Assembly (NCBI GenBank): GCA_021812985.1
Contig: JAKAMG010000001.1
Location: 186,001 to 250,000 of the forward strand
From: Bacteroidota bacterium
Lineage (GTDB): Bacteria > Bacteroidota > Ignavibacteria > Kryptoniales > JAKASW01
Direction: 5' to 3'
Length of the DNA stretch: 64,000 bases
Part shown: piece by piece, positions 1-64,000 of the stretch
Layout of the letters: each line of letters begins with the position of its first letter
How positions within the stretch are numbered: the first letter of the stretch is position 1
Made by a program: the position numbers and the translations under genes
Notes under the pieces: generated by a model
Told to the model about the DNA's origin: nothing
Database searches by the model: none
Seen by the model: only the letters and a program-made list of their open reading frames with translations

Positions 1-521
1 GCGTCCGATATGATACCAGAAACAGCTTCGTGAACCCCTCGAACGGCTCGGTACTTCAATTCGAAACGGAGTATGCTCCTGGCGGCACCATGGGAAACGT
101 CTCGTTTGTTAGAGCGGCGGGATGGCTGCAGTACTACCGCAGGCTGTTTTATCCGATCACGGTGCTGGCGGTTCGTCTCGGGGTGCAGGAGGTGGAGGGG
201 GACGATCTCCCGGTCCAGCTCCTCTCTTCCATTGGCGGCAACAATACACTTCGAGGTTTCACGCAGGACAGGTTTCTTGACAAGGTGGCCTCTGTCTTGA
301 ACACTGAACTCAGGTTCCCGATTTTCTGGAGACTCGGTGCAGTCGTGGGCATTGATGCGGGGAAGGTGTGGCGGGTGCTTTCCGATTTCGATGTCTCGCG
401 ATGGAGAGTGAACCGTGTTGTGGGCTTGAGACTTTACATGGACAACTTCGTCGTTCGAGCTGATCTCGGGATTGGCACTGAGGGCACAGGTTTTTATTTC
501 AATTTTGGGCAGTTGTTCTAA
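1..521 (+). CDS. Omp85/BamA-type outer-membrane beta-barrel protein, C-terminal part
   Basis: The 5' end lies outside the window and the frame enters at base 3. The visible residues are the end of an Omp85-family barrel. They include a YDTRN turn near the left edge, a GGNNTLRGF segment that matches the conserved RGF/RGY loop-6 motif, alternating hydrophobic strands, and a final residue F, the usual outer-membrane C-terminal signature. Proteins of this family insert or translocate proteins, or occasionally lipids, at the outer membrane. The missing N-terminus should carry POTRA domains, so BamA, TamA and a surface-antigen-like paralog cannot be told apart here. A second, complete Omp85 protein lies at 23488-24792. 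The family call is firm; the subfamily is not. Confidence 0.8.
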   Translation, partial: VRYDTRNSFVNPSNGSVLQFETEYAPGGTMGNVSFVRAAGWLQYYRRLFYPITVLAVRLGVQEVEGDDLPVQLLSSIGGNNTLRGFTQDRFLDKVASVLNTELRFPIFWRLGAVVGIDAGKVWRVLSDFDVSRWRVNRVVGLRLYMDNFVVRADLGIGTEGTGFYFNFGQLF

Positions 522-590
522 TCGGTTTTCTGTTCGAGTACGTTTCATGAAATTTTCGAATGGGCTGTAATTATCTCGGGAGAGGAAGCT

Positions 591-1676
591 ATGAAAATTG
601 CGAAAATCATGTTCATCATTATCCTGCTCGTGTCTCCTTGTTACCCGCAGGAGCTGGGTACGCCTTTGACTATCAGCAGAACCGTGGGCGATACGCTGAT
701 GCCGGCTGAGCGGGCACGACTATCTCTCTTTCCGGAAGTGAGAGGATTTAAATGGGCGGTCTTCTTTCTCGCGGACGATTCGACCGTCAACGCGAAGGTC
801 CATTTCGGAAAAAGCGAACAGGAAGCGAGAGACAGCAGCGTGATGGGGTATGGTACGCTCCGCTCCGTGCATCTGCGGCTTGCGAGAGACAGCGCCGCCT
901 GCAATGATTCAGCAAAGGTACTCCTTGCCGACGGCACGCTACTAATCGCAACGGTTTACGGCGAGACAAGGGACAAACTGTATCTGGAAACTGCGAGGTT
1001 TGGACAAATCGCCATTGCAAAGAACCAGGTTGAAACCATAGGCTGGTATAATGGGACCCCCGCCCAGGGATATTTCAAGCTCGTTACTGACCCGAATGAG
1101 ACGCGGGCGTTTGTCATGCCCACGGCGACGACTCCGCAGGCCGGGAAGGGTTACGTCGCCGACTACGAGTTGATATTCTTCACGGCCGCAATCGGGGTGA
1201 CGGACTGGCTGATGATCAACGGCGGGACGCTGCTCATACCGGTGCGCCCGGAGAATATGATTTTCAACTACGGCGTGAAAGTGCGGGTGTATGAATCCCC
1301 CGAAAGGTTCGGGGTTGCCGCCGGCGTTCAGATGTTGAACAATTTCGGATTTAGCGGCAACGCCGGCATAGCATACACCGTAGCGAGCTATGGAGACAAG
1401 GACTCTCGTGTGAATCTAGCGGTCGGGCGCGCTTTTGAAAGCGGCGGCGGCTCGTCGATGCTTTATGGAATAAGCGGAGACGGGCGCGTAAGCGAGAGCA
1501 TAAAACTTGTGGCAGAACTCTGGATCATGGAACACGCTTCGTGGTCGCCTATAGTCGTCGGCGTGAGGTTCTTCGGGAGCCGCCTGTCCGCGGATTTGGG
1601 TCTCCTCTATCCCCTGGGTGAATCGCTCAACTCGCCCATAGGGATACCGGTTGCAAGTCTGACTTATACCTTTTGA
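591..1676 (+). CDS. Uncharacterised secreted protein, probable outer-membrane beta-barrel (361 aa)
   Basis: The ATG follows an AGAGGAAG ribosome-binding site. Residues 1-20 form a signal peptide with a lysine-containing start, a hydrophobic core and a PCYPQE cleavage region. Residues 40-150 look like small beta domains. From about residue 175 (PTATTPQAGKGY) the sequence becomes glycine-rich alternating strands and ends in TYTF, as in beta-barrel proteins inserted in the outer membrane. The pattern resembles Bacteroidota outer-membrane proteins with a PTAxxxxxGxGY segment before the barrel. It follows the Omp85 gene by 69 bp and may be co-transcribed. I cannot assign a substrate or function. 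Confidence 0.7.
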   Translation: MKIAKIMFIIILLVSPCYPQELGTPLTISRTVGDTLMPAERARLSLFPEVRGFKWAVFFLADDSTVNAKVHFGKSEQEARDSSVMGYGTLRSVHLRLARDSAACNDSAKVLLADGTLLIATVYGETRDKLYLETARFGQIAIAKNQVETIGWYNGTPAQGYFKLVTDPNETRAFVMPTATTPQAGKGYVADYELIFFTAAIGVTDWLMINGGTLLIPVRPENMIFNYGVKVRVYESPERFGVAAGVQMLNNFGFSGNAGIAYTVASYGDKDSRVNLAVGRAFESGGGSSMLYGISGDGRVSESIKLVAELWIMEHASWSPIVVGVRFFGSRLSADLGLLYPLGESLNSPIGIPVASLTYTF

Positions 1677-2138
1677 GCCGCCCTGCTGCGAGGGTTGGTG
1701 TGTCCCTGAAGTGGGCTGAAGTCCGGCGCGAGTCAAATATGCTGGCCCGTGCCGTCCCGGCCGCGTGCGGGTCATGTTACCTCTTTGGAGTTGGGAGGCG
1801 CAAGAAGGCTCGGATCAAAATGATGCCGCCGCTTCGCGGCCGGAACGAAATGTTAATCCACCTGTAAACTCGGACTCTTTTTATTGTCGGCTCGCGAGTT
1901 ATACTCTTGACCGCCCAGTCTTTGACCCCCGTTTACTTGGTCACGAGTTCTCTCTCATGGATATTGTTAATTCAGGTTATAATGGACCGGTGTTGAGATG
2001 CCGGCGATGGGTGAAGGGCGAGATTCCCGGCCCTTCTTTACTCTGTGAGTACGGTTGCAGGCGAATGAATTAACCCGGCGAAAGCGTTATATTTATACAT
2101 CAAAATCAAGAAATTGAAGTTGTAAACAGGAGATTCGC
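1677..2138. other. 462-bp intergenic region without a supported gene
   Basis: Short open frames here lack ribosome-binding sites and protein-like composition. A perfect TATAAT lies at 1978-1983, but no good -35 element sits 16-18 bp upstream. A 7-bp perfect stem (2013-2019 with 2030-2036, GAAGGGC/GCCCTTC) is followed by TTTA and could be a weak terminator or leader hairpin. A TATATT at 2088-2093 lies 45 bp before the next gene. That gene has a clear AGGAG site, so the last 50 bp are probably its promoter and leader. Confidence 0.5.
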
Positions 2139-3155
2139 ATGAACGATGTTTCCGTATCAAGGTTAGAATTATGGTACAACGCATTCCGCGGCTTCTACCG
2201 GAAAGAACTCCCGGTGGAACAGCTTGACCCAATATCAAGATGGCTCTACGCTTCGAGGAGCATAATCCTCGTCATTTCTGCCCAGGCGGCCATCATCGCC
2301 GGGCTCCTCGCCGTCCGCTCCGGGCCCGTCAACATACTTTACTTCGCCCTCCTGTTGATCGGACTCGTCGTGGCGCACGCGATAAGCAACCTCTCGAACG
2401 ACTATTTCGGATTTCACCGCGGTCATGATACTCCTCAGTCCCCGAGGATGAGATACACACTCCATCCACTCGCGAGCAACATGATGAATGCGGCTTCACT
2501 GAAGAAGGGCATCTGGTCGCTTATAACGGTTGGGGTCCTCATCTCAGTGTTTTTCGCGGTAATGCGCGGACCGATGGCGGCGGTATTTGCCGTGCTCGGA
2601 CTCGTCATACTTTACTGGTACGATGGCGCTCCTAGAGATCTCAAGAGCATCGGCTTCGGCGAACTCGCGACGCTGGTCGTGTGGGGACCGTTGATGATAG
2701 GCGGGGGGTACTTCTGTCTAACCGGCGAAATTTACGCTCCTGCTTTTCTTGCCTCGATCCCTTACGGACTCGGGGTCATGTCCATACTCGTCGGAAAGCA
2801 CATCGACCAGATGGAGTTCGACGTTACTCAGAAACAGCGTACCCTCCCAATTGTGCTAGGTGAGAAGAATGCCCGGCTCTTCAATCAGGTTTCTATTTTC
2901 CTCATGTATTTTGTCGTGCTCGTGCTTGTTCTTCTCAGATACATTACGCCGTTCGCGCTGCTCGTATTCCTGAACTTTCCGCGAGGATGGAAGGCGATGG
3001 GAGTCTTCTCGAATCCCCGCCCGGATTCGCCGCCGGAGGGGTATGTCGGATGGCCTCTCTGGTATCACAGATTCAGCCTTGTCCACAACAAGAGGTTCGG
3101 CTGGCTCTATATCCTCGGCCTTGCGCTGGGCGCCGCCTATACTTACATAGTCTAG
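2139..3155 (+). CDS. UbiA-family prenyltransferase, MenA-like
   Basis: This is a polytopic membrane protein of 338 residues with 8-9 hydrophobic segments. UbiA enzymes join an isoprenoid diphosphate to an aromatic acceptor such as the menaquinone head group, using two Asp-rich loops and magnesium. The first loop reads NDYFGFHRGHD; the second reads GKHIDQMEFDVTQKQRTLP followed by IVLG, which matches the second motif of MenA relatives. In the first loop the middle Asp of the usual NDxxD pattern is Gly. The ATG is preceded by ACAGGAG. The substrate is uncertain: a menaquinone role (MenA or its futalosine-pathway counterpart) is the simplest reading. The next gene begins 39 bp downstream and may share the transcript. 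Confidence 0.8.
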   Translation: MNDVSVSRLELWYNAFRGFYRKELPVEQLDPISRWLYASRSIILVISAQAAIIAGLLAVRSGPVNILYFALLLIGLVVAHAISNLSNDYFGFHRGHDTPQSPRMRYTLHPLASNMMNAASLKKGIWSLITVGVLISVFFAVMRGPMAAVFAVLGLVILYWYDGAPRDLKSIGFGELATLVVWGPLMIGGGYFCLTGEIYAPAFLASIPYGLGVMSILVGKHIDQMEFDVTQKQRTLPIVLGEKNARLFNQVSIFLMYFVVLVLVLLRYITPFALLVFLNFPRGWKAMGVFSNPRPDSPPEGYVGWPLWYHRFSLVHNKRFGWLYILGLALGAAYTYIV

Positions 3156-3194
3156 CAGAATATTTTAGGTCAAACTTAGAAGAAGAGTTGCTCA

Positions 3195-4655
3195 GTGAAA
3201 GCGCGGGTTAAGCTGACGATTTTGTTGGGGGTTGTCATCCTCGGGGTCCTCCCCGAAGTCGCCGTCTCTCAGGGCTTCGAGAACTTCCTCGGCAGAGTCA
3301 ATTCCCTCCCAGACTCGCTTCGCCCCGCGGTAGTAGACAGCTTCATCTCGGCGACTTCCGCCTTCCCGGTAGTGGAACAGGATACGGTTGTTCACTTCAT
3401 CTATCGGGGATCTGCCAGTTCCGTGTCGGTTGCAGGAGACGCCAACAACTGGCAGCCCGGTGCTCTGCCGATGACGAACGTCAGCGGGACTAATTTTTGG
3501 TACGTGAATCAAATCTATCCGGATGACTCGCGGCTCGAATACAAGTACGTCACGAATGGCACGAACTGGATACTGGATCCGCTCAACCCCCACCAGATTG
3601 TCGAAGGATATGGCCCGAACTCCGATCTCATGATGCCGCGCTACGTTCCGCCACCGGAAGTGGAGTACTATCCCGATATCCCTCATGGCACTGAGGTGGA
3701 CACTGTCCTGTACAGCACCCAGCTTTCCAACTCGAGGCGGATAGCTGTCTACCTCCCCCCTTCATACAGCGCATCGCAGGACAGCTTCCCTGTTGCCTAC
3801 TTCCAGGATGGTTCGGAGGCCGTTTCACTCGAGAAAGTCGAGAACATAATTGATTACCTGACTGCCAAAGACCTCATCCGTCCGGTGATAGCGGTGTTCG
3901 TGCCTTACGTGAACCGTACGCCCGAATACGCCGGCAGTCAGGTCAACTTGTTTATGTCGTTCATTGTCAATGGTGTCGTTCAATATGTGGACTCAGCTTA
4001 CCGGACGATTAAGAGTCCTAATGCGAGAGCCGTGCTCGGCGCTTCCTACGGCGGAAACATTTCGCTCTGTCTCGCTTCGACATATCCCGGCATCTTCGGG
4101 AACGTATGCGCGCAATCGAGTTATGTCGATCCTGCCATCGCCACCAATTTTCAGAACGGCAGCAAGCTGGATCTGAAGATATACATGGATCTTGGCACCT
4201 TCGATATACCTGAACTCATCCCGATGGTTCGGAATTTTGTCTCGATTCTGGGGAATCGCGGGTATGATTACGAGTATCACCAATACAACGAAGGCCACAG
4301 CTGGGGAAACTGGCGGGCGCATCTCAGGAACGCGCTTACATTCTTCTTCCCCCCCACTCCGACTGGAATGAACGAACTACCGTCGGTACCGAGTCGCTTC
4401 CTCGAGGCGAGGAATTTTCCCAACCCATTTAATCCGTCGACTACTATAACCTACAGCATACCCGGTCCGGAGATAGTGAAGCTCAAGGTGTACGATGTTC
4501 TCGGAAGGGAAGTCAGGACGCTTGTTTCCGCTCGTCAGATGACGGGAAGTCACACGGCGAGATTCGACGCCTCCCACCTTGCCGGTGGGGTTTACTTTTA
4601 TTCCATAAGGGCGGGGAATCAGTCGGGATCAGGGAAAATGATACTCCTCAAATAA
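3195..4655 (+). CDS. Secreted esterase with CBM48-like domain and type IX sorting domain
   Basis: A signal peptide (residues 1-25, ending AVSQG) starts at a GTG behind an AGAAGAAGAG site. Residues about 60-145 resemble the N-terminal starch-binding/early-set (CBM48) domain found in enterochelin-esterase-like proteins (VSVAGDANNWQPGA...). Residues about 165-385 are an alpha/beta-hydrolase of the esterase D/Fes family with nucleophile elbow GASYGG and a C-terminal EGHSWGNW histidine. Residues about 405-486 are a T9SS type A sorting domain (FPNPFNPSTT, then YDVLGREV, ending KMILLK), so the protein is exported through the outer membrane and released or anchored. Likely substrates are acylated carbohydrates or siderophore esters. 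The domain calls are firm; the substrate is unknown. Confidence 0.88.
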   Translation: MKARVKLTILLGVVILGVLPEVAVSQGFENFLGRVNSLPDSLRPAVVDSFISATSAFPVVEQDTVVHFIYRGSASSVSVAGDANNWQPGALPMTNVSGTNFWYVNQIYPDDSRLEYKYVTNGTNWILDPLNPHQIVEGYGPNSDLMMPRYVPPPEVEYYPDIPHGTEVDTVLYSTQLSNSRRIAVYLPPSYSASQDSFPVAYFQDGSEAVSLEKVENIIDYLTAKDLIRPVIAVFVPYVNRTPEYAGSQVNLFMSFIVNGVVQYVDSAYRTIKSPNARAVLGASYGGNISLCLASTYPGIFGNVCAQSSYVDPAIATNFQNGSKLDLKIYMDLGTFDIPELIPMVRNFVSILGNRGYDYEYHQYNEGHSWGNWRAHLRNALTFFFPPTPTGMNELPSVPSRFLEARNFPNPFNPSTTITYSIPGPEIVKLKVYDVLGREVRTLVSARQMTGSHTARFDASHLAGGVYFYSIRAGNQSGSGKMILLK

Positions 4656-4786
4656 GAGTTGTGAGAAGAGAGCCACTCCTCGCACCTACCGAAGATGGGC
4701 GGTCCCTTCACAAATTAGCCACTATCCAGTAAGGGTCACCGCTGCGGCAAGCCAATAATCCGCGCGAAAGCCAATTGGCGGGGCGT

Positions 4787-4815
4787 TTGCCTTTGAGATG
4801 TTCCCCCTTTAGATT
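4787..4815 (+). promoter_or_regulatory. Predicted sigma70 promoter for the 64-residue membrane protein
   Basis: TTGCCT and TAGATT are separated by 17 bp. The predicted start lies near 4822, giving a leader of about 37 nt that includes the GGAGGGG ribosome-binding site. Confidence 0.55.
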
Positions 4816-4858
4816 CTTGCGTTATTGTGCGAAACAAATCCAGGAAATGGAGGGGAAA

Positions 4859-5053
4859 ATGAAGGACAGAGTCGTGCTTTCAGCCATTATCGTCGCGGTA
4901 GTGAGTGTCCTTGTCGGATTCATTGGTAAGGTATCGGGCGGTCATTTCTTTGTGGCGAACGCGACGTGGCATGCATTCGCGCAGACAAGTCTCCTCTTCG
5001 CGATCGCGTGGGGGATCGGAAAGGGCTCGCTTTCCTCGGGGAGTTCAGACTAG
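4859..5053 (+). CDS. Small membrane protein of unknown function (64 aa)
   Basis: The ATG at 4859 is 4 nt behind a strong GGAGGGG ribosome-binding site and follows a good promoter. The frame stays open upstream, but those codons lie before or over the promoter. The product has a short KDR start, a transmembrane helix at about residues 5-24, a histidine-containing stretch (GGHFFVANATWHAFAQT) and a second hydrophobic segment at about residues 40-55, then a short polar tail. It is monocistronic: its neighbours are 200 bp upstream and a convergent gene downstream. It could be a small subunit or a stress-type membrane peptide. I do not recognise a family. Confidence 0.65.
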   Translation: MKDRVVLSAIIVAVVSVLVGFIGKVSGGHFFVANATWHAFAQTSLLFAIAWGIGKGSLSSGSSD

Positions 5054-5124
5054 AGACCTTCGCAGTGGGGGGGGCTTTGTGTCATGACCTGAAGCGCGCG
5101 CCTCAGTCATGCGAGTTCACGTTG

Positions 5125-6546
5125 CTACGCGTTGGGCCGCGATTTCTTTGAGAATGATTTTGCCGTAAATATCGCTAGACCAACAGCAGTTATGAGGAGC
5201 GCATAGCGAATTTCGACGCCGAAATTCTGCCGTGAGAATAGAACAAACAGAAAACCCGCGAGCGAAACCAAAGCCGGAAGAGGATAGAGCCACATCCTGA
5301 ACGGACGCGGGCTTTCCGGATGGCGTGCGCGCCAGATGAGGAATCCTGCCGTCTGCGAAATGAACTGTACCATTATTCGAATTACGACAAGCGCGGCGAT
5401 GACCTGTGTGAGGCTCAGGAAACAGAAGAGGAGGGCGACCAGGCCGAGAGTGAGGAGAGACACGTATGGAAAATTATGTTTGGGATGGAGGCGAGCAAAC
5501 ACCCTGAAGAAATTTCCGTCGATCGCCGCCGCGTAGGGAACTCGTGAATATCCAAGCATAAGCGAGAACACCGAGGCGAAAGCAGTCCACATTATCAGGA
5601 TGGTAGCGAGTGAGCCTGCCCAGTGTCCGTATATTCGCTGCATGAAAGCGGCGACAAGGTAGCGGCTTTCGCTTGCCCCCGCCCCCTTCGCGAGATCCTG
5701 CCACGGTACCACGCCTAGGATGCTCGTGTTCATTACAATATAAATCAAGCCCACAATCGCGATAGAGATCAGGATCGCGCGCGGAATGTTCTTTGACGGC
5801 TCTTTGACCTCGTCGCCGAGAAAGCAGACGTTGTAATAACCCCAGTAGTCATATATGGAGATCAGCATCGCTGAGCCAAGTCCAAGAAAAAAACTTTTTG
5901 AAAGTGTGAAAGCGCCCTTTGGAAAGTCGAACGCGACCTGCGGGTTGAAGTGCGTCACTCCCGCGAAGATCACCCAGGCAATCGTCCCCATCACGAGAAG
6001 CCAGAGATATTTGAGAAGCTTGTCAATGACGGTTATTCTGCGGTAGAGGAGGAATATCGCGAAGAGGCAGGCGGCCATGGCTACGAATGTAAAGCCCGTT
6101 ATGTTCAGTCCGGAACCCGAGTCCCCTGTGAGCGTAAGGTGGAACAAAGTTCGCCCGAGTGAAGGAAAGAAATAGGTGGAGTACTCGGCGAGCCCGATGC
6201 ACCCGGATGCTATCGAGAGCGGTGCACTGAATATCATCTGCCAGATAAAAAGGAAAGACATCAGCTTGCCGGACGTTCCTTTCCCGTAAGTCTCGCGCAA
6301 GTAGCGGTACGTCCCGCCAGAGCCTGGGATGGCCGCCCCAAGCTCAGCCCAGACAAGCCCATCGCTCATCGCGATGACCGCTCCAAGTATCCAGCCGAGC
6401 ATCGCCTGGGGTCCTCCCATCGCGGATATGATAAGAGGGATGGTTATGAACGGCCCCACTCCGATCATGTCTATCATGTTGAGAGACACCGCTCCCGAGA
6501 GGGTCAATCCCTGCAGGAGTCGCGGATGATCTGCGTCGGTTGCCAT
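5125..6546 (-). CDS. APC-superfamily amino acid/polyamine permease
   Basis: This 473-residue polytopic protein with about 12 transmembrane helices is a secondary transporter of the amino acid-polyamine-organocation superfamily. Helix 1 contains the family signature MIGVGPFITIP; helix 2-3 follows with WAELGAAIPGSGGTYRYLRE, typical of the LAT/YfnA branch. Such carriers take up or exchange amino acids or polyamines across the inner membrane. It lies 35 bp downstream of the LmbE-like deacetylase on the same strand and is probably its operon partner, so the transported compound may be linked to that enzyme. The substrate cannot be predicted from sequence. Confidence 0.88.
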   Translation of the reverse strand: MATDADHPRLLQGLTLSGAVSLNMIDMIGVGPFITIPLIISAMGGPQAMLGWILGAVIAMSDGLVWAELGAAIPGSGGTYRYLRETYGKGTSGKLMSFLFIWQMIFSAPLSIASGCIGLAEYSTYFFPSLGRTLFHLTLTGDSGSGLNITGFTFVAMAACLFAIFLLYRRITVIDKLLKYLWLLVMGTIAWVIFAGVTHFNPQVAFDFPKGAFTLSKSFFLGLGSAMLISIYDYWGYYNVCFLGDEVKEPSKNIPRAILISIAIVGLIYIVMNTSILGVVPWQDLAKGAGASESRYLVAAFMQRIYGHWAGSLATILIMWTAFASVFSLMLGYSRVPYAAAIDGNFFRVFARLHPKHNFPYVSLLTLGLVALLFCFLSLTQVIAALVVIRIMVQFISQTAGFLIWRARHPESPRPFRMWLYPLPALVSLAGFLFVLFSRQNFGVEIRYALLITAVGLAIFTAKSFSKKSRPNA

Positions 6547-6581
6547 GCAGTGGTCCCTGTCCAGCTTCGTCTTTTCCCCGG

Positions 6582-8504
6582 TCAGTGCCTTCTCTGGGAT
6601 ATCAGGTTGAACAGGAGTTTTACGCCTCCGTCGTTGAGTATCTTGACCTGGCGGTAAAGCGCGAGTGAAGTGTACGTATAAGACCCTTTGCCGTATTCTG
6701 CCTGCAGCAGAGATGTCGATGGCTCATGCTGGTCTTCATCGCTCATCGCGAGTAATCTCCCGTACTTCGACGAGGTCAGCGTTGTGTCCCCGCTCGGAAG
6801 ATAAATGTTCCTTTCCTGCACCCATCCGTTCCAGTCGGCACCAGAAATCGTGTTCGGATAGTGGAACAGAGAGTTCATGGGTTGGAGAACGGTCACTGGT
6901 TGAGTCTCCTCCGTGACTCGGCGGTTGGTTATCTCGATGGGGTACGGCGCGTACGTGTGCCCGTTCCATTCAGGAGGCCTATTGTAGAAGCACAAGACGT
7001 TTCCTCCATCCTCGATGTACTTCAGGATTCTCGAGTTGTATTTGACAAGGTCGTGCCTGTAAAGGTAAGCCCTGATATCCAGTACGATGGTTGTGAACCT
7101 GTCCAGGTCTCCGCGTGCGAGCATGGATGAATCTATCGGCTGGTACCTGACGCCAAACTCGCTGAAGATGAGCGGAAGCGTGTTATCGTATGTTTCAACG
7201 AGCCCTATGTACGAAGTCGTGTCGAAGCGCGCGGTTACCCTTCTGAGATACGCGGTGTCGGTTGGGTGTCCCGCGTCAGCAACCCTGCCGGCTTGGTGTG
7301 GGGAGGCCCGGAAGACTAGCGTGTCTTCCGGGTCATTCCCGATCGGCACGCTGACCGGTATCTCTATAGAATCTCTTACTCTCCGGCCCAAAACTTCGTG
7401 TCCGAGAAACAATTCTTCTTTTCCGAGATAGGCGAACAGACTGAAGTAAAGTGGCAGACCGGTATGGTTGAAAGTGTCGATCGAAAAATGGTATTTCTTC
7501 ACCGAGCCGCTGTCACCCTTGAGGAGCGAATACTTAGGGTGTACATAAATTGAAAATGGCTTTTGTACCTGAGCGTACTCTCGTGGTAGCGTGACAGTGG
7601 GACGCGAGGTTGGCGCGATCCCCGAGAAAAGGTCGTGTCGATTGTATGGATACTGCCTGTCGCTCAAGATTAGTCTGTAAACGTGCTTCCTGAAAACTTC
7701 GGGGATGTTGCTGAAATTCAATTTATCCATCCCTTGTGTCCGGTGCTTCCTGAGCGCGTCCCAGGCGATCTGCTGGATCGTCTTCCCCCCGGACCGTACC
7801 ATGACCGGTATCGACACCAGCGAATCCTGATTCATTTCGGATTTTCTGAGGACCCTGAAGTATAGTTTCTTCACCTGCCAGGGTCCGACACCGTCTCCAA
7901 ACTGTTCAGGATGATATGTCGGGTCTGCTGCCTTCGTGAAGGCCTCGTACGCCGTTATGCCAACCACCTGATGGTTCCCGTGCTGCCTATAGGGGAGGGT
8001 GGTGATGGTATCGTGGTTTGTGATAATTACATCCGGCTTCAGGGCGCGGATCATATATACCACCCTCTGCAGAACGTTGTCGTTTCCGCCCCACATCCTG
8101 AATGTCTCCCTGGCCGTCTTTGAGAAGCCGAAATCAGGAAATCCCAGGAAGTAGACCTTGGTCCCGAGTATCTTAGAGGCCGCGAGGGTTTCGCCCGTTC
8201 TGATCTCGCCGAGCTCTTTATATAAGTCCGGTCCGATGACGTCTTGTCCCCCCTCGCCGCGAGTGTAGAAGATGCTGTAAGCTTTTATGTGTTTAATGTG
8301 CGTGTAGTAGGCAAGCGCGGCGCCGTCTTCGTCGTCCGGGTGAGCCGAAAGACACATGAGGACAACCTCCTTGCTCCCATGCGTATTGTTAGCTTTTGCC
8401 GGCTCCGCAAGCGAGCTAAAGTACAGGAGCGAAATTACGATAATTAGAACGGAGCGGTACAACTCCGTCGACTGTCTCTCTATGTGATACATCGGTTCTG
8501 TCAT
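6582..8504 (-). CDS. Secreted LmbE/PIG-L-family deacetylase with long C-terminal region
   Basis: The ATG follows a GAGGAGAA site. A signal anchor or signal peptide spans about residues 18-40. The deacetylase domain (about residues 45-260) has the zinc motif AHPDDE, the downstream HGNHQ pair and the usual GEGGQD segment. Family members remove N-acetyl groups from GlcNAc-containing or thiol-type glycosides. The 640 residues are more than twice the usual length: the region after about 270 has beta-rich segments and, near residues 460-600, an alpha/beta fold resembling ThuA/glutaminase-like domains (LKYIEDGGNVLCFYN). This long form occurs in Bacteroidota, where its substrate is unknown. It is first in an operon with the APC permease. 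Confidence 0.82.
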   Translation of the reverse strand: MTEPMYHIERQSTELYRSVLIIVISLLYFSSLAEPAKANNTHGSKEVVLMCLSAHPDDEDGAALAYYTHIKHIKAYSIFYTRGEGGQDVIGPDLYKELGEIRTGETLAASKILGTKVYFLGFPDFGFSKTARETFRMWGGNDNVLQRVVYMIRALKPDVIITNHDTITTLPYRQHGNHQVVGITAYEAFTKAADPTYHPEQFGDGVGPWQVKKLYFRVLRKSEMNQDSLVSIPVMVRSGGKTIQQIAWDALRKHRTQGMDKLNFSNIPEVFRKHVYRLILSDRQYPYNRHDLFSGIAPTSRPTVTLPREYAQVQKPFSIYVHPKYSLLKGDSGSVKKYHFSIDTFNHTGLPLYFSLFAYLGKEELFLGHEVLGRRVRDSIEIPVSVPIGNDPEDTLVFRASPHQAGRVADAGHPTDTAYLRRVTARFDTTSYIGLVETYDNTLPLIFSEFGVRYQPIDSSMLARGDLDRFTTIVLDIRAYLYRHDLVKYNSRILKYIEDGGNVLCFYNRPPEWNGHTYAPYPIEITNRRVTEETQPVTVLQPMNSLFHYPNTISGADWNGWVQERNIYLPSGDTTLTSSKYGRLLAMSDEDQHEPSTSLLQAEYGKGSYTYTSLALYRQVKILNDGGVKLLFNLISQRRH

Positions 8505-8674
8505 TTGAAAGTTCTCCTCAGGGCTGAAGAATGGTCAGGATCATTTTCCAGAAACTAACAATCCGGTCGAATGAAAAGTTTTCTATTGCGACAAGATAGT
8601 CAAAACTCGGGACTAAAGAAGCTTTTCAGGCGGGGTTATGTGAACCAGAAGTTTTTATATTGACACGAGACGAC

Positions 8675-10525
8675 ATGGAAAGAAAGAAGATCCTTTGGGT
8701 AAGGCTGGACGCGATTGGAGACACGATCCTCGCCGCATCAATGCTCGCGCACATTTACGAGAAGTTTGACAAGCCGCGGATCACTGTCCTGTGTGAAGAG
8801 CACACCGCGGAGATTTACGAGGCAAGCCCATACGTTGAAAAGGTAATTGGCGCCGGAAAGATGAGGCTGTTTCTCGACTCGAAATACAGAAACGGCATCG
8901 TCCAGTATCTCCGGGAAGCTGGCTTCGATATCGCCCTCGATACAACCTGCTCGTGGATTCAACTGAGCGACCTCTTTCTTGTGGGAAGCATGGCCAAGGA
9001 AAAAATAGCCTTCGAAAACTTGGCTCAAATACCGACTGAGACCATGGAGAAAAGGCGGAAGGTATTCACACGCCTCGTCAGCTTTCGTGCTCCGTATGAG
9101 CCGGAGATGGAAAGGTATCGAGATTTTCTGGCCGATATGGGCATCGACGTGCCCGGATTGAACGCGACAATCTGGACGATGCCCGAGGATGACGCGTTTG
9201 CCGAGAGGCTGTTCGCGGAAGAAAATCTGGTGCCAGGGCTGACTCTGGCGCTCTTCGCTTTTGGCAGATCGCATCTGAGGACCTATCCGTACTACGGAGA
9301 GGCGCTGAGGGATGTTTGCGCGGAAAGGGGATTCTCAGTCATAGCGTTCGGTGACGGAGCGGCTTACAAATTCAACCAAGCCTGCCTGGACGAAGTCGGC
9401 GTGCGGTCGCTTAATCTGAGCGGCAAGCTCACCCTTCGGCAGACAGCGGCAGTAATGCGAAAATGCCGTATGGCCGTCGGTGCAGAGACCGGTCTAGCTC
9501 ATATGGCATGCGCGGTGGATATACCGAACGTCATCGTAATCGGGGGAGGGCACCTCGGTCGCTTCATGCCGTATACTCCAAAGACTTCGCTCGTGACGCT
9601 TCCCCTCGATTGCTTTAACTGCGACTGGTCCTGCAGGTATGAAAAGGCGCATTGTGTGATGGACGTTGACCCTTCCGTCATCGAATACGCGGTCAGGCAA
9701 ACACTTGAGAGTAATTCGACTTCGCCCCGTCTCTTCGTTCACCCTGCCGAAAGCTGGGAGGGGGGAAAGGGGAAGCCTTCATGGAGGATGGTTGAAAAGT
9801 TCATAAGGCCCGGAGTTGTGGAAGTAATCTCTCCACCTGTTGGTGAAAGAGCGTTGAGAAAACGACCGGCCGACGGAAGTGCTTTCAGCTTGATGCGTGG
9901 AGGAAAAGGGGGGAAGAAGCCACTCTCCGTCACAGAGACCATGAGCAGAGTTGAGGCCCTTAGAGACGAGGGGCGCATAGAAGATGCAATCGACGCCATC
10001 GAATCCGGGCTCCGGGAAAATCCTGGATACCCGGACCTCATGAATTTGAAGGCTGAGCTCATTTTGCAGGGAGGGAATGTAGAAGCGGCGAAGGAGGTAC
10101 TTTGGGAAGCCGTCCTGTCATTCCCGTTTGACACGAACCTGCTGAACAACATATCGGTTATCGAAGTTATGCAGGGGAGGCATGACTCCGCCCTAGGAAT
10201 GCTGCAGCGCGTCCTGGAGATAGAGCCTAAGAACGAGACCGCTCTTTCGAATCTGCAATATATTCAAAATGAAATTGAGGCAAGGACCAGGCTCGTTGAG
10301 GCGGAAGAGTCGATTCTCATGGAGGATTATTCTGCAGCAAGAAAGCTGCTTGCGGAGATACTCGCCGCTTATCCTTCTCACGAAGATGCCCTCTGTGACC
10401 TTGCTGTCGTTGAAGCCCGGGAGGGAAACACGGACGCAGCGCTTCGTTACCTGCAGAGGGTGCTTGGCGCGAATCAGTCGAATGAATACGCCGTGCAGCT
10501 CATGGAAAAACTTCTGCTGAGGTAG
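8675..10525 (+). CDS. Glycosyltransferase family 9 (heptosyltransferase-like) fused to TPR repeats
   Basis: Residues about 1-350 are a GT9 enzyme of the ADP-heptose:LPS heptosyltransferase type. It begins KKILWVRLDAIGD, has the sugar-nucleotide loop VGAETGLAHMA, and ends with a CFNCDWSC...C cysteine cluster common in the family. GT9 enzymes add heptose or related sugars to lipopolysaccharide core on the cytoplasmic face. Residues about 410-616 are tetratricopeptide repeats (for example ALRDEGRIEDAIDAIESGL and LLNNISVIEVMQGRHDSAL). I chose ATG 8675 because GT9 proteins start close to this motif; a TTG five codons upstream is possible. A TATATT lies 14 bp before the ATG, with no good -35. The gene stands alone, with no LPS cluster nearby. 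Confidence 0.85.
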   Translation: MERKKILWVRLDAIGDTILAASMLAHIYEKFDKPRITVLCEEHTAEIYEASPYVEKVIGAGKMRLFLDSKYRNGIVQYLREAGFDIALDTTCSWIQLSDLFLVGSMAKEKIAFENLAQIPTETMEKRRKVFTRLVSFRAPYEPEMERYRDFLADMGIDVPGLNATIWTMPEDDAFAERLFAEENLVPGLTLALFAFGRSHLRTYPYYGEALRDVCAERGFSVIAFGDGAAYKFNQACLDEVGVRSLNLSGKLTLRQTAAVMRKCRMAVGAETGLAHMACAVDIPNVIVIGGGHLGRFMPYTPKTSLVTLPLDCFNCDWSCRYEKAHCVMDVDPSVIEYAVRQTLESNSTSPRLFVHPAESWEGGKGKPSWRMVEKFIRPGVVEVISPPVGERALRKRPADGSAFSLMRGGKGGKKPLSVTETMSRVEALRDEGRIEDAIDAIESGLRENPGYPDLMNLKAELILQGGNVEAAKEVLWEAVLSFPFDTNLLNNISVIEVMQGRHDSALGMLQRVLEIEPKNETALSNLQYIQNEIEARTRLVEAEESILMEDYSAARKLLAEILAAYPSHEDALCDLAVVEAREGNTDAALRYLQRVLGANQSNEYAVQLMEKLLLR

Positions 10526-10535
10526 AAGGAGCGGA

Positions 10536-10553
10536 GCGGCACGAGGGTGCCGC
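10536..10553. terminator. Hairpin between convergent genes
   Basis: A perfect 7-bp stem (GCGGCAC/GTGCCGC, loop GAGG) sits between two converging genes. There is no clean T-tract on either side, so it may be a bidirectional or Rho-assisted terminator. Confidence 0.4.
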
Positions 10554-10567
10554 CCCAACACGGTTCT

Positions 10568-10912
10568 TTAATGCCTGACATTTGAGTTGTGCTTTGCCCT
10601 GTATATATGTCTGCTTGCCCGATTCTGCATCTTTCTTATCTGAGTCTTCTCTTTGCCGGTGAGTGCTCCTCCATTCATCGCTTTGTCCCTCATCTTCGTC
10701 CGTTGGATGCGAATCTGCTGCCGTTCAAGCCGCCTCGTCTCTCCTCTTGTAAGGGTCCCGCTTCTCACCCCCTGGGCAATCCGCCTCTGCTGATTTACCT
10801 CCCTGTGATTTATCACCGGCGTACGTTTTGACTGAGGCTTTACCTGTGCCATGGCGCTGCCAGTGAGGGCGGCCACCGCCGCGACTATCGCAATCAACCT
10901 TCCTGTCTTCAT
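10568..10912 (-). CDS. Small basic secreted protein with internal repeat (114 aa)
   Basis: A clear signal peptide (residues 1-22, ending GSAMAQ) precedes a very basic, Arg/Gln-rich helical protein. Two related units can be read, one around RIAQGVRSGTLTRGETRRLE and one around GGALTGKEKTQIRKMQNRAS, each with a Gly-x-Leu-Thr turn followed by a charged helix. The protein ends SRHIYRAKHN. Similar small periplasmic proteins with this ending are common in proteobacteria and uncharacterised; the charge suggests binding to nucleic acid or to acidic envelope polymer. An AACCGG/CCGGTT inverted repeat (10949-10968) lies in its upstream region. I know no function. Confidence 0.72.
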   Translation of the reverse strand: MKTGRLIAIVAAVAALTGSAMAQVKPQSKRTPVINHREVNQQRRIAQGVRSGTLTRGETRRLERQQIRIQRTKMRDKAMNGGALTGKEKTQIRKMQNRASRHIYRAKHNSNVRH

Positions 10913-11128
10913 CTTCTTACTCCTTCAGTTTGTTCTCTGGAACTTTTCAACCGGTCATTGTGCCGGTTCGTTTAATTACTTTGAGGAGCATTGGGCGCCG
11001 AGCGTTTAAGAAAAAATCGCGCAACGATTCACATAAACATTTTTTAATACAAGCATGAAATCTGTTTGGGAATGTGAGACAACGGCGTGGGACGCTGCGA
11101 AATCGTTCCGCTCCACGGGAATTCAAAC

Positions 11129-11157
11129 TTGGAATTGATTAACGTTAATTTTATAAT
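11129..11157 (+). promoter_or_regulatory. Predicted leaderless promoter of tsaD
   Basis: TTGGAA and a consensus TATAAT are separated by 17 bp, and TATAAT ends 6 bp before the ATG at 11164. Transcription should therefore begin at or within 1-2 nt of the start codon. No ribosome-binding site is present. Confidence 0.7.
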
Positions 11158-11163
11158 TCATTC

Positions 11164-12183
11164 ATGAATCTATTGGCTATAGAGAGCTCATGTGATGAAT
11201 GCTCGGCGGCCGTCCTTAAGGACGGGGAACTGAAATCGGTCGTTATTTCATCACAGCTCATACATTCCGAATACGGTGGTGTGGTGCCAGAACTTGCGTC
11301 GCGCGCGCACATGGAATTGATTGTGCCTGTGGTTGAGGAGAGTCTGAAGAAGGCATCTTTCTCAAAGGAAGAGATAGACTCAGTCGCGGTGACTTATGGT
11401 CCTGGTCTTGCCGGGTCGCTGATAGTTGGAATAAGCTTCGCTAAGGCCTTCGCGGCATCACGAGGCATACCGGTGGTCGGCGTGAATCATATGGAGGGGC
11501 ATCTTTATTCTGCGTTCCTAGAGGGAGACAAGCCCGAATTCCCCTTCATCGCGCTTGTCGTGAGCGGCGGTCATTCAATGCTCATACATGTCAAGGAACC
11601 TTACTCACATGAGCTCCTCGGCCAGACGCGCGACGACGCCGCAGGTGAAGCGTTCGACAAGGTCGCGAAGCTTCTCGGTCTCGGATATCCGGGCGGGCCG
11701 GTTATAGACAAGCTTGCCGCGGAGGGAAACCCGAAGGCCTTCAACTTCCCGCGTGCGTTCATGAATGGGGAGTCGTTCGAGTTCAGTTTCTCCGGAATAA
11801 AGACAAGCGTCCTGTACCTGCTGAAGGAACTGAAGTACGATCCTGAAAATAGAGATGACAAGCTGGTGCGTGACATCTGCGCCTCCTTCCAGGCGGCGGT
11901 TATCGACGTTCTTGTCGCGAAGACCATTGCGGCGGCCGGAAAGTTCCGCGTGAAATCCATAGCGGTCGCCGGCGGGGTGGCCGCTAATAAAGGGCTCAGA
12001 ACGGCGCTCCAAGCCGCAGCCCAGACGATGGGTGCAAAAGCTGTCTTCCCAAGACCGCTTTACTGTACAGACAACGCCGCCATGATCGGCATCGCGGCAC
12101 ATTTCAAGTATCTCAAATTCGGAATGGCTTCCGATCTTACGTTGAAGCCAATTCCCAATCTCCCCCTGAGTTTCCTCAATTGA
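11164..12183 (+). CDS. tsaD: tRNA N6-adenosine threonylcarbamoyltransferase TsaD
   Basis: TsaD transfers threonylcarbamoyl from threonylcarbamoyl-AMP to adenosine 37 of ANN-decoding tRNAs, working with TsaB and TsaE. The 339-residue length is standard. ESSCDE at residues 7-12 opens the ASKHA fold, the metal-binding pair is His109 and His113 in NHMEGH, and VSGGHS and the C-terminal CTDNAAMIG motif are intact. The start is set by homology and by a promoter whose -10 box is only 6 bp upstream, so the message is probably leaderless. The TGA stop overlaps the TTG start of trpA, making this the first gene of a tightly packed operon running towards 18 kb. Confidence 0.96.
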   Translation: MNLLAIESSCDECSAAVLKDGELKSVVISSQLIHSEYGGVVPELASRAHMELIVPVVEESLKKASFSKEEIDSVAVTYGPGLAGSLIVGISFAKAFAASRGIPVVGVNHMEGHLYSAFLEGDKPEFPFIALVVSGGHSMLIHVKEPYSHELLGQTRDDAAGEAFDKVAKLLGLGYPGGPVIDKLAAEGNPKAFNFPRAFMNGESFEFSFSGIKTSVLYLLKELKYDPENRDDKLVRDICASFQAAVIDVLVAKTIAAAGKFRVKSIAVAGGVAANKGLRTALQAAAQTMGAKAVFPRPLYCTDNAAMIGIAAHFKYLKFGMASDLTLKPIPNLPLSFLN

Positions 12184-12977
12184 ATAGAATAAAATCTGTG
12201 ATAAAGGCCGCCGCAGATTCCGGCGGCGAGAAGAAATTGTTGAGCGCGTACATAATGCCTGGCTTTCCCAAGGCCGATTCCACACTCCGTCTGCTGAAAG
12301 CAGCCGAAGCTTCGGGCGTGGATTTCGTCGAGCTCGGAATCCCTTTTAGTGATCCGCTTGCCGACGGCCCGGTGATTCAGAACGCCGCTCAGGTGGCCCT
12401 TGCGAACGGGATTACACCCCATTTGATCCTCGGATTGGTAAAGGAGTTTCGGAAGACATCGGCGCTTCCCGTAATACTAATGGGTTACGTTAACTCGTTC
12501 ATCAATGGCATAGGGGCAAACTTTCCGTCTCTCATTGCGGAAGCGGGAGTCGACGGTGTCCTGATGCCGGACCTATCGCTCGAGGAATCGGCGGAAATAA
12601 AGGAAAAGGTGGAGAGGGCCGGCCTCACCTTCGTGTCGCTTATGGCGCCTACGTCGAGCGACGAGAGGATCGCCGAAATAGATGCCAGCTCGACAGATTT
12701 CAGTTACTGTGTCTCCGTTACAGGCGTTACAGGCGCTAGAAAGAATCTCGTGAGCGGGGAGGTGGCGGATTTTCTTCGGCGCGTAAAAAAGATCGCTTCA
12801 AAACCTTTCGTTGTCGGATTCGGTATCTCGACGCCTGAGACAGCGAAGGAAGTAGCCCGGTTTTCGAATGGCGTTGTCGTAGGGTCGGCTCTGTTGCAGG
12901 CTATTTCAAACGCGCCGGAGCCTGAAAGAGCGGCCGGCGAATTCCTCGGCGGCCTGAGGACGGCATTAGGCAAATGA
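12180..12977 (+). CDS. trpA: Tryptophan synthase alpha subunit
   Basis: TrpA cleaves indole-3-glycerol phosphate to indole and glyceraldehyde 3-phosphate, passing indole to TrpB. The catalytic pair is present as Glu51 and Asp62 in VELGIPFSDPLADGP. The loop-6 region (SVTGVTGAR) and the phosphate-binding GFGIS and VVGSAL segments are also conserved. The TTG start overlaps the tsaD stop (TTGA) and the stop overlaps the next start (ATGA), so it is translationally coupled on both sides. TrpB and the other trp genes are absent from the window, so trpA is separated from its usual partners here and sits next to a chorismate mutase domain. Confidence 0.96.
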   Translation: MNRIKSVIKAAADSGGEKKLLSAYIMPGFPKADSTLRLLKAAEASGVDFVELGIPFSDPLADGPVIQNAAQVALANGITPHLILGLVKEFRKTSALPVILMGYVNSFINGIGANFPSLIAEAGVDGVLMPDLSLEESAEIKEKVERAGLTFVSLMAPTSSDERIAEIDASSTDFSYCVSVTGVTGARKNLVSGEVADFLRRVKKIASKPFVVGFGISTPETAKEVARFSNGVVVGSALLQAISNAPEPERAAGEFLGGLRTALGK

Positions 12978-14323
12978 ACGACATGAAATCGTTGAGGAAG
13001 AAGATCGACCGGCTTGACCGGCTGATCGTCAAACTCCTCAACAGACGCGCGCAATATGCCGATGAAATAGGGAAGATAAAGGAGAAACTCGGTCTCGATG
13101 TCTACTCCCCGGAGAGAGAGAAACAGGTCATCGAAAACGTCAGCCGGACCAATCCCGGTCCGCTCACCGATGACGCGGTCAGACGCCTTTATGAAAGGAT
13201 CATCGATGAATCGCGGAGACTCGAGCGCGAGAGCGCTGAGGAGAGACGAACCTCCATCCGCCCAGGGAAGTTCAGGGGACTAATGATGGGTGGCGCGTTT
13301 CGCCTGGACGGAGACGATATCTTCAAGGGAAAGAACCTTTTTCTCCTGATAGCAAGCGCGATGGTCGCACTGTTGATTGTGCTCCTCCTCTCTTTTGTCG
13401 TTCCATATCACAGCGCACGGGGTAAAGGTGTTGTCTTCTCGATTCCGCACGGTGAAACCGCGGACCAGGTTTATCGAAACCTGTCGAACGAGGGGATCAT
13501 TTCAAGCAGGTTCATCTTCAGAATAGCGGCGAGACTCTTCTCCATAGACCATAAGCTCAAGGCAGGCAAATATCTTTTCGCGGGGCACTATTCGGACTAC
13601 TACGTCATGACCATCATAGCTTCGGGCAAGAGCAACCTCATTGTCCATCTTACGATTCCAGAGGGAGTGACGGTCAGGGAAGTGGCGGGAATATGCCGAC
13701 GGGAAATAGGAACAGATTCGACGCTGTTTGTCCGTGAAGCGCTCGGAGATTCACTCGCCCAGGCCCTCGGAATTCCGTCAGAAAATCTCGAGGGTTTCCT
13801 GTTCCCCGAGACCTACGACCTCTATTATGGCACGGCCCCGGCCGAGGTCATAAAAAGAATGACAGACGAGTTCAAGCTTTTCTTCAACGACAGCCTCAAG
13901 TCGAGGGCGAGAGAGCTGAATTACTCCGTGAAACAAGTGGTGACTCTCGCGTCAATCGTGGAGGCCGAAGCGAGGATCGATTCCGAAAGACCGGTCATCG
14001 CAAGCGTGTACTACAACCGCCTGCGGAAGCACATGCCGCTTGAAGCTGATCCCACGATCGAGTATGCACTCGGCGAGCACACGCGCATCTATTACAAGGA
14101 CCTCAGGATCAAGTCCCCGTATAACACTTATGAGCATTACGGCCTTCCGCCAACGCCCATCTGCAATCCAGGGAGAAAATCGATCCTGGCGGCTCTGTAT
14201 CCCGATACGACAAGGTACCTGTATTTCGTCGCGAACGGAAAAGGAGGGCATCGGTTCAGTGTGACATTCAGCCAGCACAAGGAAGCGATCCGCAAGTACC
14301 GCAAGGCCATGATGAGAGAGTAG
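12974..14323 (+). CDS. Chorismate mutase (AroQ)-MltG endolytic transglycosylase fusion
   Basis: One uninterrupted 449-codon frame carries two unrelated enzymes. Residues 1-90 are a type II chorismate mutase (chorismate to prephenate): compared with the E. coli P-protein domain, Arg8, Arg25, Lys36, Arg48 and Glu49 match Arg11, Arg28, Lys39, Arg51 and Glu52, and Glu84 replaces Gln88, a change seen in fungal enzymes. Residues 122-143 are a transmembrane helix. The rest is MltG/YceG, which cuts nascent glycan strands in the periplasm. Catalytic Glu330 lies in SIVEAE, followed by NRLRKHMPLEADPT and the LPPTPI and GKGGH motifs. In MltG topology the mutase would be cytoplasmic. The start overlaps the trpA stop (ATGA). 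Domain calls are firm; joint function is unknown. Confidence 0.93.
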   Translation: MNDMKSLRKKIDRLDRLIVKLLNRRAQYADEIGKIKEKLGLDVYSPEREKQVIENVSRTNPGPLTDDAVRRLYERIIDESRRLERESAEERRTSIRPGKFRGLMMGGAFRLDGDDIFKGKNLFLLIASAMVALLIVLLLSFVVPYHSARGKGVVFSIPHGETADQVYRNLSNEGIISSRFIFRIAARLFSIDHKLKAGKYLFAGHYSDYYVMTIIASGKSNLIVHLTIPEGVTVREVAGICRREIGTDSTLFVREALGDSLAQALGIPSENLEGFLFPETYDLYYGTAPAEVIKRMTDEFKLFFNDSLKSRARELNYSVKQVVTLASIVEAEARIDSERPVIASVYYNRLRKHMPLEADPTIEYALGEHTRIYYKDLRIKSPYNTYEHYGLPPTPICNPGRKSILAALYPDTTRYLYFVANGKGGHRFSVTFSQHKEAIRKYRKAMMRE

Positions 14324-14330
14324 TCCTCGC

Positions 14331-15770
14331 GTGTCCATCTTTTCCCTCTTGAGGTTGAAAATAAAGCAGGCGACTTTAGGGGACAGACCTCGCGGGTTGT
14401 TCAAGTTTCTTCTCCCTGATTTCCTTGTCGGGATTTTCGTGGCGGTCTCATCGGACGGAATGGGCGCTGAAGAATTCGCCTTCCGGCTCGCGGTTGTTTC
14501 GATGGGGGTCGCCTTCTTTACTTCGCTTGCCGAGACGCGGAAGTTCTTTTTCAGCGCGGGAGACATGGAGAGGTTTTATTTTGTCCGTCCCACCGCCGCT
14601 TCCAGATTTTCATCGGTTGCCGGTATCACCCTCCTCAACCTCCTTGTCATACTGTCCGTATTTCTCCCCTCTGTTCTCCTTATTACCATGGGCGGGGTCG
14701 TACCGGCAAGTATCCTCGCGTGGTCGTTTGTCTCGCTTTGCGCTTCTGCTTCGTCCTTCTTCATCTTTGCATGGATCCTCTCTATTCTGCCGGGAAGGAG
14801 TGCCGATAGAATTTTGGCAATCTCCCAGCTTCTGATGGCCTTCGCTCTCCTCGCATTGTTTCAGCTGAGCCAGCATATCGCCTCTCCCTATGCTCTTAGT
14901 GTTGCGCTCCCCGTCTCCGTCGGCGTTTTGGTCCTGACATCAGCTCTATTCTTCCTGTTTCCTGTTTCGGAGAATCTTACCGAGGGTCTCCGGGAGCAGG
15001 CGACTGTCAGGTTCAATAGTTCATCCGGACTCGCGGCGGTGCTCAGAAGGCGCAGGTTGATCAACAGTGGTGAGGAAGAGGCGGGGTTTACGTTCCTCAT
15101 GGCAAACCTCCTGAGGAACACGTCGTTCAGACTGGCGACCATCGGAATCGCTGGGACGCCAGTTGTCGTGGCTGTCTATTGGACCATGCAGCACGCCCGA
15201 TTCCTCATGCCCGGGCTCGGGGGAGGCCTTGTCAGTCCCGAATTGTCCGCCCCTATTTCCTCGCTTGTCGTCTCGGGTGTGGTGGTCTACTACTTTGTAT
15301 CACAGAATACCCTCAGCGCCAGGGATTACGAAGCGGCCTGGCAATTCAATATCCAAACTGGTTTTGACAGGGGACGGTTCGTGCTTGGGGTTCGAAAGGC
15401 TCTGCTGTTGTCCGTTCATGTTCCGCTTACGCTGATACTCTTTCTCGTTCTCCTCTCCGGCAATTCGTTTCAAATATCCCTTTTGACCGCGCTCACTTTC
15501 TATTTCCTCTCGCACGTTGCAGCGACCTGGTTCTCCGTCATGCAGAAGAGATTCCCGTTCTCGATGCCCTTCACGCAGTTCGGTGCCATAGAGACAGTAA
15601 ACCTCATCTTTCTTTTGGCTTTCTCGTCGGGCGTGACTATCGCGCTTTATTATGCCTACGGAAGCCTGGGCGGAATATTGGGGTTGAATGTTTTTGCATT
15701 TATCTTAGTAGGAATTCTCGAGTTTTTCTCCACCCGAATAGTCAGAAAGAGGTTGATGCTGAATGCCTGA
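14331..15770 (+). CDS. Polytopic membrane protein of unknown function (479 aa)
   Basis: The GTG start lies 7 bp after the MltG fusion stop, behind GAGAGAG. The protein has about 12 hydrophobic segments. A polar cytoplasmic loop at about residues 215-250 (REQATVRFNSS and LRRRRLINSGEEEAG) splits it in two halves, and a second polar stretch lies near residue 335. The layout resembles ABC-2-type exporter permeases, but no ATPase gene is adjacent and no diagnostic motif is visible. It overlaps ubiX by 8 bp and belongs to the tsaD-to-lipoprotein operon. The function is not recognised. Confidence 0.6.
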   Translation: MSIFSLLRLKIKQATLGDRPRGLFKFLLPDFLVGIFVAVSSDGMGAEEFAFRLAVVSMGVAFFTSLAETRKFFFSAGDMERFYFVRPTAASRFSSVAGITLLNLLVILSVFLPSVLLITMGGVVPASILAWSFVSLCASASSFFIFAWILSILPGRSADRILAISQLLMAFALLALFQLSQHIASPYALSVALPVSVGVLVLTSALFFLFPVSENLTEGLREQATVRFNSSSGLAAVLRRRRLINSGEEEAGFTFLMANLLRNTSFRLATIGIAGTPVVVAVYWTMQHARFLMPGLGGGLVSPELSAPISSLVVSGVVVYYFVSQNTLSARDYEAAWQFNIQTGFDRGRFVLGVRKALLLSVHVPLTLILFLVLLSGNSFQISLLTALTFYFLSHVAATWFSVMQKRFPFSMPFTQFGAIETVNLIFLLAFSSGVTIALYYAYGSLGGILGLNVFAFILVGILEFFSTRIVRKRLMLNA

Positions 15771-16374
15771 GAGGCAGAGAAAGATAATCGTTGGGGTGAC
15801 CGGGGCGAGTGGGGCGATTTATGCTCTTCACACGATTCGTGCCCTACTTAATCACGGCGTGGAAGTCCACCTTGTTATATCTGATTATGGTGCCTATGTG
15901 GTGGAGACCGAAACAGACTTCAGGCTGAAGGGGACCTCGCTAATAGACGCTTTCAGGGAGAAATACCCCGATACTAAGCTAACGGGAGAAATAGTCAGGT
16001 ACAGCAACAAAGACCTTGCCGCGTCGATATCGAGCGGTTCCTTCAGGACAGACGGAATGGTGGTCGTCCCATGTACGATGAAGACGCTGGCCGGGATAGC
16101 ACAGGGGATAACCGGCAACCTGATCGAGAGGGCGGCCGATGTCACGCTTAAGGAAGGGAGGAGGCTTGTACTCGTTCCCCGCGAGACACCGTTGAACAAG
16201 ATTCATTTGAAGAATCTTCTTGCGGCCGCTGATGCCGGGGCGCATATCCTACCTGCCATGCCCGCCTTCTATCAGAAGCCGAAGACAATCGAGGAGCTCG
16301 CGGATTTCGTGGCCGGGAGAATCCTCGCCCTGTTTGGAATCGACGCAAACCTTTTCGAGCCGTGGGAAAAGTAA
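15763..16374 (+). CDS. ubiX: UbiX-family flavin prenyltransferase
   Basis: UbiX makes prenylated FMN, the cofactor of UbiD-type decarboxylases, from reduced FMN and dimethylallyl phosphate. The 203-residue length is normal. The FMN loop GVTGASGAIYA is at the N-terminus, followed by the GSFRTDGMVVVPCTMKTLAG core and the VPRETPLN segment. UbiX homologs act in ubiquinone, futalosine-menaquinone and aromatic-acid pathways. No ubiD homolog is in the window, so the partner is elsewhere. Its stop region overlaps the start of the following lipoprotein gene. Confidence 0.95.
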   Translation: MPERQRKIIVGVTGASGAIYALHTIRALLNHGVEVHLVISDYGAYVVETETDFRLKGTSLIDAFREKYPDTKLTGEIVRYSNKDLAASISSGSFRTDGMVVVPCTMKTLAGIAQGITGNLIERAADVTLKEGRRLVLVPRETPLNKIHLKNLLAAADAGAHILPAMPAFYQKPKTIEELADFVAGRILALFGIDANLFEPWEK

Positions 16375-18026
16375 AAGCCCTCTTGGCGATCCTTCCCGCG
16401 GTTTTTCTCTTTGGATGCGCGGGCCAATTCCCGCCGTCCGGTGGACCTGTCGATACCGCTCCCCCTCGTATTTTGTTTTCATCTCCGACTCAAAACCAGA
16501 CAAACTTTCCGGGGCGCGAGATCAGGGTGAAGTTCGACAAGTACATGGTGGAAAGAAGCGTTGAGAGTTCGATATACTTTCCCCCCTTCGGCATGAATGA
16601 CCTCGCGTTCGACTGGTCGGGGAAGGAGCTGGAGATCAGCATCCTGAAGCCGCTCGAGGCAGACAGGACTTACATACTAACGATCGGCGCGCGCGCGCAG
16701 GACACTCGCGGCAACTACCTTGGCAAGGCGTACAACCTTGTTTTTTCGACGGGTGAAAGAGTTGACACGGGGATGGTGTCCGGGACCGTGTACGCGCAGA
16801 AGGCCGAGTCCTACACCGTCGCAGCGTTTCCGGTTACTCCCGATATCGACACCCTCCGGCCGGCCATGACTCTGCCGAGGTACGTCACACAATCGGACGA
16901 CAGCGGAAGATATGTTTTGAAAGGGCTGTCCGACGGAAAGTACAGACTGATTTGTTTTGATGACCAGATGAGAAATTACACCTACGCGCCGCAGTATGAT
17001 CTTTACGCCTCAGCAACGCGGGACGTCTCAATTTCAGAATTCGTGAACAGAGTCGAAGGGGTAAACTTCATCCCCGCGATGGAGGACACTTCGCACCCTC
17101 AGCTCTATAGCGCAGAGCTCACGAATACAGGACTCCTTCTTCTGAAGTTTAGCGAGCCGCTTGACACTTCGCACATTCGCCCTTCATATTTTGTGGTCAG
17201 CGATTCTGTGACCGGCATGCGGCTCCCGGTCGACTTTGCCGCCCGCCTCGAGTCGAATCGTTACAATGTTGTGCTGGAAACTGACACGCCGCTTAAGTCG
17301 CGCACAAAGTATTTCGTGACTGCGGGTGATAGTATCTCTGATTCCTATGGCAACAGAATGGCTCAAAGCAATAATACCGTCACGTTTATCCCGGATACGA
17401 ACCTGGTTCCGTTTATCCCCTACTTCTTTAATTTCCCGGATTCGCTCAGAGGAGTCTCGTCGTACGATACGCTGTACTGTCAGTTCGCTGCGCCTTCCAT
17501 AGAAGGCCATATCGCGAGTCCGAGCTGCGTGCTTCTTGACAGCAGCGGCGACCCGATTGCGAACAGGGTTGCGCCTGAATCTGGCACGATTTACAGAGTG
17601 TACCTCCACGGACTGATCTCGCGAGAGTGGTACACGCTTTGTCTCAATTATAAGACATACGTGAACGGGGCCGAAAAAGATTCGCTGGTGAAGCGAAGCT
17701 TTGCGATGGTCGATTCGAACTCGCTCGGTGATATCACCGGAACAGTTACGGGGATTCAGCGCGGCGCGGAAGTTGTCGTTGCGGCTGAAGGAGAGAACGG
17801 TAAGACTTACCATGCGCTGGCTGATAGTACTGGGGGTTTTGAAATTGCCGGGATACCCGCGGGCGATTACTCACTTAAAGCGTATGTCAGACGCGGGAAG
17901 AGCGTGCGCTATTTCAACGGACGGAGCTTCCCGTACCAGTTTGCGGAGCCGTTCGGTGTTTACGACGGGAAGCTGAAAATCAGGGCCAGGTGGACCGTCG
18001 AAGGCGTCGCCGTGAGACTTCATTAG
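16362..18026 (+). CDS. Ig-like domain lipoprotein
   Basis: A GTG start overlaps ubiX by 13 bp. Residues 1-20 form a lipoprotein signal with lipobox LFGC, followed by PPSGGPVDTAPP, typical of Bacteroidota lipoproteins with an N-terminal bacterial Ig-like (Big_5/SbsA-like) domain. That domain, about residues 25-120, has the RVKFDKYM pattern and ends in YNLVFSTG. Later parts contain further beta-sandwich repeats, including a carboxypeptidase-regulatory-like segment near the C-terminus (DITGTVTGIQRGAEVVVAA to GDYSLKAYV). It is probably anchored in the outer membrane and structural, with no catalytic motif visible. It ends the tsaD operon. Confidence 0.85.
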   Translation: MGKVKALLAILPAVFLFGCAGQFPPSGGPVDTAPPRILFSSPTQNQTNFPGREIRVKFDKYMVERSVESSIYFPPFGMNDLAFDWSGKELEISILKPLEADRTYILTIGARAQDTRGNYLGKAYNLVFSTGERVDTGMVSGTVYAQKAESYTVAAFPVTPDIDTLRPAMTLPRYVTQSDDSGRYVLKGLSDGKYRLICFDDQMRNYTYAPQYDLYASATRDVSISEFVNRVEGVNFIPAMEDTSHPQLYSAELTNTGLLLLKFSEPLDTSHIRPSYFVVSDSVTGMRLPVDFAARLESNRYNVVLETDTPLKSRTKYFVTAGDSISDSYGNRMAQSNNTVTFIPDTNLVPFIPYFFNFPDSLRGVSSYDTLYCQFAAPSIEGHIASPSCVLLDSSGDPIANRVAPESGTIYRVYLHGLISREWYTLCLNYKTYVNGAEKDSLVKRSFAMVDSNSLGDITGTVTGIQRGAEVVVAAEGENGKTYHALADSTGGFEIAGIPAGDYSLKAYVRRGKSVRYFNGRSFPYQFAEPFGVYDGKLKIRARWTVEGVAVRLH

Positions 18027-18090
18027 TCCCAACATCCCTTGAATTCGCGCCGAAAGGCCGAAAACTAAGCAGGTCGGTATCCCAGGGCAG

Positions 18091-18119
18091 TTGATTCTTT
18101 CCGACAGCTGGGGTAAAAT
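18091..18119 (+). promoter_or_regulatory. Predicted sigma70 promoter for the barrel protein at 18195
   Basis: TTGATT and TAAAAT are separated by 17 bp. The predicted start is near 18126, giving a leader of about 70 nt. Confidence 0.55.
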
Positions 18120-18194
18120 TGCCTAAGGTGTCGGGGAGTCGTAACTGCAAATTGAAGGCTCCGCCGGAATGTGAACTTTCTAGAAAGGGAAGTC

Positions 18195-18731
18195 ATGATG
18201 AAGACACTACTCGTTCTAATTGCTTTGGCCCCAGCAGCGGCATTTGCTCAGGGGTTCATGCCGAGATGGGAAATGTCACTTTCGGCCGATGCGAATTCGT
18301 TCTCGGATCCAAACGGGGGGCATAACCAGGTCTCCTTTGCCGTCCGTCCGGGTTTCTTCCCTATCGCAGATCTCTCGATTGAGCCTGAACTCTTCGTCGG
18401 AACTCTTAAGGGAAGAAGTCCCGCGATCAACCTGAGCGGAAATCTCTCATACAGCTACGGAATGGGGAAGCACGAGTTTGTGCCTTTCGTCCTGGCGGGA
18501 TACGGCGCAGGGAACGGGTTCCCTTTCGAACTGCCTATTCAGAAGGACGCATCCTATCTGAGCGCGATCAAGTTCCTCAATCTGGGAGGCGGTTTGAAGA
18601 TTATGACGCTGGGAGGGAGAGCTCTCTTGCGGATTGAGTATCGCTATCAGGCGTTTACGGCAGACCTGTTAGGAGTGAAGGAGAATGCGTACGCGCGAAG
18701 ACTCCTCGTGGGGTTCTCCGTCCTTCTTTAA
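18195..18731 (+). CDS. Small outer-membrane beta-barrel protein (178 aa)
   Basis: The frame is open from 18171, but the ATG at 18195 follows an AAAGGGAAG site and starts directly with a signal peptide (MMKTLLVLIALAPAAAFAQG), so I use it. The mature part consists of alternating amphipathic strands rich in Gly, Tyr and Ser (LSYSYGMGKHEFVPFVLAGYG) and ends LLVGFSVLL, as in 8-stranded OmpA/OmpX-type barrels. It has its own promoter and appears monocistronic. No specific function can be inferred. Confidence 0.72.
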   Translation: MMKTLLVLIALAPAAAFAQGFMPRWEMSLSADANSFSDPNGGHNQVSFAVRPGFFPIADLSIEPELFVGTLKGRSPAINLSGNLSYSYGMGKHEFVPFVLAGYGAGNGFPFELPIQKDASYLSAIKFLNLGGGLKIMTLGGRALLRIEYRYQAFTADLLGVKENAYARRLLVGFSVLL

Positions 18732-18910
18732 CCGGCGAGCTCCCGTTCTTCCGTTAGGAATTGGTTTGAAATGAGCACTCCCGCAAAACGGTTGGTGTTG
18801 TCCTGAATATGTTGCCGTGGCGGAGTGAGCCCGCCTGTTCAATGAATTACTTGTCGAAGCTCAACCTCGGATTGCTGAGCTTGTGATAAAGATTGTTTTG
18901 AGGAGAAACT

Positions 18911-19858
18911 ATGGAAGTTTTGGCGGGGACGGCAGGCTGGAGTTATGAGGATTGGGTCGGCCCTTTTTATCCGGAACGCCCGAGGCTTCCATTCTCGCGG
19001 CTCACCTTTTATTCCGGCTTCTTCGACTGCGTGGAAGTAGACAGCACCTTCTACCGCCACTTTGCTCCAAGCGTCGCGGAGAAGTGGATTGCAGAGGTCG
19101 AGGGGAACAGGAACTTCGTTTTCCTGATGAAGCTGCACAAAAGCTTCACTCACGGTGGTAACGGCAAACCCGCAGATCTCGCAGGCGACGAGAGAGCCGT
19201 CACTGAGTTCATTCGTCCTTTCGTGGACAGGGGCAAACTTGGAGGCATGCTTGTCCAGTTCTCCGAGTACTTCAAAGATACTCCCTTGTCAAGGGACCGC
19301 ATCACATTCGTGGCGGAGAAGTTTGCCAACGTCACGCTCTTCTTTGAACTAAGAAATACGTCCTGGTACAACGGCCGGGCGCGCGAGTTTCTGGCGGAGC
19401 GCGGTGTAAACCTGATCGCCATAGACCAGCCGCTGCTCAAAGGGATGGTTGACCTGACGCCAGACATCGTAGGTCGCGATGGTTACTTCAGGCTTCACGG
19501 TAGAAACGAGGAAATGTGGAAGTTGGGCAGACAGGCCCTCGCCGCGAGGGGAATGTCGGAGCAGAACCGGGAGTCTGACGACGCCGACAGGAACGCGAGA
19601 TACAACTACCTTTACAGTGGCCGGGAGCTCGATGAGATCGAAGGGAAGATCAGGAAGGTCGGGGAGAGGTGTGAGAGGACTTACGTCGTCGCGAACAATC
19701 ACCCGATGGGGAAGGCGGTGGCTAACGCACTCGAACTTGTCAAGCGGCTCCGAAACCAGGAACGTGTCAAGATGCCCGATACAGTGACGAGATATTTCCC
19801 CGAACTCGAAAAATTCGCCGACAAGGTGAGCACAGGTCCTTCTGACATGCTGTTCTGA
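18911..19858 (+). CDS. DUF72 (YecE-like) family protein
   Basis: The ATG follows TTGAGGAG. The 315-residue sequence opens with the family signature GTAGWSYEDWVGPFYP and contains VEVDSTFYR, FVFLMKLHKSFTH, FELRNTSWY and YFRLHGRNE in the expected order along a TIM barrel. DUF72 proteins are widespread and their reaction is not established; they are sometimes found near iron-sulfur or redox genes. The C-terminal 40 residues (KMPDTVTRYFPEL...) extend slightly beyond the usual end. No operon partner is obvious. Confidence 0.9.
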   Translation: MEVLAGTAGWSYEDWVGPFYPERPRLPFSRLTFYSGFFDCVEVDSTFYRHFAPSVAEKWIAEVEGNRNFVFLMKLHKSFTHGGNGKPADLAGDERAVTEFIRPFVDRGKLGGMLVQFSEYFKDTPLSRDRITFVAEKFANVTLFFELRNTSWYNGRAREFLAERGVNLIAIDQPLLKGMVDLTPDIVGRDGYFRLHGRNEEMWKLGRQALAARGMSEQNRESDDADRNARYNYLYSGRELDEIEGKIRKVGERCERTYVVANNHPMGKAVANALELVKRLRNQERVKMPDTVTRYFPELEKFADKVSTGPSDMLF

Positions 19859-19961
19859 TATTGCCACTCGGCCAGTCAAAGACCCGAACAAATGATTTCA
19901 GGAGCCCGGCTGTAAAATTGGTTTCTCTTAAGTGCACTTCGTATTTTTCCTGTGAGGTCTG

Positions 19962-19990
19962 TTGGTAAAACTAAATCCCCGAGATATCGA
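19962..19990 (+). promoter_or_regulatory. Possible leaderless promoter at 19996
   Basis: TTGGTA and TATCGA are 17 bp apart, with TATCGA ending 5 bp before the ATG. The -10 match is imperfect, but no ribosome-binding site is visible, so a leaderless start is plausible. Confidence 0.35.
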
Positions 19991-19995
19991 GTAAA

Positions 19996-20664
19996 ATGTT
20001 TGAGCGCGACTACATTTTAAGGATGTTCACACTTCTCGGAAGAGCGCTTTCGAGGGTTCTCTTCTTCCGTGAGACCAAGAGCTATGATTCGGCGCTTCTC
20101 GAGCTAGAGAATGCGTCCCTGTCACTTCTTGGCATGAACACCGATACACTCGAACGGTTGCCTGTCGAAGGACTTAAAGGCGTCCTCGCATCCGATTCCG
20201 ACCTGATGCAGCCACGGCTATACACGGCCGGAGTCATATTGAAGGAGAAGGGGGAGATACTCTCGCTCACCGAAGGGGAAGACGGGAGCGTCACCATGTT
20301 TATTAAGTCCCTCCGGCTCATGACAGAGCAGTTACGCGGCCTCAATGAGGTCGACGGAAACAAGGGGATCGGTAATGTGGACGCCCTGATCGCAAGACTC
20401 AAGGAGTATGAATTGCCTCCCGACCTTATGCTCCGCCTGGTGGATTACTACGAATACTCAGGGAGATATGGCAAGGCCGAGGACAAGGTGTTCGAGATGG
20501 TTGAGGGGCATCCCGAGACTCTCCCGGCCGCGATATCGTTTTATGAGAGACTGCTTACGAAATCTGACGACGAATTGGAGAAAGGAAACCTTCCAAGAGA
20601 CGAGGCGGAGACTGCGCTCAGGGAGCTGCAGGCCCGGCTTCAGGGTACAGTCGCAGGCGTGTGA
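19996..20664 (+). CDS. Uncharacterised helical protein, possibly DUF6483-like (222 aa)
   Basis: This is a soluble, almost wholly alpha-helical protein without signal peptide or membrane segment. It begins MFERDYILRMFTLLGRALSR. A central run around residues 140-180 (LRLVDYYEYSGRYGKAEDKVFEM) looks like a TPR hairpin. The start and layout remind me of an uncharacterised family with an FERDYILRMI-type N-terminus, but I am not certain of the family number. It lies alone between DUF72 and queF. No catalytic residues are recognisable. Confidence 0.6.
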   Translation: MFERDYILRMFTLLGRALSRVLFFRETKSYDSALLELENASLSLLGMNTDTLERLPVEGLKGVLASDSDLMQPRLYTAGVILKEKGEILSLTEGEDGSVTMFIKSLRLMTEQLRGLNEVDGNKGIGNVDALIARLKEYELPPDLMLRLVDYYEYSGRYGKAEDKVFEMVEGHPETLPAAISFYERLLTKSDDELEKGNLPRDEAETALRELQARLQGTVAGV

Positions 20665-20726
20665 AGCGTTTTCATTTTTGGACCATGTTTTGTTTCCCCT
20701 CGACTTATTGATATGACAGGAGCAAG

Positions 20727-21167
20727 ATGATAAAGAAGAACAACCGAAGGAACACAACGCAGCTACGCATGACTCAGGAGTCGGACCTGGCGGGCCTTTC
20801 CCTCCTTGGCAAGAAGGCTGGCGCCGACAGGCGGCTCGAGACCTTTCCGAATCATCACCGCGGAAGGAATTATGTCGTTACTCTCAGGACCGATGAATTC
20901 ACCTGCCTTTGTCCGGCGACAGGACAGCCGGACTTCGCGAAACTTACCATTGAGTACATACCCGACAAGAGAATAGTAGAATCCAAATCGCTTAAACTGT
21001 ACCTCTGGTCGTTCAGAAACCAGGGAGTCTTCAACGAGCACGTTGCGAACGTAATACTTGACGACCTCGTGGAGGCACTGGGCCCGAAGTGGTGTAAAGT
21101 CACTGCGGACTTCGCCGTAAGAGGCGGGATAGCGATCTGCGTCGATGCGGAACATGGGAAGAGATGA
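20727..21167 (+). CDS. queF: NADPH-dependent 7-cyano-7-deazaguanine reductase QueF
   Basis: QueF reduces the nitrile of preQ0 to the aminomethyl group of preQ1 in queuosine synthesis. At 146 residues this is the short, single-domain type. The nucleophile is Cys62 in CPATGQPDF with Asp69, and the substrate-binding ESKSLKLYLWSFRN follows. ATG 20727 is preceded by GACAGGAG; a later in-frame ATG (MTQESD) lacks such a site. The stop overlaps the transporter start by 4 bp (ATGA). Tgt, which inserts preQ1 into tRNA, lies at 36 kb. Confidence 0.96.
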   Translation: MIKKNNRRNTTQLRMTQESDLAGLSLLGKKAGADRRLETFPNHHRGRNYVVTLRTDEFTCLCPATGQPDFAKLTIEYIPDKRIVESKSLKLYLWSFRNQGVFNEHVANVILDDLVEALGPKWCKVTADFAVRGGIAICVDAEHGKR

Positions 21168-21901
21168 CGGGGATAACTCGTTCACAGAGTGGTGAGCGCT
21201 GGCTTCCCGCTGTCGCGGCGGTATTTGTCACTAGCCTCATCGTCTCGAACATAATTGCCGTTAAACTCTTTTCTTTCGGACCTGCGTATCTCCCGGCAGG
21301 GACAATCGTCTTTCCTGTGTCATATATTTTCGGTGACGTGCTGACGGAAGTCTATGGCTATGCCCGGGCGCGCCAAATTATCTGGATCGGGTTTGCCTGC
21401 AACTTATTTGCTGTGCTGATAATAATGCTCAGCATCGAATTGCCTCCAGCTCCGATATGGCGAGTCCTCGGTTCGCCCGAACAGTCGCAGCGTGCCTTCG
21501 CGGCGCTCTTCGGTCTCGCTCCGAGATTGCTCGGGGCTTCCTTCGTCGCCTATCTCGCCGGGGAATTCCTGAACTCGTTCGTCCTCGCCCGGATGAAGGT
21601 CGCCACCGGCGGAAGGTATCTCTGGACGCGCACGATCGGCTCCACGCTTGTCGGCCAGTTTGCGGACTCGGCGTTCTTCGTCACGCTTGCGTTTACCGGA
21701 ATTATTCCATCGTCGGGGATACTAGGTCTGGTGGTCTCTCAATGGCTAGTCAAGTCGGGTTACGAGGTGGTGGCCACGCCGTTGACATACGCCGTCGTTA
21801 ATTTCTTGAAGCGGACCGAGAATAGCGATTTCTTCGATGTAGGGACGGATTTCACCCCTTTTGCCTGGAAACTGGAAGAGAGGCCCGAGAAAGCTGAATA
21901 A
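21164..21901 (+). CDS. yhhQ: Queuosine precursor transporter (YhhQ/DUF165 family)
   Basis: This 245-residue inner-membrane protein with about six helices matches the VUT/YhhQ family of preQ0/preQ1 importers. Family features include SLIVSNIIAVKLF in helix 1, PVSYIFGDVLTEVYGYARAR, and WTRTIGSTLVGQFADSAFF. Translational coupling to queF supports a queuosine role: imported preQ0 would be reduced by QueF next door. The C-terminal tail (KRTENSDFFDVGTDFTPFAW) is typical of the family. Confidence 0.93.
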   Translation: MTGITRSQSGERWLPAVAAVFVTSLIVSNIIAVKLFSFGPAYLPAGTIVFPVSYIFGDVLTEVYGYARARQIIWIGFACNLFAVLIIMLSIELPPAPIWRVLGSPEQSQRAFAALFGLAPRLLGASFVAYLAGEFLNSFVLARMKVATGGRYLWTRTIGSTLVGQFADSAFFVTLAFTGIIPSSGILGLVVSQWLVKSGYEVVATPLTYAVVNFLKRTENSDFFDVGTDFTPFAWKLEERPEKAE

Positions 21902-21969
21902 ATGGAACGAATATGTCGTGGGGTGGGGAATACTCGCGAAATACGGTCGTTTTGGCCCGGTTTCCACGA

Positions 21970-21998
21970 TTGCATTTCAGCCCGCCAAACGATAAATT
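21970..21998 (+). promoter_or_regulatory. Predicted sigma70 promoter of secG
   Basis: TTGCAT and TAAATT are separated by 17 bp. The predicted start near 22005 leaves a leader of about 17 nt that contains the GAGGTGG ribosome-binding site. Confidence 0.65.
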
Positions 21999-22021
21999 TT
22001 ATTCAAAATTGAGGTGGAAAT

Positions 22022-22372
22022 TTGTACGCATTTTTAGTAGTCCTTGAAATTATAGTCGCAATACTCCTGATCGCCGTTGTACTCATGCAGTCGAGCAAGG
22101 GAGGCGGTCTGGCCGGTACTTTTGGAGGCGCGAGCGCAGGTTTCGGAAATATGTTCGGCGTCAGGAAGACCGCCGATATCCTTTCCAGGATGACAACTAT
22201 CCTCGGTACTGTCTTCATCGTCCTCGCTTTTCTGATCAACCTCTTCTTCCTTCCCAATAAGGCAACGACGGAACAGAAGAGTTTCCTTCAGACGCAGGGA
22301 CAGCAGAACTTACCGGCCCAGCAGGTACCACAGGTTCCAATCCAGGCACCCGCTTCTCAACCCCAGAAGTAG
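22022..22372 (+). CDS. secG: Preprotein translocase subunit SecG
   Basis: SecG is the small auxiliary subunit of the SecYEG channel. The 116-residue protein has two transmembrane helices (about residues 2-22 and 57-77) and, between them, the family signature LMQSSKGGGLAGTFGG with a nearby FGVRKTADILSR. The tail is Gln/Pro-rich and presumably disordered. The TTG start is set by GAGGTGG just upstream. It is followed after 15 bp by a sensor kinase gene, probably in the same transcript. Confidence 0.95.
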   Translation: MYAFLVVLEIIVAILLIAVVLMQSSKGGGLAGTFGGASAGFGNMFGVRKTADILSRMTTILGTVFIVLAFLINLFFLPNKATTEQKSFLQTQGQQNLPAQQVPQVPIQAPASQPQK

Positions 22373-22387
22373 GCTTAACTCACTGCG

Positions 22388-23485
22388 ATGCCCGATTCAC
22401 CACTCATAATGCTCGTAGACGACGAGCAGGCAAACTTGGAACTCTTCGCGGCGATCCTCGAAGAGGAAGGGTATCGCACACTAAGCTCAAACAACGCTGC
22501 CGTCGCTCTAAAACTTCTCGAGACAAATAAGCCGGACCTGATCATAAGCGACATTTACATGCCGGAGATGGGCGGATTTGAATTTTACGAGAAGGTTCAG
22601 AGTATCCCTGAAATCCGATCAGTCCCCTTCATCTTTCTGAGCGCGCTTTCAGACCGCGCTCACGTGAGAGAAGGTAAAGAGCTGGGCGCTGACGACTATC
22701 TCACGAAGCCGATCGACATCGATGAGCTCGTCACAACCGTCCGGGGAAAACTGAAGCGCGCCGCGTCAATGCGGAGTGCAATGCAGAGCGAGTTCGATGC
22801 TCTGAAGGAACAGGTCCTCTCCACGCTTTCTCATGAGCTCAACACGCCGCTAACATATATAATAGGGTTCTCCGAGATCATAAGCGGCGGCGCATCATCC
22901 ATCACTACCGATGAGCTTAAGGAGTTCGCCACTCTGATCCATCACGGCGGAGGAAGGCTGAAGAATCTCGTCGATGACTTCCTGATCACCGTGCAGATAG
23001 ACTCAGGCCACACTCAGAAATATTTCGAGACCGATAGACGGGAATTCGACCTCACCAAGTTGATGGCTCAGTTGCGGAGTGAATTCGAGCCTCAGGCTTC
23101 TGAGAAGGGAATTGCGTTCAATCTCAAAGGTGACGGCCCGCTTCGGGTCTTCGCGTCAGAGAGTCTTGTGCGGGATATCGTCGGGCGGCTTCTATCGAAC
23201 GCCGTCAAATTCACCTCGACCGGCTCTGTTTCGCTCAGCGCGTCGGATGAGGGAGAATATGTAAGGCTCGATGTCGTCGACACCGGTGTCGGCTTCCCGG
23301 AGGCGGAACTGCCGAGGGTGTGCGACAAGTTCTACCAGGTCAACAAAGAGGTTCAGCAGCAGCAGGGAGCCGGGCTGGGTCTTTATATCGCGAAAAACCT
23401 CGCGAACATAAATCGATGCAAGTTTGAAATATCCTCATCCGAAAATTCAGGAACGAAAGTAACACTTCATATCCCTACTCGGTAA
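22388..23485 (+). CDS. Response-regulator receiver fused to histidine kinase
   Basis: Residues 5-125 are a CheY-like receiver with acidic pair Asp11/Asp12, phospho-acceptor Asp55 and Lys107. A HisKA dimerisation domain follows with His149 in LSHELNTPL. A HATPase_c domain then carries the N box (LLSNAVKFT), G1 (DTGVGF) and G2 (GAGLGLYI). The protein has no membrane segment or sensory domain, so its input is probably phosphorylation of the N-terminal receiver by another kinase. No dedicated response regulator adjoins it. It lies between secG and an Omp85-family gene, which may hint at envelope signalling, but that is only inference. Confidence 0.92.
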   Translation: MPDSPLIMLVDDEQANLELFAAILEEEGYRTLSSNNAAVALKLLETNKPDLIISDIYMPEMGGFEFYEKVQSIPEIRSVPFIFLSALSDRAHVREGKELGADDYLTKPIDIDELVTTVRGKLKRAASMRSAMQSEFDALKEQVLSTLSHELNTPLTYIIGFSEIISGGASSITTDELKEFATLIHHGGGRLKNLVDDFLITVQIDSGHTQKYFETDRREFDLTKLMAQLRSEFEPQASEKGIAFNLKGDGPLRVFASESLVRDIVGRLLSNAVKFTSTGSVSLSASDEGEYVRLDVVDTGVGFPEAELPRVCDKFYQVNKEVQQQQGAGLGLYIAKNLANINRCKFEISSSENSGTKVTLHIPTR

Positions 23486-23487
23486 TC

Positions 23488-24792
23488 ATGTCCCGCGGGA
23501 TTACCGCCCTTTCTGTACTCTTTCTCGTTTCATCATTCTCATTCGCACAGGATTCCGTGCGCACGGCCCTGCTGAACAAGATCTACATACAGGGCAACGA
23601 GGAGACGAAGGCGTCCGTCATACTCCGCGAGCTGCCGTTCGCCCCCGGTGATTCGGTCACCAATCGCGAGATCGAATATGCCCGGGATAGGGTATACAGC
23701 ACAAGACTCTTCACAAAGGTCCTCATGGAGCCAGTGCCTGTCCGCGCTAATGAGATCGACCTCCTGATTTACGTGGAGGAAAGATGGTACATCTGGCCAT
23801 ATCCTGTCGTGGGTATCAGGGACAGGGACTGGAAAAGGTTTTACGCGGGCGCAGGAATTGCCGACATGAATTTCAGAGGGCTGGACGAAAAACTTGCCGG
23901 TATGTTCGCACTCGGATATGATCCATTCGCGGCGGTGCGATTCAGAAGTCCTGGCATAGGGAGCCATAGAGACTACTTGCTTACGATGAGCGGGAGCTAT
24001 TCGAAGGGAAGGAGCATAGGCGTCCAGGCGGGAAGCGCCAGCGGCGAATTCAAGGGGACCTTCGGCGACATCAGCGTCGAAATCGGCAGGCGCTTCGGTT
24101 TATTTTCTACCATTTCGCTCGGAGCATCGTACAACTACGTCTCAAGCGGGGACGACTCCTTGCGACTTGTCCTGTCGCCGAACGGCACCGATGTATTCGC
24201 GGCGGCGAAACTTTCCTACGTGTACGATTCAAGAAATCTTAGAAGCTACGCCACCGACGGAACATTCATCTCCATTCGACTGGAGAAGTATGGACTTGGA
24301 GAAAGCCTAGTCAATTTCGGCCGTCTCTCGGCCGATGCCAGGAAGTATTTTCAAATCGGCGGCGCCCTCACGCTCGCAGCCAGGCTATACGGCAATTTTG
24401 CCGAAGGCCCCGCGATTCCTGTTTACGATGACGTGTTCATAGGTTATTTTGAAAGGATCCGGGGAATGTTCAACTCGGTTTCCCAGGGAGTGGATATGGC
24501 CGGAGGCAACCTGGAGATCAGGATACCGATAGTTAGGCAGATGTACATCGAGATTCCCGATTTTCCACTGAAAGAGTTCATATCTAACAGGATTGGCTTG
24601 TACTGGAATTTCTTCGCGGATGCCGGCGAAACGGCGGGAAGGGAGTTCGATTTTGACAAAAGGAACCTACTCTTCGGCTATGGTGGAGGAGTGAGCCTGC
24701 TTCTCCCCTACGACCTTATACTCCAGGCTGATTGCGCTCGCGGGAGCGACGGACACGTTGAATTCATATTAGATTTTGGTGCGACGATATAA
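23488..24792 (+). CDS. Omp85-family outer-membrane protein with one POTRA domain
   Basis: A signal peptide (residues 1-20, ending FSFAQ) is followed by one POTRA domain at about residues 24-100 (NKIYIQGNEETKASVILREL, then IDLLIYVEERW). The C-terminal barrel contains YDSRNLRSYATDGTF and the loop-6 RIRGMFN segment. One POTRA is fewer than the five of BamA, so this resembles small Omp85 paralogs or patatin-less surface-antigen proteins common in Bacteroidota. The gene begins 2 bp after the kinase stop and overlaps the rsmE start by one base. The partner or cargo is unknown. Confidence 0.85.
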   Translation: MSRGITALSVLFLVSSFSFAQDSVRTALLNKIYIQGNEETKASVILRELPFAPGDSVTNREIEYARDRVYSTRLFTKVLMEPVPVRANEIDLLIYVEERWYIWPYPVVGIRDRDWKRFYAGAGIADMNFRGLDEKLAGMFALGYDPFAAVRFRSPGIGSHRDYLLTMSGSYSKGRSIGVQAGSASGEFKGTFGDISVEIGRRFGLFSTISLGASYNYVSSGDDSLRLVLSPNGTDVFAAAKLSYVYDSRNLRSYATDGTFISIRLEKYGLGESLVNFGRLSADARKYFQIGGALTLAARLYGNFAEGPAIPVYDDVFIGYFERIRGMFNSVSQGVDMAGGNLEIRIPIVRQMYIEIPDFPLKEFISNRIGLYWNFFADAGETAGREFDFDKRNLLFGYGGGVSLLLPYDLILQADCARGSDGHVEFILDFGATI

Positions 24793-25514
24793 TGGAACAG
24801 TTTATTTACAGGATCGAGAATCTCTCGACCGATGAATCGGGCCGGAAGCAGGTAGTGATCGACGGCGACGAACAATTTCACCTGTCGCGGGTTCTTCGCG
24901 TGAGGACCGGCGAAAAAATTCTAGCGACAGACGGGAACGGCAGCACGCTTCTCTGTTCGGTCTTGAAGATCAGCAGGGACGCGGCGGTCTGCGACGTGCT
25001 TGAGGAGTATCGTGACATGAACAGGGCGCCACGCGAGTACCTGATCGGAATTGCACTGCTCAGGCCAATGTCCAAAATGGAGCTCGCGCTTGAGAAGTGT
25101 ACGGAATTGGGTGCCGGCGGGTTCATACTGTTCGATTCCGAGAGAAGTGATCGTGTGAGGCCGAGGCTGGAGAGGCTGGAGGGGATCATAAGATCAGCCG
25201 TCAAGCAGTCGCTGCGGAGCAGAATTCCCCGGCTTCAATATGTTGAGAGCCTGTCCAAAGCCGTGGAGGGCTCGGCCCATTTTGAGGAAAAAATTGTTCT
25301 CCACGAGAAGTCGAAAGACTCACTGGCGGCCCGTCTTCAAGCGACAGCTGAGAAGAAGTCTGTAGCGGCCCTCGTCGGTCCAGAAGGAGGCTTCTCGGAG
25401 AACGAAGTTGAATTCCTCGCCGGCATGGGTTATATCAGCCTTTCACTCGGGAGTGCGAGGCTGAGATCAGAAACAGCCGCCATAGCGGTCTCTTCCGTGC
25501 TCTCCGAGTATTGA
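24792..25514 (+). CDS. rsmE: 16S rRNA m3U1498 methyltransferase RsmE
   Basis: RsmE methylates N3 of U1498 in the decoding region of 16S rRNA using S-adenosylmethionine. The 240-residue protein has an N-terminal PUA-like domain (HLSRVLRVRTGEKILATDG) and a SPOUT knot domain with the diagnostic segments MSKMELALEKCTELG, VGPEGGFSENEVE and LGSARLRSETAAI. The start overlaps the preceding Omp85 stop (TAATG), so it is translationally coupled. Confidence 0.96.
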   Translation: MEQFIYRIENLSTDESGRKQVVIDGDEQFHLSRVLRVRTGEKILATDGNGSTLLCSVLKISRDAAVCDVLEEYRDMNRAPREYLIGIALLRPMSKMELALEKCTELGAGGFILFDSERSDRVRPRLERLEGIIRSAVKQSLRSRIPRLQYVESLSKAVEGSAHFEEKIVLHEKSKDSLAARLQATAEKKSVAALVGPEGGFSENEVEFLAGMGYISLSLGSARLRSETAAIAVSSVLSEY

Positions 25515-25576
25515 GTCCGCCCTCTCGCATGCTCACAGCCGATTTCGAATTATCATTCCCTTTCTTATTTTAAGAC

Positions 25577-28348
25577 ATGAAGAATTTCCAAATAGAAGAG
25601 CAGGAGAGCGCAAAAGATGCGCCTCTTCACCGTGACATAAGAGAACTCGGCGCGATACTTGGCGACGTCCTCATCGAACAGGAAGGGAAGGAGTTTTTCG
25701 ACCTTGAGGAGGAGCTGCGTCTCCTAACGAAATCGCTCCGCTCGAATTATTCTGAAGAGACCAAGTCTAAGATAGATGATCTGATAGGCTCGCTTGACCT
25801 CGAAAGAGCGAGCAAGATAGTCAGGGCATTCCTGTTTTACTTTCTCCTGAGCAATACCGCTGACGAAGTACACCGCATAAGGCGACAACGCGCGCACGCA
25901 CTCACGGACGCGACGCCGCAGAGGGGTTCTCTCGAAGACGCCTTCATAGAGCTTTCCAAGGATGGGAAGAGCTTCGATTTCGCCAGGCAAATACTGGAGC
26001 TCACTACCGTCGTCCCTGTGTTTACAGCTCACCCTACCGAAGCTACGAGGCAGACGGTTCTGCGGAAGATTTTGAACATAAGCGAGCTCCTTATGAAGCG
26101 GGAGACCTCGACACTTACACCCGACGAGCTCGCCGACCTCCGGCGACGACTCCACACCGAGATAACGGTTCTCTGGCAGACTAATGAAATACGCATGAAC
26201 AGGGTAACAGTCTATGACGAGATAAGACGCGGGCTCTTCTTCTTCAGCGAGATACTTTACGACACCATACCGATGTTTTATGACAGACTAAACAGGACAG
26301 TCAGCGAGGTCTATCGCAGACACGAACTTGCCCCAGTCATACTCAGGTTCGGGTCGTGGATCGGAGGCGACCGCGACGGGCATCCTTTCGTCACGGGAGA
26401 GGTAACGAGGAAGGCGATCACCATGCAGAAGAAACAGATCCTCTCGTCTTACCTCAGGGACGTGGATGCTCTGTATGAAGATATAAGCAGTTCTACGCGT
26501 CTCGTCGGCGCCTCGCGGCTGCTTGCGGAGTCGGTGGAATCGGACAGGCAGAGTCTCTCAGGACAAGTATCCGAACAGGACCTGAAGGACCAGTCGGAAA
26601 TCTACAGGGTTAAGGTGTTCCTGATGTACAATAAACTGAAGAACACGCTGGATGAAGACGGCTTCAGGTACCGCACCGCCGAAGAGTTCGTGGCGGATCT
26701 GGAACTGATGCTGGACAGCCTGAAGTCAAACAAGGGGGAGGTAATCGCGGAGTCGAAGATTCTCCCGCTCATATACAAAGCAAAGACGTTCGGCTTCCAT
26801 CTGGCATCGCTCGATGTCAGGCAGAATTCCACCGTGCTGTCCAGGGCGGTAGCGGCGGTTCTAAAAGCATCTGAGGTCGAGGATTCATTCGGCAGGTTGA
26901 GCGCGGAGGCGAAGGCGAAACTCCTCACGAAGGAAGTGCTGAAGGCGCGTCCCCTTGTAATCTCCAGCATGGTCACCGATCCCGACGCGGGCGAAGTCCT
27001 TTCGGAGTTTGAGGCGATGAGGTTCGGGAAGGAATTCGCGGGCGAGGAAACCTGCAACGATTATATCATCAGCATGAGCTCCGAGGTGTCTGACGTCCTG
27101 ACTCCGCTTCTGTTCGGAAAGGAAACCGGGTTGATCAAAGTCAGGGAGGGAAAGATGGAAGAGTCGAGGCTCGACATACTCCCCCTCTTCGAGACAATTG
27201 AGGACTTGAAGAATGCGCCTGTCGTCATGGCAAAGCTTTTCAGGAATCCAGCCTACTCACAGCATCTCAGGCTGAGGGGGATGACCCAAAAGATCATGAT
27301 CGGCTACTCCGACAGTAACAAGGATGCCGGGATAGTCGCGTCGAATTTCGAGCTGATAAAGGCGCAGATCAATCTTAAGAAAATTTGCGAGAGGTATGGA
27401 GTCACGCTTATACTTTTCCACGGGAGGGGAGGAAGCGTCTCCCGCGGCGGCGGACCACTCAACCAGGCGATCATCTCTCAGCCGGTGGGTACCATCGAAG
27501 GGAAGATCAAGATAACCGAGCAGGGAGAGATGATCTTCGTGAAGTACTCTATGCCGGAGATAGCGCTTAGAAGCATAGAGCTTATCACATCTGCCGTGAT
27601 ACTGGCGACGGCCAGGTACAAGTCGGGAGGGAAGAGCGAGGCTGGAAAATATATGGCCATGTTTCAGAAGATTTCCGACGTGGCCATGAGGCATTACCGC
27701 GAGCTCGTGACGCAGCCTGGTTTCATCGAGTATTTCCGGCGTGTTACCCCGATCGATGTCATAGAGCGCATAGAGATCGGGTCGCGTCCCCCGTCCAGGA
27801 ACGGCGGCACTGATCTGAAGAACCTCAGGGCCATACCCTGGGTCTTCTCATGGACGCAGAACAGACAGCTTATCTCCGGCTGGTTCGGATACGGCTACGC
27901 GCTTGAATACGCCGTCCAGAAAAAGATAACCAGCTGGGCCGAACTGCGTGAGATGTACTCGAATTGGGAGTTCTTCAAGGCGTTGACAGACAATGTCGAG
28001 ATGGTTCTCAGCAAGGCGGACATGGTTATCGGAGGCGAATACCTCAGGCTCGCGGAACAGAAGGGAAATTCGCAGAAGATATACAGGATGATAAAGGAAG
28101 AGTATGACAGGTCGAGCCGGGCTGTCCTGAACATCACTGGAGAGAGCTTCCTTCTCGAGTCAAACCCATCGCTTCAAAGGTCTCTCCGTCTGAGGAACCC
28201 GTACATAGATCCGATAAGCCTTGTCCAGATCAGGTTCCTGCAGGCTTACAGGGAAGGGGCGATGGAAGGCGGGAGGCAGCAGGAGATACTGGATCTGCTC
28301 AGGTCCACTGTGAACGGCATCGCTGCCGGGATGAGGAACACCGGGTAA
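25577..28348 (+). CDS. ppc: Phosphoenolpyruvate carboxylase
   Basis: Ppc carboxylates phosphoenolpyruvate to oxaloacetate, replenishing the citric acid cycle. The 923-residue length is standard. Active-site regions are intact: TAHPTEATRQT with the catalytic His, GSWIGGDRDGHPFV, GYSDSNKDAGI, and the glycine-rich loop HGRGGSVSRGGGP. The protein ends NGIAAGMRNTG, the usual C-terminus. The ATG has no ribosome-binding site; a TATTTT ends 5 bp upstream, but its -35 (TTTCGA) is weak, so a leaderless start is only possible. It converges on the glycosyltransferase gene with 8 bp between the stops. Confidence 0.97.
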   Translation: MKNFQIEEQESAKDAPLHRDIRELGAILGDVLIEQEGKEFFDLEEELRLLTKSLRSNYSEETKSKIDDLIGSLDLERASKIVRAFLFYFLLSNTADEVHRIRRQRAHALTDATPQRGSLEDAFIELSKDGKSFDFARQILELTTVVPVFTAHPTEATRQTVLRKILNISELLMKRETSTLTPDELADLRRRLHTEITVLWQTNEIRMNRVTVYDEIRRGLFFFSEILYDTIPMFYDRLNRTVSEVYRRHELAPVILRFGSWIGGDRDGHPFVTGEVTRKAITMQKKQILSSYLRDVDALYEDISSSTRLVGASRLLAESVESDRQSLSGQVSEQDLKDQSEIYRVKVFLMYNKLKNTLDEDGFRYRTAEEFVADLELMLDSLKSNKGEVIAESKILPLIYKAKTFGFHLASLDVRQNSTVLSRAVAAVLKASEVEDSFGRLSAEAKAKLLTKEVLKARPLVISSMVTDPDAGEVLSEFEAMRFGKEFAGEETCNDYIISMSSEVSDVLTPLLFGKETGLIKVREGKMEESRLDILPLFETIEDLKNAPVVMAKLFRNPAYSQHLRLRGMTQKIMIGYSDSNKDAGIVASNFELIKAQINLKKICERYGVTLILFHGRGGSVSRGGGPLNQAIISQPVGTIEGKIKITEQGEMIFVKYSMPEIALRSIELITSAVILATARYKSGGKSEAGKYMAMFQKISDVAMRHYRELVTQPGFIEYFRRVTPIDVIERIEIGSRPPSRNGGTDLKNLRAIPWVFSWTQNRQLISGWFGYGYALEYAVQKKITSWAELREMYSNWEFFKALTDNVEMVLSKADMVIGGEYLRLAEQKGNSQKIYRMIKEEYDRSSRAVLNITGESFLLESNPSLQRSLRLRNPYIDPISLVQIRFLQAYREGAMEGGRQQEILDLLRSTVNGIAAGMRNTG

Positions 28349-28356
28349 CCGCGCGC

Positions 28357-29562
28357 TCAGGCGCGACCCGCCCCCTGTCTCGACGTCGAGATTTCCCGTA
28401 TAAAGAGCAATATCACCGGAACGTATTCGAAGATTAGCACGAGAGGGTAGTCATTCCACGTTCCGGCCTGCTGATAGGTTAGTATCGTGAATGCTGTGAG
28501 GCTTGAGAGCGCTACGTAGGATATGCCGCTCCATCTCGGATATAGGGGAAGAAGTACGGCGAGCCATCCTATGTACCATGGGTGCACAATCGGCGAAAAG
28601 ATATAGAGGATGAAGATCGACGCGTAGACCTTCGTCAACAAGTCCCTCTTCCCGAAGAGAAAGGGGAGATAGGCCATCATGAGAAGCGCGGCGCATACCA
28701 GACGTGCCCGCTGATTGTCGTGCATGACCATGTTCAGCAGATCGAAGACAGCGCCGTTGAATGTCCAGTTTTCCGTGAAACTCCTCAACGCCTGGAACGG
28801 GCTCCCGGTCAGAGTGTAAGGAAGATAGGCGAGCGCGAAAAGAAGGACGGGAATCACCGCGGCCTTTACTCTCCCGGCCAGATCCTTCTCAGCGAGTATA
28901 AACAGCGGGATGGTTATCAGGGCGAGGGGCTTTATCAGCAGGGACAAACCGAGGAAGGCGTAAGCCAGGCTCCTCCTCTCACGGAAATAAAAATAGACAG
29001 CGAAAATCAGGAAAGTAAATCCGAAGCTGTCTACATGTCCGTCCAGGAAGAATTGAATCAGCGGAAGCGGAGCCAGTGCGTAGAGCAATACATGCTTTAG
29101 CTCGAGTCCCAGGGTCTTGAGCGAAAGCGTGAGACCGGCCAAAGTGAGAATGTCAAAGACAAAGATCAGGAGTTTGATTCCCAGATAGCTCTCGCCGCCG
29201 ATCAGGTAAGCGGCGTAGAAGAGCGTCTCGGAGAGGGGAGGATATATTGTCTTCATGTCCCCGTACGTCACAAGCCGCGGGAGAATATCCGAATGAAGAG
29301 CGCCGAGCGCGGGGTCGTCCGGTGCATACCTGTAGGGATTTATACCGTGCGCCTGCACCTTGCCGTCCCATACATACCTGTAATAATCAGGCGAGCCGAC
29401 AGGGTGAACCAGCCCGAACGCGATTCGCAGCAATATGCCGACCGCGAGGAGTGTGTAGACGTGTTTAGATGAAACGTCAGTCTTCAGCAGGAGGTAGGCG
29501 AATGCAATGTAAAGGATAGATGAGGAAATCGTAGTGATGGTGTACGTCAAAATTAGGTTCAC
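28357..29562 (-). CDS. GT-C type membrane glycosyltransferase
   Basis: This 401-residue polytopic protein has about 10-11 helices. After helix 2 it carries SPDYYRYVWDGKVQAHGINP, a motif typical of bacterial polyprenol-phosphate-sugar-dependent GT-C mannosyl/glycosyltransferases (GT87/MptB-like). Its acidic and Asn-Pro-Tyr residues line the periplasmic active site. IYPPLSE and HPWYIGW are other family-like loops. Such enzymes add sugars to lipid or protein acceptors on the outer face of the inner membrane. The GTG start is chosen from the ORF limit. Donor and acceptor are unknown. Confidence 0.78.
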   Translation of the reverse strand: MNLILTYTITTISSSILYIAFAYLLLKTDVSSKHVYTLLAVGILLRIAFGLVHPVGSPDYYRYVWDGKVQAHGINPYRYAPDDPALGALHSDILPRLVTYGDMKTIYPPLSETLFYAAYLIGGESYLGIKLLIFVFDILTLAGLTLSLKTLGLELKHVLLYALAPLPLIQFFLDGHVDSFGFTFLIFAVYFYFRERRSLAYAFLGLSLLIKPLALITIPLFILAEKDLAGRVKAAVIPVLLFALAYLPYTLTGSPFQALRSFTENWTFNGAVFDLLNMVMHDNQRARLVCAALLMMAYLPFLFGKRDLLTKVYASIFILYIFSPIVHPWYIGWLAVLLPLYPRWSGISYVALSSLTAFTILTYQQAGTWNDYPLVLIFEYVPVILLFIREISTSRQGAGRA

Positions 29563-29864
29563 GCCTAAAGACGGGAGGAAGAAGAACCCGCTTAGTGAAG
29601 CCGCGAGAAGGGCGAAAGATATTCTAAGAGAATTGCTCAGAAAAATATCCAGGTTTCGTTATGGAAATCGCAGATCGCCCGTCTTGAAGGCGCTCTGCCT
29701 CACGGGATGAAATATAAATTATGCCGCTGAGATTTCTCAGCCCGACCGAACCATTACAGGGCCGCGAGAGTTATTAGTGATTGATCTTCTCTTAATCGCT
29801 ATTCCGGGAAAGGAGTGCGATCGGTCCTTTGGGCGAACGAATAAAACGAAGGGGAGATCTATGA
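29563..29864. other. 302-bp intergenic region without a supported gene
   Basis: This stretch precedes the minus-strand glycosyltransferase and follows the 64-residue membrane protein gene, so it should hold the glycosyltransferase promoter. I found no TTGnnn-N17-TAnnnT match in that orientation, no hairpin with a T-tract and no repeat. Base composition becomes AT-richer from about 29600. Confidence 0.5.
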
Positions 29865-30059
29865 CTAACGGGACGTCCGGTCTTTGTTTGTCCCGTCACG
29901 ATGTTTATTCCATTTGATCCACTGTCGGATGCTCGCGGCTGCGCAAACTAGTCCGATGACAGTGGCTCCGTGCTTACCCGTGGCAATGCCACTTACTATC
30001 AGTGCAATACCTATCAGCAAGGCCACTACATACATGGTGATTCTGATTACGGGAGCCAT
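29865..30059 (-). CDS. Small two-helix membrane protein (64 aa)
   Basis: The ATG follows a strong GGAGG ribosome-binding site at a good distance. The product has two hydrophobic helices (about residues 7-23 and 31-46) joined by GIATGKHGA, then a strongly basic tail (IKWNKHRDGTNKDR), so both ends are probably cytoplasmic or the tail is positive-inside. It is 59 bp downstream of the damaged methyltransferase on the same strand. No family is recognised. It lies in an AT-richer patch that may have been acquired. Confidence 0.6.
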   Translation of the reverse strand: MAPVIRITMYVVALLIGIALIVSGIATGKHGATVIGLVCAAASIRQWIKWNKHRDGTNKDRTSR

Positions 30060-30118
30060 TCTAACCTCCGTGTTTAATAGTTGGGTGAAAAAGACTCAGA
30101 ATCTGAAAGTCGACATAT

Positions 30119-30769
30119 TTAGTCATCCGGCAATTGATCACCAAGGTCCCTCCCCGTTATTTCTGAGTGATGACGAGCGTTTGGAAATTCTCCGTTATCA
30201 TCATCGAAGCTGATTATAGAGGTCTGTCGGAAGGTTATGAGGTCGAGATTGTCGTTCGAGCTTTGGGAGTCTGATGATTCGTTGTTGACGAAATCCATGA
30301 CGGAATGAAACAATGGGAACAGTCCGTTAAGCGTGGTAAAAATGAACTTGCCTCCCGGTTTGAGTTCCTGTGCAGCGGACTTCAGTATCAAGAAATTTAT
30401 CCCATCGGTCTGCATCAACGGGAAAGCCCCTTCACAGAGCATAATTGCATTGTCGAATGCGTCGTGGAACGGCAAGCTGCGGGCATCCGCGAGGATGAAC
30501 TCCATTTTAACGCCGCCTGCTTGAGCCTTCGCACGCGCTTTCGCGAGCATCGATTCGGATAGACCGACGCCAACGACGGAGTATCCGCGTCGCGCGAGTT
30601 CTACCGAATGGCGGCCAGTGCCACAGCCAACATCGAGAACCCTGGCTGTCAGATCATGATTGACTTCGGACTCTATGAAATCAACTTCGCCCTTTGTACC
30701 GGCCGTGAAGGGTTGTTTGTCGTACTGGTTGGCAAAGTTGGCGAAGAAAGTTTCATGCCATTGTTTCAT
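30119..30769 (-). CDS. Class I SAM-dependent methyltransferase, C-terminus apparently deleted and frameshifted
   Basis: Residues 1-150 are an intact Rossmann methyltransferase: motif I VLDVGCGTGRHSVELA, then LADARSLPF and a post-motif LKPGGKFIFTTLNG. After LDLITFRQTSIISFDDDNG the reading frame runs into a sequence unlike the family (EFPNARHHSEITGRDLG). The +1 frame of the same DNA encodes ITENFQTLVITQK and then a stop (30157-30159), which closely resembles the normal C-terminal end of such methyltransferases (EDFEMLVIAEK type, from memory). An internal deletion with frameshift, perhaps at the repeated GATGAT, best explains this. The SAM domain could still fold; the substrate-binding end is probably lost. 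Confidence 0.75.
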   Translation of the reverse strand: MKQWHETFFANFANQYDKQPFTAGTKGEVDFIESEVNHDLTARVLDVGCGTGRHSVELARRGYSVVGVGLSESMLAKARAKAQAGGVKMEFILADARSLPFHDAFDNAIMLCEGAFPLMQTDGINFLILKSAAQELKPGGKFIFTTLNGLFPLFHSVMDFVNNESSDSQSSNDNLDLITFRQTSIISFDDDNGEFPNARHHSEITGRDLGDQLPDD

Positions 30770-31069
30770 GGCTGTATCCGGAAAACATATCTCACGCGGC
30801 CAGGCATATTGCTCATGAGCCCGTTTTCGCTGACTGCGTTATGGAACAGTATGCGTGGGTACTATAGGCATCTTAGACCAGCCGAACGCCCCGAATTACA
30901 TTTTGCTGTTGGTGGCGTCTCGCTTCATTTATGTGCTTCTTGCATCCCAATTGCATGCCTCAGCAACTCAAAATTATCCTTCGTCGCTGCCAATTTCAAC
31001 GATGCCTGAAAACGAAAGATGCCGTGGGCACCCGCCACACGGCATCTCTCTGCAAGCGATGAGTTATGT
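30770..31069. other. 300-bp intergenic region, AT-rich, with a minus-strand terminator
   Basis: The region lies between the methyltransferase start and the end of the GH130 gene, both on the minus strand. Its right end contains the hairpin terminator at 31004-31046. Open frames on the plus strand here lack ribosome-binding sites and extend antisense into genes, so I reject them. I see no promoter matching the local consensus upstream of the methyltransferase. Confidence 0.5.
31004..31046 (-). terminator. Intrinsic terminator of the symporter-GH130 operon
   Basis: On the minus strand a perfect 9-bp stem (GATGCCGTG/CACGGCATC, positions 31038-31046 and 31018-31026) is followed by TTTCGTTTTC. 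It lies 24 bp downstream of the GH130 stop. Confidence 0.75.
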
Positions 31070-32269
31070 TTACTTCCTTTTCATCATCTTTAATATCCTT
31101 AGATTTTTCTCGATCATCAAGTTCCGCGTCTTCACGCTCTCCGCGCTCCGCAGGCCGTCAGGCGGAGTATTTAAAACATAATCAAGGAGTTTGTTCACTG
31201 TAGTCGAGACGACGTGTGTGCGCGTGTCAGAAGAACCGTAGTAGATGAGAACTTCACCGTTGTTCCTCCTGACCCAGCCGTTGCTGAATACTACGTTGGA
31301 GACATCTCCGATTCTCTCCTCTCCTTCGGGAGCGAGGAAGTACCCGGCGGGAGCGGCAATTTGCCTGTCCGGCTGATTCAAATCCGTCAGGAACATATAT
31401 AGGACATACCGAAGCCCGGCCGCCGTATTGCGCACACCATGCGCCAGTTGCAGCCACCCCTTGTCAGTTTTTATCGGTGCGGGACCCAGCCCGTTCTTCA
31501 CTTCCTTTATAGTGTGATACTGGCGGTCGTCAATGATCGTCTCATCGTCGATCACCGCGCCAAGCATCGAGCCGGCAAGCCCCCAGCCGATACCGCCTCC
31601 CGAACCCGCGCTGATGAACCCATCCTGCGGCCTTGTGTAGAATGCGTACTTGCCGTCTATGAATTCCGGATGGAGGACGACGTTTCGCTGCTGTGGCGAC
31701 TTGGTCCGGAGATCGGGGAGTCTCTCCCATTTCAAGAAGTCCTTGGTCCGAGCGATGCCGCATTGCGCCACGGCGGAGGAGAGGTCTCCCTTAGGTGCGT
31801 CAGGGTCCTTCCGCTCCGTGCAGAACAGCCCGTAGAACCAGCCGTCCTCGTGCTTCGTAACCCTCATGTCATAGACGTTTGTGTCGGGATTGCCCGCAAT
31901 CTCGGGCATCGTCACCGGGTAGTCCCAGAACCTGAAATTGTCGATGCCGTTCTTCGATTCTGCTACGGCGAAGAACGACTTCCTATCCGCTCCCTCCACC
32001 CTAACGAAGAGTAATATCTTTCCCTCGTGCTCAATGGCGCCGACGTTGAAGGCGGCGTTAACGCCAATCCTTTCAAGGAGGTCAGGATTAGTCTTGTGGT
32101 CGAGGTCGTATCGCCAATGGATCGGAGCGTGCGCTCCAGTGACCACGGGATACTTGTAACGGGTGAATACTCCGTTCCCCTCCCTAACCGCTTCGTTCTT
32201 ACGCCTTATCAGTTTCTCCTGGGCGGCGAGGAGCTGTTTTACCTTAAGATTGAATTGTGCTTTGTTCAT
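31070..32269 (-). CDS. GH130 family phosphorylase, probably 4-O-beta-mannosylglucose phosphorylase
   Basis: GH130 enzymes are five-bladed beta-propellers that split beta-mannosides with inorganic phosphate. The 399-residue protein starts with the N-terminal helical extension of subfamily 1 ([17 protein letters not shown]). It has [20 protein letters not shown], the catalytic-acid region NVYDMRVT (Asp134) and phosphate-binding Arg/His residues in [11 protein letters not shown]. Subfamily 1 contains Bacteroides Mgp, which converts mannosylglucose to mannose 1-phosphate and glucose. The start overlaps the symporter stop by 4 bp (ATGA), so uptake and phosphorolysis are probably coupled. No mannanase or epimerase is next to it. 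Confidence 0.88.
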
Positions 32270-34224
32270 TTCGTTTCTCCTGCGAGCTGGGTGCCCGAGG
32301 TGCCTGCCTCGCTTGTCGGTACCTTCTTCTCTCCGAAGGTCGCTTCGAGCTTATCCCACCAGTTAACCTTTAGTATTATTGTCGTGACAATCATGAGTCC
32401 GAGCGAGATGTACAGACCGGTCCAGTCGCGTATAACCAGATAGACTGGCGCGGCCATAAGGGTGATCTGCCAGATAATTCCGACGAGTATGTTGAACATA
32501 TCGCGCTTGAAATCCTTGTTCGGTTCAAATGATGGATCTGACCTCATCACCTTATCCTTGATGGGTCCCCAGAAGCCCCACGGTCGCACGTTCTTGTAGA
32601 AGGACATAAGTGTTTCATCGTTCTCTGCCGGGGTCATGTAGGTGGCGACATAGCACCCGATTATCGAAACCACGAATATGATGGGGAAGGAGTTCATGCT
32701 CGCGTTGTTCGCCAGGGGCCAGTTGCGGAGAAAGGGGATCATGTTGAAGTTGTCAAGGACAAGAAGAATAAGCATGGTCCCGATGCCGGTAAGCATTCCC
32801 CAGAAGTAACCGTATCCGTTGAAGCGCCACCAATACCATTTGAGCACATTAGCGGCCGTGTAGCCTCCCCAGAGGGCCGAAACGATCCAGAGGACTACCT
32901 GGTTGATCGAGCCGACCATGAATCCGATTCCGACGCCGACTATGATTACGAGGAGTGTCGTCACGTAGCTCCAGTTGACGTAAACCTTCGGGTCCGCATT
33001 GGGGTTAATGTAACGTTTGTAGATATCGTTGACGATGTATGCGGGGGCTGCGTTGACTGTGGCGGCGAAATTGCTCATAAATGCCGCGATGAGCCCGGCC
33101 ATTAGAAACCCGAGGAGTCCAACCGGTATGTAGTGGGCGAGGACCTCCGGTAGTATCGTCTCGAAGTTCGGCGTCGAGATCGAGCCGCTGTATAGCGCGT
33201 TGAAATTTGTAAGAGCGAGAACAGCAAGTCCGGCGGTCATGAGATAACGCGCGGGGTTCAGAACCACGTTTACGGCCGAACTCATCTTAGCCGCTTCAAC
33301 CGGGCTTTTCGTCGAGAGCACGCGCTGCATGTCGTAGTTGGGCGCGGGGCCCGCTGCGGATATGAATATCCCCTTGAAGAGCATCATCATAAAGAACAGG
33401 CCGAACATCGAGTATCCGTCCGTCGAAATCCATTTGCCGAACTCAGTCACCTTTGACGACGCCGCAAAATTGACCGACGACCAGCCAATGTTCAGGTGCC
33501 AACCGAAAAATATGTCCGACCATCCAGTCGGAAGGACGGCATGTATCATCGCAGGAGACACGTATGACATCGCGATAATACCGATCGCGATCGACGATAT
33601 TGTCAGGATCGCGTACTGCAGCACCTCAGTTATCACCACGCTGAACATTCCTCCCTTGATGACGTAAAGGCTGGTTATTGCCATCAGTATGAGGCCATAG
33701 AGGTTGGCGTTTATGTCAGGGTGTGCCTGCAACGTCGCAGGGTTGGTAACGAGCGGGGGAAGGAAAGCCACGGCAAACTCGCCGATCCCCTTGAATCCGT
33801 AAGAGAGAAATCCGATCACGCCGATGAGGGCGAAAACGACGACGATAATGTGGGAGAGCGTTCCCCCTTTTCCGCTTCCGAACCTCGTCTTTATCCACTC
33901 GGCTCCCGTCATCACGTTGGATCTTCTCAGCCATGCGGACATGTAGACCATCAGAAATATCTGATTGAACACCGGCCAAAGCCAGGGGAGCCACATGCTC
34001 TTCATGCCGTATACAGTGAGCCAGTATACCAGGAGCATTGTGCCGGCAACGTCGAACATCCCTGAGGCGTTCGAAACGCCCAGCATCCACCAGGGAAGCA
34101 CGTTCCCTCCGAGGAAATAATGCTGTATGTTCTTCGAGGCCCTCTTAGTCACAAGCATGCCCAAGAGAACTACCCCCACGAGGTATACTATGATGATGCT
34201 CAGATCAACTACGCCCAGATGCAT
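32266..34224 (-). CDS. Sodium:solute symporter (SSS family), probable disaccharide importer
   Basis: This 652-residue protein has about 14-15 transmembrane helices of the SSS/SGLT type, with helix 1 [20 protein letters not shown] followed by the unwound [20 protein letters not shown] region. The ATG follows GGGAGAAG. It is the first gene of a two-gene operon with the GH130 phosphorylase, which suggests that it imports mannosylglucose or a related beta-mannoside with sodium. Length and the C-terminal helices fit the longer sugar-transporting members. The family is certain; the substrate is inferred from context only. Confidence 0.9.
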
Positions 34225-34460
34225 TTCTTCACTTCTCCCTGTTAGTTAACATAAGCGCGGTTTGACGGAATTGTACGGAAAACGCCTGTCGTTGGGTGAT
34301 TTGTAATCAGGTCTCGTCCTGGATCGCTCCCTTCAGCGTGTGTGCCAATCTAACAATAAAGTCGAAGAAATGAAATATTGTGAGGGAGCGAAGGCCGGTC
34401 TTGAAATTTCTCTCTATCCCGCTCGACATGACTCCGTTTTCCCGGAACGGTACTCTAGTC

Positions 34461-34489
34461 TTGAAGACATTTGCCCGCTCTTTTATATT
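34461..34489 (+). promoter_or_regulatory. Predicted leaderless promoter of the amidohydrolase
   Basis: TTGAAG and TATATT are 17 bp apart, and TATATT ends 6 bp before the GTG at 34496. It places the message start at that codon and argues against the longer open frame that begins at 34340. Confidence 0.65.
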
Positions 34490-34495
34490 CGACAA

Positions 34496-35676
34496 GTGAA
34501 ATCCATCCTTCGTGGGAGATATGCAGCAGATGTGTCGCGCGGTGTCAGAGATGATGTCGGCATTTTGGTCGAGGACGGACAAATTGTAGACATCGGAAGG
34601 TTTGAAGATCTCTCCCGCGAACGGCAAGGCGTGGCCGTCCTCGAATATGACGGCATTCTCTTTCCCTCGCTGATAAACGCTCATACTCATCTCGAACTTT
34701 CGTCCATTCGAAGGGAAAAGATACGCCACAGCGATTTTGTCGACTGGGTGATCAAGCTTGTGGACACGCGTACCTCGATGCTCTCCTTCGACGTCAGGCC
34801 GGATTGCGCCAGGGCGAAGAGGGAAGCCGAATCGAAGGGGACAGGCTATTTCGTGAACGTCGGAAATGACTTTCAGCTCAATCGGTCGCTGGGCGATGAT
34901 CAGCTCTTCGAGTTTGAGCAGATAGGAATAAACGAATCGTCGGCCGACAAGATTTTCGAACGAGCGGCTGAGGTTGCCATGAAAGACAACGACGGCGCGC
35001 TCGCGATTCACGCGCCATACTCGGTCTCGCCGCGGCTCATGAAGATGCTGAAGTCCTTCAATAGCAAACGTGGGAGAGTGACGTCGCTCCATCTGGCAGA
35101 GACTGCGGATGAGGTGGAGTTTGTGGCTACAGGGAGGGGGAGGATGGTCGACCTGCTCAACTACAGGGTCCCGAAATGGGAGTTCCATCCGGCAGGCGTT
35201 TCTCCGGTCGAGTATGTCCATTCGCTTGGCCTCCTTGATGAAAAGACGCTCTGCGTCCACTGCGTATTCGTCGACGATGAAGACGCAAGGATTATAAGCA
35301 AATCAGGTAGCGCAGTCACGGTCTGTCTGCGAAGCAACCTGGAGCTCTCAGGCGAGCTTCCGCCCGTCGACAAGTTTCTCAAGGCTGGAATCAGGCTCCT
35401 TATCGGCACAGACAGCACGGCCTCGGCACCCGACCTCGATATGTTTGCAGAGGTGGGAGCGTTTTACTCGAAATTCCGGAATATAATGAGCCCCATTTCG
35501 GTTCTGAGCGCAGCAACATCTGACGCCGCGATCTTCCTCGGCATCGAAAATAGGTACGGCAGTCTGAGCCCGGGGGCCTCGTCCAAGGTAGTCTATCTCC
35601 CGTTTGACGGGAAGAAGGAGGAAGTGTTGGAATACCTCGTATCAAACCCCGAAAACAAAATGACTGTTGGAGAGTC

Positions 35677-35680
<4 letters not shown>
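34496..35680 (+). CDS. Amidohydrolase, candidate aminodeoxyfutalosine deaminase
   Basis: This is a metal-dependent deaminase/hydrolase of the amidohydrolase superfamily. Metal ligands are seen in NAHTHLELS, in HLAETADE, in LCVHCVFVDD and in IGTDSTASAPD. A composite beta-sandwich is formed by the first 60 and the last 50 residues. NAHTHLELS is frequent in 6-aminodeoxyfutalosine deaminases of the futalosine menaquinone pathway, but guanine/SAH deaminases are related. The open frame extends to 34340, yet family alignment (VKSILRGRY...ILVEDGQIVDIG) and the promoter both place the start at GTG 34496 (394 residues). Its stop overlaps the next start (TTGA). The superfamily is firm, the substrate tentative. 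Confidence 0.82.
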
Positions 35681-37542
<1,862 letters not shown>

Positions 37543-37545
37543 GAG

Positions 37546-38751
37546 ATGTCTTTTCCTGACAGTATAGACGCGGCCATCGAGGATTTCCGCGCCGGCAAAA
37601 TAGTTATAGTGGTTGACGATGAAGAGCGCGAAAACGAAGGCGACTTCATACTGGCCGCGGAAAAAGTCACCCCGGAGTCGATAAATTTCCTGACGAAGTA
37701 TGGACGAGGGATCATATGCTCCGCCCTCCTTCCGGAACGAGCCGCCGAGCTCCAGCTCGATCTGATGGTGGATGAGAACACCTCTCTTCACCAGACAGCG
37801 TTTACCGTTAGTGTGGACGCGCTGAAGGGGACAACCACCGGCGTCTCGGCGGCCGACCGTGCGGCCACAGTTCTTGCCCTTGTGAATCCGGCGACGATGC
37901 CATCAGACCTTGGCAGGCCAGGGCACATCTTCCCGCTCAGAGGAGTCGAGGAAGGGGTACTGCGACGTGCGGGCCACACCGAGGCAGCCATCGACCTCGC
38001 CAGGCTTGCCGGACTTTATCCTGCCGGCGTCCTTTGCGAGATAATGAACGACGACGGCACGATGGCGAGGGTGCCGCAGCTGACCGAGATGGCCGCAGAG
38101 TTCGGCCTCCGCGTCGTTACGATCAAAGACCTCATCCACTACAGGATGCTTCGTGAGAAAATGGTGCAGAAGGTTGTTGCGACGAAACTCCCGACCGCAT
38201 ACGGAGATTTTGACCTGCATCTTTATCACAGCGTGCTGGAGAGGAAGGAGCATATCGCCCTGGTCAAAGGCGAGATCCGCGGAGATGCCGCGATGCTGGT
38301 GCGCGTTCATTCCGAGTGCCTTACCGGAGATGTCTTCGGCTCGGCGAGGTGTGATTGCGGCGAACAGCTTCATCGTGCGCTGAAGATGGTTGAGAAGGAG
38401 GGAGCCGGCGTAGTGCTCTACATGCGTCAGGAAGGGAGAGGAATCGGGCTGGTCAACAAGCTGAAGGCTTACAAGCTTCAGGACGAAGGGCACGATACTG
38501 TCGAGGCCAATGAGAAGCTCGGATTCAAGGCCGACCTCCGCGACTATGGGATAGGTGCCCAGATACTGGTCGACCTCGGCGTCAGGAAGATGCGTCTCAT
38601 GACGAATAATCCGAAGAAGATCATAGGGCTCGAGGGGTACGGCCTCGAAGTTGTCGAGCGCGTGCCGATCGAGATTGAACCGAACGAGATAAACCACAGG
38701 TATCTCGAAACCAAGCGAGACAAGCTCGGTCACTTCATACTGAATCAGTGA
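37546..38751 (+). CDS. ribBA: Bifunctional 3,4-DHBP synthase/GTP cyclohydrolase II RibBA
   Basis: RibBA supplies both riboflavin precursors. Residues 1-205 (RibB) form 3,4-dihydroxy-2-butanone 4-phosphate from ribulose 5-phosphate, with [16 protein letters not shown] and [20 protein letters not shown]. Residues 206-401 (RibA) open GTP; the zinc cysteines are in [15 protein letters not shown], and [13 protein letters not shown] forms the catalytic loop. Both halves look complete. It lies 3 bp after yajC and is probably the last gene of the amidohydrolase-tgt-yajC-ribBA run. No FMN riboswitch is visible upstream. Confidence 0.97.
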
Positions 38752-38783
38752 CACGAGAAGGTTGATATTTTCGGCTTTCGCGG

Positions 38784-38811
38784 TTGGAAATAATCAGCCG
38801 TATTTTATTAT
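38784..38811 (+). promoter_or_regulatory. Predicted sigma70 promoter upstream of the greA leader
   Basis: TTGGAA and TATTAT are 16 bp apart. The predicted start near 38818 gives greA a leader of about 108 nt that contains a small hairpin (TTCCC/GGGAA) and then a complete intrinsic terminator. Confidence 0.55.
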
Positions 38812-38857
38812 CTTTCACTAAATTAGTTCTGTTCCCTTTGAAGGGGAAAGAGTTTAT

Positions 38858-38898
38858 GCCTTCGCGGTAACGTGTACGCGAAGGCTTTTGCTTTTTTT
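38858..38898 (+). terminator. Intrinsic terminator inside the greA leader
   Basis: A perfect 9-bp GC-rich stem (GCCTTCGCG/CGCGAAGGC, 38858-38866 with 38877-38885) is followed by TTTTGCTTTTTTT. It ends 27 bp before the greA ATG and precedes the GGGAGG ribosome-binding site. It can end ribBA transcripts, but it also lies downstream of the promoter at 38784, so it may attenuate greA. Confidence 0.85.
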
Positions 38899-38925
38899 AG
38901 ACAAGAAATTACCTGGGAGGTTTCA

Positions 38926-39402
38926 ATGTCAAATAACTTTGTCTATTTGACAAGAGAAAAACTGATGGAGATGGAAGCGCAGCTGAAGGACATGAAAACC
39001 AACGGCAGGCAGGAGGCGGCGCGCAAGATTGCGGAGGCGCGCTCGCACGGGGACTTGTCCGAAAACTCAGAGTACGACGCTGCCAAGGAAGAGATGCAAA
39101 TGCTGGAGCTCAGGATCGCGCAGCTTGAGCAGACCCTTACTAAGACGCGAGTCATCGACCCGACAGAAGTCAGGACCGACAAGGTGTACATCTTCAGCAA
39201 AGTGCAGCTTCTGGACATGCTTTCAAATAAACAGATCGAATATCAGCTCGTTTCCACTGAAGAGGCTGATCTCTTGAAGGGAAAGATTTCCACCGACTCG
39301 CCGATCGGGAAGAGCCTGCTAGGAAAAGAAGTCGGCGACGTTGTCAGCGTCAAAGTCCCGGCGGGTATAAAACAGTACAAGATACTCCAAATCGGCAGGT
39401 AG
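38926..39402 (+). CDS. greA: Transcription elongation factor GreA
   Basis: GreA enters the RNA polymerase secondary channel and stimulates cleavage of backtracked RNA. The 158-residue protein has the N-terminal coiled coil with acidic tip GDLSENSEY (Asp43, Glu46) and the C-terminal FKBP-like domain ending IKQYKILQIGR. The ATG at 38926 lies 5 nt behind GGGAGG; the longer open frame from 38872 would begin inside the terminator hairpin and is rejected. It is preceded by its own promoter and leader terminator, an arrangement that recalls GraL of E. coli. Confidence 0.97.
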   Translation: MSNNFVYLTREKLMEMEAQLKDMKTNGRQEAARKIAEARSHGDLSENSEYDAAKEEMQMLELRIAQLEQTLTKTRVIDPTEVRTDKVYIFSKVQLLDMLSNKQIEYQLVSTEEADLLKGKISTDSPIGKSLLGKEVGDVVSVKVPAGIKQYKILQIGR

Positions 39403-39408
39403 ACCGGA

Positions 39409-39948
39409 TTGCGTAGGAATCTGGAATTCAAGGCCCAGGTTGGGGTGCTCGAATCGCTCGAAAGAGTTTTTGGTGAGAACGGCGCCCGCTTCGTGGGCGT
39501 GCTTACACAGCGCGATACGTACTTCAATGTTCGTGAAGGGCGATTGAAGCTGAGAGAGACGGCAGGGAAAAAGGGGGAGCTCATATTCTACAGAAGGGCG
39601 GAGTCTTCCTCCGCATCGATGGAGAGCAATTATGACATAGCGCCCGTAGCTGACGGCTCAACACGCGATCTCTTGGCCGCCGCACTCGGGATAAAGACAG
39701 TCGTCGAGAAAACCAGAAGACTTCTGATGCTCCGAAACGCCAGGATACATTTGGATGATGTCAAGGGACTCGGGAACTTCCTGGAATTCGAAGTGGTCTC
39801 CGGAGGAGAGTCGGGTGGCGAGGGGGATGACGTGGCGGACGCGGCTCTCCTCTCAACCCTGAAATCTTACGCTGCCCCCTACGTTGTGTCTGAGATAAAC
39901 GAATCGTACAGTGATATGATGTTGAGACGAAACTTACCCGTGAAGTAG
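39409..39948 (+). CDS. CYTH-domain protein (class IV adenylate cyclase/thiamine triphosphatase type)
   Basis: The 179-residue protein begins at TTG with RRNLEFKAQV, the ExExK-like opening of CYTH tunnel enzymes. It continues with QRDTYFNVREGRLKLRE, YRRAE, LDDVKGLGNFLEFEVV and a final YSDMML segment, matching the class IV cyclase-like branch. CYTH enzymes act on triphosphates (ATP to cAMP, ThTP or inorganic triphosphate) with divalent metal ions. The Arg/Lys- and Glu-lined positions look intact, but the substrate cannot be decided. It follows greA by 6 bp and shares its terminator at 39945. Confidence 0.85.
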   Translation: MRRNLEFKAQVGVLESLERVFGENGARFVGVLTQRDTYFNVREGRLKLRETAGKKGELIFYRRAESSSASMESNYDIAPVADGSTRDLLAAALGIKTVVEKTRRLLMLRNARIHLDDVKGLGNFLEFEVVSGGESGGEGDDVADAALLSTLKSYAAPYVVSEINESYSDMMLRRNLPVK

Positions 39949-40000
39949 CTCTCGGGTTTTCAGCGATCTGATCGGTCCCGCGAGAGAGCTACTTCTTTTT
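39945..40000 (+). terminator. Intrinsic terminator after the CYTH gene
   Basis: A 9-bp stem (GTAGCTCTC/GAGAGCTAC, 39945-39953 with 39984-39992) is followed by TTCTTTTT. The stem overlaps the CYTH stop codon. It ends the greA-CYTH transcript ahead of the convergent dus gene. Confidence 0.75.
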
Positions 40001-40049
40001 CGACGGGAGTCCGGTTGGTCCGGGTGTGAGAAAGGATGCGTTCCCGAAG

Positions 40050-41066
40050 TCAGACTCGGGCGGGCGTATGATCAGGGAGCTCCGCGGAAACATGACGTAA
40101 GGAGTCGTCGGCAAACTCGCCTATCAAATCCTTTATCTCCTGCAGCGTTTCTACCCTGACCAGCCTTGACCTGAGCGCTGAGCCGTTGCGGACGCTCTGA
40201 AAGTATCCGTGATAATACTTCCTGAATTCCATGATGCCTCTCCGTTCGCCCTTCAATTCTATTTCCATCTCCAGGTGCCGGATGCAGGTTGCTGCACGTT
40301 CGTTGAACGTCGGAGGTGCCGGAAGTGAGCCGTCTCTCATTAGAGACTTGATGTCTCTGAAGATCCACGGGTTTGTAATTGCGCCCCGCGCGACCATGAC
40401 GCCATCGCACTTCGTGGTGCTGAACATGTCAAGCGCATCCCGGCCACTCTTGACGTCGCCGTTCCCGATTATGGGAATCGCGGCGGTCTCCTTGACCTGC
40501 CGGATCATATCCCAGTTTGCTTCGCCGTCGTGGTGCTGCGCCCTTGTCCTTGCGTGTATCGTAAGTGCGGAAAGCCCTTCATCGGCGCAGATCTTCGCGA
40601 CCTCGAAAATGGTTATCGAGCTCGAGTCCCAGCCGAGACGGGTCTTGAGCGTCACGGGGACCGAGACGGCGTTCTTAACGGCGTGTACTATCGCGCGCAT
40701 CTGAACGAGGTCCTTCAGGAGTCCCGCTCCGGCTCCTCGCTGTGCCACTTTGGGTACCCAGCACCCTGCGTTGATATCGATGAGGTCGGGGCCGGCATCC
40801 TCTGCCATCTTCGCGGCTTCTGCCATCACGTTCGGGTCGCCGCCGAATATCTGTATGCCGACGGGGCGTTCATTCGAGCTCGTCAGAAGCTTTTGAGTGC
40901 TCTTTCTCGCTGACCTTATTAGGCCTTCAGAGCTGATGAATTCGGTATAGACTATGTCGGCACCGAACTCCTTGCAGATCAATCTGAAACCGAGGTCCGT
41001 GACGTCTTCCATTGGCGCCAGGGCTACAGGTTTTTCGAGTTCGTATTTGCCGAGCTTTATTTTCAT
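40050..41066 (-). CDS. dusB: tRNA dihydrouridine synthase (DusB-like)
   Basis: Dus enzymes use FMN and NADPH to reduce uridines in tRNA. The 338-residue TIM barrel opens with PVALAPMEDVTD, has the catalytic Cys in DINAGCWVPKVAQRGAGAGL, the Lys/Arg substrate residues in LKTRLGWD, and HARTRAQ plus the phosphate-binding IGNGD and MVARGA loops. The residue after the catalytic Cys is Trp, not the more usual Pro, as in some Bacteroidota DusB. The C-terminal helical domain is complete. A promoter with an 18-bp spacer lies upstream. The gene is monocistronic. Confidence 0.94.
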   Translation of the reverse strand: MKIKLGKYELEKPVALAPMEDVTDLGFRLICKEFGADIVYTEFISSEGLIRSARKSTQKLLTSSNERPVGIQIFGGDPNVMAEAAKMAEDAGPDLIDINAGCWVPKVAQRGAGAGLLKDLVQMRAIVHAVKNAVSVPVTLKTRLGWDSSSITIFEVAKICADEGLSALTIHARTRAQHHDGEANWDMIRQVKETAAIPIIGNGDVKSGRDALDMFSTTKCDGVMVARGAITNPWIFRDIKSLMRDGSLPAPPTFNERAATCIRHLEMEIELKGERRGIMEFRKYYHGYFQSVRNGSALRSRLVRVETLQEIKDLIGEFADDSLRHVSAELPDHTPARV

Positions 41067-41083
41067 GTTTTTTTCCGCACACT

Positions 41084-41113
41084 AATTTACTGAATGTGGC
41101 AGGCATGCTGCAA
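41084..41113 (-). promoter_or_regulatory. Predicted sigma70 promoter of dusB
   Basis: On the minus strand TTGCAG and TAAATT are 18 bp apart. TAAATT ends 17 bp before the dusB ATG, leaving a leader of about 10 nt. Confidence 0.5.
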
Positions 41114-41247
41114 GGTTGGGAGAATCTTGCGATCCCGCGCTATGGGTATAGCTGTTTCCCGCCTGCGCCGTGGAACGCTAATCCAGCGGCATCAGTCTGA
41201 AGCTCTAAAATGCGATTCTGCGCCGCAGTTCAAGAACGCGCGTTTAG

Positions 41248-42129
41248 TTACGGTACTATCTTGTTAAGCGGATACTCTATTATGCCTTCGGCGCCGTTTC
41301 GTTTCAGCTCCGGGACGATGATTCGAACGACCCTCTCATCAATTATGGTCTCGATGGCTACCCACTCGTCGTCGTAAAGAGGGGAGACAGTGGGCTTTCT
41401 CAGAGCCGGTATGATACCAATGATCTTCGGAAGGTCCACCTTCTTTATGTTCATCTTCAAACCGACTTTTCCCTCGGCCGCGATGGCCGCTTTCAGGAGA
41501 AGGGCTATCGTGTCTATCTTCTCGCGTTTCCACGAGTCCTTGTAGGCCTGGTTGTTCGCGATGAACCTCGTTGAGGATTGAAGCACTGTGTCTATGATGC
41601 GGAGGTGATTCGCTCGAAGAGAGCTTCCCGTCTCGGTAACTTCGACGATGGCATCGGCAAGCTCGGGAACTTTCACTTCGGTGGCACCCCACGAGAATTC
41701 GACAGATGCCTCGACGCCGTTCCGCTGAAGGTATTGCCTCGTGATATTGACAACCTCGGTCGAGATCCTTTTCCCTTCCAGATCCTTCACGGATTTGTAT
41801 GGAGAGTCCTCTTGCACGGCGAGCACCCATCTGACCGGACGCATGCTTTGCTTTGCGTAAACGAGCTCCGCCACTTCCGTCACGTTGCCGTTCGTTTCTA
41901 TTATCCAATCCTTGCCCGTCAGTCCTGCGTCCAATGTGCCGAGCTCCACGTATCGCGCCATTTCCTGTGCGCGGACGAGCATGATTTTCAGCTCGTCGTC
42001 TTCTACGCTCGGGAAATAACTTCTGGAGGACACCGATATGCTGTATCCTGCCTTTTGAAAAAGTGAAAATGTAGATTCCTGAAGGCTTCCTTTGGGGAGT
42101 CCGAGCCTCAAAATTTTATCTTCGGGCAT
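41248..42129 (-). CDS. hisG: ATP phosphoribosyltransferase, long form
   Basis: HisG joins ATP and PRPP in the first step of histidine synthesis. At 293 residues this is the long form with a C-terminal ACT-like regulatory domain (about residues 215-290, GLKMNIKK through [17 protein letters not shown]) that normally binds histidine for feedback inhibition. The catalytic part has [22 protein letters not shown] and the PRPP loop [12 protein letters not shown]. The ATG follows an AGGAG site. It lies 41 bp downstream of ybbR in the same direction. The other his genes are not in the window. Confidence 0.96.
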
Positions 42130-42170
42130 TTGCTGCTGCTCCTGAGTAGTCTGTTCTCGGTTCTGTGTAA

Positions 42171-43085
42171 TTACTTACGGATAATGAATTCTATGCTGTC
42201 CGGTTTAACTCCTATAACAGTCAGCTCTTCCGGAGACTCGATTGTCGGCGCGATGTAGCTTGACGGTGAATGAATGAGTTGTTGGTAATCCACAGTCACC
42301 TTGAAGGAGTCTGAAGTCAAGTCGGCCATTTCGTTTATCCCCCCTCTAACAATGATGTCGACGGCAGGCGGGAGGAGGAGTATTCTTGTCGAGTCAAAAT
42401 TATTTGCCACCGTCACAGGCACGTCCTTGTAGGTGTTGTCCGCGACCTGTTCGACGTCCACCCGCACCTTCACGTCTCGAGCGTCGACACTTACAATTCC
42501 GGACAATGTATCTGACAGCGCCAACGTCGCATTTATCTGGTTGATTACCCTGTTGAACTTCCTTGGCCGGGTTTGCCATGCTACAATCCTGTTGAGGAGT
42601 CTTCTGGCACCCGTCACTGTCACGGAGTCCGGATCAACTGAAGGGGAACCGACAATTGTGAACCCTTCTCGCGGAGTCACATCGAGTGACGGTATGACGG
42701 GCACCTTCTTGCTGATCGTTGAGTCGACGCTGATAAGAATCGTATCAGGCTGAAATCCTATCACCTCGGCAGACGACCCCACATCGAGCGAATATCCCAA
42801 ATCCCGGCTGGTCAGGAGGAGCGAGCCTCTGGTGAGCGATGACGCATCGAAGTTCACGCTCGCGGTTGTGGACAGATATGACGACGCAAGTTGCCAGCCT
42901 GTGCCGCGGATCTTGACAACGATATATCGGGGGACCTTCCGCGCAAGTGAAATACCATCGGAGAGATCGCTCACCCTGAACGGAACCCGGACCGCCACGG
43001 AATATTGGTTGTTCATGGATACCGAAAGCCATACGAGAACAGAGAGGATGACGGATGCGACGATTACGTGTGTTTTTTTCTCCAT
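42171..43085 (-). CDS. YbbR-domain membrane-anchored protein (CdaR-like)
   Basis: An N-terminal membrane anchor at about residues 7-26 is followed by repeated YbbR beta domains facing the periplasm (residues about 30-300). The units contain [48 protein letters not shown] and [19 protein letters not shown]. In Firmicutes CdaR, such domains bind and control the diadenylate cyclase CdaA; no cyclase gene is adjacent here. The ATG follows GAAGAG. It heads an operon with hisG and has its own promoter at 43183-43211. Confidence 0.85.
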
Positions 43086-43182
43086 CTCTTCAGATTACAG
43101 GTGTTGGTCTGTCGTAATTAGGTCGATTTGCATTGAATCGCAGAAGCGTCACGTCTGTCTATTCCGGCGTGGTCGTTTAAAA

Positions 43183-43211
43183 AATATACCGTAGGAGCGG
43201 TGAATTTACAA
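43183..43211 (-). promoter_or_regulatory. Predicted sigma70 promoter of ybbR-hisG
   Basis: On the minus strand TTGTAA and TATATT are separated by 17 bp. The leader to the ybbR ATG would be about 90 nt. Confidence 0.6.
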
Positions 43212-43387
43212 CGGAGCGAACGTTCTGGGGTATGCGTAACTTTTTGGGGAATCGACGGAACGGATGTTCCGCCTGTCAGAAGGTGTCACTCTTCGTGTTG
43301 GCATGGGAGTCCCCCGATCATCTCCAATTTTAGCTGAGCTGATTGCGTCTAACTTCAAGAAAAACGGTGATTTCACCAAGAAAAAAA

Positions 43388-43416
43388 TTGCTATTTGTCC
43401 ACTCGAATCTTAACTT
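43388..43416 (+). promoter_or_regulatory. Predicted leaderless promoter of purN
   Basis: TTGCTA and TAACTT are separated by 17 bp, and TAACTT ends 8 bp before the ATG at 43425. No ribosome-binding site is visible, so the message should start at or next to the ATG. Confidence 0.55.
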
Positions 43417-43424
43417 TTCGACGA

Positions 43425-44057
43425 ATGAGACTTGCGGTATTTGTGTCTGGCAAGGGCACAAACCTTCTTAATATTATTCGAAAAGGCAAAGACGGTTTTC
43501 TCGCTTCAGAAGTCAAGCTGGTGGTTTCTGATCGCGATTGTGAGGCCGTTGAAAGCTCCGAGCGCGCCGGTATCCGCACAAGAGTTGCGGACCCGAAGCG
43601 TTATCCAAGTGAAATGGAATTTGGGAGTGAGCTGCTCGACCTTCTGAAAAATACCGAAACTGATTTCATTGTTCTCGCGGGTTTTCTGAAAAAGATACCC
43701 GATGTCGTAATCAGGAACTACGCTAACAGGATTATCAATATACACCCCGCCCTCCTTCCTTCCTTCGGAGGAAAGGGAATGTACGGAATGAGAGTTCACC
43801 AGGCCGTCCTCGATTACGGCTGCAAGGTAAGTGGAGCAACGGTACATATCGTTGACGTCGAGTACGACCATGGTCCGATTGTAGTGCAGAAGTGTGTTCC
43901 GGTTTATTCGAATGACACGGCTGATTCGCTTGCATCCAGGGTTCATCAGCTCGAGTATGAGCTTCTCCCCGAAGCGATCCGACTATTTGAAAACGGCCAT
44001 GTGAAGATAGAAGGAAGAAAAGTAATCATCAGGACGGAGGGAAGCGACAAGAAGTGA
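43425..44057 (+). CDS. purN: Phosphoribosylglycinamide formyltransferase PurN
   Basis: PurN transfers a formyl group from 10-formyltetrahydrofolate to GAR in purine synthesis. The start is set at ATG 43425 (RLAVFVSGKGTNLLNII, the usual PurN opening), not at the open-frame limit 43395, which lies inside the promoter. Catalytic Asn and His are in NIHPALLPSF, and the catalytic Asp is in VDVEYDHGPIV. Length (210 residues) is standard. The TGA overlaps the GTG start of purH. Confidence 0.95.
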   Translation: MRLAVFVSGKGTNLLNIIRKGKDGFLASEVKLVVSDRDCEAVESSERAGIRTRVADPKRYPSEMEFGSELLDLLKNTETDFIVLAGFLKKIPDVVIRNYANRIINIHPALLPSFGGKGMYGMRVHQAVLDYGCKVSGATVHIVDVEYDHGPIVVQKCVPVYSNDTADSLASRVHQLEYELLPEAIRLFENGHVKIEGRKVIIRTEGSDKK

Positions 44058-45580
44058 AGATAAAGCGTGTGCTTATCAGTGTCACGGATAAGAGTGGGGT
44101 TCTTGAGTTCGCGAAGTTTCTGGAGAATGGCGGGGCGGAGATATTCAGTACGGGTGGAACACTGAAGGCTCTTCAGTCCGGCGGCATCGGGGCGAGGAGC
44201 ATAAGCGACGTTACAAGTTTCCCTGAGATACTCGACGGTAGAGTAAAGACTCTCCATCCGGCGATCTTTGCGGGCATACTGGCGAGGAGAGATGTGAAGT
44301 CTCATCTTGAGCAGCTCGAGAAACTGAACCTTTCGCTGTTTGACATGGTTGTCGTCAACCTTTATAGGTTTGAGGAGACGGTGGCTTCAGGTGCCGGGCT
44401 TGATGAGATCGTCGAGAACATTGACATCGGTGGTCCCTCACTGATCCGCGCAGCCGCCAAGAATTATGAGGGGTGTGCGGTCGTGGTAGATCCAACTCAG
44501 TACGCTGAGATTACAGCCGAGCTTGATCGTAGTGGTGAGGTCGGTCTGCCTCTTCTCCGCAGGCTCGCGGCCGCGGCGTTTGAGAAGGTGGCGTTGTATG
44601 ACGTTGCCATATCGCGCTTCTTCCGAGAGAACTTCACGTCGGAAGGACCTCTCGGCGGGAGCCTCATGTTCGCCGCGCGGAAGAGCATGGATATGCGCTA
44701 CGGTGAGAATCCGCACCAAGAGGCAGGTTTCTACGGCAATTTTGAGGCCCATTTCGAGAAGATCCACGGCAAAGAGCTTTCCTACAACAACCTTGTCGAT
44801 ATCGATGCTGCCCAGCGACTTCTTCAGGAGTTCGTCGAACCCGCGGCAGTGATAATAAAGCATACGAATCCGTGTGGCACCGCGCTTGCCGGAAATATAC
44901 AGGCAGCCTACACGAAGGCGTTGAAGACCGATCCGAAGAGCGCCTTTGGCGGAATAGTTGCGCTCAACGGCGTGGTCGGTGCCGATTTTGCCAGCCAACT
45001 CAACGAGATTTTTCTTGAGGTTTTGATCGCTCAGGGCTTCACCGATGAAGCGCTCGAGATACTGAGAAAGAAGAAAGACAGAAGGCTCATCATTAGCAGG
45101 AATCCTCTGCCGACTGACGTTCAGGTCCGCTCTTCATGCGGAGGTATACTGGCGCAAACCACAGATGATGTGGTCCTGAACGAGAGCGAGCTGAAGGTCG
45201 TCACTGCGAGGAAGCCTACCGAGGCGGAGCTTGCTGACATGAAATTCGCTTACACTATCTGCAAGCATGTCAAGTCAAACGCCATCGTGTTTGCCAAAGA
45301 CCGGATGACACTCGGTTCTGGGGCGGGGCAGATGTCGAGGGTTGATTCCGTTAAGATTGCACGCATGAAGGCCGAAGAGGCCGGGCTGGGTCTGACCGGA
45401 AGCGTCGCCGCTTCAGACGCGTTCTTTCCGTTTTCGGACAACGTGGACGAAATCGCGAAGGCCGGCGCGACCGCGATCATACAGCCAGGCGGGTCTGTGA
45501 GAGACGCTGACTCGATTGAGGCGGCGAACAGGCTCAACATTTCCATGGTATTCACCGGTCTAAGACACTTCAAACATTAG
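44054..45580 (+). CDS. purH: Bifunctional AICAR formyltransferase/IMP cyclohydrolase PurH
   Basis: PurH carries out the last two steps of IMP synthesis. Residues 1-195 are the IMP cyclohydrolase domain (MGS-like fold: VLISVTDKSGVLEFAKFLE and STGGT, then RVKTLHPAIFAGIL). The remainder is the transformylase with RYGENPHQ, IKHTNPCGTA and SDAFFPFSDNVD. The C-terminus ends FTGLRHFKH, as expected. The GTG start overlaps the purN stop (GTGA), giving tight coupling. It is followed after 12 bp by mreB, so purine genes and rod-shape genes may share a transcript. Confidence 0.97.
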   Translation: MKIKRVLISVTDKSGVLEFAKFLENGGAEIFSTGGTLKALQSGGIGARSISDVTSFPEILDGRVKTLHPAIFAGILARRDVKSHLEQLEKLNLSLFDMVVVNLYRFEETVASGAGLDEIVENIDIGGPSLIRAAAKNYEGCAVVVDPTQYAEITAELDRSGEVGLPLLRRLAAAAFEKVALYDVAISRFFRENFTSEGPLGGSLMFAARKSMDMRYGENPHQEAGFYGNFEAHFEKIHGKELSYNNLVDIDAAQRLLQEFVEPAAVIIKHTNPCGTALAGNIQAAYTKALKTDPKSAFGGIVALNGVVGADFASQLNEIFLEVLIAQGFTDEALEILRKKKDRRLIISRNPLPTDVQVRSSCGGILAQTTDDVVLNESELKVVTARKPTEAELADMKFAYTICKHVKSNAIVFAKDRMTLGSGAGQMSRVDSVKIARMKAEEAGLGLTGSVAASDAFFPFSDNVDEIAKAGATAIIQPGGSVRDADSIEAANRLNISMVFTGLRHFKH

Positions 45581-45592
45581 AAGAGCACAGAG

Positions 45593-46618
45593 ATGGGATT
45601 TTTCGGGATTTTATCGAACGACCTTGCAATCGACCTCGGCACGGCGAACACCCTGATATGGATGCGAAACAAAGGCGTGGTTTTGAGGGAGCCTTCGATA
45701 GTCGCGTTCGACAAGAACACTAAGCGCATCGTGGCCATAGGGCACGAGGCGAGAGAGATGCTCGGAAGGACGCACAGAGACATCCAGGTCATCCGGCCGA
45801 TGCGCGACGGCGTGATAGCAGACTTCGAGATCGCCGAGGGCATGCTCCGTGCCTTCATCAAGAAGGTTCACGCCGGAATGATGCCGAGCCGCCGTATAGT
45901 GATCAGCGTTCCCAGCGGTATAACCGAAGTGGAGAAGCGAGCGGTACGCGACGCATCCGAGCATGCGGGAGCGAAGGAAGTTCACCTCATCGCCGAGCCG
46001 ATGGCGGCCGCCATAGGCATCGGGCTTGACGTGGATGCCCCGGTTGGAAATATGGTCATCGATATCGGCGGTGGCACTACTGAGATTGCAGTGATAGCGC
46101 TCTCAGGCATCGTCAATGAAGAGTCGATCCGCATTGCCGGCGACGAAATGAACAACGCGATAATACAATTTTTCAAGAAGAACCATAATATCCTCATCGG
46201 GGAACGCACTGCGGAGGCCATCAAGTGCGAGGTCGGATCGGCCATGCCGCTGAAAGAAGAGATCACGATACAGGTGAAGGGCCGTGATCTCGTGGCAGGT
46301 ATACCCAAGACGACCGAAGTGAGTTCCGCGGAGATACGCGAGGCACTGAACGAGCCTGTCGGCGCCATAGTGGACGCGGTCAAGATATCGCTCGAAAGGA
46401 CCCCGCCTGAACTTTCTGCTGACATACTCGATCGGGGGATCATGCTTTCCGGCGGAGGCGCGCTACTCAAGGGGCTGGACGAGCGAATAAGGATGGAGAC
46501 AAACCTCCCTGTCCACGTTGCAGAAGATCCGCTGACCGCGGTCGTGCGCGGAGTCGGGAAAGTCCTCGATAAGATTGCAGAATACAACAAGGTCCTCATA
46601 AAGAGCAGACGCTATTGA
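45593..46618 (+). CDS. mreB: Rod-shape determining actin homolog MreB
   Basis: MreB forms membrane-bound filaments that steer lateral cell-wall synthesis. The phosphate 1 loop DLGTANTLIW, the connect region, phosphate 2 IDIGGGTTEIAVIAL and the adenosine loop SGGGALLKGLDE are all intact over 341 residues. The start follows AAGAG. It begins the mreB-mreC-mreD-mrdA-rodA cluster, so the organism is probably a rod or elongates in an MreB-dependent manner. Confidence 0.98.
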   Translation: MGFFGILSNDLAIDLGTANTLIWMRNKGVVLREPSIVAFDKNTKRIVAIGHEAREMLGRTHRDIQVIRPMRDGVIADFEIAEGMLRAFIKKVHAGMMPSRRIVISVPSGITEVEKRAVRDASEHAGAKEVHLIAEPMAAAIGIGLDVDAPVGNMVIDIGGGTTEIAVIALSGIVNEESIRIAGDEMNNAIIQFFKKNHNILIGERTAEAIKCEVGSAMPLKEEITIQVKGRDLVAGIPKTTEVSSAEIREALNEPVGAIVDAVKISLERTPPELSADILDRGIMLSGGGALLKGLDERIRMETNLPVHVAEDPLTAVVRGVGKVLDKIAEYNKVLIKSRRY

Positions 46619-46630
46619 TGGTCATAGGGA

Positions 46631-47470
46631 ATGCTTAAATGGCTGAATGAATTCTTCGCGCTGGCGAAGAATTATGTTGTCTTTGCACTCCTCGTCTCAC
46701 TGTCCCTCCTCCTGATCTCAACGAACAACAACACGCACACGAGAGGTCTGCAGGTGCTCGGCCTGTTCACCACCTCGTACCTGGAATCAGGGGTTCATGA
46801 CGTGCTGGGGTATTTCACACTCGCATCCCGCAACCGCGAGCTTGAGGACGAGAACGCCCATCTCATAGATCTCACTGCCCGCATAAGGGCGGCGATGACA
46901 GAGAATCGGCAGCTGAGGGAGATGCTTAACCTCAGACAGCAGAGCAAAGCTCCTCTGATACCTGCCGACGTTATAGGTCGCGCCTCTGATGGGGGGAGAT
47001 ATTTCCTAACGCTCGACGTCGGATCGTCAAGCGGAGTAAAGGTCGGTGACCCTGTCGTTACAGGGGCGGGGCTCGTCGGCACTGTGTTTGAAGTGAACGC
47101 GGAATATTCACTTGTCAAGTCTCTCCTTGACAACGACAGCAGGATAGCCGCGAAACTGGTGAACGCATCCGCCGACGGATTGATCGTGGCGGGAGATTTC
47201 GGCCAGCTCACGATGAAAAACGTTTCAAGGAGATACGCCGTGAACCCCGGTGATATAGTTGAAACGTCATCTTTAAGCAGCCTGGTCCCGCCGGGGATAA
47301 TGATCGGCAGGGTAACGAAAGCCTCGGACGAACCCGGGAATATCTTCAAGAAGATAGATGTTCAGCCTTCTGTGGACCTTAGTTCGATTTCGGCGGCCTT
47401 CGTAATGCAGTATGTTTTCCCGCCTGCCGCCGCTTCCCTAGAAAGTTCAAAACTCCAGAAAGAAAAATGA
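46631..47470 (+). CDS. mreC: Rod-shape determining protein MreC
   Basis: MreC is a bitopic protein that activates PBP2-RodA from the periplasm. One transmembrane helix (about residues 15-30) is followed by a coiled coil with REMLNLRQQSK and the beta-sandwich pair (ADVIGRASDGGRYFLTLDVG, then GVKVGDPVVTGAGLVGTV) that defines the family. The C-terminal tail is short. It lies 12 bp downstream of mreB and overlaps mreD by 4 bp (ATGA). Confidence 0.95.
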   Translation: MLKWLNEFFALAKNYVVFALLVSLSLLLISTNNNTHTRGLQVLGLFTTSYLESGVHDVLGYFTLASRNRELEDENAHLIDLTARIRAAMTENRQLREMLNLRQQSKAPLIPADVIGRASDGGRYFLTLDVGSSSGVKVGDPVVTGAGLVGTVFEVNAEYSLVKSLLDNDSRIAAKLVNASADGLIVAGDFGQLTMKNVSRRYAVNPGDIVETSSLSSLVPPGIMIGRVTKASDEPGNIFKKIDVQPSVDLSSISAAFVMQYVFPPAAASLESSKLQKEK

Positions 47471-47955
47471 CAAAGAGGGTGCTGGTCTACATCGCGCTAG
47501 GCATCGGTGCCATAATCCTCCAGAAATTCCTGGATGACTTCGCCTCGATAGAGAGCGTGTCTCCCCAGCTCATACTTCTCTTCGTCATCTTCCTTTCGCT
47601 TCGGGAAGGACAGCTTTTCGGGATGGGGGGCGCTTTCTTGCTCGGCCTGGTGAATGATTCGCTGGTCACCCATTTTCTGGGGTACACTTCGTTCGTCGGC
47701 GTCGTAGCCGGATTCATCGCAGGGTTCTTTTATAAAGAAAGCGAAGTAGAGCTTGCGGCGAAGACTTTCAACTACGCATGGATATCCGCTATAACACTCT
47801 TCCTGTCAGAGGTCGCGGCACTTCCCCTCATCGCATCCGGAGAGTTGAATTACTTCTACGCTTTTGTGAAATTCACACTTGGAACTACGCTTTATACATC
47901 GGTTTTTGCGATGATCATTGTCTTCGTCAGCGGGAGAAGAAGCCGCTATGTTTGA
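47467..47955 (+). CDS. mreD: Rod-shape determining protein MreD
   Basis: MreD is a small polytopic inner-membrane protein of the elongasome. The 162 residues form five hydrophobic segments, with the family-like FLSLREGQLFGMGGAFLLGLVNDS between helices 2 and 3. Sequence conservation in MreD is weak, so position between mreC and the PBP2 gene is strong additional evidence. The start overlaps mreC and the end overlaps the PBP2 start by 8 bp. Confidence 0.93.
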   Translation: MTKRVLVYIALGIGAIILQKFLDDFASIESVSPQLILLFVIFLSLREGQLFGMGGAFLLGLVNDSLVTHFLGYTSFVGVVAGFIAGFFYKESEVELAAKTFNYAWISAITLFLSEVAALPLIASGELNYFYAFVKFTLGTTLYTSVFAMIIVFVSGRRSRYV

Positions 47956-49759
47956 CAGCGATTTCGGCTCACGCGCGAGATCGCTGATGATGAGGGGTGT
48001 AATCCTGCTCGCGATGTTCGCGATAGCCGCCAAACTCGGCGACATGCAACTCGTGAACGAGGTTCTCTACGGAAAAAAATCCGAAGACATCACTACCCGT
48101 ATTTTCGTTCAGCAGCCTCTCCGCGGTGAAATCTTCGACAGGAACGGCAAGGTGATGGTCGAGAACGATCCAGCTTATGAAGTTTCGGTCATCCCTTCGG
48201 AATTTAGGAGAGTTCAAATCCCAGCCCTTGCCGCGCTTCTCCAGATGGACAGCTTGGATATCGTCAGAAGGATCCAGATAGGAGAGACGATTTCTCCATT
48301 CTTCCCGGTCAGGCTTAAGAGGGACATTCCGACATCTACTTTGTATGCAATCGAGGAGCATCTCAAGGAATTTAAGGGAGTCTATTTTGATATCGAGCCA
48401 AAGCGTGTTTATGTGGGACGGGCCCGCGCCGCACACATACTCGGGTTCACGAAGGAGATTTCAGAGAATCAGCTGGCGACACTTGGTGATTACTACAAAC
48501 CGGGTGACATCGTCGGGTACACAGGGCTTGAGTCGAGCTACGAGACCATACTGAGAGGTCAGAAAGGATACAAGTACCTCGCGGTCAACGCTTGGGGGAA
48601 GGTGATGGGCCCGTACGATGACGGGAAGATAGATGTTCCCGCCCAGGACGGATCGGATCTTTATCTCTCTGTGGACGAGGGATTGCAAGCGAGGGCCGAG
48701 TCGCTCCTTGTCGGTAAGCGCGGTGCAGTGGTTGCTCTTGATCCTGAAAACGGAGAGGTCTTGGCAATGGCCAGTGCTCCAGACTTCAATCCGGAAGTAT
48801 TCTCAGGATACACTTCGAAAGCTGACTGGGATAACCTGATGAACAACCCGGACCACCCGCTCTTTAACCGCGCGACAATGGCCACACTGCCTCCGGGCTC
48901 CACTTTCAAGATGGTCCTAGCGAGCGCGGCACTGCAGGACAGCATTATAGATACTAACTGGACCGTTCACTGCACCGGGTCCCTTTACTATGGCGGGAGG
49001 GTGTTCGGCGACGATGCCGTCCACGGAATTGTCAGGATAGACAAGGCCATCGAGGTGTCGTGCGACGTGTTCTTCTACAATCTCATGTTGAAGGTCGGAT
49101 TTGACACATGGACGAAGTTCGGACGTATGTTCGGTTTCGGTCAGAAGACCGGTATAGATTTGAAGGAAGAAAATCCGGGCATCATGCCATCGAAGGAATA
49201 TTACGACAAGATTTTTGGAAAGAACCGGTGGACGAGCGGTTATCTCCTCAGCCTCGGTATCGGCCAGGGTGAAGTCAGCGCGACACCTCTCCAGCTGGCT
49301 GCTTACACAATGTCGATCGCCAATTACGGGAGATACTACCAGCCGCATCTCGTAAGATACATCCGCGACAGAAAGACCGGCAAGATTTACTACACGCAGT
49401 ACAGCGAGCGTACCATTCCAATAAGCAGGTATGTGTTCGATCAGATAAGGGAAGGGATGTACAACGTCGTCAACGGACCCCAGGGAACGGGGCGCGCGGC
49501 GAGAATCCCGGGCGTCGAGGTGGCCGGAAAAACAGGTACCGCCCAGAACCCTCATGGCAAGGATCATGCGTGGTTTGTATCGTTCGCCCCTTTCGACCAT
49601 CCGCGCATAGCGCTCTGCGTACTTGTAGAGAATGCAGGCTGGGGAGGATCCTACGCCGCACCGATTGCGAAGCAATTGATACAATATTATCTGCAAAAGA
49701 TAGGGGTCATGCACGAGGATGAGCCTAAAGGGGTCGTCGCATCCGCGGCGGTACACTGA
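47948..49759 (+). CDS. mrdA: Penicillin-binding protein 2 (elongasome transpeptidase)
   Basis: PBP2 cross-links new peptidoglycan during elongation. The ATG at 47948 lies behind GGGAGAAG within the mreD end; the open frame extends 10 codons further, without support. An N-terminal anchor (about residues 15-35) precedes the pedestal domain with PLRGEIFDRNGK. The transpeptidase domain has Ser318 in PPGSTFKM, the SxN-type motif SCDVFFYN, and KTGTAQ. Length (603) is normal. It overlaps rodA by one base, in keeping with PBP2 and RodA acting as a pair. Confidence 0.96.
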   Translation: MFDSDFGSRARSLMMRGVILLAMFAIAAKLGDMQLVNEVLYGKKSEDITTRIFVQQPLRGEIFDRNGKVMVENDPAYEVSVIPSEFRRVQIPALAALLQMDSLDIVRRIQIGETISPFFPVRLKRDIPTSTLYAIEEHLKEFKGVYFDIEPKRVYVGRARAAHILGFTKEISENQLATLGDYYKPGDIVGYTGLESSYETILRGQKGYKYLAVNAWGKVMGPYDDGKIDVPAQDGSDLYLSVDEGLQARAESLLVGKRGAVVALDPENGEVLAMASAPDFNPEVFSGYTSKADWDNLMNNPDHPLFNRATMATLPPGSTFKMVLASAALQDSIIDTNWTVHCTGSLYYGGRVFGDDAVHGIVRIDKAIEVSCDVFFYNLMLKVGFDTWTKFGRMFGFGQKTGIDLKEENPGIMPSKEYYDKIFGKNRWTSGYLLSLGIGQGEVSATPLQLAAYTMSIANYGRYYQPHLVRYIRDRKTGKIYYTQYSERTIPISRYVFDQIREGMYNVVNGPQGTGRAARIPGVEVAGKTGTAQNPHGKDHAWFVSFAPFDHPRIALCVLVENAGWGGSYAAPIAKQLIQYYLQKIGVMHEDEPKGVVASAAVH

Positions 49760-50979
49760 TGTTTGATTTTTTCAAAGAATCATTCGACTACAAGACTTTT
49801 CTTCTCGCCGTCGTACTCGCCTGCATAGGGCTCCTTGCGGTAAACAGTGCGACTTATAATTCCGGTATGCACAGCTTTTTCATGAAGGACCTTCTCTGGC
49901 AGGTCACCGGAATCATAGTGGCGTTCGCCATAATGTTCTCTTCTAACAGGTTCCTTGAGAATGGCGCGTATTTCTTCTATGCCATCACCATACTCCTTCT
50001 CGTGTTCGTCCTGGTTGCCGGGAAGAAGGTTGCGAGCCATACTAGCTGGATCGGCTTGCTGGGAGTCGGCGGCCAGCCATCGGAGCTTGCGAAGGTTGCA
50101 TCCATCCTCACGCTCTCGAAGTTTATTTCTGAGAAGGCCAACGAACGCACTCAGTGGCAGACAATCGGCATTGCGGCTGGTATCGTTGGACTTCCTATGA
50201 TACTTACGATACTTCAGCCGGACCTTGGAACGACGATCGTTTACCTTGCGATCTTCTTTCCGATACTTTTCTGGGCTGGTCTCCCGCCGATCGTTATCGT
50301 CGCGCTCGTCGCTCCGCTGGCCATAGTGGTTGCCGAATTCACAGGCACGGCGGTCCTTCTGATAACAGTCGTTGCTTTCGGAGTCCTGTTCTTCATACTC
50401 AGCAGGAAGAAACTCTTCGCCGTAACGCTGAGCTTCGTGGCGGTGGCGTTCGGACTTTTCATGGAGTATTTTTACCGCAAGCTTCTTCAGCCTCACCAGC
50501 AGAAGCGCATACAGATTTTCTTAAATCCGAACCTCGATCCACAGGGGGCCGGTTACAACGCGCTCCAGGCGAGGGTGGCAATTGGAAGCGGCGGCCTGTT
50601 TGGAAAAGGATACCTTCATGGTGCGCAGACGCAGCTTCGCTTCGTGCCGGCGAGGTGGACTGATTTCATATTCACGGTCATCGGTGAGGAATTCGGCTTC
50701 ATGGGGGCGGCGGTAACCCTACTGGCGTTCGGCGCGCTTTTCTTCAGGGGAATCAGAATAGCTGAACTTGTCAAGACCAGATTTGCCAGCCTGGCGTCAG
50801 TCGGCATTACCTCTGTTCTCCTCTTCCACGTCTTCGTCAATATCGGCATGAATGTTAACCTCGCTCCAATTGTCGGCATTCCGCTCCCGTTCATCAGCTA
50901 CGGAGGGTCATCCATTCTCGCCGATTGGATGATGGTCGGGATTCTTCTAAATTTCTACGCACACAGGAAGGAACACTGA
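49759..50979 (+). CDS. rodA: SEDS glycan polymerase RodA
   Basis: RodA polymerises lipid II into glycan strands together with PBP2. This 406-residue protein has about ten helices and the SEDS signatures QPDLGTTIVY, GAGYNALQARVAIGSGGLFGKG, FVPARWTDFIFTVIGEEFGF and PLPFISYGGSS near the C-terminus. It starts one base into the PBP2 stop (TGATG). It closes the rod-shape cluster; dcd follows after 3 bp. Confidence 0.97.
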   Translation: MFDFFKESFDYKTFLLAVVLACIGLLAVNSATYNSGMHSFFMKDLLWQVTGIIVAFAIMFSSNRFLENGAYFFYAITILLLVFVLVAGKKVASHTSWIGLLGVGGQPSELAKVASILTLSKFISEKANERTQWQTIGIAAGIVGLPMILTILQPDLGTTIVYLAIFFPILFWAGLPPIVIVALVAPLAIVVAEFTGTAVLLITVVAFGVLFFILSRKKLFAVTLSFVAVAFGLFMEYFYRKLLQPHQQKRIQIFLNPNLDPQGAGYNALQARVAIGSGGLFGKGYLHGAQTQLRFVPARWTDFIFTVIGEEFGFMGAAVTLLAFGALFFRGIRIAELVKTRFASLASVGITSVLLFHVFVNIGMNVNLAPIVGIPLPFISYGGSSILADWMMVGILLNFYAHRKEH

Positions 50980-50982
50980 GGC

Positions 50983-51543
50983 GTGATTCTATCTGACAAA
51001 CGAATACTTGAGGAAATAGATAAAGGGAATATCGTTATCGAGCCCTTCGACAGAAAGTACCTTGGCTCGAATTCCTACGACGTCCATCTCGCCGAGTCGA
51101 TGGCCATTTACAAGGACGATATCCTCGACGCGAGGAAGCACAACGAGCTCGAGCACTTCAGGATGCACGACCACGAAGGCTTCCTGCTCCTTCCCGGGCG
51201 ACTGTACCTCGGTGTTACGCAGGAGTACACGGAGACGCACACATTTGTCCCGTTTCTGGAGGGGAAGTCTAGTATCGGAAGGCTCGGTATAGATATACAT
51301 GCCACTGCCGGAAAAGGGGACGTCGGGTACTGCAACACCTGGACTCTCGAGATAAGCGTGAAGCAGCCGGTTAGAATTTATCCCGGCATGCCTATCGGTC
51401 AGCTTATCTATTTCGAGATAAGCGGGGAGGTGCTCGTTCCCTATGGCAAGAAGAAGTCTGCCAAGTACAACAAGATGAGCAGGCGGCCGGTGGAATCAAT
51501 GATGTGGAAGAACTTCGGTTCAAAAATTTCCGGAGCGAAATGA
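50983..51543 (+). CDS. dcd: dCTP deaminase
   Basis: Dcd deaminates dCTP to dUTP for thymidylate synthesis. The GTG start opens ILSDKRILEEIDKGNIVIEP, and LGSNSYDVHLAE and EGKSSIGRLGI (catalytic Glu and Ser-Arg loop) are intact, ending KYNKMSRRP. The 186-residue length fits the monofunctional enzyme, though the bifunctional dCTP deaminase/dUTPase form is similar in size. It lies 3 bp after rodA and overlaps pyrF by 4 bp. Confidence 0.95.
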   Translation: MILSDKRILEEIDKGNIVIEPFDRKYLGSNSYDVHLAESMAIYKDDILDARKHNELEHFRMHDHEGFLLLPGRLYLGVTQEYTETHTFVPFLEGKSSIGRLGIDIHATAGKGDVGYCNTWTLEISVKQPVRIYPGMPIGQLIYFEISGEVLVPYGKKKSAKYNKMSRRPVESMMWKNFGSKISGAK

Positions 51544-52334
51544 GTTTTGCAAAACTTTCCGCTTCCATCGCGAAGCGCGGCAGCAATCTGTGTATCGGCC
51601 TCGACCCTGCAGTGGAGAAGATCCCGCCTTTCCTTTCAAGACATGAAGACCCTGTTTTGGAATTCAACTCGAGAATAATTGAAGCGACCAGCGACGTCGC
51701 ATGCGCGTACAAGCTGAACACCGCGTTCTATGAGATCCTGGGCGAAAGAGGGTGGCGGACTTTCCGCGAGACACTTGCGCTGATTCCGGAGGATACATAC
51801 GTGATCGCGGACTGCAAGCGGAGCGACGTCGGCAACAGCGCGAAGCAGTACGCGGAGACATTTTTCGGCTACTTTGGCGTCGACTCGGCCACTGTGAACC
51901 CGTATATGGGCTACGATTCTCTCGAACCTTTTCTCGGCTTTAAGGGGAAGGACATATACGCGCTTGCCGTGACTTCGAACAAAGGGGCGAATGATTTTCA
52001 ACTCATCGATGTCGGTGGTAAGAAGCTCTACGAACTTGTACTCGAGAAGCTGTCGCAATGGAACACCGCGGGCAACATTGGCGCGGTTGTAGGAGCCACG
52101 CAGGGTGAGTACCTCGCAAGGATCAGGACTGAGTATCCACGTATTCCGCTCCTCATCCCGGGCATCGGAGCACAGGGGGGATCGGTTGAAGACGTCGCGA
52201 GGGCGATAGCCGCGGAAGGAGCGCCCGTCTTGGTAAATGTCAGCCGCGATGTAATTTTCGCGGGCAATGGCGAGGACTTCGCCGCCGGGGCTAGAGAGAA
52301 GGCCCTCTACTACAAAACTTTGCTGAAGGGATGA
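51540..52334 (+). CDS. pyrF: Orotidine 5'-phosphate decarboxylase, group 2
   Basis: PyrF decarboxylates OMP to UMP. The ATG at 51540 overlaps the dcd stop (ATGA); the open frame begins 12 codons earlier inside dcd and is rejected. The 264-residue length, the opening NLCIGLDP, the catalytic ADCKRSDVGNSAKQYA (Lys and Asp pair), NPYMGYDSLEPF and VGATQGEY then PGIGAQGG identify the group 2 (about 270-residue) type. It is coupled to the following membrane gene by ATGA. Confidence 0.95.
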   Translation: MSFAKLSASIAKRGSNLCIGLDPAVEKIPPFLSRHEDPVLEFNSRIIEATSDVACAYKLNTAFYEILGERGWRTFRETLALIPEDTYVIADCKRSDVGNSAKQYAETFFGYFGVDSATVNPYMGYDSLEPFLGFKGKDIYALAVTSNKGANDFQLIDVGGKKLYELVLEKLSQWNTAGNIGAVVGATQGEYLARIRTEYPRIPLLIPGIGAQGGSVEDVARAIAAEGAPVLVNVSRDVIFAGNGEDFAAGAREKALYYKTLLKG

Positions 52335-52777
52335 TGATTCACTTCATCTATAGATCCCTGAAATGGCTCCTCTATTTGGGACTCACGACGGCGTTCTTCT
52401 TGCTCCCAACGATCCTCGAACGCTACGTCCCCACGAACGATCTGAGTCCCAGGCTGGAGTCGGTCGACTCGTCTCAGGTTGGGTTCGGCGGACCGTTATC
52501 TTTTGAGTTTGATCGAGCCATCTTCGCGGAATCGCTTTCGCAGGGCCCTGTCTGCCTGCGCTTGAGAACCATAACAGACTCTGCGCCTAAAGTGGTACAC
52601 CTCTATGTCAACGGCAGGAGGCATAACACGGCGCAGGTCTCTGACTCCACGACGGCCGTGTTTCCCGGAATTCATCTGAGAAAGGGGCTGAACGAGGTGA
52701 CCGCGATACTGAGTATGACCACCGGCAGAGCGCTCGCCGTCAGAAGACTGCTAATCAACTCGGCCAACAGCATGTAG
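52331..52777 (+). CDS. Uncharacterised membrane-anchored protein (148 aa)
   Basis: The start overlaps the pyrF stop (ATGA). An N-terminal transmembrane helix (about residues 12-30, LLYLGLTTAFFLLPTIL) is followed by a beta-rich domain facing the periplasm (GGPLSFEFDRAIF, HLYVNGRRHNTAQVS, then GLNEVTAILSM), which resembles a single Ig/CARDB-like sandwich. There is no catalytic motif or lipobox. It lies between pyrF and DUF2851. The function is unknown. Confidence 0.6.
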   Translation: MMIHFIYRSLKWLLYLGLTTAFFLLPTILERYVPTNDLSPRLESVDSSQVGFGGPLSFEFDRAIFAESLSQGPVCLRLRTITDSAPKVVHLYVNGRRHNTAQVSDSTTAVFPGIHLRKGLNEVTAILSMTTGRALAVRRLLINSANSM

Positions 52778-52785
52778 CGCAAGAG

Positions 52786-54261
52786 ATGCCCAGGCGGCTA
52801 TCCGAGATCCAGCTCAGAGAATTATTCAGGAACGGAAAGTTCGAGGGGGAGCTGAGGGCCGCGTCGGGAAAGAGGGTCGAAATCCTCCGCACAGGGGAGG
52901 TGAATCCTGACTCCGGTCCGGACTTCAAGCAGGGGCTCGTGAGAATAAACGGAATTTTGATGCGTGGGGACATCGAACTCCACCGGTCAAGTTCCGACTG
53001 GTACGCTCACAACCATCACACCGACCGAAACTACAACTCCGTCATACTCCACGTCGTGGCCCTCTGCGATGATACGAGGTCCTGTTTCACAGAGGCGGGA
53101 AGGAGGATAGAGACACTTGAGCTTGGCAGATATCTTTCTGGAGACGCTGACGATTTTCTTGAGAGAATCGGCCTGAAAGGCGAGACCCCCCCGCTCAGGT
53201 GCTCAGGCGACACTCGTAAACTATCCGTCGAAGCTAAAGTGCGATACCTTACCGATCTCGGCCAGGAGAGATTCACGCATAAGGTGCTTAGGTTCGAGGA
53301 GAGACTGCAGGACATCGTGGATGAGAACCGCCCCGTCGTATTCGAAGCGAAGGAGAACTACTTCAGGGATTTGTCAAAGGTCCTGATTGAACACAGAAAG
53401 TACGACGAGAGGGAGCTTCAGTCGGAGAAGTACTGGGACCAGCTCGTCTACGAGGGGATCATGGAGGGACTTGGTTACAGCAAGAATTCGGTTCCTTTCG
53501 GGAAACTTGCCCGAAACCTCACGCTCGAATTCATCAGACGGTATTCAGAAATGGGCGAGACGGCGATAGAAGCGGCACTCTTCGGCGCCGCAAACCTTAT
53601 CCCCAAGGCCGGCGCAGGCTTCGACTCCGAATCAGCGGATTACAGCGGCAGACTCAACGAAACGTGGGAATGGATGCGGAAGAGTTACAAAAGAGGATAC
53701 GTCGACCTGTCGGAATGGTTCTTCTTCAAGCTGCGGCCGCAGAATTTCCCGACTGTGAGGCTGGCCGCGGCGGCACAAATCCTTAAGAACCATCTCGCAG
53801 ATAAACCGTTCGCGAATCTGATTTCAGATGCGTGCAGTGGGAGCGATAAGACCTTCCTCGATTCATGGAGAAAAATACTGGTCATCTCCTCATCGGGGTA
53901 CTGGAAAAATCATTTTGTTTTCGGTACGCCGGCCGAAACGGATGTTCGAACGCTCGTCGGTGTGGGGAGGGCCGAAGAGATAATCATAAATACAATTTTG
54001 CCGGCGACGCATCTGCGCGGAAGAATATTTCACGATGAACCGATGATGAGAAGAGGTTTAAGAATATTCATAGAGCACCCGCCGATTTCAGACAATATGA
54101 TTACCCTTGCCGTAAAGGAGGCGCTGTTCGATGGTGATAACATCATCCCGACAGCAGCTGCCCAACAGGGGGCCATACACCTTTACCGGACGCTCTGTGT
54201 TGAAAAGAAGTGCGAGAGGTGCAGGATCTGGAAGACCCTGCACGGCAAAAACGCGGCTTAG
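52786..54261 (+). CDS. DUF2851 family protein
   Basis: The 491-residue soluble protein matches the Bacteroidota DUF2851 family. It contains LLRTGEVNPDSGPDF-like text near residue 40, the signature GDIELHRSSSDWYAHNHHTD followed by YNSVILHVV, and a C-terminal cysteine motif (CVEKKCERCRIW). Early acidic/His residues could form a nuclease-like site (E...D...EhxxxS), but no activity is established. The gene starts 9 bp after the upstream stop and ends the long purN-to-DUF2851 run, converging on the TPR gene with 3 bp between stops. Confidence 0.85.
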   Translation: MPRRLSEIQLRELFRNGKFEGELRAASGKRVEILRTGEVNPDSGPDFKQGLVRINGILMRGDIELHRSSSDWYAHNHHTDRNYNSVILHVVALCDDTRSCFTEAGRRIETLELGRYLSGDADDFLERIGLKGETPPLRCSGDTRKLSVEAKVRYLTDLGQERFTHKVLRFEERLQDIVDENRPVVFEAKENYFRDLSKVLIEHRKYDERELQSEKYWDQLVYEGIMEGLGYSKNSVPFGKLARNLTLEFIRRYSEMGETAIEAALFGAANLIPKAGAGFDSESADYSGRLNETWEWMRKSYKRGYVDLSEWFFFKLRPQNFPTVRLAAAAQILKNHLADKPFANLISDACSGSDKTFLDSWRKILVISSSGYWKNHFVFGTPAETDVRTLVGVGRAEEIIINTILPATHLRGRIFHDEPMMRRGLRIFIEHPPISDNMITLAVKEALFDGDNIIPTAAAQQGAIHLYRTLCVEKKCERCRIWKTLHGKNAA

Positions 54262-54264
54262 AAC

Positions 54265-55020
54265 CTACCCCTTGTTTAGCTCGGCGAGAAGTTTCCCCGC
54301 TTCAACCTTAAGCGAGTCGTCATCCTGATCGCGCACTGGAATCGACGGGATAACTCGAAGCTCCTCCTTTGCCTTCTGGTCTTCGTCGTCGCGGCTGTAA
54401 GCTTTAGCCAGATCGAGTCGGAACATCACGAAGTTTGGATCCAGAGAGACTGCTTTCCTGTAAAATTTTATAGCGTCGTCGAGATTTCCCCATGCCAATC
54501 CGAGAGGCCACCTGAACATCTTTGGTTTCTCGGCGAGCTTGGCGTGTGTCCGGCCAAGTATGTAGTATGCGATCGCGTTATTCTGATCGAGGGCTATCGC
54601 GCTCTCGCAGTCGTCCTTCACCTGCTTGACAATCGGACCGACGCTGAACACGCCCTTGAACAGGGCGATCTTTCCGTTGGCGACCGCTCTGTAAGTGTAG
54701 GCCATGGAACTCTTGGGGTCGGCGGACACGGCGCTGTCGGCATAACTCCTTGCCGTCTCGTAAGCTTTTAGCTGAGCTTCTTTCTCGTTGTCCGTCACGG
54801 CTGGCATGTGGTCCGCGATGTGAGTCTCCGCCCGGCTCATCCGCCACAACACTTCGGCGGTTCTCGGATATTCCTGGTTGGCTTTCTGGAGCATTTGTAA
54901 CGCGCCCTTGTTGTCGAACTTGTTGAAAAGCTCGTCAGAAAGCTTGATCTGTTCCTGCAGGGAAGGTGGGGCGAAGGCGGCCAGCAATACTGCCGCCAGG
55001 ACGAGCGCAAGAGACTTCAT
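54265..55020 (-). CDS. Exported TPR protein
   Basis: A signal peptide (residues 1-22) is followed by helical tetratricopeptide units: LSDELFNKFDNKGALQML, YADSAVSADPKSSMAYTYRA, CESAIALDQNNAIAYYILGR and AIKFYRKAVSLDPNFVMFRL. The arrangement, with a long hairpin containing FKGVFSVGPIVKQVKDD, resembles the RMDN-like TPR family of bacteria. It is a likely periplasmic adaptor. It is the last gene of the minus-strand etfB-etfA-nuclease-TPR operon. Confidence 0.8.
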   Translation of the reverse strand: MKSLALVLAAVLLAAFAPPSLQEQIKLSDELFNKFDNKGALQMLQKANQEYPRTAEVLWRMSRAETHIADHMPAVTDNEKEAQLKAYETARSYADSAVSADPKSSMAYTYRAVANGKIALFKGVFSVGPIVKQVKDDCESAIALDQNNAIAYYILGRTHAKLAEKPKMFRWPLGLAWGNLDDAIKFYRKAVSLDPNFVMFRLDLAKAYSRDDEDQKAKEELRVIPSIPVRDQDDDSLKVEAGKLLAELNKG

Positions 55021-55047
55021 TCCGGCCTCCGTAGGGTTTAGTGGGAA

Positions 55048-55644
55048 TTAATCGCCAAGTTGAAGCCGCCTGATCTCGTCACGAAGTTTGGCGGCTTTCT
55101 CGTAATCCTCTCTACTTATTGCCTCCGATAGTTCCTTCTGAAGCTGTTCCATCTTGGACTCTTTTGTATAGGCTGGAGAACGCGGCTTCTTGGTCCTCTC
55201 ACCCTTTGACTCGACATCCTCTTCGGTTTCGTCAGAATCAGGCGCGGTCGCAGCTTCTTCCATTACGGACTCCGCGACGTATATCGGAGCGCCAAATCGT
55301 ATGGCTATGGCTATCGCGTCGCTCGGTCTCGCATCTATCTCATGGCTCGCGGCGTTTCCCTCCACGTTAAGTCGCGCGTAAAAGGTCCCGTCTCGAAGTT
55401 CGCTGATAAGTACGTCGGAGAGGGTGTTGCCGAGCGAATCCAGGACATTTCTGACGAGGTCGTGTGTAAGTGGGCGTGGTGGTTTGATCCCTTCCAGTTC
55501 CAAAGCGATCGCCTGCGCCTCAAACTGACCTATGATGATCGGGAGCCTGCGTTCCCCTTCAGTCTCTTTCAATATGAGTGCGTAAGCTCCCGGACTCGAC
55601 GGACTCGGTGAAAGTCCGAGTATGTCTACCATCACCTTTTCCAA
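55048..55644 (-). CDS. Bifunctional nuclease domain (DUF151) protein with UVR motif
   Basis: The N-terminal 130 residues are a BFN/DUF151 domain (GAYALILKETEGERRLPIIIG, then HDLVRNVLDSLG and RPSDAIAIAIRFGAPIYVAE). Plant and archaeal members cut RNA and DNA. An acidic linker follows. The C-terminus (MEQLQKELSEAISREDYEKA, then AKLRDEIRRL) is a UvrB/UvrC-type UVR motif, a protein-contact helix pair. This architecture is common in Bacteroidota. The start is a TTG behind AGGAGAAC. It follows etfA by 39 bp; the link to electron-transfer flavoprotein is unclear. Confidence 0.88.
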   Translation of the reverse strand: MEKVMVDILGLSPSPSSPGAYALILKETEGERRLPIIIGQFEAQAIALELEGIKPPRPLTHDLVRNVLDSLGNTLSDVLISELRDGTFYARLNVEGNAASHEIDARPSDAIAIAIRFGAPIYVAESVMEEAATAPDSDETEEDVESKGERTKKPRSPAYTKESKMEQLQKELSEAISREDYEKAAKLRDEIRRLQLGD

Positions 55645-55683
55645 AAAATGTTCTCCTTGTGCATCGTCAATTTGCGGAATCGA

Positions 55684-56679
55684 CTAGTCTTTTCCAAGCG
55701 CCTTTTTGAGCTCGCTTGTGAGTTCGGGCAGAACTTCGAACGCGTCCGCGACGATTCCATAGTCCGCAATTTGAAAAATCGGAGCCTCCTTGTCCTTGTT
55801 TATCGCCACTATGTATTTCGACGAAGACATCCCGGCGAGATGCTGTATCGCGCCTGAGATTGCGACTGCGACGTACAGAGAAGGCGAAACCGTCTTGCCG
55901 GTCTGACCCACCTGATCTTCGTGCGGTCTCCAGCCCGCGTCGACGGCGGCTCTTGATGCGCCGACAGCCGCGCCGAGGACGTCTGCGAGTCGTTCGACAA
56001 TGTCAAAATGCTCCGGTCCACCAAGTCCGCGCCCTCCTGAGACAATTATATCCGCCTCTGTCAGGTCGGGCCTTCCGGCCTTTGCGACAGTAAGTGCGGT
56101 GACGCGGGAGGAAAAGTCAGCTTCTTCGAGACTCACCGAAAGATCCTCGACTGCCGCGGCCGATCCGTTGGTGGCGGAGGTGCTGAAAACATTCGGGCGC
56201 AGCGTGAAGACCTTCTTTGCCGAGTTGATTCTGACGTCGATCAATCCCTTGCCAGCGTACACAGGACGCGTGGCGGTGAGTGTGCCGTTTTCAGCCTTGA
56301 GTGCGACACAGTCTGCCGCGAGCCCGGCCTTCAGTTTCACGGCGACTCTGGGGGCGAGGTCCTTGCCGAGAGCCGTTGCCGGGAAAAATACAACGTCGGC
56401 GGCGAGGTCACCGGCGGCCTTTGCCACCACCTTTGCGTAAGCTGTCGAAGAATAAAGGCCAAGCCTCTTGTCGTCCACGACATAAACTTTTTTCATGCCG
56501 TATCCCCCGAGTTCAGCGGCGATATTCCTGACGCCATTCCCAATTACAAGCGCTTCTGCTTCTCCCCCGAGTTCGGCTGCAAGGCGAACGGCGGCCTGAA
56601 CCGCTTCAAAAGCGACTTTCTTGAACCGGCTCCCCGTCTCTGAACCGTGTGTGGATTCTGCAAATGCAATTATCTTCAT
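55684..56679 (-). CDS. etfA: Electron transfer flavoprotein alpha subunit
   Basis: EtfA carries FAD in the heterodimeric ETF that passes electrons from acyl-CoA and related dehydrogenases to the quinone pool, or that bifurcates electrons. The C-terminal FAD domain has [33 protein letters not shown] and [20 protein letters not shown], which are diagnostic. The N-terminal domain has the alpha-subunit FAESTHG start. Length (331) is normal. It lies 15 bp after etfB. No ETF:quinone oxidoreductase is in the window. Confidence 0.96.
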
Positions 56680-56694
56680 CTCGTTCCCCTTCGT

Positions 56695-57447
56695 TTAGAT
56701 GACCTTCGCTTCTTCGTGTAAGAGCCTGACGAGTTCCGGCACCGCGCTCTTATCGGTTCCGAGTATTCTCCCTCCTTGCTTAGCTGCGGGCTTGCGCATA
56801 CCGATTACCTCGGTTAATGGCTCGGCCGGTGCCGCGGATATCTCCTGTATCGGTTTTGACTTCGCGGCCATGATTCCTTTGAGTGAAGGATAGCGCGGTT
56901 CGTTGAGCCCCTTCTGTGCTGTGATGACGCAGGGAAGAGAAAGCTCGACTGTTTCTTTTCCTCCTTCGACCTCACGCTCGCAGATCACCTTTTTCGCTCC
57001 CTCGTCGGCATCGATCTTCACGACGACTGATGCTGACGGAAGTCCGAGCATCTCGGCGACCATTGTCCCGACGGCGGAATCATCGTAGTCTATGGACTGT
57101 TTGCCGAAGAATATTATGTCGGCGCCTGAGTCCTTCAGTGCGGAAGCAAGTATCGCCGCGGTTGAGTAAGAATCGCCGGCGCTATCGGTCTTGATGTGAA
57201 TCCCTTTATCGCCCCCCATGGCGAGCGATTTACGTATCACTTCTTTGTGAGAGTCGCCGCCTGCCGACACGTATGTAACCTCGCCGCCGAACTTGTCCTT
57301 CAACTGAAGTGCGGCCTCGATCGCGAATTCATCGTACGGATTTAATATCAAATTGATCTCGGATCGGTCAATGGTTTTGCCGTCTTGACCCACCTTCACC
57401 TTTGTTTCGGTATCCGGGACCTGGTTGACACAAACGAAGAGTTTCAT
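56695..57447 (-). CDS. etfB: Electron transfer flavoprotein beta subunit
   Basis: EtfB binds AMP or, in bifurcating forms, a second FAD, and forms the docking surface. It starts MKLFVCVNQVPDTETKVKV, contains NPYDEFAIEAALQLKDK, the nucleotide loop IIFFGKQSIDYDDSAVGTMVAEMLGLP and LPCVITAQKGLNEPRYPSLKGIM. The start follows AGAGGTG. It opens the operon, driven by the predicted promoter at 57486-57514. Confidence 0.96.
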   Translation of the reverse strand: MKLFVCVNQVPDTETKVKVGQDGKTIDRSEINLILNPYDEFAIEAALQLKDKFGGEVTYVSAGGDSHKEVIRKSLAMGGDKGIHIKTDSAGDSYSTAAILASALKDSGADIIFFGKQSIDYDDSAVGTMVAEMLGLPSASVVVKIDADEGAKKVICEREVEGGKETVELSLPCVITAQKGLNEPRYPSLKGIMAAKSKPIQEISAAPAEPLTEVIGMRKPAAKQGGRILGTDKSAVPELVRLLHEEAKVI

Positions 57448-57485
57448 TTGTCACCTCTTTAAGGATTTATGGTATGTGTAGCAAA

Positions 57486-57514
57486 AATTTAGGCGCGAAC
57501 TCGAAGAACTTCAA
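57486..57514 (-). promoter_or_regulatory. Predicted sigma70 promoter of the etfBA operon
   Basis: On the minus strand TTGAAG and TAAATT are separated by 17 bp. The leader to the etfB ATG is about 30 nt and includes AGAGGTG. Confidence 0.6.
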
Positions 57515-57649
57515 GAGAGTGCGGGAAAGAAGAGGACGCTGCTCGGGACGAACCAGTCAGTGGTTACCATTCTCTTGGAACGATTCGTCCACTCAGCCGT
57601 CAGGCTTCTCTGGTTCCCCAGGTCTGTGCGGCGTAACGGAGTGCTTTCG

Positions 57650-57678
57650 TTGCATCCAGAGAGGTCGGGCGGTATATT
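57650..57678 (+). promoter_or_regulatory. Predicted leaderless promoter of the NlpC/P60 gene
   Basis: TTGCAT and TATATT are separated by 17 bp, and TATATT ends 9 bp before the ATG at 57688. The leader would be 0-3 nt and there is no ribosome-binding site. Confidence 0.65.
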
Positions 57679-57687
57679 CTCGATAAG

Positions 57688-58731
57688 ATGGACAAAAACA
57701 GAAAAGTGATTTCACGCGAGGAGTTCAGAAAGAGAATCGCCGGTGAGTTTAAACTTGATTTGCGTTATTCGGTCCTCGAATTCGCTGACGACGGGAGGTT
57801 CCTGGTCGCCTCAACCGACTCCTTATCGACCGCGAAAGAGGTCTCGTCGCTTTATGAGAGAGTGAAGCCTGGATTTAGATTGAAGGTGATACTTCTTCCC
57901 GACGGGAGTGCAGGCAAGTTAAAGAGGGGGATCTGCCATGTCGGAGTGGCGCCTGTCAGGAAAAGTGGCGCGTCGGCCAGCGAGCAGGTGACTCAAATAC
58001 TCTTCGGTGAGTCGTTCGACACTCTTCAGATCGGCTCTGACTGGATAAGGGTAAGGCTTCACGAGGATGGCTACGTGGGATGGGTTTCGGCGAACCAGGT
58101 GACGCTCTTCGATGACTCAGGATTTCAGAAGTACAAATCGATCCCTGTCATCAGCGCCGATGAAAACGTCGTTAGAATACTTGGCAGACCTGAACGCGGC
58201 GGCGCGACGATAAGGGAGGCTGTCCTCGGCTCTCGACTCAGCGTTGCGGGAAAAAGTGGGAAGTATGTCGAAGTCATCCTCCCCGACGGAATCAAAGGAT
58301 GGGTGGAGAAGTCAAAGCTCCGGCCCGAATTCGGCCCAGAGAAGGCCACGCCGGGGAGAATCGTCGAGACTGCGCGCCGGTTTCTCGGCATATCGTATGT
58401 CTGGGGGGGGCGGAGCGCCAATGGGTTTGACTGTTCTGGTTTCGTACAAACGGTCTTCAGGCAGAACGGAGTCGAACTTCCGCGCGATGCAGATATGCAG
58501 TATTCGACCGGGACGAAATTGGGTAAGAATCTGAAAAAGCTCAGAGCGGGAGATTTGTTGTTTTTTTCGTCAAACGGCCATAAAATTACTCATGTTGCGA
58601 TTTATACCGGAAAGAATAGCGAGATTATACATTCCTCAGGTTTTGTCCGGCTTAACAGTCTTGTTCCTAACAGGAAGAATTATAGCAGAAAACTGTCATC
58701 AGCTTTTGTAGGCGCTTGTAGAGTCATCTAA
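57688..58731 (+). CDS. NlpC/P60 peptidase with SH3-like domains, probably cytoplasmic
   Basis: No signal peptide is present, so the enzyme should stay in the cytoplasm. Residues about 100-215 are two bacterial SH3-like domains (IRVRLHEDGYVGWVSANQV, then YVEVILPDGIKGWVEKSKL). Residues 225-347 are an NlpC/P60 cysteine peptidase with Cys249 in FDCSGF and catalytic His in THVAIY, with a further polar residue in IIHSSG. SH3-NlpC/P60 proteins without export signals resemble dipeptidyl-peptidase VI/YkfC, which trims imported peptidoglycan peptides for recycling. A leaderless promoter lies just upstream. Confidence 0.88.
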   Translation: MDKNRKVISREEFRKRIAGEFKLDLRYSVLEFADDGRFLVASTDSLSTAKEVSSLYERVKPGFRLKVILLPDGSAGKLKRGICHVGVAPVRKSGASASEQVTQILFGESFDTLQIGSDWIRVRLHEDGYVGWVSANQVTLFDDSGFQKYKSIPVISADENVVRILGRPERGGATIREAVLGSRLSVAGKSGKYVEVILPDGIKGWVEKSKLRPEFGPEKATPGRIVETARRFLGISYVWGGRSANGFDCSGFVQTVFRQNGVELPRDADMQYSTGTKLGKNLKKLRAGDLLFFSSNGHKITHVAIYTGKNSEIIHSSGFVRLNSLVPNRKNYSRKLSSAFVGACRVI

Positions 58732-58809
58732 CGAAAGTGAGGTGGAGTCGTCTTCAGTTATCATGAGTATAAGACTGAGAAAGAAGGTTTCGAGGGGATA
58801 CACGGAAAG

Positions 58810-59301
58810 GTGCTTCTCCTAAACCAGAATTACGAACCGCTTACCATATGCAGCTGGAAGAAAGCGGTAATTCTACTCTACCTTGGGAAGGCAGAGTTGA
58901 TAGAAAGGTATGACGGAAGGATGCTGCGGTCGGTCTCGGCAGCCATGCCGATGCCGAGCATCGTGAGACTCTCCGTCTACTACAGGGTTCCTCATAAAAG
59001 GGTGATACTCTCGCGGAAGAATATCTTGCGAAGGGATGGAAACCGTTGTCAGTATTGCGGTCGCGGAGACCAAATGCTGACGGTGGATCACATCATTCCG
59101 AGAACGAGAGGGGGCGAAGACACCTGGGAGAATCTTGTTTGTGCCTGCATGAGATGTAACAACAGGAAGGGTGACCGCACGCCCGAGGAAGCGGGGATGA
59201 GGCTCCTAACGACGCCGCGGAGGCCAAACCATGTGGCTTTCATAAGGCATTTCGTCGGACGCGTCGACGAAAAATGGAAGCCTTACCTTTTTATGAAGTA
59301 G
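58810..59301 (+). CDS. HNH endonuclease family protein
   Basis: The GTG start opens LLLNQNYEPLTICSWKKAVILL, the conserved N-terminal part of a widespread bacterial HNH family. The C-terminal half holds the ribbon CQYCGRGDQMLTVDHIIPR, then the helix with ENLVCACMRCNNRKGDRTP, giving the zinc cysteines and the His-His-Asn catalytic set. These stand-alone HNH proteins are generally unlinked to restriction systems, and their target is unknown. The gene is 78 bp after the peptidase and 25 bp before trpS. Confidence 0.9.
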   Translation: MLLLNQNYEPLTICSWKKAVILLYLGKAELIERYDGRMLRSVSAAMPMPSIVRLSVYYRVPHKRVILSRKNILRRDGNRCQYCGRGDQMLTVDHIIPRTRGGEDTWENLVCACMRCNNRKGDRTPEEAGMRLLTTPRRPNHVAFIRHFVGRVDEKWKPYLFMK

Positions 59302-59326
59302 AAATATTTCGTAAATTAGGCACACA

Positions 59327-60313
59327 ATGCCTAATAAAAAGATTATCCTGAGTGGGATGCGCCCGACAGGAAAGCTGCATCTCGGTCACTGGGCCGGTGC
59401 GCTCGAAAATTGGGTCGCCCTCCAGAACGGCGGTGGTTACTCGAACTATCACCTGATCGCAGACTACCACGCTCTCACAACCAATATCGACACATCCGAT
59501 ATTCATGCCTTTTCTCTCGAGATGGTACTTGACTGGCTTTCGGCCGGCATAGACCCCGAGGTAAGTCCAGTTTTCAGGCAGTCGCAAATAAAGGAACACA
59601 CGGAACTTCACCTCGTCTTCTCGATGCTGATAACTACTGCCCGCCTCGAACGAAACCCGACTCTCAAAGAACAGGTGCGCGATCTGGAACTCGGTCCGAT
59701 GAGTTACGGCTATCTGGGCTATCCCGTTCTCCAGGCTGCTGACATACTCCTATATAAAGGAGAAGTGGTCCCGGTCGGAGAGGACCAGCTTTCGCATGTG
59801 GAAATCACTAGGGAGATCGCGCGCGACTTCAACCGACAGTATGGTCAGGTGTTTCCGGAGCCTGCGGCAAAGCTGACTAAGTTCGCGAGACTTCCAGGAC
59901 TCGACGGCAAAAAAATGAGCAAGTCGCTGAACAACGCGATCCTCCTTTCCGATCCGCCCGACGAAGTGAACAAGAAGATGAAGAAGGCGGTTACCGATCC
60001 TCAGAAGATCAGGAAAGGCGACCCAGGGAGACCGGACATCTGCCTCGTCTTCACTTACCACAAGAAATTCAATCCCTCGGAGGAAGACGAAATCAGAAAG
60101 GGATGTGAGAGCGGGAGTCTCGGATGCGTGGACTGCAAGATGAGGGCTGCCGAAAAGATCAATATTTTTCTCGAGCCGTTCAGGGAGCGGAGAAAGAAGT
60201 ACGAGTCCGAGCCTGAGAAACTCGATAAGATTCTCCGGGACGGAGAAGAACGCGCTCGGGCGGTTGCCAGCCAAACTATGAGTGATGTCCATAAAGCGAT
60301 GAAGTTGGGATGA
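59327..60313 (+). CDS. trpS: Tryptophanyl-tRNA synthetase
   Basis: TrpS charges tRNA-Trp. The class I signatures are TGKLHLGHWAGAL (HIGH) and DGKKMSKSLNN (KMSKS). GDDQ-type text VPVGEDQLSHVEITREIARDFN is intact. The 328-residue length is standard. A TAAATT lies 9 bp before the ATG, but the -35 is weak. The stop overlaps the scpA start (ATGA). The insertion DPGRPDICLVFTYHKKFNPS is usual for Bacteroidota/FCB TrpS. Confidence 0.97.
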   Translation: MPNKKIILSGMRPTGKLHLGHWAGALENWVALQNGGGYSNYHLIADYHALTTNIDTSDIHAFSLEMVLDWLSAGIDPEVSPVFRQSQIKEHTELHLVFSMLITTARLERNPTLKEQVRDLELGPMSYGYLGYPVLQAADILLYKGEVVPVGEDQLSHVEITREIARDFNRQYGQVFPEPAAKLTKFARLPGLDGKKMSKSLNNAILLSDPPDEVNKKMKKAVTDPQKIRKGDPGRPDICLVFTYHKKFNPSEEDEIRKGCESGSLGCVDCKMRAAEKINIFLEPFRERRKKYESEPEKLDKILRDGEERARAVASQTMSDVHKAMKLG

Positions 60314-61071
60314 ACTACAGGGTTAAGCTAAACGATTTCGAAGGTCCTCTGGACCTCCTGTTGTTCTTCATCAAGCGCGACCAGCTGGACATTTATGACA
60401 TACCCATAGCCAGGATAACGCAGGAATTTCTCGACTACGTGCATTACATCCGGATGCTCGACCTCGAGATAGCCGGCGAGTTTATCGTTATGGCGGCAAC
60501 CCTCATGCAGATCAAGGTGAGGATGCTCCTTCCGCATGAGGAGGGGATCGAAGAGCTGATAGAGGAAGATCCACGCAAGGAGCTTGCAGACAGGCTTGCT
60601 GAATACGCGAGATTCAAGGAAGCCGCCCGCAACTTCGGGCACCTCGAAGAGGAAGGAAGCAAGCTGTTCTATCGCACATACTTCAGGCACGACGAGAGGG
60701 AGTATGTTCCCCCGGAGGAGGAAGACCTGAAGAACGTGACCCTGATCGATCTGATTAGCGCTTTCAAGCGGGCGATGGACAAGCTTGAGGCCACCCCGTA
60801 CCATAATATCCAGAGGATCAACGTTACCATCGAAGAGCAGATCGACTACCTGGTCGCGGCTGTCCAGGACAAGCCGACGCTTCATTTCCTCGAGATAGCA
60901 GCCGGAATCCACGAAAGGATCAGGCTTGTTGTCACATTTATAGCCCTTCTCGAGCTGATTAAGAGGAACATCCTTCGCATCCAGACGAGCGGCGGGTTCA
61001 ACGATTTTATTATAACAAAACAGGAAGCTGTAGAGGAGGATAATGTCGGAGCAGGATCAGAACTCTCCTGA
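60310..61071 (+). CDS. scpA: Segregation and condensation protein A
   Basis: ScpA is the kleisin that bridges the SMC heads in chromosome condensation. The N-terminal YRVKLNDFEGPLDLLLFFIK, followed by YDIPIARITQEFLDYV, binds the SMC neck, and the C-terminal winged helix holds FIALLELIKRNILRIQ. The 253 residues are complete. The start overlaps the trpS stop; scpB begins 29 bp before its end in another frame, so the two are coupled. Confidence 0.96.
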   Translation: MNYRVKLNDFEGPLDLLLFFIKRDQLDIYDIPIARITQEFLDYVHYIRMLDLEIAGEFIVMAATLMQIKVRMLLPHEEGIEELIEEDPRKELADRLAEYARFKEAARNFGHLEEEGSKLFYRTYFRHDEREYVPPEEEDLKNVTLIDLISAFKRAMDKLEATPYHNIQRINVTIEEQIDYLVAAVQDKPTLHFLEIAAGIHERIRLVVTFIALLELIKRNILRIQTSGGFNDFIITKQEAVEEDNVGAGSELS

Positions 61072-62341
61072 ATACGGACAAAATTCCGAAGAACAAAACA
61101 TTTCCCGGGAAGAACAGGGAGAGGTCAAAACCCCCGCTAAGGGCGAAGAGCGCCAGCCGGAGAATGATATCCCGCTCTCAGAGTCCGAAGAGAATCTGAA
61201 AACGGAGCGGTCCGAGCCCGTCATAGATCCGCAACCCGTACAGCTCGACGATGCAGATCAGGCTTCATCGGGGAGTCAACACGACACGGAACCCGCTGAG
61301 GAACCTCTGAGAGTACAGGAGTCTGCTGAAGCAGAAGGGTCATCCTCCGGCATCGGTGAATCGTTCGCCGAGAATCCCGAGTTGCCGCAGGGACATCCAA
61401 TTGGAGCTCCTGAGGAAACCAATTTCACCGCGGGAAGTCCAGAAGATGCGCAGTTGGTTGAGCCCCAGTCTGATGAAACCAGAGAGGAACCTTCTCCCGA
61501 TCGTAGCGAAGAAAGCGCTTCTGTCACCGAATCGGTAGAGGAGTTGACGGCCCCTGAGGAGGGTGGCTCTTTAGGCGTCGACGGCTCGACCGAGGACCAG
61601 CCTGCGAGCATCGCGGACGGAGAGGCGGAGTTGGAATCGTCTGCCGACGAGGGGGCAGAAGTCAGGGAAGAGGTTGTTGACGACCTCGCGCATATCATCG
61701 AGGCGATTATCTTCGCGTCGGACGAGCCACTTCCCACGGCGACAATTAAGACGGTCCTCGATGTGGCCCGCACATTCGGCCGTGTCCACCCGGACATGAT
61801 AACCTCACGCGTGGCGGCCCTGAATGCCAGGTACGAGGCTGAAGGAAGCGGCTTCCATATAGTCGAAATCGCAAACGGCTACCAGTACGCGACGAGGAAG
61901 GAGATGGCGCAGTGGGTCTCCAACCTCTTCAAAGAGAGATCGAAACGTCGTCTGTCTAACTCCGCCCTCGAGACGCTGGCGATCATCGCGTACAAGCAGC
62001 CCATCACAAAACCGGAGATAGAGTCGATCCGCGGAGTCAACGTCGACTATGTTCTTCACAACCTTCTCGAAAAGGAAGTTGTCACCGTTGTGGGACGCGG
62101 TGAGTCCGTCGGACGCCCTCTTCTATACGGGACGACGCAGAAATTTCTGAAGATATTTGCCCTTAAGAGCCTCGAGGATCTCCCGAAGCTCAGGGAAATC
62201 GAGGAGATTATAAAGGAGATAAAGAGTCGGGGTGCGGAGGAGTCAATACAGCTCGAGATTACGGCTCTCGGCGAATCAGGCGAGCCGACTCCAACACCGG
62301 AGACCAAACAGGAAGCGTTGCCAGAAAATGGAACCGAATAA
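61043..62341 (+). CDS. scpB: Segregation and condensation protein B with long acidic N-terminal extension
   Basis: ScpB dimers bind ScpA and help load the SMC complex. The ScpB core begins near residue 213 (DDLAHIIEAIIFASDEPL) and contains ALETLAIIAYKQPITKPEIE, VNVDYVLHNLLEKEVV and GRPLLYGTTQKFLKIF. The first 212 residues are a Glu/Ser/Pro-rich, acidic, presumably disordered tail with no hydrophobic core, unlike the usual 170-200-residue protein. No alternative start is required, since the scpA overlap fixes ATG 61043. Its last bases overlap the rluB start. Confidence 0.93.
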   Translation: MSEQDQNSPEYGQNSEEQNISREEQGEVKTPAKGEERQPENDIPLSESEENLKTERSEPVIDPQPVQLDDADQASSGSQHDTEPAEEPLRVQESAEAEGSSSGIGESFAENPELPQGHPIGAPEETNFTAGSPEDAQLVEPQSDETREEPSPDRSEESASVTESVEELTAPEEGGSLGVDGSTEDQPASIADGEAELESSADEGAEVREEVVDDLAHIIEAIIFASDEPLPTATIKTVLDVARTFGRVHPDMITSRVAALNARYEAEGSGFHIVEIANGYQYATRKEMAQWVSNLFKERSKRRLSNSALETLAIIAYKQPITKPEIESIRGVNVDYVLHNLLEKEVVTVVGRGESVGRPLLYGTTQKFLKIFALKSLEDLPKLREIEEIIKEIKSRGAEESIQLEITALGESGEPTPTPETKQEALPENGTE

Positions 62342-63083
62342 CCCGGTCGCGGGCGATGAGCTCGTAAGAATAAACAAGTACCTCTCTGCATCAGGAGTCG
62401 TCTCGCGACGCAAAGCGGACGAGCTGGTGTCATCCGGAAGAGTCAAGGTAAACGGGAAGGTGGTCCGCGAACTTGGCACAAAGATCAATCCGCGGAAAGA
62501 CAAGGTCGAGGTCGACGGCAAGGGGGTGCGCAGAAGCTCGCGCCTGGTCTACATACTTCTCAACAAGCCAAAGGACGCCGTTACTACCGCACGCGACGAG
62601 AAGGGGAGGCGGAGCGTCATAGATGTGGTTAACGTACGCGAGCGCGTCTATCCGGTAGGGAGGCTTGACAGGAATACGACAGGGGTTCTCCTCCTTACAA
62701 ATGATGGTGAACTCGCAAACAGACTTATGCACCCCAGGCATAAGGTTATCAAGGTGTACAAAGCCACCATTGACCGCCCCATAAGGGAGCGCGAGCTCGC
62801 AAGACTGAAGAAAGGCGTGATGCTCGACGGCACGGTCACAGTCCCCGACGATGTCTACATCCTTCCTGAAAGCCAGGGGCTTGAAGTCGGTATCGCGGTA
62901 CACGAAGGCAAACACCACCTCGTAAAGAGAATATTTGAATCGTTCGAAATTCATGTCACGCAGCTCGATAGGTATTCGTATGCCGGATTGAATCACCACA
63001 ACCTTCAGAGAGGACAGTGGCGGAATCTCACGAAGAAGGAAGTGTCCACTCTGCGGAAGCTGGTCGAACTCCCCGAAGCCTGA
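62328..63083 (+). CDS. rluB: 23S rRNA pseudouridine synthase, RluB-like
   Basis: RluB/RsuA-type enzymes isomerise uridine to pseudouridine in rRNA. The ATG at 62328 overlaps scpB by 14 bp; the open frame extends 32 codons into scpB without support. Residues about 12-60 are an S4 RNA-binding domain (VRINKYLSASGVVSRRKADE). The catalytic Asp114 lies in GRLDRNTTGVLLLTNDG, followed by KVYKATIDRP and EGKHHLVKRIFESF. scpA-scpB-rluB is a familiar order in bacteria. Confidence 0.95.
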   Translation: MEPNNPVAGDELVRINKYLSASGVVSRRKADELVSSGRVKVNGKVVRELGTKINPRKDKVEVDGKGVRRSSRLVYILLNKPKDAVTTARDEKGRRSVIDVVNVRERVYPVGRLDRNTTGVLLLTNDGELANRLMHPRHKVIKVYKATIDRPIRERELARLKKGVMLDGTVTVPDDVYILPESQGLEVGIAVHEGKHHLVKRIFESFEIHVTQLDRYSYAGLNHHNLQRGQWRNLTKKEVSTLRKLVELPEA

Positions 63084-63221
63084 TGAAAGCGCGTTGTAGT
63101 CCGTCCCTTCTTTCCGGGGCTGCAGCAATGAGATCCAAATCGAAGTGATGCGCATAGGCCCGGTCAACCTCACCCGAACCATTTCCACGGTCGGCTTTGG
63201 CGGTGACATCATTGTCACGGG

Positions 63222-63950
63222 GTGCTCCCAGACGTGAGAGATGTCGGGTGGTTCCGTTCGATATGCGCCGATAACGGGATGATGCTGAACGACGACCAGT
63301 TGTCGCAATTCGAAAAGTATCGCGAGCTTCTCGTATCGGCAAACAAAAATCTGAATCTCATCTCCCGGAAAGACGAGGAGAACTTCTACCCAAACCATGC
63401 GCTGAACTCAGTATCTTTTCTCTTTTCCCGATGCCTGAAGAAGGCTGCATCGATTGTGGATCTTGGGACTGGCGGTGGACTTCCCGGTATACCGATTCGG
63501 ATAATCTATCCTGAGAGTGGAGTGGTCTTCGTCGATTCAATAACCAAGAAGACGTCGGCTTTGTCTGGTATAGTTGAAGAAATGGGGCTGAAAAACTGCG
63601 CCGTCGTGAACGGCCGAGGTGAGACACTTGCCGGAGAGCGTGATTTTAAAGGGCGATTTGATTATGTTGTAAGTCGCGCGGCAGGCAAACTTGACGAAGT
63701 CGCCAAGTGGTCGCGCGGATTCTTGAGAAGGCATGAAACTGCCGCGGGGGAGACAATCCCGGTCGGGACATTGATCGTTCTGAAGGGCGGCGAGTTCGAC
63801 GAGGAACTCAAACACGCCAGGAGTAATAAATTCATCGACTCCGTAGTCGTTTATGATACTGTCTTCGATGGTATGGATGAAATCTACAACAAGGAAAAGA
63901 AGCTGGTCCTGATTAATTACAAGCAAGACCCGTTCAGGAGACAAGATTGA
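63222..63950 (+). CDS. rsmG: 16S rRNA m7G527 methyltransferase RsmG
   Basis: RsmG methylates G527 of 16S rRNA. The family N-terminus (DQLSQFEKYRELLVSANKNLNLISRKDEE) is followed by the SAM loop DLGTGGGLPGIPI, and later VSRAAGKLDEV and IVLKGGEFDEEL. The start is uncertain: GTG 63222 gives 242 residues, and ATG codons at 63279 or 63282 would shorten it by about 20. The upstream 138 bp contain no obvious ribosome-binding site or promoter. Its stop overlaps a TTG that starts the next gene. Confidence 0.93.
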   Translation: MLPDVRDVGWFRSICADNGMMLNDDQLSQFEKYRELLVSANKNLNLISRKDEENFYPNHALNSVSFLFSRCLKKAASIVDLGTGGGLPGIPIRIIYPESGVVFVDSITKKTSALSGIVEEMGLKNCAVVNGRGETLAGERDFKGRFDYVVSRAAGKLDEVAKWSRGFLRRHETAAGETIPVGTLIVLKGGEFDEELKHARSNKFIDSVVVYDTVFDGMDEIYNKEKKLVLINYKQDPFRRQD

Positions 63951-64000
63951 GCGAGAACGAAGAGCAATTATCAGATAGACAATCATTTGAACAGGAACAG
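63947..64000 (+). CDS. Start of an unidentified gene, cut by the window end
   Basis: A TTG overlaps the rsmG stop as TTGA, the same coupling seen at trpA, the 35677 gene and yajC, behind CAGGAGACA. The 18 visible codons encode SENEEQLSDRQSFEQEQ, an acidic hydrophilic N-terminus. The frame stays open to the right edge. Too little is present to name it. Confidence 0.5.
   Translation, partial: MSENEEQLSDRQSFEQEQ

Follow-up and report, generated by a model that had tools for sequence, protein, structure and literature searches.

The stretch of DNA analysed here (the window, 64,000 nucleotides from a Bacteroidota bacterium) carries the genes ribBA and greA on the same strand, separated by a gap of 174 bp, with a CYTH-domain gene after greA. 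A GC-rich hairpin followed by a run of T residues lies within this gap, and the locus thus raises the question whether this element serves to end transcription of the upstream gene, or whether it is part of a greA leader at which termination and readthrough would determine how much greA mRNA is made. The features on which the answer depends are as follows.

37546–38751, + strand: ribBA, the gene upstream of greA and on the same strand (Pfam PF00926 and PF00925)
38784–38789, + strand: −33/−35 element TTGGAA, from the sequence and a promoter-scan match; TGGAAATA is retained in several leaders of the same genus
38809–38816, + strand: putative −7 box TATCTTTC, following the Bacteroidota consensus TAnnTTTG and overlapping TATTAT by three bases
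38817–38823, + strand: predicted transcription start region, placed by the position of the −7 box
38832–38848, + strand: first hairpin TTCCCTTTGAAGGGGAA (arms TTCCC/GGGGAA; fold −6.4 kcal/mol), from alignment with relatives and compensatory changes in them
38856–38870, + strand: weak candidate for a translated mini-ORF, ATG CCT TCG CGG TAA (MPSR), which enters the 5′ arm of the terminator
38858–38885, + strand: terminator hairpin, 9 bp with a loop of 10 nt, from the sequence (fold −16.3 kcal/mol)
38886–38898, + strand: T-tract TTTTGCTTTTTTT, from the sequence; the short RNA is expected to end here
38915–38920, + strand: ribosome-binding site GGGAGG, from the sequence; its GGAGG core is invariant across the genus
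38926–39402, + strand: greA, 158 aa (Pfam PF03449 and PF01272)
38927–38952, + strand: inverted repeat TGTCAAATA-N8-TATTTGACA spanning the greA start codon, from genus comparison

The greA leader of the window

The GreA protein encoded in the window aligns with that of E. coli at 39% identity and keeps the catalytic acids, the acidic pair D43 and E46 corresponding to E. coli D41/E44. At the protein level, the nearest named relatives are MAGs labelled Bacteroidetes (92%) and Ignavibacteria (61%), and the genome is thus probably that of an Ignavibacteria-related member of Bacteroidota and kin. The perfect 9-bp GC-rich hairpin and T-tract described in an earlier note on this DNA could be read directly, with the coordinates correct (arms GCCTTCGCG at 38858–38866 and CGCGAAGGC at 38877–38885, loop at 38867–38876); the hairpin is absent from the listing of a stock terminator scan because its loop measures 10 nt. 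The greA ATG was confirmed to begin 27 bp past the end of the T-tract behind a good ribosome-binding site, and this gap is too short to hold a further promoter. In the window, no TAnnTTTG box matching at least 5/6 is found between hairpin and greA; some sister species have matches there.

Folding of the 111-nt leader of the window returned a z of −2.2. For the leader of the window, Rfam yielded no match of note, and its matches in nine relatives never fall on the leader hairpin. Since the window-type hairpin pattern is present as one copy per genome in 6 of the 13 members of the genus, and always at greA, the possibility that it represents a dispersed repeat was rejected.

Concerning the promoter, TTGGAA (38784–38789), a spacer of 16 nt and TATTAT (38806–38811) are present in the window as the earlier note had proposed, but matches to E. 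coli-type promoters are at chance level (2 found against 2.1 expected from shuffles of this single sequence), and an E. coli-type sigma-70 promoter was rejected as a description because the −7 box of the lineage, TATCTTTG/A/C (TAnnTTTG), located 3 bp downstream of the TATTAT −10, provides the better fit. TAnnTTTG is the Bacteroidota promoter consensus, as cited in PMC7366714, and TATCTTTC, a −7 box of the Bacteroidota type, therefore describes this promoter better than TATTAT does. The proposed distance of 70 bp between promoter and hairpin approximately holds when counted from the −35 element (74 bp) but not from the −10 (46 bp), while the proposed start near 38818 matches the start predicted here at about 38820 ± 3. 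Because 5/6 matches to the −7 box also occur in 34% of shuffles, the case for the box rests on the clustering of its distances and on 6/6 matches, and not on the count alone: the spacing from box to hairpin is 3–9 nt in many leaders of the same class and 18–37 nt in Bacteroidales, and a conserved −7 box in greA orientation appears to precede the hairpin across genus and class.

Taken as a single sequence, the leader features of the window barely exceed chance. Promoter and hairpin become convincing because the relatives conserve block TTTATTATCTTT, which is the best conserved of all leader sequence preceding the hairpin in the genus alignment, and because they carry the hairpin and T-tract far above controls.

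Leader hairpins among relatives and their neighbours

A hairpin is situated directly before greA in 13/13 genomes of the genus. Beyond the genus, leaders and controls were scored alike using one strict finder which requires a hairpin of −10 kcal/mol or lower, then at least five T in eight, within 180 nt; what is scored as a terminator depends in part on these thresholds. Of the 85 distinct leaders from the same class (62 genera), 70 (53 genera) have a hairpin and T-tract before greA by this finder. The controls score far less often, with 31 of 322 other genes from 464 kb of same-class sequence, taken in 20-kb stretches, and 4 of 27 recA leaders. The respective Fisher p values of 6e-39 and 3e-10 are descriptive, as related genomes are treated as independent. 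In the rest of the phylum outside the class, 32 of 40 genomes score, and some of the eight others miss only through the cut-offs (e.g. L229 and L250). Judged by this comparison with relatives, the hairpin and T-tract are found at greA much more than by chance, and the promoter-then-terminator leader is a feature that appears to be retained through Bacteroidota and kin. The stem is followed at once by a run of 6–9 T in most class members; in several sister species the tract is interrupted (TTTTGTATTTG, TTCTGTATTTTT), and termination may therefore be weak there.

The stems themselves are specific to families (GCCATTT/AAATGGC, GTCCGTCCC/GGGACGGAC, GCCACTGC/GCAGTGGC, CATAGCCAG/CTGGCTATG, ACAAAGCCG/CGGCTTTGT and others), those of different families being wholly unrelated in sequence with the pairing preserved. 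In contrast to this turnover elsewhere, the leader hairpins of Bacteroidales greA share a conserved GGRTTCYGAC..GTCGGRATTC type (L031, L033, L044, L049, L061, L067, L070, L074, L076, L077, L087, L091 and L092). Compensatory stem change, which the earlier note had offered as a check, was assessed on the ancestral leader hairpin of the genus across 12 aligned leaders, with a positive outcome: both-sided changes affect 6 of 14 pairs, and 88.5% of cells are paired against 37–52% with the partner slid. By alignment, the first hairpin of the window is a remnant of this ancestral hairpin, apparently decayed to its inner part. The window and five relatives (L003, L004, L005, L009 and L010) form a tandem-hairpin subgroup in which a second hairpin, GCCTTCGC/GCGAAGGC, sits as an insertion between the ancestral hairpin and the T-tract; covariation is uninformative on this second stem because there is hardly any variation in it among the six carriers.

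The hairpin is associated with greA rather than with the gene upstream of it. In several relatives (L019, L049, L050, L061, L076, L080 and L092) the upstream neighbour is divergent while the hairpin is still found in greA orientation, and there it cannot be the terminator of the upstream gene because that gene points away. Only cases with recognisable long ORFs were used, among them ORFs read from the sequence as ComM/YifB-like (L019), radical-SAM-like (L049), serine-dehydratase-like (L061) and Fur-like (L080), and spurious frames (e.g. in L005 and L046) were not counted. The hairpin of L019 was recognised by eye, the finder having missed it because two bases separate stem from T-tract. A FopS-family sRNA (RF04319) was also observed in a Prevotella-like genome, on the minus strand divergent upstream of greA (L091:2667–2733). 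In one family of the same order (f2; L097, L098, L102, L105 and L120), greA lies 8–24 nt behind another gene and is without a leader hairpin, as if promoter and attenuator had been lost together. The divergent neighbours, the absence in this family and the spacing of the −7 box therefore indicate that the element goes with the greA promoter. From these sequence comparisons we infer that the hairpin belongs to greA and not to the upstream gene; for the window itself, in which ribBA is co-directional with greA, this assignment rests on the relatives and on the −7 box. A ribBA terminator overlapping the greA promoter (38780–38801) was also considered and was rejected, being absent from sister leaders.

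Probable attenuation and alternative functions of the leader

Based on these findings, the greA leader is probably a promoter-proximal attenuator at which termination is partial, a short RNA is released and greA is expressed by readthrough, with GreA itself as the likeliest regulator. RNA polymerase would start near 38820 and transcribe about 75–80 nt, at which point most complexes would stop at the hairpin and T-tract and release the short RNA, the remaining complexes reading through to yield greA mRNA, such that the level of termination would set GreA output. That termination occurs, and that it is partial, is suggested by the sequence, and the terminated RNA is most likely to measure some 40–80 nt, its predicted median being about 41 nt in the class and 61 nt in the other set. 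Readthrough of a leader terminator into greA, as put forward in the earlier note, is supported by the position of the hairpin, by its conservation despite stem turnover and by the relatives with a divergent upstream gene. If GreA were the regulator, more GreA would result in more termination and hence in negative feedback; control of leader termination by GreA, which the retained acidic pair makes plausible, is proposed tentatively by analogy with E. coli, as a possibility rather than an expectation.

The same hairpin could be the plain terminator of an upstream ribBA operon, with greA transcribed by leak-through or from another promoter, as ribBA is co-directional, ends at 38751 and is followed by no other strong terminator before greA, and as the hairpin lies close behind the upstream stop codon in L118, L121, L123 and L152. 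This is rendered quite unlikely by the persistence of the hairpin next to divergent neighbours, by the −7 box immediately upstream of it and by the 27-bp gap behind it, which in the window is free of the box and too small for a promoter; the hairpin of the greA leader may also stop ribBA transcripts. Stem-loops near the start of a transcript can protect mRNA from its 5′ end, and the observations that the hairpin often begins near the predicted start in the same class, and that T-tracts are interrupted in several sister species, would suit a stabiliser of the 5′ end of greA mRNA rather than a terminator. A stabiliser would not need the T run that stands directly behind the stem in most class members, and this function is deemed unlikely.

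It is also conceivable that the short RNA works chiefly as a small RNA acting in trans, with greA expression coming second, given that in E. coli nudE is an additional, trans target of GraL (PMC6829880). The leader sequence turns over between families while hairpin and T-tract stay, which fits a role in cis, and no Rfam sRNA match was obtained at the window leader; a predominantly trans-acting RNA is accordingly very unlikely. A short leader ORF that crosses the second hairpin and reads MPSPQ-LRAKAFAF in relatives but MPSR in the window might render the terminator responsive to translation, the frame being open in 5/6 tandem-hairpin leaders, longer (13–15 codons) in the five relatives of this subgroup and altered in L010 by a 6-nt deletion that is in frame. 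This proposal, which we consider very unlikely, draws on five tandem-hairpin sequences only, in which the reading largely follows from the conserved stem; the frame is truncated in the window, starts with TTG in one relative and has no clear ribosome-binding site.

A further element, the inverted repeat over the greA start codon (ATG TCA AAT AAC TTT GTC TAT TTG ACA; fold −7.5 kcal/mol), is perfect in 11 of the 13 genus genomes, and the two exceptions (TCG) retain a G-U pair. Codons 3, 7, 8 and 9 of greA are identical in 13/13 genomes, versus 0/114 other conserved degenerate codons, and no comparable synonymous constraint is seen over the ten initial codons of either ribBA or the CYTH gene; a start-codon repeat of this kind occurs in 8 of 352 other genes. 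The codon constraint could be due in part to a preference for A/T-rich codons early in genes, which would not readily account for the pairing, and the repeat is a possible translational control element that would be specific to the genus.

Relation to known greA attenuators

About one third of E. coli transcripts pass the terminator in the greA leader, greA expression is increased about 3.5-fold in the absence of GreA, and in vivo GreA increases the amount of GraL and reduces that of greA, for which catalytically active GreA is required; this dependence on GreA was seen in vivo only, as a purified system did not reproduce it (PMC6829880). The likeness to the GraL leader to which the earlier note had drawn attention holds, since the finder applied to the relatives also picks out the terminator of E. 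coli and the predicted short RNAs are of similar size (37–59 nt for GraL, about 75–80 nt predicted for the window). Both leaders consist of a promoter, a short leader and an intrinsic terminator, then greA, and the two GreA proteins carry the same catalytic acids. The leader of the window differs in its TAnnTTTG promoter type, in having no sequence similarity to that of E. coli, in the distance from terminator to start codon (27 nt as opposed to about 100 nt in E. coli) and in the tandem hairpins of its subgroup.

Earlier work has reported greA-leader attenuators from Proteobacteria, Bacilli and Clostridia (Naville and Gautheret 2010, PMC2965389), Bacteroidetes being absent from the text of that paper, and they share with the window a premature terminator before greA. 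They are reported to have alternative antiterminator structures, whereas no shared alternative pairing was recognised by eye in single-sequence folds of the 13 leaders of the window's genus. Whole-word literature searches of partial coverage found no report of greA-leader attenuation in Bacteroidota, and the Bacteroidota leaders are a new phylum-wide set within the already known class of greA-leader attenuators. That a GreA-sensing terminator constitutes an ancient or repeatedly evolved feedback device throughout the phylum, with additional control by the start-codon hairpin in the genus, is a reading by analogy and a rather doubtful one.

With these leaders, the range of greA-leader attenuation grows beyond Proteobacteria and Firmicutes to include Bacteroidota and kin. 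The maintenance of structure amid complete sequence turnover suggests that selection acts on the strength of the terminator itself, and feedback by GreA becomes testable in genetically tractable Bacteroidota, in purified systems and across many natural leader variants.
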